Below are positions 1-36,183 of a stretch of 36,183 nucleotides of DNA, piece by piece (the first letter of the stretch is position 1; each line of letters begins with the position of its first letter). The notes under the pieces were generated by a model that had not been told where the DNA came from, did no database searches, and worked only from the letters and a program-made list of their open reading frames with translations. This DNA comes from Bacteroidota bacterium (GTDB lineage: Bacteria > Bacteroidota > Bacteroidia > UKL13-3), in contig CANGPW010000021.1 of NCBI GenBank assembly GCA_947456185.1, positions 1 through 36,183 on the forward strand, read 5' to 3'. The position numbers and the translations under genes were made by a program.

Positions 1-2046
1 ATAACTAAAAGTATTGTTTTCAAAACTTACTAAACCAAAAGCATTTTTACCTAAACCTTTTCCAAAGTTTGAAGCTACTTTGCCTTTTAATTTACCATAA
101 CCCATTGCCAAACCAATAGTTGAATTGGCTTGTCCTGGTTGAATCAAAATTGGTAAACCTTCTATTGTAGTTTTACCAGCTTTTAAAGTTACTACATCAC
201 CTTGTTTTAAGTTGAATTGATCAGCAGTTACTTTACCAATTGTTAAGTAATTATCCCAACATGCTTTACTAATAGGATCAGGCAATTCTTGTAACCAAGG
301 ATTGTTAGCATGTGTTCCATCGCCTAAACCAACTTTAGTGTACAGTTTAAGTTCAGTATTTTTTAAATTAGTAGTATAGTTTACTGTTGCTTTGTTAGCA
401 ATATCATTTGATAAAACTGCTGCAGACCTAGTGCTAGCCACTTTAGGTGAAGCAATAAAGAAACCGTCATGAAGTGCTTTATTCCAAGCTGTTTCACCAG
501 CCATTAAAATATTAGCTTCCCAATTTGATTTAATGTATGTGTAAACATCTGTGTTGTTACCTGCCCATTTCAATAAACTTTCTTGAACTTGGCGAGTAGA
601 AAATACATTCGTAATAGTTGGTTGTGTTAATCCAAAATATCCTAATTTAGGTTCTGAATCATTCCAACTTTCTAAATAATGATTATCTGGTGTTTGGTAT
701 TTACATAATTCACCCGTTTCATCGGTTGATGAATTGGTAGTTATAGTAGTTTTTACATTCTTTAATGCTTGTTTGAATTTATCAGCGTTATAATAACTGT
801 AAGCAGGATTTGTGTTATAGAATAAAACGGTATCTATAGCTCCTCTTTCCATTTCAGTAACAAATGCTTCAAAAGCTGCATCGTCACCACTTACTTGATT
901 TGAGTAATTATCTAAATCAATAGTTGTTCCAATATTTCCTAATAAACTATTGATACTAGCCACTAATAATTGATTATCGATATTATTAGAACCAGAAATT
1001 ACCAATGATTCACCTTTAGCCGCTAATAATTCTTTAGCTGTTAAATCAATTGAATTTAAAGCAATTTCGATAGTTGGAATTGAAAAAGTAGGTGCTCCAG
1101 TTGCAGTTGCAATTTTATTATATATACTTAATAATACTGCTCCTTCCATGGAAGGTTTAATAGGGAAACGGTAATCAGCATTTGAACCAGTAATTGATAA
1201 ATTACTTTCAAAATGCATGTGACGGCTCATTTTCTTATCTTCAGCTTTTCTGATTTTAGACCAACCTTTAGTAAATTCAACTGGAGAAATCCATGTTCCT
1301 AAAAAATCAGCACCAAAACTTACAATTACTTTTGCTTTTTCAAAGTTAAATGAAGGCACTACTGCTTTTCCAAATGCGCGTTTATTAGCTTCTATTAATG
1401 CAGCATATGAAATTGCTTCATATCCTACCACTTTAGTAGATGGATATTTAGCAGTAAATTCAGTAATAATTTTTTTGGTAGAAGGGCTAGTGTTAGTTCC
1501 ACTAACAATTCTAATATTTTTTGATGAAGCTAAAGCTTGTGAAATTTCTGTATCTACAGTAGCCCAAGTTGATTCATTATTATCTTTACGAGGCAATCTC
1601 AAACGTTCGTTATCATACAAACCTAAAAGACTTGCGTGACCAGTAGCACAAACACCACCTTTAAAAACTGGAGACTCAGCATTTCCTTCTATTTTTACAG
1701 GACGACCTTCTCTGGTTTTTACTAAAATACTACAGCCAGTTGAACATGCACCACAAGTAGTAGCATACCAATTTGGAATACCTGGAGTAATATTTTCAGG
1801 TTTAATAATGTATGGAATTGCATTTTTAACTGGAGTATTATTACAAGCTGCTAATGCAACAGCTGATATACTAAAGCCAAAATATTTCAAAAAATCACGT
1901 CTGTTTGATTGCATTTCACCATCAGAATCAGTTAATACTTCTTCCAAAGGAATTCCTTGTGCAAATTCATTCTTCTTATTAGCAACAAACTTTGGATCGT
2001 TGTTCAGTTCTTCTAAACCTTTCCAGTATTTATTTATATTTCCCAT
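1..2046 (-). CDS. actB: Alternative complex III subunit ActB, partial (C-terminal part beyond the left edge)
   Basis: The frame is open from the ATG at 2046 to the window edge, giving 682 codons without a stop, so the 3' part is missing. The N-terminus has a lysine-rich KYWKGLEEL segment, then a Tat-like RRDFLK motif before a hydrophobic stretch ending in AAC. This matches the variant Tat leader of Bacteroidota ActB proteins. It continues into a molybdopterin-oxidoreductase-type domain with a Cys motif CGACSTGC and a further Cys in GGVCATGH about 28 residues later. The visible end contains QPGQANSTIGLAMGYGK, typical of the end of this domain. In the family, ActB is a periplasmic subunit of the quinol:electron-acceptor oxidoreductase. 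Its second, ferredoxin-like half holds the well-characterised Fe-S clusters and would lie outside the window. It starts 56 bases after actA on the same strand, so the two are probably co-transcribed. Confident identification. Confidence 0.93.
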   Translation of the reverse strand, partial: MGNINKYWKGLEELNNDPKFVANKKNEFAQGIPLEEVLTDSDGEMQSNRRDFLKYFGFSISAVALAACNNTPVKNAIPYIIKPENITPGIPNWYATTCGACSTGCSILVKTREGRPVKIEGNAESPVFKGGVCATGHASLLGLYDNERLRLPRKDNNESTWATVDTEISQALASSKNIRIVSGTNTSPSTKKIITEFTAKYPSTKVVGYEAISYAALIEANKRAFGKAVVPSFNFEKAKVIVSFGADFLGTWISPVEFTKGWSKIRKAEDKKMSRHMHFESNLSITGSNADYRFPIKPSMEGAVLLSIYNKIATATGAPTFSIPTIEIALNSIDLTAKELLAAKGESLVISGSNNIDNQLLVASINSLLGNIGTTIDLDNYSNQVSGDDAAFEAFVTEMERGAIDTVLFYNTNPAYSYYNADKFKQALKNVKTTITTNSSTDETGELCKYQTPDNHYLESWNDSEPKLGYFGLTQPTITNVFSTRQVQESLLKWAGNNTDVYTYIKSNWEANILMAGETAWNKALHDGFFIASPKVASTRSAAVLSNDIANKATVNYTTNLKNTELKLYTKVGLGDGTHANNPWLQELPDPISKACWDNYLTIGKVTADQFNLKQGDVVTLKAGKTTIEGLPILIQPGQANSTIGLAMGYGKLKGKVASNFGKGLGKNAFGLVSFENNTFSY

Positions 2047-2102
2047 TTAATTTTTTTTCTTCTTTAAGTAATTTAAAAATTATTTCTGATCAATAGTTTG
2101 GA

Positions 2103-3359
2103 TTAATAATGGCATTTAGCACATTCCAATCCACCATTTTGAGCAACTGTAATAAAATCTTTGTTGCTAGCTTTTAAATCTTTGTGTAGTTTTTCGTAGT
2201 AATCATTGTTTGCAACGTCTACTTTAGCTTCACGGTGACAGTTAATACACCATCCCATTTGTAAACTGCGTTGCTGACTTACAACTTTCATAGTTTCTAT
2301 TGGACCATGGCAAGCCTGACATTCCACTTTACCAATTTTAACATGCTGTGCATGGTTAAAATAAGCATGGTCAGGTAAGTTATGAATTCTTACCCATTTA
2401 ATAGGTTGTTGTTTGAATCCAGCTATGTAGGTACCATTTTTTGAATCATAACCTACAGCATTATAAATTTTTTGAATTTCAGGTGAAACCTTACCATTGT
2501 ATTTTGCTTTTGCCTTAACATAAGCATGACAATTCATACATGTACTAGCAGAAGGTATTGATGCTTGTTTACCTTTATCAGCACTCGAATGACAATATTG
2601 GCAGTTAATTTTGTATTTGCCCGCATGTAATTCATGGGAGTAATTAATAGGTTGAACAGGCGCATATCCTTTTTGAACTCCTACTTTTGTTTGTCCGTAA
2701 TCATAACCATATAATCCTAAAACTACAGTTAGTAAAGCACCAACTGCTAAAGTTCCAACTACAGGATGTTTAACAAATAATTTAAAACGAGTAGATTTTT
2801 TATTTTGCTTCCAATGAATTTTTTTCTCTTCAGCTTCTTCAGGATATTTCTCTTCGTGAATTTTGTCTATTACTTTTCTGATTTTCATTAATATAAAAAT
2901 GATAATCAATAATACAATAGCAAAAATTAACAAACCAATTAGCAAACCTTCCGAATAGAAACCACCTTCAGCTTTTGCTGAACCAGTTGGTGTTCCATTT
3001 TCTACAGTTGTAGCAGCACCACCAGTTTTAATATAAGCCAAAATTGATTTGACTTGTTCATCTTTTAATTGAGGAAAAGCAGTCATTGCTGATTGGTTAT
3101 ACTCTTTGTAAAGTTTATTCGCATAAGCATCACCAGATTTTAAAACAGCAGATGAATTTTGTATCCACTTAATCAACCATGCTTCACTTTGGCGCTTATC
3201 AACGTCTTTTAAGGCTGGGCCTACAACTTTATCATTTATTGCATGACAAGAGGTACAATTAGCATTAAATAATTTTTCTCCTTCGGCTACATCAGCCATT
3301 GTTAACTTAGCTCCTAAAAAGAAAGCTGCTAGTAGAAATAGTAGTTTATTCAGTTTCAT
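2103..3359 (-). CDS. actA: Alternative complex III subunit ActA, hexaheme: monoheme cytochrome c fused to pentaheme domain
   Basis: A 418-residue membrane-bound cytochrome c of the quinol-oxidising alternative complex III. A signal peptide (about residues 1-22, cut near MADVAEG) is followed by a class I monoheme domain with CTSCH at 35-39 and a probable axial Met in SAMTAFP near 92. Two hydrophobic segments follow, at about 137-160 and 199-217. The C-terminal multiheme domain has five CxxCH sites: 253-257, 274-278, 347-351, 371-375 and 413-417. The last one lies at the extreme C-terminus. Six heme sites in all fit ActA with an extra N-terminal cytochrome c domain, a form I believe is usual in Bacteroidota. 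The gene precedes actB. It receives electrons from quinol and passes them within the complex towards a terminal oxidase. Start is ATG at 3359, required by the signal peptide. Confidence 0.93.
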   Translation of the reverse strand: MKLNKLLFLLAAFFLGAKLTMADVAEGEKLFNANCTSCHAINDKVVGPALKDVDKRQSEAWLIKWIQNSSAVLKSGDAYANKLYKEYNQSAMTAFPQLKDEQVKSILAYIKTGGAATTVENGTPTGSAKAEGGFYSEGLLIGLLIFAIVLLIIIFILMKIRKVIDKIHEEKYPEEAEEKKIHWKQNKKSTRFKLFVKHPVVGTLAVGALLTVVLGLYGYDYGQTKVGVQKGYAPVQPINYSHELHAGKYKINCQYCHSSADKGKQASIPSASTCMNCHAYVKAKAKYNGKVSPEIQKIYNAVGYDSKNGTYIAGFKQQPIKWVRIHNLPDHAYFNHAQHVKIGKVECQACHGPIETMKVVSQQRSLQMGWCINCHREAKVDVANNDYYEKLHKDLKASNKDFITVAQNGGLECAKCHY

Positions 3360-3382
3360 TTAATTTATTTACAAATTCTTTA

Positions 3383-3390
3383 CAAATCTA
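3383..3390 (-). promoter_or_regulatory. Putative -7 element of the actA-actB promoter
   Basis: Read on the minus strand this is TAGATTTG, a match to the Bacteroidota -7 consensus TAnnTTTG, 24 bases upstream of the actA ATG. I do not find a TTG at the expected 17-23 base spacing, so only half the promoter is supported. Confidence 0.35.
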
Positions 3391-3549
3391 TTGTTTATTG
3401 GTTATTTAGCCATACTGATTTAAATCAAGGGTAGCTTTTCCTCAATAATGGTGCGAATATAATTAGATTAATTTCGTGGGGAATACTGTTAATAAATAAA
3501 TATTATTTAGACAGATTCTAACTTAGGAATACTGAAAATGTAATGCTTT

Positions 3550-5517
3550 TTATTTCCCTAAAAGTTTTTCAACAGTAATTTCACTTAATTCTTGTCTGTT
3601 ATCAAGATGCTCATAAGGTGAGTTTTCACTAATAAATTCAGGTACTATCACCTTCATTTTAGCAACTATTGCATTTTGATTTTGTGAATTATAAATTTCG
3701 AACAAATTATAAATATCCTTTTTAACATTTTCAAAATTATAACTACGAACTTTTCCAATCATAATTTTTGAATGATGTGTTTGAATAGTATTTTCATTAT
3801 CATTTAATAATTCTTCAAATATTTTCTCTCCAGGTCTTAAACCAGTGTATATAATTTGTATGTCTTTTCCCAATGTTAAACCAGAAAGACGAATCATTTT
3901 TTTAGCCAAATCAATTATTTTAACTGACTTACCCATATCAAAAATAAATATTTCACCACCTTTACCCATATGTCCAGCTTCTAAAACTAACTGACAAGCT
4001 TCGGGAATGGTCATAAAGTAACGTGTAATTTCTGGATGTGTTACAGTAATAGGCCCACCTAATTCTATTTGCTTTTTAAATCTAGGTATTACAGATCCGC
4101 TAGAACCTAAAACATTTCCAAACCTTGTTGTAATAAATTTGGTTCCGTTGATATTATTTTCTTTATTGAAATTATTTAAAGATTGTACATATATTTCAGC
4201 AATACGCTTACTTGCTCCCATTACATTTGTTGGATTTACAGCTTTATCTGTACTTACCATCACAAATTTTTCTACTTTATACTCAATTGATAAATCAGCT
4301 AAAATCATTGTACCTTGTACATTCGTTTTTATTGCTTCAGATGGATTATTTTCAATTAATGGTACATGTTTATATGCAGCAGCATGATAGATAATTTCAG
4401 GTTGAAAGTGTTCAAAAATACTTTTCATTCTATCCTTATTTGTGATATTTGCTAAAACAATTTCTATATTTTTTTTATTGAAATTTTGAATGTTTTCATT
4501 GAGTTTAACATCTAATTGATACAAACTTTCTTCATTTGAATCTAATATAATAATTTTCTTTGTTTTAAATTTACAAAGTTGATTTACTATTTCACTACCA
4601 ATGGAACCAGCAGCACCTGTAACCATTACAATTTTACCCTTTAATTGTTTACCTATGGCATCTATATCTAATTCAATAATATCTCTTTGAATTAAATCTT
4701 CAATGTTTACAGTTTTTATTTGATTAAAACTAAGTTCTCCATTTATCCATTTCTCTATTGGTGGAACACTTTGTACATTAATATTATTAGTTAAACAAAG
4801 ATCAATAATTTCTTGTTTTCTGTTTTTACTTAAATTAATTTCACTAATGATTAAATTTTCAATACCATATTTCGAATTCAATGTATTTATTTCTTTATCA
4901 AAGTCATAAATCCTTATTCCTTCAATTGATTTACCTATCACATTACTTGAATCATCAAAAAAAGCAATAACTTTAATATTTAAACCTTTTTGTTGTTCTA
5001 ATTTTCTTTTGGTTACTATCCCTGATTCAGTGGCTCCAAATATTACATAATTTAATTCTAAACCATTATTTATATGTGTTGATTTTATATATAATAACTT
5101 TACAAAAACACGAAATGCACTTAAAAAAAATGCAGAAATAATAAAATCTAAAATAATAATTGAAAGTGGTATAATTGTATATCCTTCTATAAAAAAAGTT
5201 TTATAAAACATTGAAATAAAATACAATCCAATGCTACTGAAAATTGTAGTATAAAGTATATTCATCCCATCTTGCACACTTGTATGTCTTATTATTCCGG
5301 CATACAATTTATGGTATGACATGAAGATTGACTTAGTTAATAAAACAATTGGCAATGCAGTAATTATACTTATAAAAGTTACATTACTTACATGAAAACT
5401 ATATCGTAAAATAACTGCTAAAATAAAAGAAAAGGCACATATCCCTATATCAAATATAAAGATAACCCAACGGGGTATATTTGAACTAGTTGTAAATAAT
5501 ATATTTAAATATTTCAT
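3550..5517 (-). CDS. Membrane-anchored nucleoside-diphosphate-sugar 4,6-dehydratase, CapD/WbpM/FlaA1 family
   Basis: A 655-residue protein with the full-length CapD/WbpM layout. About four membrane segments fill residues 15-145, then comes a first Rossmann-like segment (YVIFGATESG, 157-166), then the catalytic short-chain dehydrogenase domain. The NAD(P)-binding motif TGAAGSIGSE is at 300-309. HAAAYKHVP is at 378-386, and the active-site region VSTDKAVNPTNVMGASK ends at K437. Members dehydrate UDP-GlcNAc or related sugars at the inner face of the cytoplasmic membrane to make deoxy/amino sugars for capsule, O-antigen or protein glycans. A good promoter lies directly upstream (5537-5565), and 150 bases or more separate it from neighbours, so it is probably transcribed alone. 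There is no surrounding glycan locus, so the end product cannot be named. Start is ATG at 5517. Confidence 0.9.
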   Translation of the reverse strand: MKYLNILFTTSSNIPRWVIFIFDIGICAFSFILAVILRYSFHVSNVTFISIITALPIVLLTKSIFMSYHKLYAGIIRHTSVQDGMNILYTTIFSSIGLYFISMFYKTFFIEGYTIIPLSIIILDFIISAFFLSAFRVFVKLLYIKSTHINNGLELNYVIFGATESGIVTKRKLEQQKGLNIKVIAFFDDSSNVIGKSIEGIRIYDFDKEINTLNSKYGIENLIISEINLSKNRKQEIIDLCLTNNINVQSVPPIEKWINGELSFNQIKTVNIEDLIQRDIIELDIDAIGKQLKGKIVMVTGAAGSIGSEIVNQLCKFKTKKIIILDSNEESLYQLDVKLNENIQNFNKKNIEIVLANITNKDRMKSIFEHFQPEIIYHAAAYKHVPLIENNPSEAIKTNVQGTMILADLSIEYKVEKFVMVSTDKAVNPTNVMGASKRIAEIYVQSLNNFNKENNINGTKFITTRFGNVLGSSGSVIPRFKKQIELGGPITVTHPEITRYFMTIPEACQLVLEAGHMGKGGEIFIFDMGKSVKIIDLAKKMIRLSGLTLGKDIQIIYTGLRPGEKIFEELLNDNENTIQTHHSKIMIGKVRSYNFENVKKDIYNLFEIYNSQNQNAIVAKMKVIVPEFISENSPYEHLDNRQELSEITVEKLLGK

Positions 5518-5536
5518 ATTGAATTTAACTTCAATG

Positions 5537-5565
5537 CAAATATATTATTTTTTATAAGAATACAA
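5537..5565 (-). promoter_or_regulatory. Bacteroidota-type promoter of the capD-like gene
   Basis: On the minus strand, TTG (5565-5563), an 18-base spacer, and TATATTTG (5544-5537) match the phylum consensus (TTG, 17-23 bases, TAnnTTTG). The -7 element ends 19 bases before the ATG, so a short leader is expected. Confidence 0.65.
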
Positions 5566-5679
5566 CAGGCTATTAAAATTAAACTATTTAAAAAATCAAT
5601 CTCAATAATTTATATAATTTTAAGTTGTTTGAATTTGTTTTTTTTTAAATATAGCAAGTATTACTTAATATAAATAATG

Positions 5680-6552
5680 CTAATGATCATATTTATTTTT
5701 AAAAAAAGGATAGCTAAATACACACAGTAGTATAATAATAGCTCCAATATAAAATTGTTTTGACATTATTTCAGTTTGCCCGAATAATAATACAGAAAAT
5801 AAAACACCATAAACGGGTTCTAAATTATTAGTTATTATTACAGTAAAAGGCGAGAAATATTTCATTATTTCAACACTTAATGTAAATGCTAAAGTTGTAC
5901 ATAAAATACTTAAAATTAAAAGCCAAATAAAATCGTAGTTATTAAATGAAGTTAAGTAAAAATGGTTCTCATTTAATAATAATTTTATGAAAACAATAAA
6001 TACTAAAGCCCCTATAAACTCAACAAATGTAATATAAGAACTATTGTGTTTCAAAATTAATTTTCCATTATAAATCCCAAAAAATGCACCAGTAAATGCA
6101 GCTAAAATACCATACATTATTCCTTCAGTTGTTCCTGATTCAAATTGTAAAATAATAGCTAATCCAATTAATATAATAACGCCATAAAATGCATCACCCC
6201 AAAAGAACTTTTTTTTCAGTAATATAGGTTGCATAACTGAACCAAATAATGTCATGGTGCTAAAACCTGCCATTGCTATTGAAACATTAGATACTTTTAT
6301 GGCATGGTAAAAAAAATACCAATGGGCACCAACTAAAATTCCCATTATAAAAATTACAATCGTTTCTTTAATTGATAAATCAAATTTAAACTTTTTATAA
6401 ATAATAAAAACAGCTAAACTTAAACTTGCAAAAATTAATCGCCAAAAAACTAAATCGAGCGCAGGTAATGAAATTAATTTACCTAAAACTGGAGTAAAAC
6501 CCCATAGTAAAACAATAAAATGTAATTGAAGGTATTTATTTTTATTTAACAA
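5680..6552 (-). CDS. EamA/DMT-family transporter (10 membrane segments)
   Basis: A 290-residue, very hydrophobic protein with the two EamA repeats of the drug/metabolite transporter superfamily. The first repeat begins at HFIVLLWGFTPVLGKLI with FWRLIFASLSLA after it. The second begins near GILAAFTGAFFGIYNGKLI and ends with a typical NNLEPVYGVLFSVLLFGQ segment at about 241-258. Members export amino acids or other small metabolites across the inner membrane; the substrate cannot be read from sequence. No ATG exists near the N-terminus. The only usable start is TTG at 6552, seven bases after the stop of the LptF/G-like gene, so translation is probably coupled to that gene. The C-terminus is short and charged (FKNKYDH). 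Confidence 0.87.
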   Translation of the reverse strand: MLNKNKYLQLHFIVLLWGFTPVLGKLISLPALDLVFWRLIFASLSLAVFIIYKKFKFDLSIKETIVIFIMGILVGAHWYFFYHAIKVSNVSIAMAGFSTMTLFGSVMQPILLKKKFFWGDAFYGVIILIGLAIILQFESGTTEGIMYGILAAFTGAFFGIYNGKLILKHNSSYITFVEFIGALVFIVFIKLLLNENHFYLTSFNNYDFIWLLILSILCTTLAFTLSVEIMKYFSPFTVIITNNLEPVYGVLFSVLLFGQTEIMSKQFYIGAIIILLCVFSYPFFKNKYDH

Positions 6553-6559
6553 GATAGTT

Positions 6560-7660
6560 TTATTTAGGAGCAGTTTTCAATAGAAATAACGCAATTACCA
6601 GAAAAAATGCTGGTGGTATCCAAACTGCTAATACTGGAGATATTACTGCGGTATAACCCATTACACTAAATATTTGTATCAAAAATAAATAAGAAATTGT
6701 TAATCCAAATCCTAAAGCTATATGTGCTCCTGTTCCTCCCCTACTTTTTTTACTTGAAACTGCAACCGCTAATATTGTTAAAATAAAAAATGATGTGGGT
6801 ACTGCTACTCGTTTATATAATTCTACATAAAATTTATGAACTGGAGCTCCTTTACTTTTTTCTTTTCTTATGTATTCGTTTAACTCAGGATTGGTCATAC
6901 TTGTAACATAATTGGCTTTTAAAACAAACTCATCTGGTTTAATATTTAATAGTGTATCCAATTTTGATAATTTAATTAATGGTTCATCATCGCCTATAAA
7001 CAAGCGCTGTTGAACATTTTCTAAAGTCCAGTTTTTATTAACTTTATTCCATACTATTCTGGTAGCAAAAATTCTATTGTAGATTTTATTGTTTTTAAAT
7101 CCTTCAATGGTACAATTATAACCTACGCTGTCTGTATAGTTATATGATTCCATGTGAATTACAGTAGAATCGTTTAACATTGAATAAATATTATTATTTT
7201 GAGTAATAACCTTTTCATGTATATAATTATCTTCAAATTTTAATCTATGTTGATCGGCAATTGGCATTAAATGCATATTTGCTACTAAAAACAAAACAAA
7301 CAAAATAAATGACGATAACATATATGGTTTTAAAAATCGGTAGTATGGGGCGCCACTATTTAAAATAGCGATAATTTCGGTATTTTGAGATAGTTTTGAA
7401 TTAAAAAAAATGGTTGACAAAAACAAGAAAATTGGACTCAGTAAACCTAAAAAATAAGGTATAAACCATAAATAATATTCGAAAATCAATACATATAAAG
7501 ATGGTTTATGTTTAATAAAGTCATCCATTTTTTCTGAAATATCAACAAAAATTGCAATGAGCGAAAAAAGCAAAACACAGAAAAAAAATGTTGAAATATA
7601 TTTCCTCATAATGTATCTATCAATTATGCCTAAACCTAAAATTTCGTAAATTTTTTTCAT
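6560..7660 (-). CDS. LptF/LptG-family lipopolysaccharide export permease
   Basis: A 366-residue inner-membrane permease of the YjgP/YjgQ family, which with LptB extracts LPS from the inner membrane and hands it to the periplasmic bridge. The N-terminal half has the family pattern: IIDRYIMRKYISTFFF, a membrane segment, FIKHKPSLYVLIFEYYLW, then the coupling region NTEIIAILNSGAPYYRFLKP at about 93-112. A periplasmic beta-jellyroll-type segment (about 130-270) and three C-terminal membrane helices follow. No lptB lies nearby, as usual when these genes are dispersed. It could be the LptF or LptG paralogue; I cannot tell which. It is followed after seven bases by the EamA gene. Start is ATG at 7660. 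Confidence 0.88.
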   Translation of the reverse strand: MKKIYEILGLGIIDRYIMRKYISTFFFCVLLFSLIAIFVDISEKMDDFIKHKPSLYVLIFEYYLWFIPYFLGLLSPIFLFLSTIFFNSKLSQNTEIIAILNSGAPYYRFLKPYMLSSFILFVLFLVANMHLMPIADQHRLKFEDNYIHEKVITQNNNIYSMLNDSTVIHMESYNYTDSVGYNCTIEGFKNNKIYNRIFATRIVWNKVNKNWTLENVQQRLFIGDDEPLIKLSKLDTLLNIKPDEFVLKANYVTSMTNPELNEYIRKEKSKGAPVHKFYVELYKRVAVPTSFFILTILAVAVSSKKSRGGTGAHIALGFGLTISYLFLIQIFSVMGYTAVISPVLAVWIPPAFFLVIALFLLKTAPK

Positions 7661-7734
7661 TTAAAATAATGTGGCAAAGTAAAGCTTTATTTAGTTTGAA
7701 AAAATAATGCCATAATTTGTAAATAAACAATTTG

Positions 7735-8508
7735 CTAACTTAAAGCAGCTTCGTGAATCATTTTATTGGCAGTTTCTTTACCTAAATAACTATCAATTAG
7801 CTTGTGTACAAAATATAAAAAAGGAATCATGATCCATGCAACTATAAATTTATAAATATAATTTACAATGGCAATGGCGAATACTTGACTAAGCGGCCAT
7901 TGATCGGGTGTATTTAATTTACCAATATAAAAAGCAATAAATAAAACCACAAAACTATCTACTAATTGCGAAACTAATGTACTTATAGTAGCCCGTAACC
8001 ACAAATGTTTATCGCCAGTAATATTTCTAATAGCGTGAAATACTTTTACATCCAATATTTGTCCAATTAAAAATGCAGCCAATGAACCAATAATGATCCA
8101 AAGTCCTTGTCCAAAAACATTGTTATATGCCAAATTCATATCTAATGTTCCGTTTGCCAAAGTTTTTACATTCCAAAAATCAGCACCTTTTGCATTCATG
8201 GCAAAATAGATGGCTATAAAGGAATATGATATTAATGCAGCAGCAATATAACTGTATAATTTTACCGCCTTTTTTCCAAAATATTCATTAATAATATCTG
8301 TCATTACAAATACTAAGGGCCAAAGAATTACTCCAGCAGTTAAGTTAAATGAAAGATTATATGTTCCAATTAAAATATTAGCTGGATTGAAACCTAAAGT
8401 TCCTTCTAATGAAAATATTTTTACTCCAATAAACTCAGCTATTATTGCATTAGCAATAAAAAATGAGCCTAAAACTAAAAACAAAATGTTACGTTTTGAT
8501 TCCTTCAT
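7735..8508 (-). CDS. Queuosine precursor transporter, YhhQ/VUT family
   Basis: A 257-residue membrane protein of the COG1738/YhhQ family, which imports 7-deazaguanine precursors (preQ0 or preQ1) for tRNA queuosine. The family signature VMTDIINEYFGKKAVKLY lies at about 68-85, after the first hydrophobic block. A second recognisable block is AAFLIGQILDVKVFHAIRN, followed by LWLRATISTLVSQLVDSFVVLFIAFYIG with the conserved Arg, Ser, Gln and Asp. About six membrane segments are expected. The gene sits 74 bases upstream of the LptF/G gene on the same strand; no queuosine enzymes are nearby. Start is ATG at 8508. Confidence 0.9.
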   Translation of the reverse strand: MKESKRNILFLVLGSFFIANAIIAEFIGVKIFSLEGTLGFNPANILIGTYNLSFNLTAGVILWPLVFVMTDIINEYFGKKAVKLYSYIAAALISYSFIAIYFAMNAKGADFWNVKTLANGTLDMNLAYNNVFGQGLWIIIGSLAAFLIGQILDVKVFHAIRNITGDKHLWLRATISTLVSQLVDSFVVLFIAFYIGKLNTPDQWPLSQVFAIAIVNYIYKFIVAWIMIPFLYFVHKLIDSYLGKETANKMIHEAALS

Positions 8509-8558
8509 GTAATATTAACTTTGAAATGAGAAACTTGTTTTATTTGAATAATAAAAAA

Positions 8559-9683
8559 CTAAAAACCAACCTCAAATAATCCTTCATCGGAATATTTTAA
8601 TATATGTAAATAAGAGTTTTGTAATCCCGCAGTATTGTTTTTTTCTTTTAACAAATACCTATTTGACATAAGCGAGAAAGGAGCAATTTTGTTTAAATCT
8701 TTAAAACTTCCATTAGTTTGAGCAAAAGTTGAAATAGTAGTTATAAATTGATCATAGCCAACAAAGGCAAATTCATTGGGTTCTGTTTCATAATAATTTC
8801 TATACGTTTCAATGAATTTTTTTGTCAACAAATTCGAATAATCAATATAAAAGGGTGAAATAATATGCAAATTACATTTAAGCCAATATTCAGTATTAAT
8901 AATATTAAAATCTAATATTTTTCTTAATCCAAATGTGTTCATTTTAAAGGTATTGCTGGTATCTGCAATCATTTTTAAAGCAGCATTTATTTGGTTTTCA
9001 TCATCGCTTGCAATAAAAATAAAATTATCGTTTTCCTTACTTAAATTTTTATAAATATCGGTCACTTTTGCTAAATCAATTTGCTTCACTTTTAAAGGAA
9101 ATTCTGGTTTAACTATTTGCTTTAAATAGTTTGCCAATGATTTGTCGGATGCGTCTTTTCCGACTAAAATTATCAAATTTCCAATAGCAGATTTTTTGAT
9201 TAAGTAATTAACAAAGTAATCTGCATAATAAGTTAAATCAGGATAAGCCGAAATTGCTTTTTCATCATTTATTTTTGTTTTAGTAAAAGTAAATAGCGGT
9301 GAAAGATGAAATGCATTTTTTTTATTCTTGAAATGTTGCATCATTAATTGACCTTCTTTAATAACAGGACCTATAATAAAATCAGCATTTTGAACAGCAT
9401 CATTGTTCAATATTTTCTTAAACTTGATGGTATCTCTTTCTGTATCAAAAACAGTAATTTCAATGTTATAGCCTGCGTTTTTTAAACTATCAGTTGCAAT
9501 TAATAATCCTTGATAATATTCTCTACAAGCATTTCCTAATTCAGCATTTTTATGGTTTGGATTTTGGTTTATTTCCTCGGCACAATAAGGCATGAGCAAA
9601 GCAATTTTTATTACATTTTTTGTTTGAGCAAATGATTGAAAATAAAGTAAAAATAAACTAATTATTAAATATATTTTTTTCAT
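8559..9683 (-). CDS. Secreted periplasmic-binding-protein-like (type I) protein
   Basis: A 374-residue secreted protein with a clear signal peptide (MKKIYLIISLFLLYFQSFAQ, probable cut after AQ). The mature part resembles the type I periplasmic-binding fold of branched-chain amino-acid receptors. It begins IKIALLMPYC, then YYQGLLIATDSLKNAGYNIEI, VFDTERD, and ADFIIGPVIKEGQ near 104-117. The second lobe shows NLIILVGKDASD and FIFIASDDENQINAALKMI, and the end contains EFAFVGYDQFITTI. No permease or ATPase gene is adjacent, so it may be a stand-alone receptor or a cell-wall-related protein of the LpoA/LppC kind rather than a transporter component. Related Bacteroidota proteins often carry LysM domains; I see none here. 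It lies 50 bases upstream of the yhhQ-like gene on the same strand. Confidence 0.72.
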   Translation of the reverse strand: MKKIYLIISLFLLYFQSFAQTKNVIKIALLMPYCAEEINQNPNHKNAELGNACREYYQGLLIATDSLKNAGYNIEITVFDTERDTIKFKKILNNDAVQNADFIIGPVIKEGQLMMQHFKNKKNAFHLSPLFTFTKTKINDEKAISAYPDLTYYADYFVNYLIKKSAIGNLIILVGKDASDKSLANYLKQIVKPEFPLKVKQIDLAKVTDIYKNLSKENDNFIFIASDDENQINAALKMIADTSNTFKMNTFGLRKILDFNIINTEYWLKCNLHIISPFYIDYSNLLTKKFIETYRNYYETEPNEFAFVGYDQFITTISTFAQTNGSFKDLNKIAPFSLMSNRYLLKEKNNTAGLQNSYLHILKYSDEGLFEVGF

Positions 9684-9753
9684 TGTTTATGGTTGAAAAG
9701 TTCGAAGATAGATAAGTTATATGAGTTAAATACCCGCTACTATTAGTTTAATG

Positions 9754-10533
9754 TCAATTACCTTGCCCTTCGCTTACTTTCCATTCATCAAAACCAATTC
9801 CTTCCCAAGGCATTCCTCTTTCAAAATTATACATCCAAGGATAATGCTTTGTTCCTGCTTTTTCTTTTGATTCAATATCTCTAATTGAACAGAAAACTTT
9901 AGCCGGGGAACCTACTATTACTTGCTCATCTCCAAAGTTTTTATTAACAGTTGAATTTACTCCTACTAAACTATTTTTGCCAATAACTACTCCAGGAAGA
10001 ATAACGCTGTGAACGGCTATTTGAGTATAATCGCCAATGGTTGGACCAATACATACATTTGAAGGCGGATGAGGATCGTTAGTAAAAACTACATATGGGT
10101 AAATAAAAACAAAATTCCCAATGGTAGATTGCTGTCCAATATGCACATTGCTATGAAATCGACAATAATCACCTATTGTTACATAACCTTGAATATCCGA
10201 AAGTGTACCAATTGAAAAATTGGTTCCAACTTTTACATTTTCTCTAATAGTTACCCTGTGTCCTGAAACAAAATTTATACCAAATTCACTTCCTGCATAA
10301 ATAATGCAATGACTTCTGATAATCGCATTTTCTCCAATTTTGGTTACAGGATTGATGTAATTCTCATCAGAATAATAAGCATTTAATGGTTCTCCAATAA
10401 CACAATCATTACAAATAATTGAATTGTCACCAATTTCAACATGGTCATATATAGTTGTGTTATCGCCAATTCTAACATTTTTTCCAATCTTGGCTTTTTT
10501 ACTTATAGATACATTTCTATTGTTAAATTTCAT
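9754..10533 (-). CDS. Left-handed beta-helix (hexapeptide repeat) acyltransferase
   Basis: A 259-residue protein built almost entirely of hexapeptide repeats of the [LIV]-G-x4 type from residue 9 to about 205. Examples are AKIGKNVRIGDNTTI, VTIGDYCRFHSNVHIG, PTIGDYTQIAVHSVI and GVVIGKNSLVGVNSTV. The end of the helix carries the VIVGSPAKVFCSIRDI segment common to sugar and amino-sugar acetyltransferases. The loop with HPPSN after TNDPH and conserved histidines (GHRVTI, HSNVHIG) resemble WbpD/WlbB- and NeuD-like enzymes. These transfer acetyl groups from acetyl-CoA to nucleotide-linked amino sugars. The C-terminal 40 residues (YPWMYNFERGMPWEGIGFDEW) form an unfamiliar aromatic tail. It could supply surface-glycan sugars together with the CapD-like enzyme, but the two are not adjacent. 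Start is ATG at 10533. Confidence 0.85.
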   Translation of the reverse strand: MKFNNRNVSISKKAKIGKNVRIGDNTTIYDHVEIGDNSIICNDCVIGEPLNAYYSDENYINPVTKIGENAIIRSHCIIYAGSEFGINFVSGHRVTIRENVKVGTNFSIGTLSDIQGYVTIGDYCRFHSNVHIGQQSTIGNFVFIYPYVVFTNDPHPPSNVCIGPTIGDYTQIAVHSVILPGVVIGKNSLVGVNSTVNKNFGDEQVIVGSPAKVFCSIRDIESKEKAGTKHYPWMYNFERGMPWEGIGFDEWKVSEGQGN

Positions 10534-10581
10534 AGATATACTCTTTTTCTAATTAAAAAATCAATTTCATTTTTATTGATT

Positions 10582-10589
10582 CAAATATA
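10582..10589 (-). promoter_or_regulatory. Putative -7 element for the hexapeptide acyltransferase gene
   Basis: Minus-strand TATATTTG matches TAnnTTTG and lies 49 bases before the ATG. I find no TTG at the right distance upstream, so support is partial. Confidence 0.3.
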
Positions 10590-10706
10590 GTATTTTTTAT
10601 GAATTGTAAAATGACTGTATCAATGATTTTTTGATCAACAAAGTAACTAAGCAGTATACAACCAATTCAATTGTTTAAAAAAAATTAATTACATTGCACT
10701 GTAAAT

Positions 10707-11135
10707 ATGGTGAAATTATTCCTTAATTTATTTTGTATATTCATTGCTTTCGCGAGTAGTAAAAGCATTTTAGCTCAATCAGATAGTACTTCTGAAAGCG
10801 TAAAACTATTTACTCAAAAAGGGAATGCAAGTTATTATGCAAGAAAATTTGAAGGGCGAAAAACTGCCAATGGTGAAAAATATAGAAGACGATTATTAAC
10901 AGCTGCTCATAGAAAATTACCTTTTAATACTAAAGTAAAAGTTTCAAATCCAAAAAACGGTCGATGGGTAATTGTTAGAATAAATGACCGTGGACCTTAT
11001 CACAGAAAAAGAATCATTGATTTATCGGAACGTGCAGCTAGACATTTAGGTATTTTTGGTCGTGGATTTTCAAAGGTAATTATTCAAGAAGTGCCTGATA
11101 GTGCACAAGTTTGGATTAACCAATCACAGCATTAG
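10707..11135 (+). CDS. RlpA-like septal ring lytic transglycosylase (double-psi beta-barrel)
   Basis: A 142-residue secreted protein. The signal peptide ends near LAQSDS (about residue 23); there is no lipobox cysteine, unlike classical RlpA lipoproteins. The remainder is a single double-psi beta-barrel domain: ASYYARKFEGRKTANGE at about 41-57, TAAHRKLPFNTKVKV, then VRINDRGPYHRKRIIDLS with the conserved Asp-Arg-Gly-Pro, and RAARHLGIFGRG. RlpA cleaves denuded glycan strands of peptidoglycan; the key Asp and His of the family are present. No SPOR domain follows, so septal targeting by SPOR is absent and it may act elsewhere on the wall. It is the only plus-strand gene between two minus-strand blocks, so it must have its own promoter in 10534-10706; I could not assign one with confidence. 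Start is ATG at 10707. Confidence 0.87.
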   Translation: MVKLFLNLFCIFIAFASSKSILAQSDSTSESVKLFTQKGNASYYARKFEGRKTANGEKYRRRLLTAAHRKLPFNTKVKVSNPKNGRWVIVRINDRGPYHRKRIIDLSERAARHLGIFGRGFSKVIIQEVPDSAQVWINQSQH

Positions 11136-11164
11136 ATTGAAAGATTAGAAGATTAGAAAAAAAT

Positions 11165-12592
11165 TTAATTTATTTCATAACAGCCTATTGTGGGAGGATT
11201 AAACCTTGATTTATTTTCTAAATCAATATTAATTCCGGTGTTTATTTCACCAGCGCCAGTGCAAGGAGAACCTCCTTTTAGTTTATAATTTTTCCTATTG
11301 GCATCAACAAATGTTGGATCAAAATTTACTTGGTTAAAATCTATAGTTGAAATTTTTTGAATTAATTCATCTCTAAAAAGTAAACTTTTTATACTGTTAT
11401 TTTTAACATTAGAAGTTATTGTATTTCCATCCACATCTCTCACAAAATTAATTTCATCATCATTGCTTCCCCAAATTAAATTATTTCTTAAATTATAGCT
11501 TAAAGGAAATACTTTTATGATGGTACCACTTTCATTTCGGTATGGCGAATTAGTTATTGTAAATGTTGCATTTTTACGAGCAGAAGAATTCCCCCCTAAC
11601 GCTACAAAAGTATTGAATGTAAAATCATACCTGCCACCCAAATCACCCAAAAAAGTATATTGACCGCAATCGCTTATTAAATTATTTTCAGCCTTTATAT
11701 AGGCTGAGTAACTTAATAAACCTACTGCACCCATATCAAATATTTTAGTTTGGGTCAATTCTAGTTTTGGATTTGTGTTACTTGCTAGTGAATCAACCCT
11801 AATTCCAATAAATCCATTTTTTATAATTGCACCAATTATTTTATTATTGATACTCGTTGATAAAATATGAATTCCGTTCCATTGATTCGGAACTTCTTTG
11901 TATAAATCATCTAATCTATCACCTTGTAAAACTACAGGATTATCAACCGTACCAGCTATGTTTAAAGTTCCTGCCACATATATGGTTGAATTATTGTGAT
12001 TGTATATTTTCACACCAGGATTGATGGTTAAAGTAACTCCTTTTTCAACCAAAATATCATCGTAAATTACATAGGGTTTTGAGTCTGACCAAGTAGTATT
12101 GGTAGTAAAAGTCTCCTCTTTATAGTAATTGGCATTTAAAGCGTACGACAATAAAACAACACTTTGTTTATTTCCATTGGTATTGAAAATTAAATTTTCA
12201 GCTACCGAAAACTCATCCACCAAATCGGGTTTTATGTATGATTGAATAAATATATAAACACTGTCTTTTCCTCTAATTTCTAGATTTTCTATTTTCTGTA
12301 AATTTCCAGAACCCGGAATTCCATCGGCATTTAATTTAAATATGCTTAACAAATTTCCTTCTAATTCAATGGTAGTTTTTACAGCATTTTCGTTAGGATT
12401 TGAAACGATCAATCGCAAGGTAATAGACTTTGGAGTTGTTAATGAATTGGTGTCTTTTAAGGAGAATATAGTATCAAAATCAACTGTATCGGTACTAAAA
12501 TTAAGTGTTACAGGTGCAGAAGTAAAAACTTCGTTTTTCTTACAACTTCCTATAATGAAACTCACAACTATTAGCAAAAAAACGTATCTCAT
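11165..12592 (-). CDS. Surface/periplasmic lipoprotein with right-handed parallel beta-helix and choice-of-anchor Q-type C-terminus
   Basis: A 475-residue lipoprotein. A hydrophobic leader ends in FIIGSCKK, a type II signal peptidase site with Cys17. Residues 20-150 look like an immunoglobulin-like or DUF-type beta domain (TSAPVTLNFSTDTVDFDTIF). From about 160 a right-handed beta-helix begins, with VEKGVTLTINPGVKIY, NSTIYVAGTLNIAGT and NPVVLQGDR. This pattern recurs in pectate-lyase-like repeat proteins. The C-terminus (NYKLKGGSPCTGAGE, then PTIGCYEIN) matches the end of choice-of-anchor Q proteins. No catalytic residues of polysaccharide lyases can be recognised, so I assign no enzyme activity. 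It starts 20 bases downstream of the thioesterase gene stop and converges with rlpA, with only 29 bases between stops and no clear terminator there. Confidence 0.8.
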   Translation of the reverse strand: MRYVFLLIVVSFIIGSCKKNEVFTSAPVTLNFSTDTVDFDTIFSLKDTNSLTTPKSITLRLIVSNPNENAVKTTIELEGNLLSIFKLNADGIPGSGNLQKIENLEIRGKDSVYIFIQSYIKPDLVDEFSVAENLIFNTNGNKQSVVLLSYALNANYYKEETFTTNTTWSDSKPYVIYDDILVEKGVTLTINPGVKIYNHNNSTIYVAGTLNIAGTVDNPVVLQGDRLDDLYKEVPNQWNGIHILSTSINNKIIGAIIKNGFIGIRVDSLASNTNPKLELTQTKIFDMGAVGLLSYSAYIKAENNLISDCGQYTFLGDLGGRYDFTFNTFVALGGNSSARKNATFTITNSPYRNESGTIIKVFPLSYNLRNNLIWGSNDDEINFVRDVDGNTITSNVKNNSIKSLLFRDELIQKISTIDFNQVNFDPTFVDANRKNYKLKGGSPCTGAGEINTGINIDLENKSRFNPPTIGCYEIN

Positions 12593-12612
12593 TTCTGTTT
12601 TAATATCTTTTT

Positions 12613-13026
12613 TTAAATTGAATACCTATCAATTATCCATTGCGGAACTTTTTCTGACCTGCCAGTATTAGAATTAATCATGGTATAAATAAAATAACCA
12701 GTGCAACTTTCTTTTCCATTGATTTTTTTTATTTCAAAACAAACTTTACAACTGCTTCCTTCCATGCTTTCAAGCCAAGTAAATATATGGCAAGTTTCAC
12801 CCAAAACTAACGAACGTTTATACTCAATAAATGTACTTTTTATAACCCAAGTAAAACCTGTTTTTATAAATTCGTCCATGCTCATTTGATAGCAACGCTC
12901 CATTTGATCGTAACGAGCAAATAACACATAATCCATGTACTTACTGCTATGAACATGGTTATTCATGTCTATATCGTCTGGCCTAACCATTAACGAAGTT
13001 TCGTATTTATTTGTATTTAAATTCAT
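12613..13026 (-). CDS. Hotdog-fold acyl-CoA/acyl-ACP thioesterase (4HBT, YbgC/FadM-like)
   Basis: A 137-residue protein with the 4-hydroxybenzoyl-CoA thioesterase hotdog pattern. VRPDDIDMNNHVHSSKYMDYV holds the catalytic-type Asp (in DIDMNNHVH) followed by the long helix. Later come FVIKSTF-like beta strands (TWVIKSTFIEYKRSL), LGETCHIFTWLESMEGSSC, and GYFIYTMINSNTGRSEKVP. Such enzymes hydrolyse acyl-CoA or acyl-ACP thioesters in the cytoplasm; the chain length cannot be predicted. Two ATG starts are in frame, at 13065 and 13026. I prefer 13026 because homologues begin only a dozen residues before the RPDDID motif and the extra 13 residues look like translated intergenic DNA. It lies between the small Cys-rich gene and the beta-helix lipoprotein gene on the same strand. 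Confidence 0.85.
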   Translation of the reverse strand: MNLNTNKYETSLMVRPDDIDMNNHVHSSKYMDYVLFARYDQMERCYQMSMDEFIKTGFTWVIKSTFIEYKRSLVLGETCHIFTWLESMEGSSCKVCFEIKKINGKESCTGYFIYTMINSNTGRSEKVPQWIIDRYSI

Positions 13027-13093
13027 TATTTTATAAAAATTCGAATCTCGAAATTCTAAATTCAAAAAAAATCAAACTAGCATCCTTATAACT

Positions 13094-13137
13094 TCTCAAG
13101 TAATTAATCATCTAATTAACCTATTAACCAATCAACC
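13094..13137. repeat. Degenerate TTAACC/AATCAACC short repeats in intergenic gap
   Basis: Between the thioesterase and the small Cys-rich gene, the plus strand has imperfect 7-9 base units (TAATTAATC, TAATTAACC, TATTAACCAATCAACC). The same TTAACCTATTAAC core recurs at 31199. This is simple-sequence-like intergenic DNA with no coding potential visible. Confidence 0.45.
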
Positions 13138-13146
13138 TTATTCCAA

Positions 13147-13266
13147 TTACTTACATCCACAATGTTCATCGCCACAATGCTTTTTTTTATTTGATAAAAC
13201 TAACTTATAAACCATAAAAAAAATGGCTGCTAAAAATAAAATTCCAACTATGATGTATTGAATCAT
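13147..13266 (-). CDS. 39-residue Cys-rich single-pass membrane protein, FeoB-associated-like
   Basis: A small gene, found by reading the minus strand from 13266. The protein begins MIQYIIVGILFLAAIFFMVY (one membrane helix), followed by a basic stretch SNKKK and a C-terminal HCGDEHCGCK rich in Cys and His. This is the architecture of the FeoB-associated Cys-rich membrane protein family: an N-terminal helix near the ferrous-iron transporter and a C-terminal cluster of metal-binding residues. Its ATG overlaps the TGA of the MBL hydrolase gene by four bases (ATGA), a strong sign of translational coupling and of a real gene. No feoA or feoB lies in this window, so the iron link is by family resemblance only. 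The tail HCGxxHCGC could bind Zn, Fe or Cu. Identity as a real gene is fairly sure; function is uncertain. Confidence 0.77.
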   Translation of the reverse strand: MIQYIIVGILFLAAIFFMVYKLVLSNKKKHCGDEHCGCK

Positions 13267-13913
13267 GCTATTAGGTTTTTTGTAAATGGATTATTTTGTT
13301 TTTCAAAACCCACAGAAGTCATTTCACCATGCCCACTGTATATTTTAGTTTCGTTTGGCAAGGTATATACTTTTATTTGAATACTTTGTAATAAGGTTGT
13401 TAAATTGCCTCCAGGCAAATCAGTTCTACCAATTCCACCATTAAAAATTACATCGCCACCAATTAAAATATGTTGTTCTTTGTTGTAAAATGCAATACTT
13501 GCAATAGAATGTCCAGGAACAAATAAGCATGATAATTTTGAATTTCCAAAGCTAATTTCAGTGTTTTCATCAATAAAAATTAAGTTTTCGGGAATAATAA
13601 TATCGGGCATATTAAACATGACCGTCCATCGTTTGGTATCATTGTATGTTTTTAACTCTTCTTGGTGTAAATACAATGGAATTTTATATGTATTCATTAC
13701 AAAATCATTGCCTAATACATGGTCAATATGACAATGTGTATTTAATAATTTTACAACATTTAATTGATTTTGACGAATAAAAAGTGCTAATTCATTTTCC
13801 TCATGTTTATACATGCATCCGGGATCTATAATTATTGCTTCCTTGGTTTCGTCAAACAATACATAAGTATTTTCTTGAAATTCGTTAAATGTAAATTGTT
13901 GAATGTTTATCAT
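13263..13913 (-). CDS. MBL-fold metallo-hydrolase, glyoxalase II-like
   Basis: A 216-residue metallo-beta-lactamase-fold hydrolase. The metal-binding motif THCHIDH (59-65) fits HxHxDH. Further ligands are in FVPGHSIASIAFY, IGGDVIFNGGIGRTDLPGG and the late YSGHGEMTSV. The order and spacing match the short glyoxalase II-like/YcbL family, which hydrolyses thioesters such as hydroxyacylglutathione or related adducts in the cytoplasm. It lacks the long C-terminal substrate domain of classical glyoxalase II. Its stop overlaps the start of the small Cys-rich gene and it begins 10 bases after the glycosyltransferase gene, so the three are probably one transcript. A thioesterase lies further downstream, but a shared pathway is not shown by the sequence. 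Start is ATG at 13913. Confidence 0.9.
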   Translation of the reverse strand: MINIQQFTFNEFQENTYVLFDETKEAIIIDPGCMYKHEENELALFIRQNQLNVVKLLNTHCHIDHVLGNDFVMNTYKIPLYLHQEELKTYNDTKRWTVMFNMPDIIIPENLIFIDENTEISFGNSKLSCLFVPGHSIASIAFYNKEQHILIGGDVIFNGGIGRTDLPGGNLTTLLQSIQIKVYTLPNETKIYSGHGEMTSVGFEKQNNPFTKNLIA

Positions 13914-13922
13914 GTTGTAAAA

Positions 13923-15032
13923 TTAATATTTCCTGTTTTTCCAAATCATTTTTATAGGTAAAATATAAAATATTGAAACAATAAAAGTGCTAATAAAAGT
14001 ATAAATTTCGAATAATGTTAGATATAAAACATTGGGAATTTTTTTTAGTTTTATGGAAATAATTATTGATATAAAAAACTGTAAAATTACTTTGCAAATC
14101 CATATTGTTAGGGCATTTTTTGTGTTAAAAAAAAACAATAGAATAAGCATTGGGTAAAACATTGCCATGAGCATAAAAACAGCTTTCCATTTTAAATTTA
14201 ATCCTTGAGCTCCAATTAACCAGCGCTTACGTTGGTGCAGAAAATTTATTAAAAAATACTGTGGTTTTGATTGATTTAAATTATCGTTTTCCAATAAATT
14301 TATTGATTCATAACCTTGATTTTTTATAGCTGTAAATAATGCTAAATCTTCAGTTACACTAAAATCTAAATTTTGATAACCACCAGTAGCCAAATATGCT
14401 TTTTTACTAACAGCCATATTATTGCCAACGGCAGTACTTTTAAGTCCTAAATTATCAAATGCAATTAGCAATCCAGAAAAATATAACCAATCAATGCTTT
14501 GCATATTTGCAAAAAATCCTTTTCCATTTACAATAGTTGTTCCTGAAACAATTCCTGTTTTTGGGTTTTTGAAATATGGAACAATGCTTTTTACCCAATT
14601 TGCATTTACATGAATATCAGCATCTGTTATAAAAATAATATCATGGGAACTAAGTTTAAATAAATGAGCTAAAACATTGGCTTTTGCTTTCGCTTTTCCC
14701 ATTTGATTTGAAATATTTACTAACTTAAAATATGCTTTACCATGAATGAATTCGGTAATTAATTGTTCTGTTTCATCTGTAGATTGGTCGTTACCTATTA
14801 ATATTTCAATATTATTTTTAGGATAATCCAATAATTCCAAAGATTTTAAACAATCAATAATATTATTTTCCTCATTGCGAGCAGCAATTAAAATTGAAAC
14901 ATTTGGATATTCGTCATTTGCTATAAAAATGTGCTTTTGTTTTGGAATATTTAATAGTGAAACAAAAAGGGTAAATTGCAAGCAAACAAAGCAAAAAAGT
15001 AAGAAGGTTAGGGCTATTTCCACGACTTGCAA
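13923..15032 (-). CDS. Membrane-bound family 2 glycosyltransferase
   Basis: A 369-residue GT-A-type inverting glycosyltransferase anchored in the inner membrane. An N-terminal membrane helix (about 5-28) precedes the catalytic domain, which begins PNVSILIAARNEENNI. The nucleotide-binding NDQSTD is at 81-86, the metal-binding DAD at 137-139, the TED acid/base region at 227-229, and the QRKRW motif of processive-type enzymes at 267-271. Three further membrane helices follow (about 284-302, 307-327, 335-362). The layout resembles enzymes that transfer sugars to lipids or polymers with the active site in the cytoplasm. No ATG is available: the start must be TTG at 15032 or GTG at 15023. It is the first gene of a minus-strand run, divergent from the parvulin gene. 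Confidence 0.87.
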   Translation of the reverse strand: MQVVEIALTFLLFCFVCLQFTLFVSLLNIPKQKHIFIANDEYPNVSILIAARNEENNIIDCLKSLELLDYPKNNIEILIGNDQSTDETEQLITEFIHGKAYFKLVNISNQMGKAKAKANVLAHLFKLSSHDIIFITDADIHVNANWVKSIVPYFKNPKTGIVSGTTIVNGKGFFANMQSIDWLYFSGLLIAFDNLGLKSTAVGNNMAVSKKAYLATGGYQNLDFSVTEDLALFTAIKNQGYESINLLENDNLNQSKPQYFLINFLHQRKRWLIGAQGLNLKWKAVFMLMAMFYPMLILLFFFNTKNALTIWICKVILQFFISIIISIKLKKIPNVLYLTLFEIYTFISTFIVSIFYILPIKMIWKNRKY

Positions 15033-15118
15033 ATAAAAATAAAAATTGTTTAAAATTCAGAATTTTTATAAATAGTTAAAAACAAACACAATAGAGTTTA
15101 ATAAATGCTAATTAAAAC

Positions 15119-15149
15119 TTGCAAGCCTATTTTAAAAATTATATTTTTG
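15119..15149 (+). promoter_or_regulatory. Bacteroidota-type promoter of the large parvulin gene
   Basis: TTG (15119-15121), a 20-base spacer, and TATTTTTG (15142-15149) match the phylum consensus. It lies 35 bases before the ATG at 15185. The same TTG is also in frame with the coding region and could be mistaken for a start codon. Confidence 0.75.
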
Positions 15150-15184
15150 CAATCCTTTTAAATAAAATAGAAATAAAACAGTTT

Positions 15185-17179
15185 ATGAAGAAAATTGCAA
15201 CATTCGCATTATCATTTTTAGTAATTTCAATTACAAGTCAAACATTTGCTCAAAAAAGCAAAAAAAGTAACGCTACAGCTGTAAAAGTAATTCCAGCTGT
15301 TAAGTCCAATCCTGTTGTTTTTGTTTATGGAACCGATACCGTTTTCCAAAACGAATTTGAAAGATTGCTTTATAAAAATAAAACCAACAAGGATAAATTA
15401 ACAGAAAAAGAAGTGCGTGAGTATTTGGAACTTTATATTAATTTTAAACTTAAAGTGAAGGAAGCTAAAGCAATGAAATTGGATACAAATAACAATTTCA
15501 AAACGGAATTAGCAGGTTACAGAAAACAATTAGCAAATCCTTATTTAACAGACAAAAAAGTAAGTGAAACATTAATGCAAGAAGCATATGAACGTATGAA
15601 AACTGAAATAAACGGTGGACATATTTTATTGTTTTGCAACGAAAATGCTAGTCCTGCCGATACTTTAGCTGCTTACAACAAACTATTAGATTTAAGAAAA
15701 CGTGCTTTGAAAGGAGAAAATTTTGATTCATTGGCAAGCAAATATTCTGAAGATCCTTCAGCAAAAAAACAAGGTTCAAAATTAGGTTGGTTTACAGTAT
15801 TCCAAATGGTTTATGCCTTTGAGAACAATGCCTATAAAACAGGCAAAAACGAAATATCAATGCCTTTTAGAACACAATTTGGTTACCATATTTTAAGAGT
15901 GAATGAAAAGCGTGAGGCAAGAGGTGAAGTTAAATTAGCACATATCATGATTAGAAATCAATATGAAGCAGCACCTGAACAAATTCAAGATGCTCAAAAC
16001 AAAATTGACTCTATTTATGGTTTAATAAAACATGGTGAAAGTTTTGAGGCAATGGCAGAAAAATATAGTCAAGATGAAGCCAGTAGTAAAAACAAAGGCG
16101 TTATGAATTGGATGGCTAGTTTAAGCGGTTATCCTGAGGAATTTAAAGATGCGGCTTTTTCTTTAAATTTAGGGGATGTATCAAAACCATTTAAAACTAA
16201 TTTCGGTTTTCATATTATCAAATTAATTGAAAAACGTCCGCTTGGAGAATTTAAAGATGTACAAGATGTAATTAAGCAAAAAACAAATAAAGATTCACGT
16301 TCTGAAAGTTCAAAAGCAGCTGTAGTTACAAGGGTAAAAGTAGAAAACAATTATAAAGAAAACTCGGCTAATTTAAAAGCATTTGCTAATACATTAGACT
16401 CTAGTTTTATAAATGCAACTTGGACTTATGATGAAGAAAAAATAAGTACAAATCCTTTGTTTTCAATAGGAACAACAACTTATTCAGTAAAAGATTTTGC
16501 AAGTTATTTAAAAGCAAATCAACAACCTTTGGAGAAAGCATCTATTTTTATGGCAGTTCAAAATTCATTCCATAACTGGGCTAACGACAAATGTTTGGCA
16601 TACGAAGAATCAATTTTAGGAATTAAATACGAAGATTTCAAAAACGTAATGCAAGAGTATAATGATGGTATATTATTGTTTGATTTAACCGATAAAAAAG
16701 TATGGAGTAAAGCAGTAGGTGATACAACTGGTTTAGAGAAATTTTATGAAATGAATAAAAGTAATTATAATTGGAAAGAAAGAGTTTCTTATGCTATTTA
16801 CACTTGTTTAAATGAAAAAACCAAAGCTCAAGCTGTAAAAATGTTCAATAAAGGAAAATCACAATCTGAAGTTTTTGAAAAATTAAACAAAAAAATTGCA
16901 GGAACAATTAGCAACAAAGAACTTAAAAGCGAACGCACTGATGCTACTGCTGATAAGCTTTGGGACAAAAAAGGAATAGTTGATATTGCCAATGCGGAAG
17001 GTAGTTTCAAATTTTATATTGTAAACGGTGTAGTAAATAGTGAAACTAAAACGTTAAAAGAAGCCAAAGGAATGGCAACTAGCGAATATCAAAACCAATT
17101 AGAGAAAGATTGGATCAATGAATTGCGTAGTAAATACAATATTACTGTTAATGATGATGCAGTAAAAGGATTTTTTTAG
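15185..17179 (+). CDS. Periplasmic peptidyl-prolyl isomerase with two parvulin domains
   Basis: A 664-residue secreted chaperone/isomerase. The ATG at 15185 is chosen because a clean signal peptide starts there (MKKIATFALSFLVISIT, cut near TFAQ) and because a promoter occupies the longer in-frame alternative. A SurA-like N-terminal helical region follows, with VFVYGTDTVFQNEFERLLY and EVREYLELYINFKLKVKEAK. The first parvulin domain runs from GGHILLFCNE to GYHILRVNEKR and the second from LAHIMIRNQYEA to GFHIIKLIEKR. Both contain the hydrophobic G(W/M)-type and GFH/GYH strands of the fold. A long C-terminal region of about 270 residues has no motif I recognise. The family assists folding of outer-membrane proteins in the periplasm. 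It precedes a second parvulin gene and moxR; a strong hairpin separates it from them. Confidence 0.9.
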   Translation: MKKIATFALSFLVISITSQTFAQKSKKSNATAVKVIPAVKSNPVVFVYGTDTVFQNEFERLLYKNKTNKDKLTEKEVREYLELYINFKLKVKEAKAMKLDTNNNFKTELAGYRKQLANPYLTDKKVSETLMQEAYERMKTEINGGHILLFCNENASPADTLAAYNKLLDLRKRALKGENFDSLASKYSEDPSAKKQGSKLGWFTVFQMVYAFENNAYKTGKNEISMPFRTQFGYHILRVNEKREARGEVKLAHIMIRNQYEAAPEQIQDAQNKIDSIYGLIKHGESFEAMAEKYSQDEASSKNKGVMNWMASLSGYPEEFKDAAFSLNLGDVSKPFKTNFGFHIIKLIEKRPLGEFKDVQDVIKQKTNKDSRSESSKAAVVTRVKVENNYKENSANLKAFANTLDSSFINATWTYDEEKISTNPLFSIGTTTYSVKDFASYLKANQQPLEKASIFMAVQNSFHNWANDKCLAYEESILGIKYEDFKNVMQEYNDGILLFDLTDKKVWSKAVGDTTGLEKFYEMNKSNYNWKERVSYAIYTCLNEKTKAQAVKMFNKGKSQSEVFEKLNKKIAGTISNKELKSERTDATADKLWDKKGIVDIANAEGSFKFYIVNGVVNSETKTLKEAKGMATSEYQNQLEKDWINELRSKYNITVNDDAVKGFF

Positions 17180-17201
17180 TAATTAAATTAAAAACATATA
17201 C

Positions 17202-17250
17202 TTAAAGAGATTGCTTCATTTCAAGTTTTGATATGAGGCAATCTCTTTAA
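17202..17250 (+). terminator. Hairpin terminator after the first parvulin gene
   Basis: A 13-base perfect stem (TTAAAGAGATTGC pairing with GCAATCTCTTTAA), extended inward by five more pairs including one G-U, has a 13-base loop. Runs of T follow at 17263-17273. It lies 22 bases after the stop codon. Confidence 0.75.
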
Positions 17251-17314
17251 CATTTAAAATAAGTTTGTTTTTTGCTCAGCAAAAATTAAAATACCAGTTA
17301 AATAATAAATAAAC

Positions 17315-18706
17315 GTGTATAAATCTATAAAATTATCAGTAATTTTTACTTCATTTATCTTGATAGTTTTCGGGATGGTAAATACTTGTATTGCCCAACC
17401 AGGTTCCGGTGAAACAATTGATGGAATAGTTGGAGTATTTGCCGACAAAATTATTTTACATTCAGAAATAGAATTTGAATACCAACAATTTTTAAAGGAA
17501 AATCCTGACAAAAGAAATGACACCATAAGATGTGATATTTTAAAACAAAAACTAACCGAAAAACTACTTTCAACCAAAGCAGAAATTGATAGTTTGCCTC
17601 TTTCGGATGAGAGAATAGATGGCGAATTAGAACAAAGAATTCAATATTTTGCCCGCCAATTTGGAGGAGAAAAAGGATTAGAGGAGTTTTATGGTAAAAG
17701 TATTTTAGAAATAAAACAAAACTACCGAGATAAAATAAAAACAAGTTTATTGATGCAGGAAATGCAACAAAAAATATTGAAAGATATTAAAGTTTCTCCC
17801 ACTGATATCAAAACATTTTTCAATTCATTAAACAAAGATAGCCTCCCCTATTACAGTGCTGAAGTAGAAGTTTCGCAAATAATTATTGAACCAAAAGTTT
17901 CAAAAGAAGCCAAGGATATTGCTTTTCAGAAAATTACAGAACTTCGCGATCGATTATTAAATGGTGATAATTTTAGAACCCTTGCTAAAATTTATAGTGA
18001 CGATAAAGGAAGTGCTGTTCAAGGTGGTGAATTAGGCTTTTTTGGACGAGGAATGATGGTTCCAGAATTTGAAGCCGCTGCTTTTAAAACTGCTCAAGAT
18101 AGTATTTCTAAAATTATTGAAACTAAGTTTGGTTACCACATTATTCAACCCATAAAAAGACGTGGAGAAGAAGTAAACGCGCGACATATTTTAATTCGTC
18201 CACAAATTTATAAAGCCGACATTCAATCAACTAGCTTATTCCTTGATTCAATTGTTAATTTAATAAAAATAGACAGTATTTCCTTCTCAAATGCAGCTAA
18301 GAAATTCAGTACTGATAAAAAATCTGCTGCTCGAGGTGGTTTTTTATCGGATATGAATACAGGAAACACAAAAATTCCTGTTGATGAATTACCAAAAGAC
18401 TTATTTTTAATTATTCAAAATTTAACACCAGGACAAATAAGTGATGCTGAATTAACAACCATTCAAAATGCAACTGGCGAACCAATTAAAGTTTGGCGAG
18501 TATTGTATTTAAAAACAGAAAGTAAGCCTCATATAGCTAATTTAAGAGACGATTATCAGAAAATGCAAATAGCGGCTGAACAAGATAAAAAACAAAAAAC
18601 GTTGGCACATTGGATAGATAAAAATCGAAAACAGTTTTATGTTCAAATAGCTGACGAGTATAAAACTTGCCCAGGTTTAGTTTCATGGGAAAGTCACAAT
18701 CAATAA
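17315..18706 (+). CDS. SurA-like periplasmic peptidyl-prolyl isomerase
   Basis: A 463-residue SurA-type chaperone. The leader (KLSVIFTSFILIVFGMVNTCIAQ) is followed by the SurA N-terminal signature IDGIVGVFADKIILHSEIEFEY, which in the family reads VDxIVAVVxxxxIxxSE. Helical segments with KQKLTEKLLSTKAEID and LEEFYGKSILEIKQNYRDKI complete the N-terminal domain. The first parvulin domain spans EVEVSQIIIEP to GYHIIQPIKRR, with GGELGFFGRGMMVPEFE inside. The second begins ARHILIRPQ, contains GGFLSDMNTG, and looks more divergent. A C-terminal segment SHIANLRDDYQ-like (PHIANLRDDYQKMQ) closes the domain. No ATG precedes the signal peptide; the start is GTG at 17315, while the internal ATG at 17375 would break the leader. 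A possible -7 element TAAGTTTG lies at 17260-17267. moxR follows after 33 bases. Confidence 0.9.
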   Translation: MYKSIKLSVIFTSFILIVFGMVNTCIAQPGSGETIDGIVGVFADKIILHSEIEFEYQQFLKENPDKRNDTIRCDILKQKLTEKLLSTKAEIDSLPLSDERIDGELEQRIQYFARQFGGEKGLEEFYGKSILEIKQNYRDKIKTSLLMQEMQQKILKDIKVSPTDIKTFFNSLNKDSLPYYSAEVEVSQIIIEPKVSKEAKDIAFQKITELRDRLLNGDNFRTLAKIYSDDKGSAVQGGELGFFGRGMMVPEFEAAAFKTAQDSISKIIETKFGYHIIQPIKRRGEEVNARHILIRPQIYKADIQSTSLFLDSIVNLIKIDSISFSNAAKKFSTDKKSAARGGFLSDMNTGNTKIPVDELPKDLFLIIQNLTPGQISDAELTTIQNATGEPIKVWRVLYLKTESKPHIANLRDDYQKMQIAAEQDKKQKTLAHWIDKNRKQFYVQIADEYKTCPGLVSWESHNQ

Positions 18707-18739
18707 ATTTATTAATCAATTAAACCCTATTTATAAAAC

Positions 18740-19702
18740 ATGTCATATCCTAACGATGTAGCTGCAGCTGATGCTTTACACCAGAAATATAGTGAATTAA
18801 AAAAAGAAATTAGTAAAATTATTGTCGGTCAAGATCAAATTGTAGAAGCACTTTTGATTTCTATTTTCAGTAATGGACATACGCTAATGATTGGTTTGCC
18901 AGGATTAGCAAAAACACTTTTGGTAAAAACATTAAGTCAGGTGCTTGATTTAGATTTTAATCGCATTCAATTCACACCCGATTTGATGCCAAGTGATATT
19001 ACAGGAAGTGAAATATTAAATGAAAAACGTGAATTTCAATTTCTTCGCGGGCCTATTTTTGCTAATATTATTTTGGCAGATGAAATAAACAGAACTCCAC
19101 CTAAAACGCAAGCTGCTTTATTAGAAGCAATGCAAGAAAAAACGGTTACTATTAATGGTCAATTGCATCAATTACCAAATCCATTTTTTGTTTTAGCCAC
19201 ACAAAATCCCATTGAACAAGAAGGAACATATGCATTACCAGAAGCTCAATTAGACCGTTTTATGTTTAATGTATTTTTGGATTATCCTACTTATGAGGAA
19301 GAAATTGAAATTATTAAAAAAACTACTAGTAACCATAAAGTTGAAATGAATAAAATTATTCATGGCAGTGATATTTTAGCTTTTCAAGAATTAGTTCGTA
19401 AAACTCCAGTGGCAGACAATGTAATAGAATATGCTGTAAAATTAGTTAGTAAAACTCGTCCTGATAGTCCTTTTGCTACTGAAGAAATTAAGAAATATAT
19501 AGAATTTGGAGCAGGCCCTAGAGCGGGACAATTTTTAATTATAGGTGCAAAAGCGCATGCGTTATTAAATGGGAAATATTCACCAGATATTGAAAATGTA
19601 AAAGCAATTGCATTAAATATTCTTCGCCATCGTTTAATTAAAAACTACCGTGCCGAAGCTGAAGGTGTAAAAATTGAAAGCATTATAGCAGGTATCTTAT
19701 AA
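18740..19702 (+). CDS. MoxR-family AAA+ ATPase
   Basis: A 320-residue cytoplasmic AAA+ ATPase of the MoxR class. The Walker A motif is GLPGLAKT at 52-59 and Walker B is LADEIN at 112-117. Sensor and arginine-finger regions follow in FVLATQNPIEQEGTYALPEAQLDRF and in the C-terminal lid (GAGPRAGQFLIIGAKAHALL, then ALNILRHRLIKNYRAEAEG). MoxR proteins act as chaperone-like motors, often with DUF58 and von Willebrand A proteins encoded alongside. Here no such partner follows: the next gene is convergent and a terminator comes first. It lies 33 bases after the SurA-like gene and is probably co-transcribed with it, an order I believe is common in Bacteroidota. Start is ATG at 18740. Confidence 0.93.
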   Translation: MSYPNDVAAADALHQKYSELKKEISKIIVGQDQIVEALLISIFSNGHTLMIGLPGLAKTLLVKTLSQVLDLDFNRIQFTPDLMPSDITGSEILNEKREFQFLRGPIFANIILADEINRTPPKTQAALLEAMQEKTVTINGQLHQLPNPFFVLATQNPIEQEGTYALPEAQLDRFMFNVFLDYPTYEEEIEIIKKTTSNHKVEMNKIIHGSDILAFQELVRKTPVADNVIEYAVKLVSKTRPDSPFATEEIKKYIEFGAGPRAGQFLIIGAKAHALLNGKYSPDIENVKAIALNILRHRLIKNYRAEAEGVKIESIIAGIL

Positions 19703-19734
19703 AATATTTGCAAAACCAATTATTGCAAAGCAAT

Positions 19735-19769
19735 AAAAAAGCATATTGAAAATTTCAATATGCTTTTTT
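19735..19769. terminator. Bidirectional terminator between moxR and the convergent oligoendopeptidase gene
   Basis: A long inverted repeat: A-run plus GCATATTGAAA (19741-19751), one central base, then TTTCAATATGC (19753-19763) and a T-run. The A6/T7 flanks make it a rho-independent-type terminator on either strand. It sits 32 bases after the moxR stop and 27 bases from the opposing stop. Confidence 0.85.
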
Positions 19770-19795
19770 TGTTAACATTAAATTATACAAATTTC

Positions 19796-21499
19796 TTAAT
19801 TACATTTATCCAACTCTACTTTTACAAAAGCCATTAACTGTTTGATATATGAAGCGGTAAAATTAAATTCAATACCTGCAGTTTTATATAACTCACCAAT
19901 GGTTTTAGTATAACCTAAACTTAAAGCTGCTTTGTATTGCGCTAATGCCGTTGGTTTGTCAGCAATATAATTTTTCCAAACTGCCAAAGCACCCAACTGT
20001 GCCATTCCATATTCAACATAATAAAAAGGCACTTCAAACAAATGTAATTGTTTTTGCCAAGTATAAGCTTGTATTTCTTCATAACCTTTCCAATCAACCA
20101 TTCCAGTACCAAACTCTTTGCTTAACGCTACCCAATACGTTTTACGTTCTTGCGCGGTATGAGTTGGGTTTGTATAAATCCAATGTTGGAATTTATCAAT
20201 GGTAGCAATCCAAGGTAAAATTCTAATTATTCCTTCCAAATGTTCTTCTTTGGCACGGTTAAAGTCTTCCTTATTGGTATAAAATTCATCTTGTCCATCG
20301 TAACTAATAAGTTCCATGCTCATGCTGGCTAATTCAGCTACTTCGCTCGGACAGTTTTTAAATGCTGCTAATTCTAAGTCTTTACTCAAAAACGAATGAA
20401 CAGCATGTCCGCCTTCATGCACCATTGTTTCCAAATCGCGGGTTGAAGAAGCAGCATTCATAAATATAAAAGGAACACTGGTTTCTGCCATTGGATAATT
20501 GTAACCTCCAGGCGCTTTGCCTTTTCTACTTTCTAAATCAAGGCGCTCCATATTGTCCATAGTTTCTATACACCATGCAAAATAATCATCTACTTTTCTA
20601 AAACATTTTACGGTTTTATCAATTAAATCTTTACCACTTGTAAATGGCTCTAAAGCCTCACGATTTTTGGTATCTACTTCCATATCCCACGGTTTTAAAT
20701 CGTGACCAAGTTCTTTTTTTCTCACTTCGTTAAATGCTTTTACCAGAGGTAAAACTTCTAGCTGAATGGCCTCATGAAAAGCAAAACAATCTTCTGGCTT
20801 ATAATCAAAGCGGCCAAGGGCAACAAACATATAATCCCTAAAGTTATTAAAACCTGAGTTTAAAGCTACTTTATTTCTTAGTATAATTAACTTATCAAAC
20901 AAATCATCTAACTCTTGTGCATGAGCGGCACGAACTTCATTTATTTTCAAAAATGCATCTTCACGTTTTGCCCTGTCAGTACTTTTCAAAAAATTAGCTG
21001 CTTGCTGAAGCGTTAATTCTTTGCCATCAATGGTAACGCTTAAACCACCAATTATACTTCCATACTTTTGACTTTCGGTGGCTATTTCGGCCATTAACGG
21101 TACGTTTTCTTCTCTGAATATTTCTATTTCTGACTTAATTCCTCTTAAGTAAATGAAGTATTTATCATGGTCTAATTCCTCCATGAATTTACATGCTACC
21201 AATTTTTTATTTAACTGATCTGTTATAGGTGAAATTTGTGGTTCAATTTCGGTTACAAAAAACAAATATGCTTGTTCCAATTCTTTGTTATTGCTATCAC
21301 ACGTCATTTTTACATAACGCCAAGCCAAGTCTTCACTCACAAAAGCTTCTAATTCACTTCTGTCAGATAGCCATTTTTCTAATGCTGATTTATCATTTAT
21401 TTCTCTAAATAATAATTGATTAAAGTAAGGGGACAATAAATCCCAAGCGGTAACTTTTAACTTATTAGGCAAAAATTTTCGGTTTATTATCGTAATCAT
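19796..21499 (-). CDS. M3-family oligoendopeptidase (PepF-like)
   Basis: A 567-residue zinc oligopeptidase. The zinc motif HEGGH is at 361-365, within TMVHEGGHAVHSF. The third ligand is most likely E389 in EVAELASMSMEL, 24 residues after the last His. Helical PepF-type N-terminal blocks are visible (WLSDRSELEAFVSEDLAWRY, RAKREDAFLKINEVRAAHA). The conserved GGYNYP(M)AETSVPFIFMN before the zinc motif and the late FYYVEYGMAQLGALAVW block are both typical. No signal peptide, so a cytoplasmic role in degrading short peptides is likely. Length is normal for the family. It is convergent with moxR and shares the terminator at 19735-19769. The 219 bases upstream (21500-21718) contain no gene and no convincing promoter. 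Start is ATG at 21499. Confidence 0.93.
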   Translation of the reverse strand: MITIINRKFLPNKLKVTAWDLLSPYFNQLLFREINDKSALEKWLSDRSELEAFVSEDLAWRYVKMTCDSNNKELEQAYLFFVTEIEPQISPITDQLNKKLVACKFMEELDHDKYFIYLRGIKSEIEIFREENVPLMAEIATESQKYGSIIGGLSVTIDGKELTLQQAANFLKSTDRAKREDAFLKINEVRAAHAQELDDLFDKLIILRNKVALNSGFNNFRDYMFVALGRFDYKPEDCFAFHEAIQLEVLPLVKAFNEVRKKELGHDLKPWDMEVDTKNREALEPFTSGKDLIDKTVKCFRKVDDYFAWCIETMDNMERLDLESRKGKAPGGYNYPMAETSVPFIFMNAASSTRDLETMVHEGGHAVHSFLSKDLELAAFKNCPSEVAELASMSMELISYDGQDEFYTNKEDFNRAKEEHLEGIIRILPWIATIDKFQHWIYTNPTHTAQERKTYWVALSKEFGTGMVDWKGYEEIQAYTWQKQLHLFEVPFYYVEYGMAQLGALAVWKNYIADKPTALAQYKAALSLGYTKTIGELYKTAGIEFNFTASYIKQLMAFVKVELDKCN

Positions 21500-21718
21500 T
21501 ATGATATATATTTAAGCCACATAATTAATACAGTTTTATTTAACAAAAAAACATTTAGGTCATTATTCTGCAAAATGAATTTCATTTTACGTTGATTAAG
21601 TAAATAAACATTGGAAGAATATGGAAACGTATAATCATTAAGTAGATTATATGTTAAATAGTAAGTCTGTTTAAAACAATTTGATAAAATTTAAAACTTT
21701 GACATAGTTGAAGTGAAA

Positions 21719-22327
21719 TTATTTTATCAAGGCTAATCCTTCTAATGCCGAAGAATCGTTTGGTGCTATAAGCAACACTTTGTTAAATAATAGTTTTGCT
21801 TCTTTGTATTTTGCTAATCTATAATTTGTCCAGGCTAACATGTTTAAGCCGTTATATGTAAAAGGGTAAAGGTTTACCAGTAGTGAAAAACATTTATGTG
21901 CTTTTTCATATAATTTACCATTATAATAAATCATTCCCAATGCATATAAAGCATAACTATTTTGAGGATCAATTTTTAAAATGTTTTGATATTGAAAAGC
22001 AATATTATCCCACTCGCCCAAAATTGTAAGTGGATATATATAACCAAACTTTGCCTCTATTGAAAACGGCATTAATTTCATGGCTATTTCATAATATTGT
22101 TTGGATTCTTTTTGTAATCCAGCACAGTAATTTAACCAACCTAAACGAATATTTATTTCGTAAGAATTGTGGTTATATACTTCCATTATTTTAGAAATGG
22201 CTTGCGAATAATTAAATTTGCTTTCCAATTCTATGCTTGCAGCAAAAGCAATTTTAATTTTATCTTCTTGTGCATGAATTGAGTTAATTATTAAACTAAA
22301 TAATAGAATGAAGATAGATTTTTTCAT
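21719..22327 (-). CDS. Secreted tetratricopeptide-repeat protein
   Basis: A 202-residue protein with a signal peptide (MKKSIFILLFSLIINSIHAQ). The mature part consists of TPR-like helical pairs. The clearest are SYALYALGMIYYNGKLYEKA near 124-143 and GLNMLAWTNYRLAKYKEAKL near 156-175, with weaker ones at 30-60 and 60-95. TPRs mediate protein contacts; no catalytic feature is seen. It is five bases after the stop of the beta-barrel gene, which itself overlaps the urea-transporter/M23 gene, so the three are almost certainly one transcript and possibly one envelope assembly. There is no lipobox Cys, so the protein is expected to be soluble in the periplasm or outside the cell. Confidence 0.8.
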   Translation of the reverse strand: MKKSIFILLFSLIINSIHAQEDKIKIAFAASIELESKFNYSQAISKIMEVYNHNSYEINIRLGWLNYCAGLQKESKQYYEIAMKLMPFSIEAKFGYIYPLTILGEWDNIAFQYQNILKIDPQNSYALYALGMIYYNGKLYEKAHKCFSLLVNLYPFTYNGLNMLAWTNYRLAKYKEAKLLFNKVLLIAPNDSSALEGLALIK

Positions 22328-22332
22328 AGTAA

Positions 22333-23289
22333 TTAAAGGTTATATTTTATTCCTAAAAATAGTGAGTTAAATGAATAATTATTATTGGTCTTGTAATCTT
22401 GTTTGTGTTCATTTTGATAAATAATATACATAAAAATATTATTCGCAAATTCGTATTTAAGAATGAAATTAATTCTATCAAAAGTTTTATCTACTGAATT
22501 ATAAATTATATATCCGTCTTGATCTGAAAAATTACGAGCATTGGCATAAAAATAATCTGCATTTATTGACAATTCATCATTTATGATAAACGAAACAGAA
22601 GGTTTAATTAAGGTACTTAACAAATTATTATTACTAAAATGATATACTCCCAATCCAAAAATTAATGCTTCATTGTTTTTTACATCAAACAATAATTCAG
22701 CTCCTGATTGAAATTGGGTTTGCTTAACTTTTAAATTATTTAATTGACTATAAGCAAAGCAAGGTTTAATAATAAAATGTTTCCATTTATAAGTACTACT
22801 TCCTAACAAAAAAATATTGTTACTGCTTATGTATTCGGCAGGAATTAGTGTTGTTTGCATTGGAGGAAATACTATAGGTGCAGGCAATTCTTGAAATATT
22901 TTAGTATTGCTGTTTAAAAATGAAATAACTCCATTAAACTTTAATAATGCACTTTTTTTATATTCAAAATTAGCATAATAACTGTGTTGGGCTATAGTTC
23001 CCCACCACACGTTTTGTGAAATATAATTATATGCGTGAAACAATTGCAATTTGTTACTTAGTTGATGTTGTATACCAATTTGATTGGAAGTTAAATTTCC
23101 TACTGTATCGGTTTGATTGCTAAATTTTACACCTGACTCCATGTATATTTGATTGAACAAATTAGTTTTGCCTAATCTAAATTCATGGATTGGTTTTGAA
23201 TTTTCGCTTAAGTAATTTGCGTTCAAAAATGATTGCGCTTGCACTTTACAAACAAAAATAATTGAAAATATAATTATACTATTTCGCAT
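22333..23289 (-). CDS. Predicted outer-membrane beta-barrel protein of unknown function
   Basis: A 318-residue protein with a signal peptide ending KVQAQ (about residue 19). The mature part has repeated amphipathic strands of about ten residues with alternating polar and hydrophobic/aromatic residues. Examples are HEFRLGKTNLFNQIYMESGVKF, KLQLFHAYNYISQNV, FIIKPCFAYSQL, LSINADYFYANARNF and NNIFMYIIYQNEH. It ends in SLFLGIKYNL, like a closing strand. This is the composition of a 12- to 16-stranded outer-membrane barrel. It resembles YaiO-type barrels that occur with TPR partners, but I cannot confirm the family. Its ATG at 23289 lies inside the last codons of the urea-transporter/M23 gene (16-base overlap), implying translational coupling. 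No plug domain or TonB box is visible. Confidence 0.68.
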   Translation of the reverse strand: MRNSIIIFSIIFVCKVQAQSFLNANYLSENSKPIHEFRLGKTNLFNQIYMESGVKFSNQTDTVGNLTSNQIGIQHQLSNKLQLFHAYNYISQNVWWGTIAQHSYYANFEYKKSALLKFNGVISFLNSNTKIFQELPAPIVFPPMQTTLIPAEYISSNNIFLLGSSTYKWKHFIIKPCFAYSQLNNLKVKQTQFQSGAELLFDVKNNEALIFGLGVYHFSNNNLLSTLIKPSVSFIINDELSINADYFYANARNFSDQDGYIIYNSVDKTFDRINFILKYEFANNIFMYIIYQNEHKQDYKTNNNYSFNSLFLGIKYNL

Positions 23290-25475
23290 GTAGCTTTTAT
23301 AGTTTTGTTATGAAATAATACCTCAAATGATTGAATATTTCCTTCACTAATAGTGAAATTTGCTGATATAGATTTATTCATCGAAAAAACCGATTGGAGA
23401 TTTACTTGACTACTTAATAATATATTTCGAGGATATAAATAATCGTCAATTGATACATAGCTTAATAAATACTGCGCTTTTAAAGTAGTAGTAAAAGGCA
23501 AAAGAAAGTCGTTAAAAACTCGACTAAGTGGCTTAAAAACATCGTAAATTGGTAGTGAATCTTCTATTACCATATCTTGATAATAACTGAACAATACTTT
23601 ATGAACGCTGCAATAGAAATAATAAAGTAAGCTGTTTTTATTTCCTTCAAATGTGGTAAAATAAAACTTTGTTCCATCGTTAACAAACCAAGCCACCGAC
23701 TTGGTTTCATAGCAATAAATGTAAGAATGATTATTGATATCAGTAAATATTTCCCATTTAATAATACTGTTTTTACCATTTATATTAGTAATCCAATTTA
23801 TTTTTTTTCCTGGAATTAAATTAAATGCATTTTTTAATAAATTATTGATTGCAGCGTTGGCCACAATGTCATTTTCATTAGGAATTCCACTAGTTTTAAA
23901 AATATACTTTCCATCTACTTTGGTAATATAATTACTTAAAGGGTATTGAATAGTAGTTGCTGATAAAACTGCTGTGTTTTGTAATTGAAAATGAATATGT
24001 GGTTCAGGCGAACGCCCAGAACTTCCATTATTAGCAAGCATTTGACCTTTATAAACATAATCGTTCAGAGCTACTTTAAAGCTATCCTTTTTTATATGAC
24101 TAATTTTAGAAAACAACTGTTCTGCATGTTTAATAATGATGGTATTTCCCCAGTTTTGCTGCAGGTTTACATCTCCAATTAAGTTATCGTCTATTCCATC
24201 AATAATATCTATTACATAACCATCGGCAGGTGCTAAAACTGGAAGTGAATAACAATAATAATCTTCTAAATTATTACCAGGCAAACGAAATGTTTTTAGC
24301 TCATCGTCTTTTATCACAAAATCCCAAGCATACTGGTAATCATTTTTATGGGTTATGCTACCATTTTGTCCTTGAGAAATTTGCCATTCACCATAAAAAG
24401 GAAGTCCTATTTTGAAATAAACTTCATCATTAAACCTTTCCTTTTCATTCAGAAATCGGTATAAGTTTTTTTCAGGTGAAAATAATTGAACTTGCGTTAA
24501 TTTTAACTTATCGGCTTTCACCCTATAATATAAAAAATAAAGCACCATAATTACCATTATATTAAATGGCAATGACAATACAGAAAGCCCTAATAAACCA
24601 AATACTGATACTGAAGCAGCAATAATAATTGATATCATTGGTGCGGCAATAATTACTAATAAAAATGAGTAGGAATTTGCTAATAAAAAATATCCTCCAA
24701 TGGCAACAGCTCCCAAAATAAAGTTAAAACCAATAAAAGAATAATTCAACAAATTAACATCGCCTTTCAGTAAAGTAAAGAAATAATATCCGCTTAAAAA
24801 ACCAACAATAGACAATAAGAAAGCAATGCGAGAAAAAATTAATAAACCTATTACTATTAATGTACCAGCTATAATATTGTATTGAAAAATTATGGCACCC
24901 AAAGATTTTAAATATACATCTAACAAATGTGGCAATTCTATATTATCGTAAAAATGATATGCTTTTACCAAATCTGCGCCACCCAATTTTAACATTTCAT
25001 TGTAAACAAATATGCCTCTATCATTATTTATTAAAGTGGCAAAATGTGGAGTTGCTAATTGAATTAACCAAACAGCAAACAAAAAAGGTAAACTTAAATA
25101 AGGTAATTTTTTATTGGCTTGTAAGCCAGCAATAACAATGGTTAACACAAAAGTAATTAAACTGATAAAACCTACTAATAAAAACAATTGCCAACTTGGC
25201 TGAAAAGTATAACCTATAAATAAGCCAACCAATAAACTATTAAAACCATAATATCCTTTGGAAATATATGCTTGATTATAATTTAAAATTTGTGCAAAAA
25301 TATTAGTTAATACAACAGAAAGCAAACCATATAAACCTACATAAACATCAATAAAGGAAGCAATAAATACAAAAGCTGCAAGCCAATAACTATCAGCTAA
25401 AAACAACTGAGAATAACTATTTATTAAGCCATTTCCATGCAATTTAATATTGTATTTCAGGTTTATTTTTATCAA
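23274..25475 (-). CDS. Urea-transporter-fold membrane domain fused to M23 (LytM) metallopeptidase domain
   Basis: A 733-residue two-part protein. Residues 25-318 are a membrane domain with the internal two-fold repeat of SLC14-type urea channels. YYGFNSLLVGLFIG (75-88) is echoed by FIGFNFILGAVAIGG (247-261), and YLSLPF (126-131) by VLSLPF (299-304). Residues about 350-500 form a LytM-type peptidase. H376 and D385 occupy the first zinc-ligand motif (THKNDYQYAWD), VLAPADGYVI follows at 413-422, H460 is in SKISHI, and HIH at 493-495 lies in PEPHIHFQL. All four expected active-site positions are present, so the domain looks competent. A 230-residue C-terminal region with no recognised motif follows. 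Start is TTG at 25475, since no ATG is available. It overlaps the beta-barrel gene. Substrate and orientation are uncertain; see findings. Confidence 0.82.
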   Translation of the reverse strand: MIKINLKYNIKLHGNGLINSYSQLFLADSYWLAAFVFIASFIDVYVGLYGLLSVVLTNIFAQILNYNQAYISKGYYGFNSLLVGLFIGYTFQPSWQLFLLVGFISLITFVLTIVIAGLQANKKLPYLSLPFLFAVWLIQLATPHFATLINNDRGIFVYNEMLKLGGADLVKAYHFYDNIELPHLLDVYLKSLGAIIFQYNIIAGTLIVIGLLIFSRIAFLLSIVGFLSGYYFFTLLKGDVNLLNYSFIGFNFILGAVAIGGYFLLANSYSFLLVIIAAPMISIIIAASVSVFGLLGLSVLSLPFNIMVIMVLYFLYYRVKADKLKLTQVQLFSPEKNLYRFLNEKERFNDEVYFKIGLPFYGEWQISQGQNGSITHKNDYQYAWDFVIKDDELKTFRLPGNNLEDYYCYSLPVLAPADGYVIDIIDGIDDNLIGDVNLQQNWGNTIIIKHAEQLFSKISHIKKDSFKVALNDYVYKGQMLANNGSSGRSPEPHIHFQLQNTAVLSATTIQYPLSNYITKVDGKYIFKTSGIPNENDIVANAAINNLLKNAFNLIPGKKINWITNINGKNSIIKWEIFTDINNHSYIYCYETKSVAWFVNDGTKFYFTTFEGNKNSLLYYFYCSVHKVLFSYYQDMVIEDSLPIYDVFKPLSRVFNDFLLPFTTTLKAQYLLSYVSIDDYLYPRNILLSSQVNLQSVFSMNKSISANFTISEGNIQSFEVLFHNKTIKATCEIV

Positions 25476-25499
25476 TGTTTTTTTTTAATTATTAAATAT

Positions 25500-25539
25500 A
25501 AAAAGATATCGAACATAATAAAAAGTTCAACATCTTTTT
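25500..25539 (-). terminator. Terminator of the PqqD / ATP-grasp / decarboxylase cassette
   Basis: Inverted repeat 25500-25514 and 25525-25539. On the minus strand the RNA forms a 15-base stem with two G-U pairs and ends in five U. On the plus strand the same positions give A-C mismatches, so the hairpin is strand-specific. It lies 32 bases after the decarboxylase stop and 25 bases before the next start. Confidence 0.75.
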
Positions 25540-25570
25540 TATAATTTATTTAATGTAATAAATTGACTAA

Positions 25571-26929
25571 TTATAGTTTAAAACTTTTTAAATATTCTGG
25601 AGTAATTTCTAAACTATTCATATATTCTAACGTTTCTTTTTTCCTAATTAAATGAGGTTTACCATCCATATCTATCATTACAATATTTGGTCTCATAGCT
25701 ATAAACTGCATCCATTGCGTCATGTTATATGCACCTACAGTGTGTACAACTACATTATCCCCTTTTTTCATTGGAGGTAAAGTTATATTTTCCCTGATTA
25801 CATCAATATTCATACACAATGGACCGTAAATTACAGAATCTTCAGTGTAATGACTAAATTCTTGAGCAGGTGAAATTTTATGTTCATACCAGAAAGAAGT
25901 GAACAAAATATTTACCCCAAAATCCATGATTGTAGCTTTACGTCCGTCACTTAAACGTTTGTTTGCCAAAACTGTTCCTAATAAAAAACCAGCCTCATCA
26001 ACCAAAGAACGACCACTTTCCAAAATTAATAATGGTAAGTCTTCTTTACTATATTCTGAGTTTAACAAAGCAGAACAAATTGCTTCAGCATAATCATCAA
26101 AAGTTGGAACTGTATCAGCACCCATTAAATATGAACCTTTTAAAGTATTGCGAGAAGCAAATCCACCACCCATGTCAATATATGTAATGTTTTTCCCAAA
26201 TTTAGATTTTATGTGGAAAGCTAAATCCGATAATTTAGTTGCTGCTAATGCATAAGCACTGGGCGTTAACATAAATGTACCTATATGAGTATGCAAACCA
26301 ATCAAATCCATTTTATCAGTTAATATAATTTTGTTGATCGCATCCCAAGCTTGTCCACTTTCGTAATTAAAACCAAACCGATCCCACATAGGATAAACTC
26401 CTGTATCCATATTAACACGAATGGCTACTTTTGGTCGTTTTTTCAATTCATCTGTCAGTTCTATAATTCTGTATAATTCATCTAAATGATCAATGTGAAT
26501 CATTGATTCATTATTGATTGCTAAAATCAAATCTTCATCTGTTTTATCAGGTCCATTAAAAATAATTTTATTTCCCGGAACTCCGTTTAATAATGCTTTA
26601 TTATATTCAAAACCAGAAACTACTTCAGACCAACTTCCTTCTTGATGAAAAACACTACAAATGGCATTATTATAATGAGTTTTATAGCTCCATGCAAACT
26701 GTACTTTTGGATAGCGAGTGGTAAAAGCACGCACTGCATCCTTGTATGTTTTTCTAATAGTTTGCTCACTCATTACAAATAATGGAGAACCAAATTCACC
26801 TATTAAATCCTTTACTTTTGCACCATCAATATTGGTAACAGGAGCATATTCTGTTCGAGTTCCGTACTTGTTCATAACGCCAGTATTTAATTTTTTTATT
26901 ACTGGTCTTTCATATCTAATTTTTTCCAT
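25571..26929 (-). CDS. Fold-III PLP-dependent decarboxylase, LysA-like but not typical diaminopimelate decarboxylase
   Basis: A 452-residue enzyme of the alanine-racemase-fold decarboxylase group (LysA/SpeA/NspC). The PLP lysine is K83 in FAWSYKTHYN. The phosphate-binding glycines are GGGFA (254-258), ESGR is at 304-307, and the C-terminal catalytic segment contains GPLCMNID (369-376) and GAYN (399-402). In diaminopimelate decarboxylase the Cys motif normally reads CE(S/G)xD. Here it is CMNID, losing the Glu that contacts the substrate's distal end. That argues for a different substrate, for example a modified amino acid or a product of the adjacent ligase. It is the third gene of a run: PqqD-like, ATP-grasp, decarboxylase, with 77 bases before it and a terminator after it. 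Start is ATG at 26929. It could act as a decarboxylase or, less likely, an epimerase. Confidence 0.82.
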   Translation of the reverse strand: MEKIRYERPVIKKLNTGVMNKYGTRTEYAPVTNIDGAKVKDLIGEFGSPLFVMSEQTIRKTYKDAVRAFTTRYPKVQFAWSYKTHYNNAICSVFHQEGSWSEVVSGFEYNKALLNGVPGNKIIFNGPDKTDEDLILAINNESMIHIDHLDELYRIIELTDELKKRPKVAIRVNMDTGVYPMWDRFGFNYESGQAWDAINKIILTDKMDLIGLHTHIGTFMLTPSAYALAATKLSDLAFHIKSKFGKNITYIDMGGGFASRNTLKGSYLMGADTVPTFDDYAEAICSALLNSEYSKEDLPLLILESGRSLVDEAGFLLGTVLANKRLSDGRKATIMDFGVNILFTSFWYEHKISPAQEFSHYTEDSVIYGPLCMNIDVIRENITLPPMKKGDNVVVHTVGAYNMTQWMQFIAMRPNIVMIDMDGKPHLIRKKETLEYMNSLEITPEYLKSFKL

Positions 26930-27006
26930 GTGCTTTATTTGTATGCCGCTAGCTGATGGCTTTTGGCTATTTTTTTAATATTTTTTGATTGAGGCCAAAC
27001 GTGTTT

Positions 27007-28053
27007 TTAAAGCTCTCCTATTGTTGAAATTTGTTCAAATTCTTTTAAATCTACAATCATATCGAACGAATAACGAATAAACATTTTACCAATATCATAT
27101 ACTTTATATGGCTCAACATTTTGGCCTAATGCTAGTTTTACTAATGCTTCTGGTTGGTTTTGACCACAGCCAGCAGCTAAATAAACCCAAGCTGGAAAAC
27201 GCGGATTTATTTCCAATAAATAATATTTATTTTCAGCAGTTTTAATAAATTCTAGTTCCATTCCTCCACGCCATTTTGAAGAAGAAATAACCCTATTTGC
27301 AATGTTTACCAACTCTTCATCATCTAATGAAATACCTGCCCAAGCTTTACCTTTATCAGTTATAAAAAGTTTTCGCATGGGTACTGAACTTATTGCATTT
27401 CCTTGGCCATCTCCTAAAGCAGTTACATTTACCTCACTTCCAAAAACATATTCTTGAATAATTATTGGCAGTCCCCATTTAGCACTTATTTTGTTAAAAT
27501 AATTGGCTACTTGTTCTGCATTATATGCAATATATGCATCGTAAAACTTTCCTTTTACAACCATTGGATAAGAAAATTCTTTGGAAATACTTTGAATTTC
27601 AGCAGTGCTAAACATCATTTTACTATAAGGAACATCTACTCTATGTTTTTCACCAAATTCATAAAGGTTTGCTTTATGTCTTTCATCAAATTGTTCCTGA
27701 GTTGGTAAAAACATACAAATACCCAAATCGGATTTTAGCAATGGTTCTATTTTCATAAAATTTGCTAATTCAGCATCAAAATTAGGAATAATTACATCTA
27801 ATTTTTCTTGATTATGTATATAATAAATTCGTTCTAACAAAGAATCTATTCCGGCACTTGGTAATGGTATTTGGTATGACTTATCTACCAAATCGTGCAT
27901 ATATAAACCTGGTTCTAAAGTTTCATAACTTAAACCAATAATTCTAATATCAAAATCCTTACTTTCTTTTAATGCTCTTATTACAGGAATACCAGGCCCA
28001 GGACTATCAATATTATTTAATCCTGATACTGCAACCGTTATTTTTTGTTTCAT
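27007..28053 (-). CDS. ATP-grasp carboxylate-amine ligase-like protein
   Basis: A 348-residue ATP-grasp enzyme when started at the ATG at 28053. A TTG seven codons earlier is possible but less typical, because KITVAVSGLNN, the first strand of the pre-ATP-grasp domain, begins right after the ATG. Numbering from that TTG, the ATP-contacting lysine is in PMVVKGKF (about 170-177) and the hinge is IIIQEYVFGSE (204-214). The metal-binding end reads MELEFIK (272-278) and LLEINPRFPAW (286-296), with the expected Glu and Asn. The N-terminal part resembles the carbamoyl-phosphate-synthase large-subunit-like group. These enzymes form an acyl-phosphate from a carboxylate and join it to an amine. It follows the PqqD-like gene after 24 bases. 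The substrates cannot be deduced. Confidence 0.82.
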   Translation of the reverse strand: MKQKITVAVSGLNNIDSPGPGIPVIRALKESKDFDIRIIGLSYETLEPGLYMHDLVDKSYQIPLPSAGIDSLLERIYYIHNQEKLDVIIPNFDAELANFMKIEPLLKSDLGICMFLPTQEQFDERHKANLYEFGEKHRVDVPYSKMMFSTAEIQSISKEFSYPMVVKGKFYDAYIAYNAEQVANYFNKISAKWGLPIIIQEYVFGSEVNVTALGDGQGNAISSVPMRKLFITDKGKAWAGISLDDEELVNIANRVISSSKWRGGMELEFIKTAENKYYLLEINPRFPAWVYLAAGCGQNQPEALVKLALGQNVEPYKVYDIGKMFIRYSFDMIVDLKEFEQISTIGEL

Positions 28054-28077
28054 AAAATTATTCTTAGGTTTCAAAAA

Positions 28078-28326
28078 TTATTCAATTTCTTCAGCTACTT
28101 GATTAGTTTGTAACATCATTACAAAATCGTAATAATCTTTTTCAAAAGTTGAATCATCGGTCATGTATTTGCTTAAAATATATTTGCGTATTTCATCTTT
28201 GCTTTTCTCATCTTTAAGCATCCTGATTATTTCTAAGCCAATCGGATTAGTGCTAAAAGAATCTCCTGAAGTTGGATTAAAAATAAACCCAGATTCGCTA
28301 ATAGCTACATTTTTTTTTATTTTCAT
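28078..28326 (-). CDS. PqqD-family peptide-binding protein
   Basis: An 82-residue protein of the PqqD-like winged-helix family. It begins with a beta hairpin (KKNVAISESGFIFNPTSGDSF), then a helix STNPIGLEIIRMLKDEKS, then SKDEIRKYILSKYMTDDSTF and a last helix DYYDFVMMLQTNQ. This is the order of a RiPP recognition element, in which strand 3 and helix 3 bind a leader peptide. It is first in a minus-strand run with ATP-grasp and a PLP decarboxylase. No small precursor-like gene is visible in the 143 bases upstream or in the gaps downstream, so its partner may be encoded elsewhere, or it may present another protein. Start is ATG at 28326. Confidence 0.8.
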   Translation of the reverse strand: MKIKKNVAISESGFIFNPTSGDSFSTNPIGLEIIRMLKDEKSKDEIRKYILSKYMTDDSTFEKDYYDFVMMLQTNQVAEEIE

Positions 28327-28469
28327 TTCTTTATTTTTTTAATTATTAAAAGTGTAGTGTTTTTAATATTACGAATAACAAATAATTCAAGCATTTATTT
28401 GTTATAATTTTATTATAATTAGTTATAAAATTAGGAAATATAAATGACATATTGGTTACAATGTATTAA

Positions 28470-29684
28470 TTAAAACTTCATTGCTTTCAATGCTTTGGCT
28501 TTCCATTGAGCTGTAAGAACTACAATTAATGTTGCAGTTCCTCCAAAAACTACTGAAGGTGCTAATCCTAAAAATCTTGCGGCAACTCCACTTTCAAATG
28601 CACCAATTTCATTGGAACTTCCTATAAAAATAGTGTTAATAGATGAAACCCTTCCACGCATGTTATCAGGAACAAATATTTGCATAATTGCACCACGAAT
28701 GATCACACTTATGCTATCGAAAGCGCCACTAAAAAAAAGTAAAATTATACTCAAATAAAAATTGGTACTTAAACCAAAACCAATCATACAAAGTCCAAAT
28801 GCAGCCACAACAATTATCAGCGTTTGTCCAGGATTTTTAAAACTTCCATAAAACGAAAAAGCAATCATTGTTATACTAGCTCCTAATGATGGTGCTGCTC
28901 GCAAATAGCCTAATCCTTGCGGACCAACATTTAATATTTCATGGGCAAACGCTGGTAACAAAGCCACAGCACCACCAAACAAAACTGAAAATAAATCGAG
29001 TGAAAGTGCGCCTAAAATAATTTTATGGTTCAATACATATTTGATTCCTTCTGCTAAATTTAACCAAATAGAATCGTGTTTCATTGATACAATATGTTTC
29101 TTTACTTTTATTAAACTTAAAAAAATAAATGCAATGGAAAACAATCCAATAATTACAATAAAACTATTGGTAATTCCATAATAATTATACAAAAATCCCG
29201 CACTTGCCGGACCAGCTATAGATGCTATTTGCCAAGTGGTGCTATAAAAAGTGCTACCTTTTACCAATTGTTCTTTGCTTACTAATTGTGTTAAAATTGC
29301 TTGTCCTGCAGGCGCATAAAATCCCCTTCCCAATCCAATTAACATAATTAACCCATAAATGGCATTTACTTGTAAAGTTTTGGGAAATGAAATACCAGTA
29401 ACAACAAATAAACCTATTGCGCCAATTAACATGGTTAACATGCTAAATTGCATAATTTTTTTTCGGTTATGTTTATCGGCTACATGACCAGCAAACAAAG
29501 CAATACTAATGGCAGGAACGGCTTCGGCCAAACCAATTAAACCTAAAGCCAATACATCGTTGGTAAGTTTATAAATATGCCAACCTATTACAACTGCAAT
29601 AATTTGATAAGCAAAAGTTAAAAAAAATCGTGTTAATATAAAATTTCTATACCTGCTAATGTGCAACGGATGAGTTATACTCAT
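28470..29684 (-). CDS. Major facilitator superfamily exporter
   Basis: A 404-residue protein with about 12 membrane helices. The MFS motif A region between helices 2 and 3 reads LFAGHVADKHNRKKIM (63-78). GLGRGFYAPAGQAILTQLV follows, the pattern of the MFS_3/EntS-like group that exports siderophores or drugs. A second conserved block, FVPDNMRGRVSSINTIFIGSSNEIGAFESG, lies at about 335-364. The substrate is unknown. It follows the ABC permease gene after three bases, so they are likely co-transcribed, and it precedes the PqqD cassette by 143 bases. It could export a product of that cassette, but this is guesswork from proximity. Start is ATG at 29684. Confidence 0.88.
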   Translation of the reverse strand: MSITHPLHISRYRNFILTRFFLTFAYQIIAVVIGWHIYKLTNDVLALGLIGLAEAVPAISIALFAGHVADKHNRKKIMQFSMLTMLIGAIGLFVVTGISFPKTLQVNAIYGLIMLIGLGRGFYAPAGQAILTQLVSKEQLVKGSTFYSTTWQIASIAGPASAGFLYNYYGITNSFIVIIGLFSIAFIFLSLIKVKKHIVSMKHDSIWLNLAEGIKYVLNHKIILGALSLDLFSVLFGGAVALLPAFAHEILNVGPQGLGYLRAAPSLGASITMIAFSFYGSFKNPGQTLIIVVAAFGLCMIGFGLSTNFYLSIILLFFSGAFDSISVIIRGAIMQIFVPDNMRGRVSSINTIFIGSSNEIGAFESGVAARFLGLAPSVVFGGTATLIVVLTAQWKAKALKAMKF

Positions 29685-29687
29685 GAA

Positions 29688-31013
29688 TTAATTACTCATT
29701 TTTATCCACTTCCAAATTTCTTTGTAAGAAGGTTTTATTCCAAACGTTAAAATACCAATTCTATAAATTCGAGAAGCTAGCCAAACAGTAAACATAAAGC
29801 CACAAATCATTAACGACATAGATAATAAAAGTTCCCAAGTTGGAACTCCAAAAGGCAATCGAATCATCATAACAACTGGGGAAGTAAAAGGAATAATTGA
29901 CAGCCAAAATGCAGCTACACCATTAGGAGCATTTAACACCAAACCTTGAGCTAAAGCAATAGAAAAAACCAAAGGCATGGTAACTGGAAGCATAAATTGT
30001 TGCGTATCTGTTTCGTTATCGACTGCGCTTCCAATGGCAGCAAACAATGCTCCATAAAACAAATATCCTGTAATAAAATAAAACAAAAACACAGTAATTA
30101 AATATGGATAATTAAATGATAACAATCCATCTAAAAACGAATTTCCAATTATGGCATTTGTTGGCATTGCATTGGGCAATTGTGAGGAAACATTTGCTAA
30201 TTCTTTCACATGATCACCCATTAAAAATGAACTTACTAACGGCATTGCCAATAAAATAAGTGCTACCCAAATCACAAATTGTAACAAACCAACACTTGCT
30301 ATTCCGAGTATCTTCCCCATCATTAATTGAAATGGTTTCACCGATGAAATAATAATTTCAACAATGCGATTGGTCTTCTCCTCAATAATTCCTTTCATTA
30401 CCATTACACCATATAAAAATATGAATAAATAAATGAGTAATGCACCGCCCATTCCTAATGCAGTGGCGGCACCTGAATTACTTTTTTCTTCTACTTGGTT
30501 CTCAAAATTAATTTTTGTAGTACTTAATTTTACATTCGTTTCATTTATTTTATCAATGATACTTTGATCAATTTTATAATTAGCCAATTGCTCATTTTTA
30601 ACATATTTTTCTATTTCATTTTCTATATAATCTATTTGCGAAACACTAGGTTGTTCAATTGCTAACAGCTTTATTCCATTGGTATTATTTAACCCAAAAG
30701 AATCAGGAATTTGTAGCAATGCATAATAATCAGGATTGATTTTAAAAAATTCAGTTGACGTATAATTATCAATAGATCCATATTTAAAATTAAATATTTT
30801 GTTGTTATTTAATTTATCAGTTATTAATCCGCTGTTATCATTTACAAAAACTGTTTTTATTTCTTCATTTCCAGGACCGTTAATGGTAAAATAAATGGTA
30901 ATGCCATAAAACAATACAATCAATAATGGCGAAACAATGGTCATAATTAAAAAGGATTTCTTTTTAACCCTTGTTATAAACTCACGCTTAAGTATCAAAA
31001 ATATTTTATTCAT
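29688..31013 (-). CDS. ABC-2 type transporter permease (NatB-like)
   Basis: A 441-residue permease of the ABC-2/NatB class. It starts IFLILKREFITRVKKKSFLIMTIVSPLLIV, the usual first helix. A large extracytoplasmic segment of about 140 residues follows (50-180), then a five- or six-helix domain. KGIIEEKTNRIVEIIISSVKPFQLMMGKILG at about 208-238 is the signature stretch contacting the ATPase. The last helices include TPVVMMIRLPFG-like (FTSPVVMMIRLPFG). In most genomes an ATPase gene precedes it; here the upstream 260 bases are repeats and the next gene is an SDR dehydrogenase. Its motor must therefore be encoded elsewhere. It is followed after three bases by the MFS gene. Start is ATG at 31013. 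Confidence 0.9.
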   Translation of the reverse strand: MNKIFLILKREFITRVKKKSFLIMTIVSPLLIVLFYGITIYFTINGPGNEEIKTVFVNDNSGLITDKLNNNKIFNFKYGSIDNYTSTEFFKINPDYYALLQIPDSFGLNNTNGIKLLAIEQPSVSQIDYIENEIEKYVKNEQLANYKIDQSIIDKINETNVKLSTTKINFENQVEEKSNSGAATALGMGGALLIYLFIFLYGVMVMKGIIEEKTNRIVEIIISSVKPFQLMMGKILGIASVGLLQFVIWVALILLAMPLVSSFLMGDHVKELANVSSQLPNAMPTNAIIGNSFLDGLLSFNYPYLITVFLFYFITGYLFYGALFAAIGSAVDNETDTQQFMLPVTMPLVFSIALAQGLVLNAPNGVAAFWLSIIPFTSPVVMMIRLPFGVPTWELLLSMSLMICGFMFTVWLASRIYRIGILTFGIKPSYKEIWKWIKMSN

Positions 31014-31032
31014 AATTAAATTTATTGCAGCG

Positions 31033-31040
31033 CAAACATA
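31033..31040 (-). promoter_or_regulatory. Putative -7 element of the ABC permease/MFS operon
   Basis: Minus-strand TATGTTTG matches TAnnTTTG and lies 20 bases before the ATG. No TTG at the standard spacing; partial support. Confidence 0.35.
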
Positions 31041-31107
31041 GTTACAAGCTTGTTAAAAATTTAACCGATTATAAAAAAAGTGCTGAATGACAAAAGTGCG
31101 AAGTGAA

Positions 31108-31160
31108 GGCAATGGGCAATGGGCAATGGGCAATGGGCAATGGGCAATGGGCAATGGGCA
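31108..31160. repeat. Heptanucleotide tandem repeat, (GGCAATG) x 7.6
   Basis: Seven perfect copies of the 7-base unit GGCAATG plus four bases of an eighth, with no mismatches. It is intergenic, between the ABC permease promoter region and the SDR gene stop. The unit is much richer in G than the surrounding sequence. Confidence 0.97.
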
Positions 31161-31198
31161 AAAAGAATTTTTTCAAAACTAGTTTCCGAATTAAACTT

Positions 31199-31230
31199 TT
31201 TAACCTATTAACTTATTAACCAAATCAACA
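31199..31230. repeat. Degenerate TTAACC/ATTAAC short repeats
   Basis: Imperfect units (TTAACCTATTAAC, TTATTAACC, AAATCAAC) share the TTAACCTATTAAC core with the intergenic stretch near 13094-13137. No coding potential is visible. Confidence 0.4.
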
Positions 31231-31273
31231 ATATAACATTATTATAAATCAGCCATGAACTATGGTCTATAAA

Positions 31274-32035
31274 CTATCGTCTATTAATAATACTAGCAAT
31301 GGGCTGAGCGGTTGGCATAATTATCAGTTCATTTATATTTACCCTGAATGGACGATTTAAACAAAACCAAATGGCTTCGGCAATATCATTGGCAACTAAG
31401 TTTTCAAATCCTTCATAAACTTTATTGGCTTTTTCTATATCACCATGAAAACGAACAACTGAAAATTCAGTTTCCACTGCTCCAGGATGAATAGCTGTAA
31501 CTTTAACACCAAAAGGAGCCAATTCTATTCTCATTCCTTTACTTAAAGCATCTACCGCATGTTTGGTGGCACAATACACATTACCATTGTTATAAACTTC
31601 TTTTCCAGCTATGGAACCAATATTGATAATATGTCCGCTTTCCTTATTTTTCATAATTTGCAATACATATTTCGACACATATAACAATCCTTTAACATTG
31701 GTATCAATCATGGCTTCCCAATCGTTTAAATCACCATCATAAATTGGAGAAAGTCCGCTTGCTAATCCTGCATTATTCACCAAAACAGCTATGTTTTTCC
31801 AATCTTCATTTAAATTTTCAATGGCATTTTTAACTTCATGATGAATGCGTACATCAAATACTAAGGTTAAAACTTTTACTGAAAAAGATTCCTTTAATTC
31901 ATTGGCTAATTTTTCAATTTTATCTTGTCTACGTGCATTTAATATCAAATCAAAACCTTGAGCAGCAAGCAGACGAGCGGTGGCCTCTCCTATTCCTGAT
32001 GATGCTCCCGTAATAAATGCTATTTTATTTATCAT
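31274..32035 (-). CDS. Short-chain dehydrogenase/reductase (YdfG-like)
   Basis: A 253-residue classical SDR oxidoreductase. The nucleotide-binding TGASSGIG is at 9-16, with ILNARR after the second strand favouring NADP. VNNAG is at 86-90, the catalytic Ser141 in NIGSIAG, and the catalytic pair Y154/K158 in YCATKHA. The substrate loop follows HPGAVETEFS. The sequence resembles YdfG, which oxidises serine, 3-hydroxy acids or malonic semialdehyde derivatives. It begins divergently from the DUF421 gene, with only 35 bases between starts. Downstream, repeats separate it from the ABC permease. Start is ATG at 32035. Confidence 0.92.
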   Translation of the reverse strand: MINKIAFITGASSGIGEATARLLAAQGFDLILNARRQDKIEKLANELKESFSVKVLTLVFDVRIHHEVKNAIENLNEDWKNIAVLVNNAGLASGLSPIYDGDLNDWEAMIDTNVKGLLYVSKYVLQIMKNKESGHIINIGSIAGKEVYNNGNVYCATKHAVDALSKGMRIELAPFGVKVTAIHPGAVETEFSVVRFHGDIEKANKVYEGFENLVANDIAEAIWFCLNRPFRVNINELIIMPTAQPIASIINRR

Positions 32036-32041
32036 TTTATG

Positions 32042-32071
32042 TATGTTTGGTGTGCAAATTAATCAAAAATA
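32042..32071. promoter_or_regulatory. Back-to-back -7 elements for the divergent DUF421 and SDR genes
   Basis: TATGTTTG on the plus strand (32042-32049) suits the DUF421 ATG at 32071. TATTTTTG on the minus strand (32071-32064) suits the SDR ATG at 32035. Neither has a clear TTG at proper spacing, so these are tentative. Confidence 0.3.
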
Positions 32072-32574
32072 TGAATACTTATTTCGACATAATTTTACGT
32101 TCCTTAGCTGTTTATGTTTTTATCATATTGGCCATCCGCTTTTTTGGTAAAAAAGAACTTTCACAATTAAGCATTACCGACTTAGTACTGATACTTTTAA
32201 TAAGTAATGCGGTACAAAATGCAATGGTTGGACCTGATTCATCGCTAGCTGGTGGATTGGTGGCTGCACTCACTTTATTTGCTTTAAATTACATTATAAA
32301 ACTTATGTCATATAAAAGCAAAAGCTTTAGTAAAATTTTGGAGGGAGAACCTGTGATGTTGGTTTACAAAGGTTTTGTAAAAACGGAAAATTTACAAAAA
32401 CAAAAACTTACGATTGAAGAATTAGAAGCAGTGGTGCGAGAACATGGAATTGAAAAAATTGTAGATGCCGAATTGATCATGCTTGAAAGAGATGGTAGCA
32501 TTAGTGTAATTTCAAAAGAATTGAAAAACCAAACTATTCATAAATCTAAACACATTAAAAAATATGGAGAATAA
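32071..32574 (+). CDS. DUF421 (YetF-like) membrane protein
   Basis: A 167-residue protein with about three N-terminal membrane helices and a cytoplasmic domain typical of DUF421. The family pattern is visible as RFFGKKELSQLSITDLVLILLISNAVQNAMVG (about 25-56), then FSKILEGEPVMLVYKGFV, LTIEELEAVVREHGIEKI and AELIMLERDGSISVI. The biochemical role of YetF-like proteins is poorly known; in spore formers they take part in germination-related complexes, which does not apply here. I choose ATG at 32071 over the in-frame ATG at 32017. The extra 18 residues would overlap the SDR gene and a likely -7 element, and homologues begin close to the first helix. It ends next to an inverted-repeat element and a terminator. 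Confidence 0.83.
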   Translation: MNTYFDIILRSLAVYVFIILAIRFFGKKELSQLSITDLVLILLISNAVQNAMVGPDSSLAGGLVAALTLFALNYIIKLMSYKSKSFSKILEGEPVMLVYKGFVKTENLQKQKLTIEELEAVVREHGIEKIVDAELIMLERDGSISVISKELKNQTIHKSKHIKKYGE

Positions 32575-32580
32575 AATAGC

Positions 32581-32679
32581 AATTAATTATTGATTCTCAA
32601 CTTCCAGTGCTCATCTCTCAGCACCCAACTCCCATTGAAAATATCTCATTGCTAATCTCTTAAAAATCAATAATTAATT
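32581..32679. repeat. 99-base element bounded by 15-base perfect inverted repeats
   Basis: AATTAATTATTGATT (32581-32595) is exactly inverted at 32665-32679. The 69 bases between are C-rich on the plus strand, unlike the surroundings, and contain a small GTGCT...AGCAC hairpin (about 32607-32623). It begins seven bases after the DUF421 stop and could be a non-autonomous mobile or REP-like element. Confidence 0.65.
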
Positions 32680-32686
32680 ACAATAA

Positions 32687-32716
32687 AAAAAGGCCATCCT
32701 TGCGAGACAGCCTTTT
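32687..32716. terminator. Bidirectional hairpin terminator between DUF421 and yidC
   Basis: AAAAGGC (32687-32693) pairs with GCCTTTT (32710-32716), with an A-run before and a T-run within. It lies between two convergent genes, 34 bases from the yidC stop. Confidence 0.7.
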
Positions 32717-32749
32717 CAAAATTTTATAATTTATACTTCATCATTCAAA

Positions 32750-34576
32750 TTATTTCTTCCCTAATTTGTTCATATCTACTCCCCTACTTTTAGCCATGTC
32801 TTCAAGCTTTTTTTGGAATTTAGATACAGTAACAGGTTTCTTTTTATTTTCTTGTAATTGAGCATGTAATTTCTTTTCGTCAACAAAAAACTTAATGGTT
32901 AATTGTTGTAAAATAGTAACCAAGTTCGATACAAAATAATAATAATTTAAACCTGCTGCAAAGCTATTTAAAGTAAATAAGAATATGATTGGCATAAATA
33001 AACCTAACCATTTCATTTGTCCGGTTACACCTGTAGCTTGGTTATTATAAAGTGCATAAACTACAGAGGAAACTGTCATTAATATAGCAAATAAACTTAC
33101 GTGATTACCGTAAAAAGGAATTTCAAAAGGCAAGTTTAAAACATTATCAAAAGTTGATAAATCTTCAGCCCAAAGAAAACTTTGTTGACGTAATTCAAAA
33201 GCCGATGGGAAGAATTGGAACATGGCAAACAAAATTGGTAATTGTAATAATACAGGAATACAACCACCAAAAGGATTTACACCTGCTTTTTTATACAATT
33301 TCATGTTTTCTTGTTGTGCTTTAGTCATGTCACCACCCGTTTTTTCTTTTATCTCATCCATTTCAGGTTTCAATAAACGCATTTTGGCAGCACTCAAATA
33401 ACTTTTGTAAACCAAAGGAAGCAAAGCAGTTTTTATCAATAAAGTAAGCATAAGTATAATTATACCAAAACTTCCAATATACCTGCTTAAAAAATCAAAT
33501 ACATTGATAACGATGTATTTATTTACCCATCTAAAAACTCCCCAACCTAATGTAACAATACGTTCTAATGAAATATTTAAAGTCTCTAATGTCTTATAAT
33601 GATTTGGACCATAATATATTTTCATAGCAAAACTTTCATTGTTGTTATGATCGTATGGAATGGTTAAAATTGAGCTGAATTTACGTAAATTAGTTTTATA
33701 AGGATCATTTTTTGTTTCTAAAACCGCATCGGTAAATCCTTTTTCAGCTATAATAGTTTGGTTAAAATATTGTTGTTTGTAACTTACCCATTGCAAATCG
33801 CTTGTAATGGTTTCTTTGGCTTCACTTCCTTCCGAAAGTTTTGAAGGTTCATCTCCTTTAACTCTGTAAAAAATAGTTGAAACACGTTCTTCAGCTTCTC
33901 TGGTTTTTTCTTGCATGCGCAAATTGGTAGTCCAATTGATGTCTAAACTAGTTCTATTTCGCTGAATTACATTTTCTAAACCTACTAAATTAATATTGTA
34001 TTTTAGCATATTGCTAATTGAATCAAAGCCATATAATTGTTCAATGTATTGGTTTTCGCCAATACTCACTTTCATACTGATACTTTTTTTATCGTCAGAT
34101 ATTGTTGGCTTAAAATACAAATTTGCTGTATTTATAATTTTATTATCAACTGTAGGAAAGTCGAATGATTGCACATTATCAGCACCATCAAATAAAACTA
34201 AATCTTGTTTTGAATAAGTTTTGTATTTTTTTAATTGTACTTTGTAAATTCTTCCTCCTTTATTGCTAAAAGTAATTTTTAAATCATTGTTTTCAATGTT
34301 TGAAAATTCTTCAGTTCCTTGAGCTGCTAAAGCAAAAGTTCCAAATGCTTCCTTTGCACTAGCAGTATCTGTTGATGCTGAGATAATTGCATTGTTTTTT
34401 GCAGAATCAATATTAGTTCTAACCAAACTATCTTGCTGAATTGTAGCAATATTTGTGCTATCTTGTTGACGCTTGTATGCTTCAATTTCTTCATCACTTG
34501 GTTTTAAAAAGTAAGCCCAACCAACCAATAAGGCCAAAATTAGCGAAAAGCCAATGAGTGTATTTTTATCTAACAT
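32750..34576 (-). CDS. yidC: Membrane protein insertase YidC
   Basis: A 608-residue insertase of the Gram-negative type. An N-terminal helix (GFSLILALLVGWAYFL) is followed by a large periplasmic beta-sandwich domain, about residues 80-355, with NKGGRIYKVQLKKYKTY at its start. The conserved insertase core spans 370-560: RYIGSFGIIILMLTLLIKTALLPL, SYLSAAKMRLLKPEMDEI, GCIPVLLQLPILFAMFQFFPSAFELRQQSFLWAEDLS, and the last helices ending NLVTILQQLTIKFF. The basic C-terminal tail (KKKPVTVSKFQKKLEDMAKSRG) could bind ribosomes. The groove-facing Arg of the E. coli protein appears here as Lys in LLIKTALLPL. It inserts membrane proteins alone or with SecYEG. It lies downstream of rsfS, with a hairpin and a possible promoter between. 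Start is ATG at 34576. Confidence 0.97.
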   Translation of the reverse strand: MLDKNTLIGFSLILALLVGWAYFLKPSDEEIEAYKRQQDSTNIATIQQDSLVRTNIDSAKNNAIISASTDTASAKEAFGTFALAAQGTEEFSNIENNDLKITFSNKGGRIYKVQLKKYKTYSKQDLVLFDGADNVQSFDFPTVDNKIINTANLYFKPTISDDKKSISMKVSIGENQYIEQLYGFDSISNMLKYNINLVGLENVIQRNRTSLDINWTTNLRMQEKTREAEERVSTIFYRVKGDEPSKLSEGSEAKETITSDLQWVSYKQQYFNQTIIAEKGFTDAVLETKNDPYKTNLRKFSSILTIPYDHNNNESFAMKIYYGPNHYKTLETLNISLERIVTLGWGVFRWVNKYIVINVFDFLSRYIGSFGIIILMLTLLIKTALLPLVYKSYLSAAKMRLLKPEMDEIKEKTGGDMTKAQQENMKLYKKAGVNPFGGCIPVLLQLPILFAMFQFFPSAFELRQQSFLWAEDLSTFDNVLNLPFEIPFYGNHVSLFAILMTVSSVVYALYNNQATGVTGQMKWLGLFMPIIFLFTLNSFAAGLNYYYFVSNLVTILQQLTIKFFVDEKKLHAQLQENKKKPVTVSKFQKKLEDMAKSRGVDMNKLGKK

Positions 34577-34593
34577 ATTTTTTTTAACGGCTG

Positions 34594-34601
34594 CAAATGT
34601 A
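34594..34601 (-). promoter_or_regulatory. Putative -7 element of the yidC promoter
   Basis: Minus-strand TACATTTG matches TAnnTTTG, 17 bases before the yidC ATG. The nearest TTG upstream lies 26 bases away, beyond the usual range and within the 34601-34636 inverted repeat. Confidence 0.4.
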
Positions 34602-34636
34602 ATAAGTTGGAGTAATTTTTATAACTCCAACTTATT
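34601..34636. terminator. 13-base inverted repeat between rsfS and yidC
   Basis: AATAAGTTGGAGT (34601-34613) pairs exactly with ACTCCAACTTATT (34624-34636) around a 10-base loop. It may end rsfS transcripts or regulate yidC, since it abuts the putative -7 element. There is no long T-run after it, so its role as a terminator is uncertain. Confidence 0.5.
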
Positions 34637-34696
34637 ATTTACAAATAAAATTATAATTATTAATAATTGAATTTTTTGAATACTTAGGCTTAAAAA

Positions 34697-35209
34697 TTAT
34701 TTACCTATAAACTCTACCTGAATGGCATCGCCCCAAAGTTCTTCTACGGCATAAAACTCACGTTTTTCGCGTTGGAAAACATGAGCTACCACATTGAAAT
34801 AATCCAATAAAACCCATTCGTTATTTTCCATTCCCTCACGGTGCCAAGGCATTTCACCTGTTAATTTTTTCACTTCTTCATCTACACTTCGAGCTATTGC
34901 TTCAACTTGCTTGTCACTTTCGGCATGACTTATTACAAAAAAATCAGTACTTGCGCTTTTAACATTACGCATGTCTAAAATTTTTATATCTTCTGCTTTA
35001 CGTTCAAACATTCCTTGTGCTATTGCCCATGCCAAATACTCGGTAGGATCAGTGATAACTTGTTTCGATTTTGTTTCTTTTTTGGCAGTTTCTTTTTTAG
35101 TTATCACCTTTTTAGGTGCTACTTTTTTTAAACTTACCTTTTTTGCAGCTACTTTTTTGGCTACTTTTTTTGCAGCTACTTTTTTTGCTGGTGTTTTCTC
35201 AGTACTCAT
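34697..35209 (-). CDS. rsfS: Ribosome silencing factor RsfS with lysine-rich histone-H1-like N-terminal tail
   Basis: A 170-residue protein. Residues about 52-165 are the RsfS/YbeB (Iojap) domain: EYLAWAIAQGMFERKAEDIKILDMR, TDFFVISHAESDKQVEAIARSV, MPWHREGMENNEWVLLDYFNVVAHVF and REFYAVEELWGDA. RsfS binds ribosomal protein L14 and blocks subunit joining in starvation. Residues 1-50 are an unusual extension of Ala-Lys-Lys-Val repeats (AKKVAAKKVAKKVAAKKV, then KKETAKKET), like the tails of histone-H1-like bacterial proteins. Ordinary RsfS proteins are about 105-120 residues and lack this. The tail could bind rRNA or DNA; this is inference. The gene is divergent from birA, with start codons next to or near each other. 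Start is ATG at 35209; the ATG is required since no other precedes the domain. Confidence 0.93.
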   Translation of the reverse strand: MSTEKTPAKKVAAKKVAKKVAAKKVSLKKVAPKKVITKKETAKKETKSKQVITDPTEYLAWAIAQGMFERKAEDIKILDMRNVKSASTDFFVISHAESDKQVEAIARSVDEEVKKLTGEMPWHREGMENNEWVLLDYFNVVAHVFQREKREFYAVEELWGDAIQVEFIGK

Positions 35210-35221
35210 TTGCTATTTATC

Positions 35222-35251
35222 TTGCTATATTGCGCGCCAAAAGTAAGTTTA
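35222..35251 (+). promoter_or_regulatory. Promoter of the birA gene
   Basis: TTG (35222-35224), a 19-base spacer and TAAGTTTA (35244-35251) give a near-consensus Bacteroidota promoter (last base A instead of G). It points to a coding start downstream, at TTG 35270. Confidence 0.5.
35238..35245 (-). promoter_or_regulatory. Putative -7 element of the rsfS promoter
   Basis: Minus-strand TACTTTTG matches TAnnTTTG, 28 bases before the rsfS ATG, and overlaps the birA -7 by two bases. No TTG at the usual spacing upstream. Confidence 0.4.
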
Positions 35252-35269
35252 AAAAACGGTTATAAAAAT

Positions 35270-35995
35270 TTGTTATCTATTCAATTTAAATATCACTTTA
35301 TAAATCAGTTAGATTCAACGAATAATTTTATAAAAAATTTTCCGGTTGAAAACGGTTTGGTGCTTTTTACCAATTTCCAGTCAAGCGGAAAAGGTATGGC
35401 CGCTAATCAATGGGAAAGCAAAGAAGGAGAAAATTTATTATGCAGTATATTACTTGAATTTCCTTTTATAAAAATAGAGCAGCAAGCTTATATAAATATG
35501 GCTGCTAGCCTTGCTTTGCAAACAATTGTCAATCAATTTTCAAATAAAAAAAGTGCCATTAAATGGCCCAATGACATTTATATTGAAAACAAAAAAATAG
35601 CTGGGATTTTAATTGAAAACACATTGCAAGGTAGCAAAATAAAACAAACTATTATTGGAATTGGTCTAAATATTAATCAAGAAACGTTTGAAAATAAAAA
35701 TGCCATATCTTTAAAAAATATTTTAAATCATAATTTAAACATTGAAACCATTTTATACGAATTAACCCATCAATTAAATATTTACTATCAATTACTTGTT
35801 TTAGGAAAATATCAACAAATTATTGAAAAATACAATGATTTATTGTTCAGAAAAAACGAAACTTGCTACTTTAATATCAATAAACAATTGGTATTAGGGC
35901 AAATTGAAAGTGTAAATGAATACGGATTACTAAAAGTGTTAATTGGCAATGAATTGCAAGAATTTGCTCACAAAGAATTAGAAATGATAATATAG
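35270..35995 (+). CDS. birA: Biotin--[acetyl-CoA-carboxylase] ligase, BirA catalytic type
   Basis: About 241 residues. The catalytic signatures are all present: LDSTNNF, then SSGKGMAANQWESKEGENLLCSI (the GRGxxG-type biotin/ATP loop with its usual Arg replaced by Lys). KWPNDIYIENKKIAGILIE follows, with the conserved Lys and Asp, then GIGLNIN. A short C-terminal SH3-like domain ends in EFAHKELEMII. There is no N-terminal DNA-binding domain, so it is a class I ligase without repressor function. It attaches biotin to the carboxylase carrier protein. The reading frame extends back to 35210, but no ATG lies before the STN motif. TTG at 35270 follows a good promoter and is the best start; about 20 extra residues are possible if TTG at 35210 or 35222 is used. 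coaX follows. Confidence 0.9.
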   Translation: MLSIQFKYHFINQLDSTNNFIKNFPVENGLVLFTNFQSSGKGMAANQWESKEGENLLCSILLEFPFIKIEQQAYINMAASLALQTIVNQFSNKKSAIKWPNDIYIENKKIAGILIENTLQGSKIKQTIIGIGLNINQETFENKNAISLKNILNHNLNIETILYELTHQLNIYYQLLVLGKYQQIIEKYNDLLFRKNETCYFNINKQLVLGQIESVNEYGLLKVLIGNELQEFAHKELEMII

Positions 35996-36000
35996 AAAAA

Positions 36001-36084
36001 AGTACTTAGTTAACTAGTTTTTAGTACTTAGTTCGTTTAAAGAAACTTAGTACTAAGAAACTAAGTACTAAGAAACTAAGTACT
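36001..36084. repeat. Cluster of AGTACTTAGTT / AACTAAGTACT direct and inverted repeats
   Basis: Three 15-base units AAGAAACTAAGTACT (36040-36054 with one mismatch, 36055-36069, 36070-36084) are preceded by two inverted copies of the core, AGTACTTAGTT, at 36001-36011 and 36023-36033. A perfect 12-base palindrome CTTAGTACTAAG lies at 36046-36057. Alternative hairpins are possible. It starts six bases after the birA stop and ends 17 bases before coaX. Confidence 0.9.
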
Positions 36085-36101
36085 AAAAACTAACAAAAAC
36101 C

Positions 36102-36183
36102 CTGAAAAACATTTGTATAGATATTGGGAACACGCAAACTAAGATTGGAATTTTTGAAAATTCTAACTTATTAAAAACTATAA
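36102..36183 (+). CDS. coaX: Type III pantothenate kinase, partial (N-terminus only)
   Basis: The last 82 bases encode the beginning of a CoaX-type kinase. It reads KNICIDIGNTQTKIGIFEN after the initiator, with DIGNT, the phosphate-binding motif of the ASKHA fold at the very N-terminus as expected. CoaX phosphorylates pantothenate in the first step of coenzyme A synthesis. The frame is closed upstream by TAA at 36084-36086 and no ATG, GTG or TTG lies between. CTG at 36102 is the only near-cognate start in a normal position; ATT at 36111 is the alternative. The gene lies after birA, an association seen in several bacteria. It continues beyond the right edge. Confidence 0.85.
   Translation, partial: MKNICIDIGNTQTKIGIFENSNLLKTI

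Follow-up and report, generated by a model that had tools for sequence, protein, structure and literature searches.

The question raised by this locus is what a protein could do in which a channel of the urea-transporter (UT, SLC14) type and an M23-type zinc peptidase are joined in one reading frame. The window, i.e., the whole stretch of 36,183 nucleotides that was analysed (contig CANGPW010000021.1 of the Bacteroidota assembly GCA_947456185.1), encodes this UT–M23 fusion protein of 733 aa on the minus strand (23274..25475, TTG start), and the assignment is based on Pfam, AlphaFold and the same architecture in about 50 genomes. As the sequence-only reading had proposed, both parts lie in a single ORF, and both score above the curated Pfam cut-offs; the strand, the third (C-terminal) domain, the conserved operon and the difficulty posed by the topology go beyond that reading. 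The UT domain (residues 18-314; 24534..25424, minus strand), which is supported also by Foldseek and by a positive-inside topology, matches PF03253 with an E-value of 1.6e-53 and 182 bits against a cut-off of 25 (185 bits in the genome search), covering positions 5-290 of the 292 of the profile, that is, the whole domain. The M23-type domain (about residues 352-502; 23970..24422, minus strand) matches Peptidase_M23 (PF01551) at residues 412-501 with an E-value of 3.4e-12 and 46.8 bits against a cut-off of 28.7, and it carries an invariant motif and is recovered by Foldseek. A C-terminal β-rich domain (residues 533-733; 23277..23879, minus strand) is recognised from AlphaFold and a weak Foldseek likeness and matches no Pfam family. 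The two-fold repeat of the channel that had been read from the sequence is present as GFNSLLVG (77-84) and GFNFILGA (249-256) together with YLSLPF (126-131) and VLSLPF (299-304), and the full-length AlphaFold2 model, built with 49 family sequences, reaches a pLDDT of 90.7 and a pTM of 0.83.

The fusion is a real family across the Bacteroidota and no chance fusion or gene-joining error. Gathered across genomes as one long open frame, it occurs at full length in 25 of 58 relatives (35-94% identity) and in about 33 of 395 genomes sampled from the phylum, and a set of 51 fused sequences with their loci was used for the family analyses. A frameshift, mis-joined genes or a sequencing error was ruled out by the single open frame in about 50 genomes. 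A UT domain above the cut-off was found in 44 of the 395 phylum genomes, 32 of which hold a fused frame of about 690-770 aa; one (G309) carries a short form of 532 aa in which the M23 motif is kept and the C-terminal domain is lacking, in another (G062) the channel and M23 halves lie in overlapping frames, and the remaining UTs are stand-alone proteins of about 300 aa. The split in G062 (L109) was considered as natural proof of a cytosolic M23 domain and dropped as evidence on topology, because the break coincides with a stretch of seven T, where sequencing error or slippage may have produced it. In the M23 tree, 49 of the 51 fused domains cluster and the other two (L084 and L085) are placed at low support, which is consistent with a single fusion event; a search of plasmids returned no full-length fusion, and one scan of genome contigs recovered close relatives alone. 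The combination of UT and M23 is presumably listed in public domain databases. The statement that no functional description of such a fusion exists holds for the literature searched, outside which lie most subscription journals: neither the fusion nor its operon is described there.

In SLC14 proteins, which are built as inverted repeats, the N- and C-termini share one side of the membrane, and in UT-A they are intracellular (PMC12649947). Across the 51 fusion sequences, the loops on the side of the N- and C-termini contain on average 9.25 Lys/Arg residues compared with 1.78 in the opposite loops (6.96 vs 0.37 for short loops alone), the sign of this bias is identical in all 51, and an equal charge bias is seen in nine stand-alone UTs from Bacteroidota, of which several are linked to urease. 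The UT–M23 protein contains no signal peptide, its stop-to-stop frame measures only 736 aa and therefore leaves no N-terminal space for a further transmembrane segment (TM), and no stretch of TM-level hydrophobicity follows residue 345. The prediction that the channel is oriented N-in/C-in is thus well supported at the level of sequence, and because of the uniform charge bias and the lack of a signal peptide and of an extra TM, the M23 and C-terminal domains are very probably located at the cytosolic face.

The larger finding is an uncharacterised, phylum-wide operon in which the fusion supplies the membrane component, and that UT–M23 belongs to such a tight and conserved unit is well supported. 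All genes lie on the minus strand of the window in an order conserved across loci, with gaps that are mostly overlapping or short: a PqqD-like protein resembling RiPP recognition elements (82 aa; 28078..28326), an ATP-grasp ligase of the PRK12767-like type (355 aa; 27007..28074; Pfam ATPgrasp_Ter/ATP-grasp_3), a PLP-dependent decarboxylase of the alanine-racemase fold related to FslC/BtrK/LysA (452 aa; 25571..26929; PF02784/PF00278; motif GPLCMNID), the UT–M23 gene, a predicted outer-membrane β-barrel (318 aa; 22333..23289), and an exported TPR-repeat protein (202 aa; 21719..22327; TPR_2, 4.6e-13). The last two both have a signal-peptide-like N-terminus, and their order is reversed in one sub-group. 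The barrel gene overlaps the end of the UT–M23 gene by 16 bp; its product was assigned by inspection from its barrel-like sequence, matches no Pfam family in the window, and has a weak OmpG-porin match in one variant. ATP-grasp and decarboxylase genes accompany the fusion in 51/51 loci, the TPR gene in 48, a barrel-type gene in 46 and, according to a search for small ORFs, the PqqD-like gene in at least 46. At E ≤ 1e-60 the ATP-grasp profile matches 34 of the 395 phylum genomes, which are precisely the 34 with the fusion, and among the first 35 relatives ATP-grasp and UT–M23 occur in the identical 17. The sequence distances of ATP-grasp and decarboxylase co-vary closely between the two (r 0.93), and those of both co-vary well with the distances of the UT–M23 parts (0.74-0.87). 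At loci c8 (HMA plus AraC-type) and c23 (Spy/CpxP-like), genes resembling metal or envelope-stress regulators were seen by inspection just upstream.

What this operon makes may be approached through the soluble partners. The decarboxylase has as its nearest solved relative the N-citrylornithine decarboxylase FslC (7kh2, 2.5e-54), with LysA-type enzymes and BtrK next in rank, and its CMNID motif resembles CMQHD of FslC, sharing the pattern CM-x-x-D. That it is the housekeeping LysA was ruled out: with 214 bits it stays below the TIGR01048 cut-off of 297.9, and a separate, true LysA is encoded elsewhere in the same genome (G000:C46, 367.5 bits). FslC and BtrK, which are among its closest solved relatives, belong to a clade with FigC, MccE and SbnH, and the substrates of FigC/FslC, BtrK and MccE are amino acids with a side chain that bears an acyl group, is bound to a carrier or is linked to a peptide-nucleotide (PMC7857480). 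The partners differ, being an ATP-grasp enzyme and a PqqD-like protein in the operon and an NIS synthetase or ACP in the FslC/BtrK clade. A similar logic, in which an ATP-grasp enzyme (BtrJ) and a BtrK-type decarboxylase work on a tethered amino acid, is known from BtrJ–BtrK–BtrI of the butirosin pathway; in the operon, however, no acyl carrier protein was found, a PqqD-like protein is present instead, and the peptidase–channel fusion would be a possible release step. The PqqD-like protein matches PF05402 (1.3e-7) and the recognition element of the lasso peptide protein TbiB1 (8.5e-4). No conserved small ORF besides the PqqD gene, which could encode a precursor peptide, was found within 3 kb of the operon, and a carrier of the LysW type, ending in a conserved Glu, was rejected as the C-termini of the PqqD-like proteins vary. 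Linked peptidases and the lack of a detectable precursor are also features of graspetide-type ATP-grasp RiPP loci of branches 7 and 8 (PMC8939145), from which the operon differs by its PRK12767-type ATP-grasp and the linked PLP decarboxylase, M23 domain and UT channel; the main text of that paper contains neither the word "decarboxylase" nor "M23".

The channel itself has departed from its relatives. Its Foldseek matches are dvUT, UT-A and UT-B (3k3g, 3me1 and 4ezc) with E-values of about 1e-13 and target TM-scores of 0.78-0.86; it has in common with SLC14 and bacterial UTs (dvUT 3k3g, UT-B 4ezc) the full fold, the two-fold repeat and the predicted topology, and with vertebrate UT-A a PE-x-N motif after the last TM. 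It is distinguished from them by about 420 additional residues (M23 and β domains), by its place in a biosynthetic operon, by the lack of urease linkage and by its pore. At pore positions 23/128/194/197/301, assigned by alignment and not by structure, stand-alone UTs carry Q-T-E(Q)-F-T and the fusion carries Q-S-A-F-S. The comparison of pore residues that had been set as a check beforehand, made here against stand-alone UTs, reveals a departure, E/Q to Ala and Thr to Ser: Q23 is retained in 42/51 fusion sequences, position 194 is Ala, Leu or Ser (A194 in 36/51), and the mid-pore Thr positions are occupied by Ser128 (46/51) and Ser301, so that in this alignment the canonical SLC14 set of a Q and E/Q ladder with mid-pore Thr is incomplete in the fusion. 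Urease is present in 6 of 10 genomes with a stand-alone UT, in five of these within 1-7 kb of the UT gene, compared with 1 of 55 fusion genomes tested, where it lies on a different contig; in this count, matches scoring about 25 bits in frames that measure about 560 aa were taken to be other amidohydrolases. The altered pore and the missing urease link point to a solute that is different from urea or broader, and for these two reasons the alternative already raised by the sequence-only reading, a different solute, is favoured.

Because a zinc peptidase predicted to be cytosolic is joined to a small-solute channel and stands beside a ligase and a decarboxylase, our preferred reading, held tentatively at somewhat below an even chance, is that UT–M23 serves release and exit at the membrane within a six-gene operon for biosynthesis of a small molecule. 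The ATP-grasp ligase would couple an amino acid with a partner, either an acyl group or a peptide/carrier, under guidance of the PqqD-like protein, and the PLP decarboxylase, judged from its homology to FslC and BtrK, would act on the side-chain-derivatised amino acid. The M23 domain, whose location on the cytosolic side of the inner membrane is well supported, might then hydrolyse an amide and free a small product, the fused SLC14-type pore with its altered selectivity residues would pass this small neutral product to the periplasm, and passage across the outer membrane could fall to the barrel together with the exported TPR protein. Location and linkage are based on evidence, and from these we infer the reactions of the operon, the chemistry of the substrate and the direction of export. 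Several observations speak against release and exit by UT–M23: the narrow UT pores would admit nothing but a very small product; the nearest M23 relatives look exported by inspection, one (L117) with a signal peptide and five (L118-L122) with TM bundles whose charges read the M23 domain as outside; the C-terminal domain is weakly similar to the periplasmic LolA/RseB; and there is no conserved precursor near the operon and no conserved C-terminus in the PqqD-like protein. In the one short form that lacks the C-terminal domain (L084), no OMP or TPR gene adjoins either, and this domain could work with periplasmic partners.

The soluble part might instead regulate the channel or act as its sensor from the cytosolic side, in response to zinc or a small peptide, and be no working peptidase. 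The duplicated-hybrid fold is common to M23 enzymes and EIIA-Glc of the PTS, and an analogy can be drawn to the EIIA domain on the lactose permease LacS; the predicted cytosolic topology, the single polypeptide in nearly all members and the occurrence of related membrane-anchored M23 proteins in haloarchaea, which lack murein, also fit. We consider regulation unlikely. The M23 residues noted in the sequence are intact, since every one of the 51 relatives has H376, D385, H460, H493 and H495, and conservation within the family is higher for the M23 part than for the channel (mean identity 52% vs 36%); therefore catalysis is favoured. By analogy with LytM-type M23 enzymes, H376, D385 and H495 would be the zinc ligands and H460/H493 the catalytic residues, of which H376 and D385 precede the stretch matched by Pfam and the three others lie inside it. 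The domain matches M23 folds with target TM-scores of up to 0.76 and has the H..D..H..HxH motif and the fold in common with the LytM/M23 metallopeptidases DipM, Csd1/Csd2, EnpA and lysostaphin, from which it differs by a spacing of H-x8-D instead of the usual H-x3-D, by its predicted cytosolic face, by its fusion to a channel and by relatives that include haloarchaeal proteins. The C-terminal domain, modelled alone with a pLDDT of 91.9, has a weak likeness to the half-barrels of LolA/LolB/RseB (best E 2.2e-3, TM about 0.3).

Release and exit of an operon product can also be set against a simpler use of the channel, namely movement of urea, or of an amide like it, that arises in the cytosol, e.g., through arginase or agmatinase, with operon enzymes that handle a polyamine-like compound. 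The SLC14 fold, two arginase-family genes in the genome of the window and the membership of the decarboxylase in the ornithine/DAP superfamily would agree with it. That genome contains no urease genes, however, the pore has exchanged E/Q for Ala and Thr for Ser relative to stand-alone UTs, the CMNID motif is like that of FslC and, as we take it, unlike that of ornithine decarboxylases, and neither the M23 domain nor the PqqD-like protein would be accounted for, which renders transport of urea quite unlikely.

The coupling of solute flux to wall remodelling, as initially suggested, has become very unlikely. It supposes a periplasmic M23 domain that cuts peptidoglycan, with the UT part as channel or anchor, and M23 enzymes of known substrate are indeed mostly murein hydrolases; the exported look of the nearest stand-alone relatives from the same families, the LolA/RseB likeness of the C-terminal domain and the exported OMP and TPR partners lend it further credit. 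It would require, however, that the UT is inverted compared with known UTs and against a charge bias found in 51/51 sequences and shared by stand-alone UTs. An extracytoplasmic location, as expected for a wall enzyme, is contradicted by the positive-inside prediction, which places the C-terminus of all 51 in the cytosol and away from cross-linked murein, and the strictly linked genes encode a biosynthetic ligase and decarboxylase and no wall enzyme. As topology and partners both do not fit, wall remodelling is improbable as stated. That the operon makes a metallophore-like compound, taken up or released by the barrel and processed by M23 domain and channel, is suggested by FslC as closest solved relative, by the kinship of the decarboxylase with siderophore-pathway enzymes and by the regulators upstream of c8 and c23, and has very little probability given a conserved set without NIS synthetase or TonB receptor and a UT pore unsuited to a siderophore.

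The topology and the operon of UT–M23 thus suggest a use that is not known from urea channels or from wall peptidases, although both families are well studied. Slightly more tentatively than the preferred reading, a widespread and so far undescribed Bacteroidota system for biosynthesis and release can be envisaged, in which an ATP-grasp ligase and a PLP decarboxylase, helped by the PqqD-like protein, would build a small molecule, and a cytosolic M23 peptidase would cut it free and hand it directly to a re-purposed, fused urea-type channel. If true, neither a biosynthetic role of an M23 enzyme in the cytosol nor the export of a pathway product by an SLC14-fold protein would, to our knowledge, have a precedent. 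As the operon is compact, phylum-wide and strictly co-occurring in near-complete genomes, a single knockout combined with metabolomics, or heterologous expression of the six genes, could reveal its product. Two questions could be tested on this operon: whether the solutes of SLC14 folds extend beyond urea, and whether cytosolic biosynthesis can employ M23 peptidases.

Individual members depart from the standard form of the fusion between the urea-transporter (UT) channel and the M23 peptidase. At locus L109 of genome G062 (8944-11198) the UT and M23 parts lie in separate, overlapping frames, which is seen in this member only, and because the break is located at a run of seven T, the split may reflect a sequencing error, slippage or a genuine separation of the two parts. 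Locus L084 of genome G309 (1810-3408) encodes a shorter protein, 532 aa in length, in which the UT part and the M23 motif are retained and the C-terminal β domain is missing; neither the barrel gene nor the TPR gene adjoins it, and from this single case (n = 1) a link between the β domain and the export genes is possible. In the single-contig genome G178 (contig C1) the operon is found at both ends with identical ATP-grasp matches and with the UT at one end broken into two frames, a doubling that probably stems from overlapping ends left uncollapsed in a circular assembly.

Directly upstream of the PqqD gene, six loci (L061, L063, L065, L066, L067, and L068) encode a regulator that by inspection combines an AraC-type helix-turn-helix with an HMA-like part, and four further loci carry an anti-sigma-like gene together with a Spy/CpxP-like gene at the same position. 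Such neighbours could be a hint of regulation by metal or envelope stress. Directly downstream of the TPR gene in the window, an M3-family oligoendopeptidase is encoded on the same strand (19796-21499; TIGR02289, 532 bits), which is not kept beside the operon in most relatives.

Stand-alone UTs of approximately 300 aa at L103, L104, L110, L111, and L113 have urease alpha genes 1-7 kb away and are a clean contrast set to the fusion.

Relatives of the M23 domain also occur outside the fusion, in Thermus, in haloarchaea, which lack murein, and on a Streptomyces plasmid, where ACP/KAS genes adjoin (L130, 2201-3160; L131, 2186-3112; L132, 2060-3136; L133, 2471-3298). Their N-terminal parts are hydrophobic and basic residues immediately precede the M23 domain, so that, judged from these sequence features, a broader group of cytosol-facing M23 proteins may exist. 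The fused domain further has stand-alone M23 relatives (L117, 653-1619, and L118-L122) that look exported or are TM-anchored, and they come from the same families as the fusion carriers. A single M23 subfamily seems to be present on both faces of the membrane.
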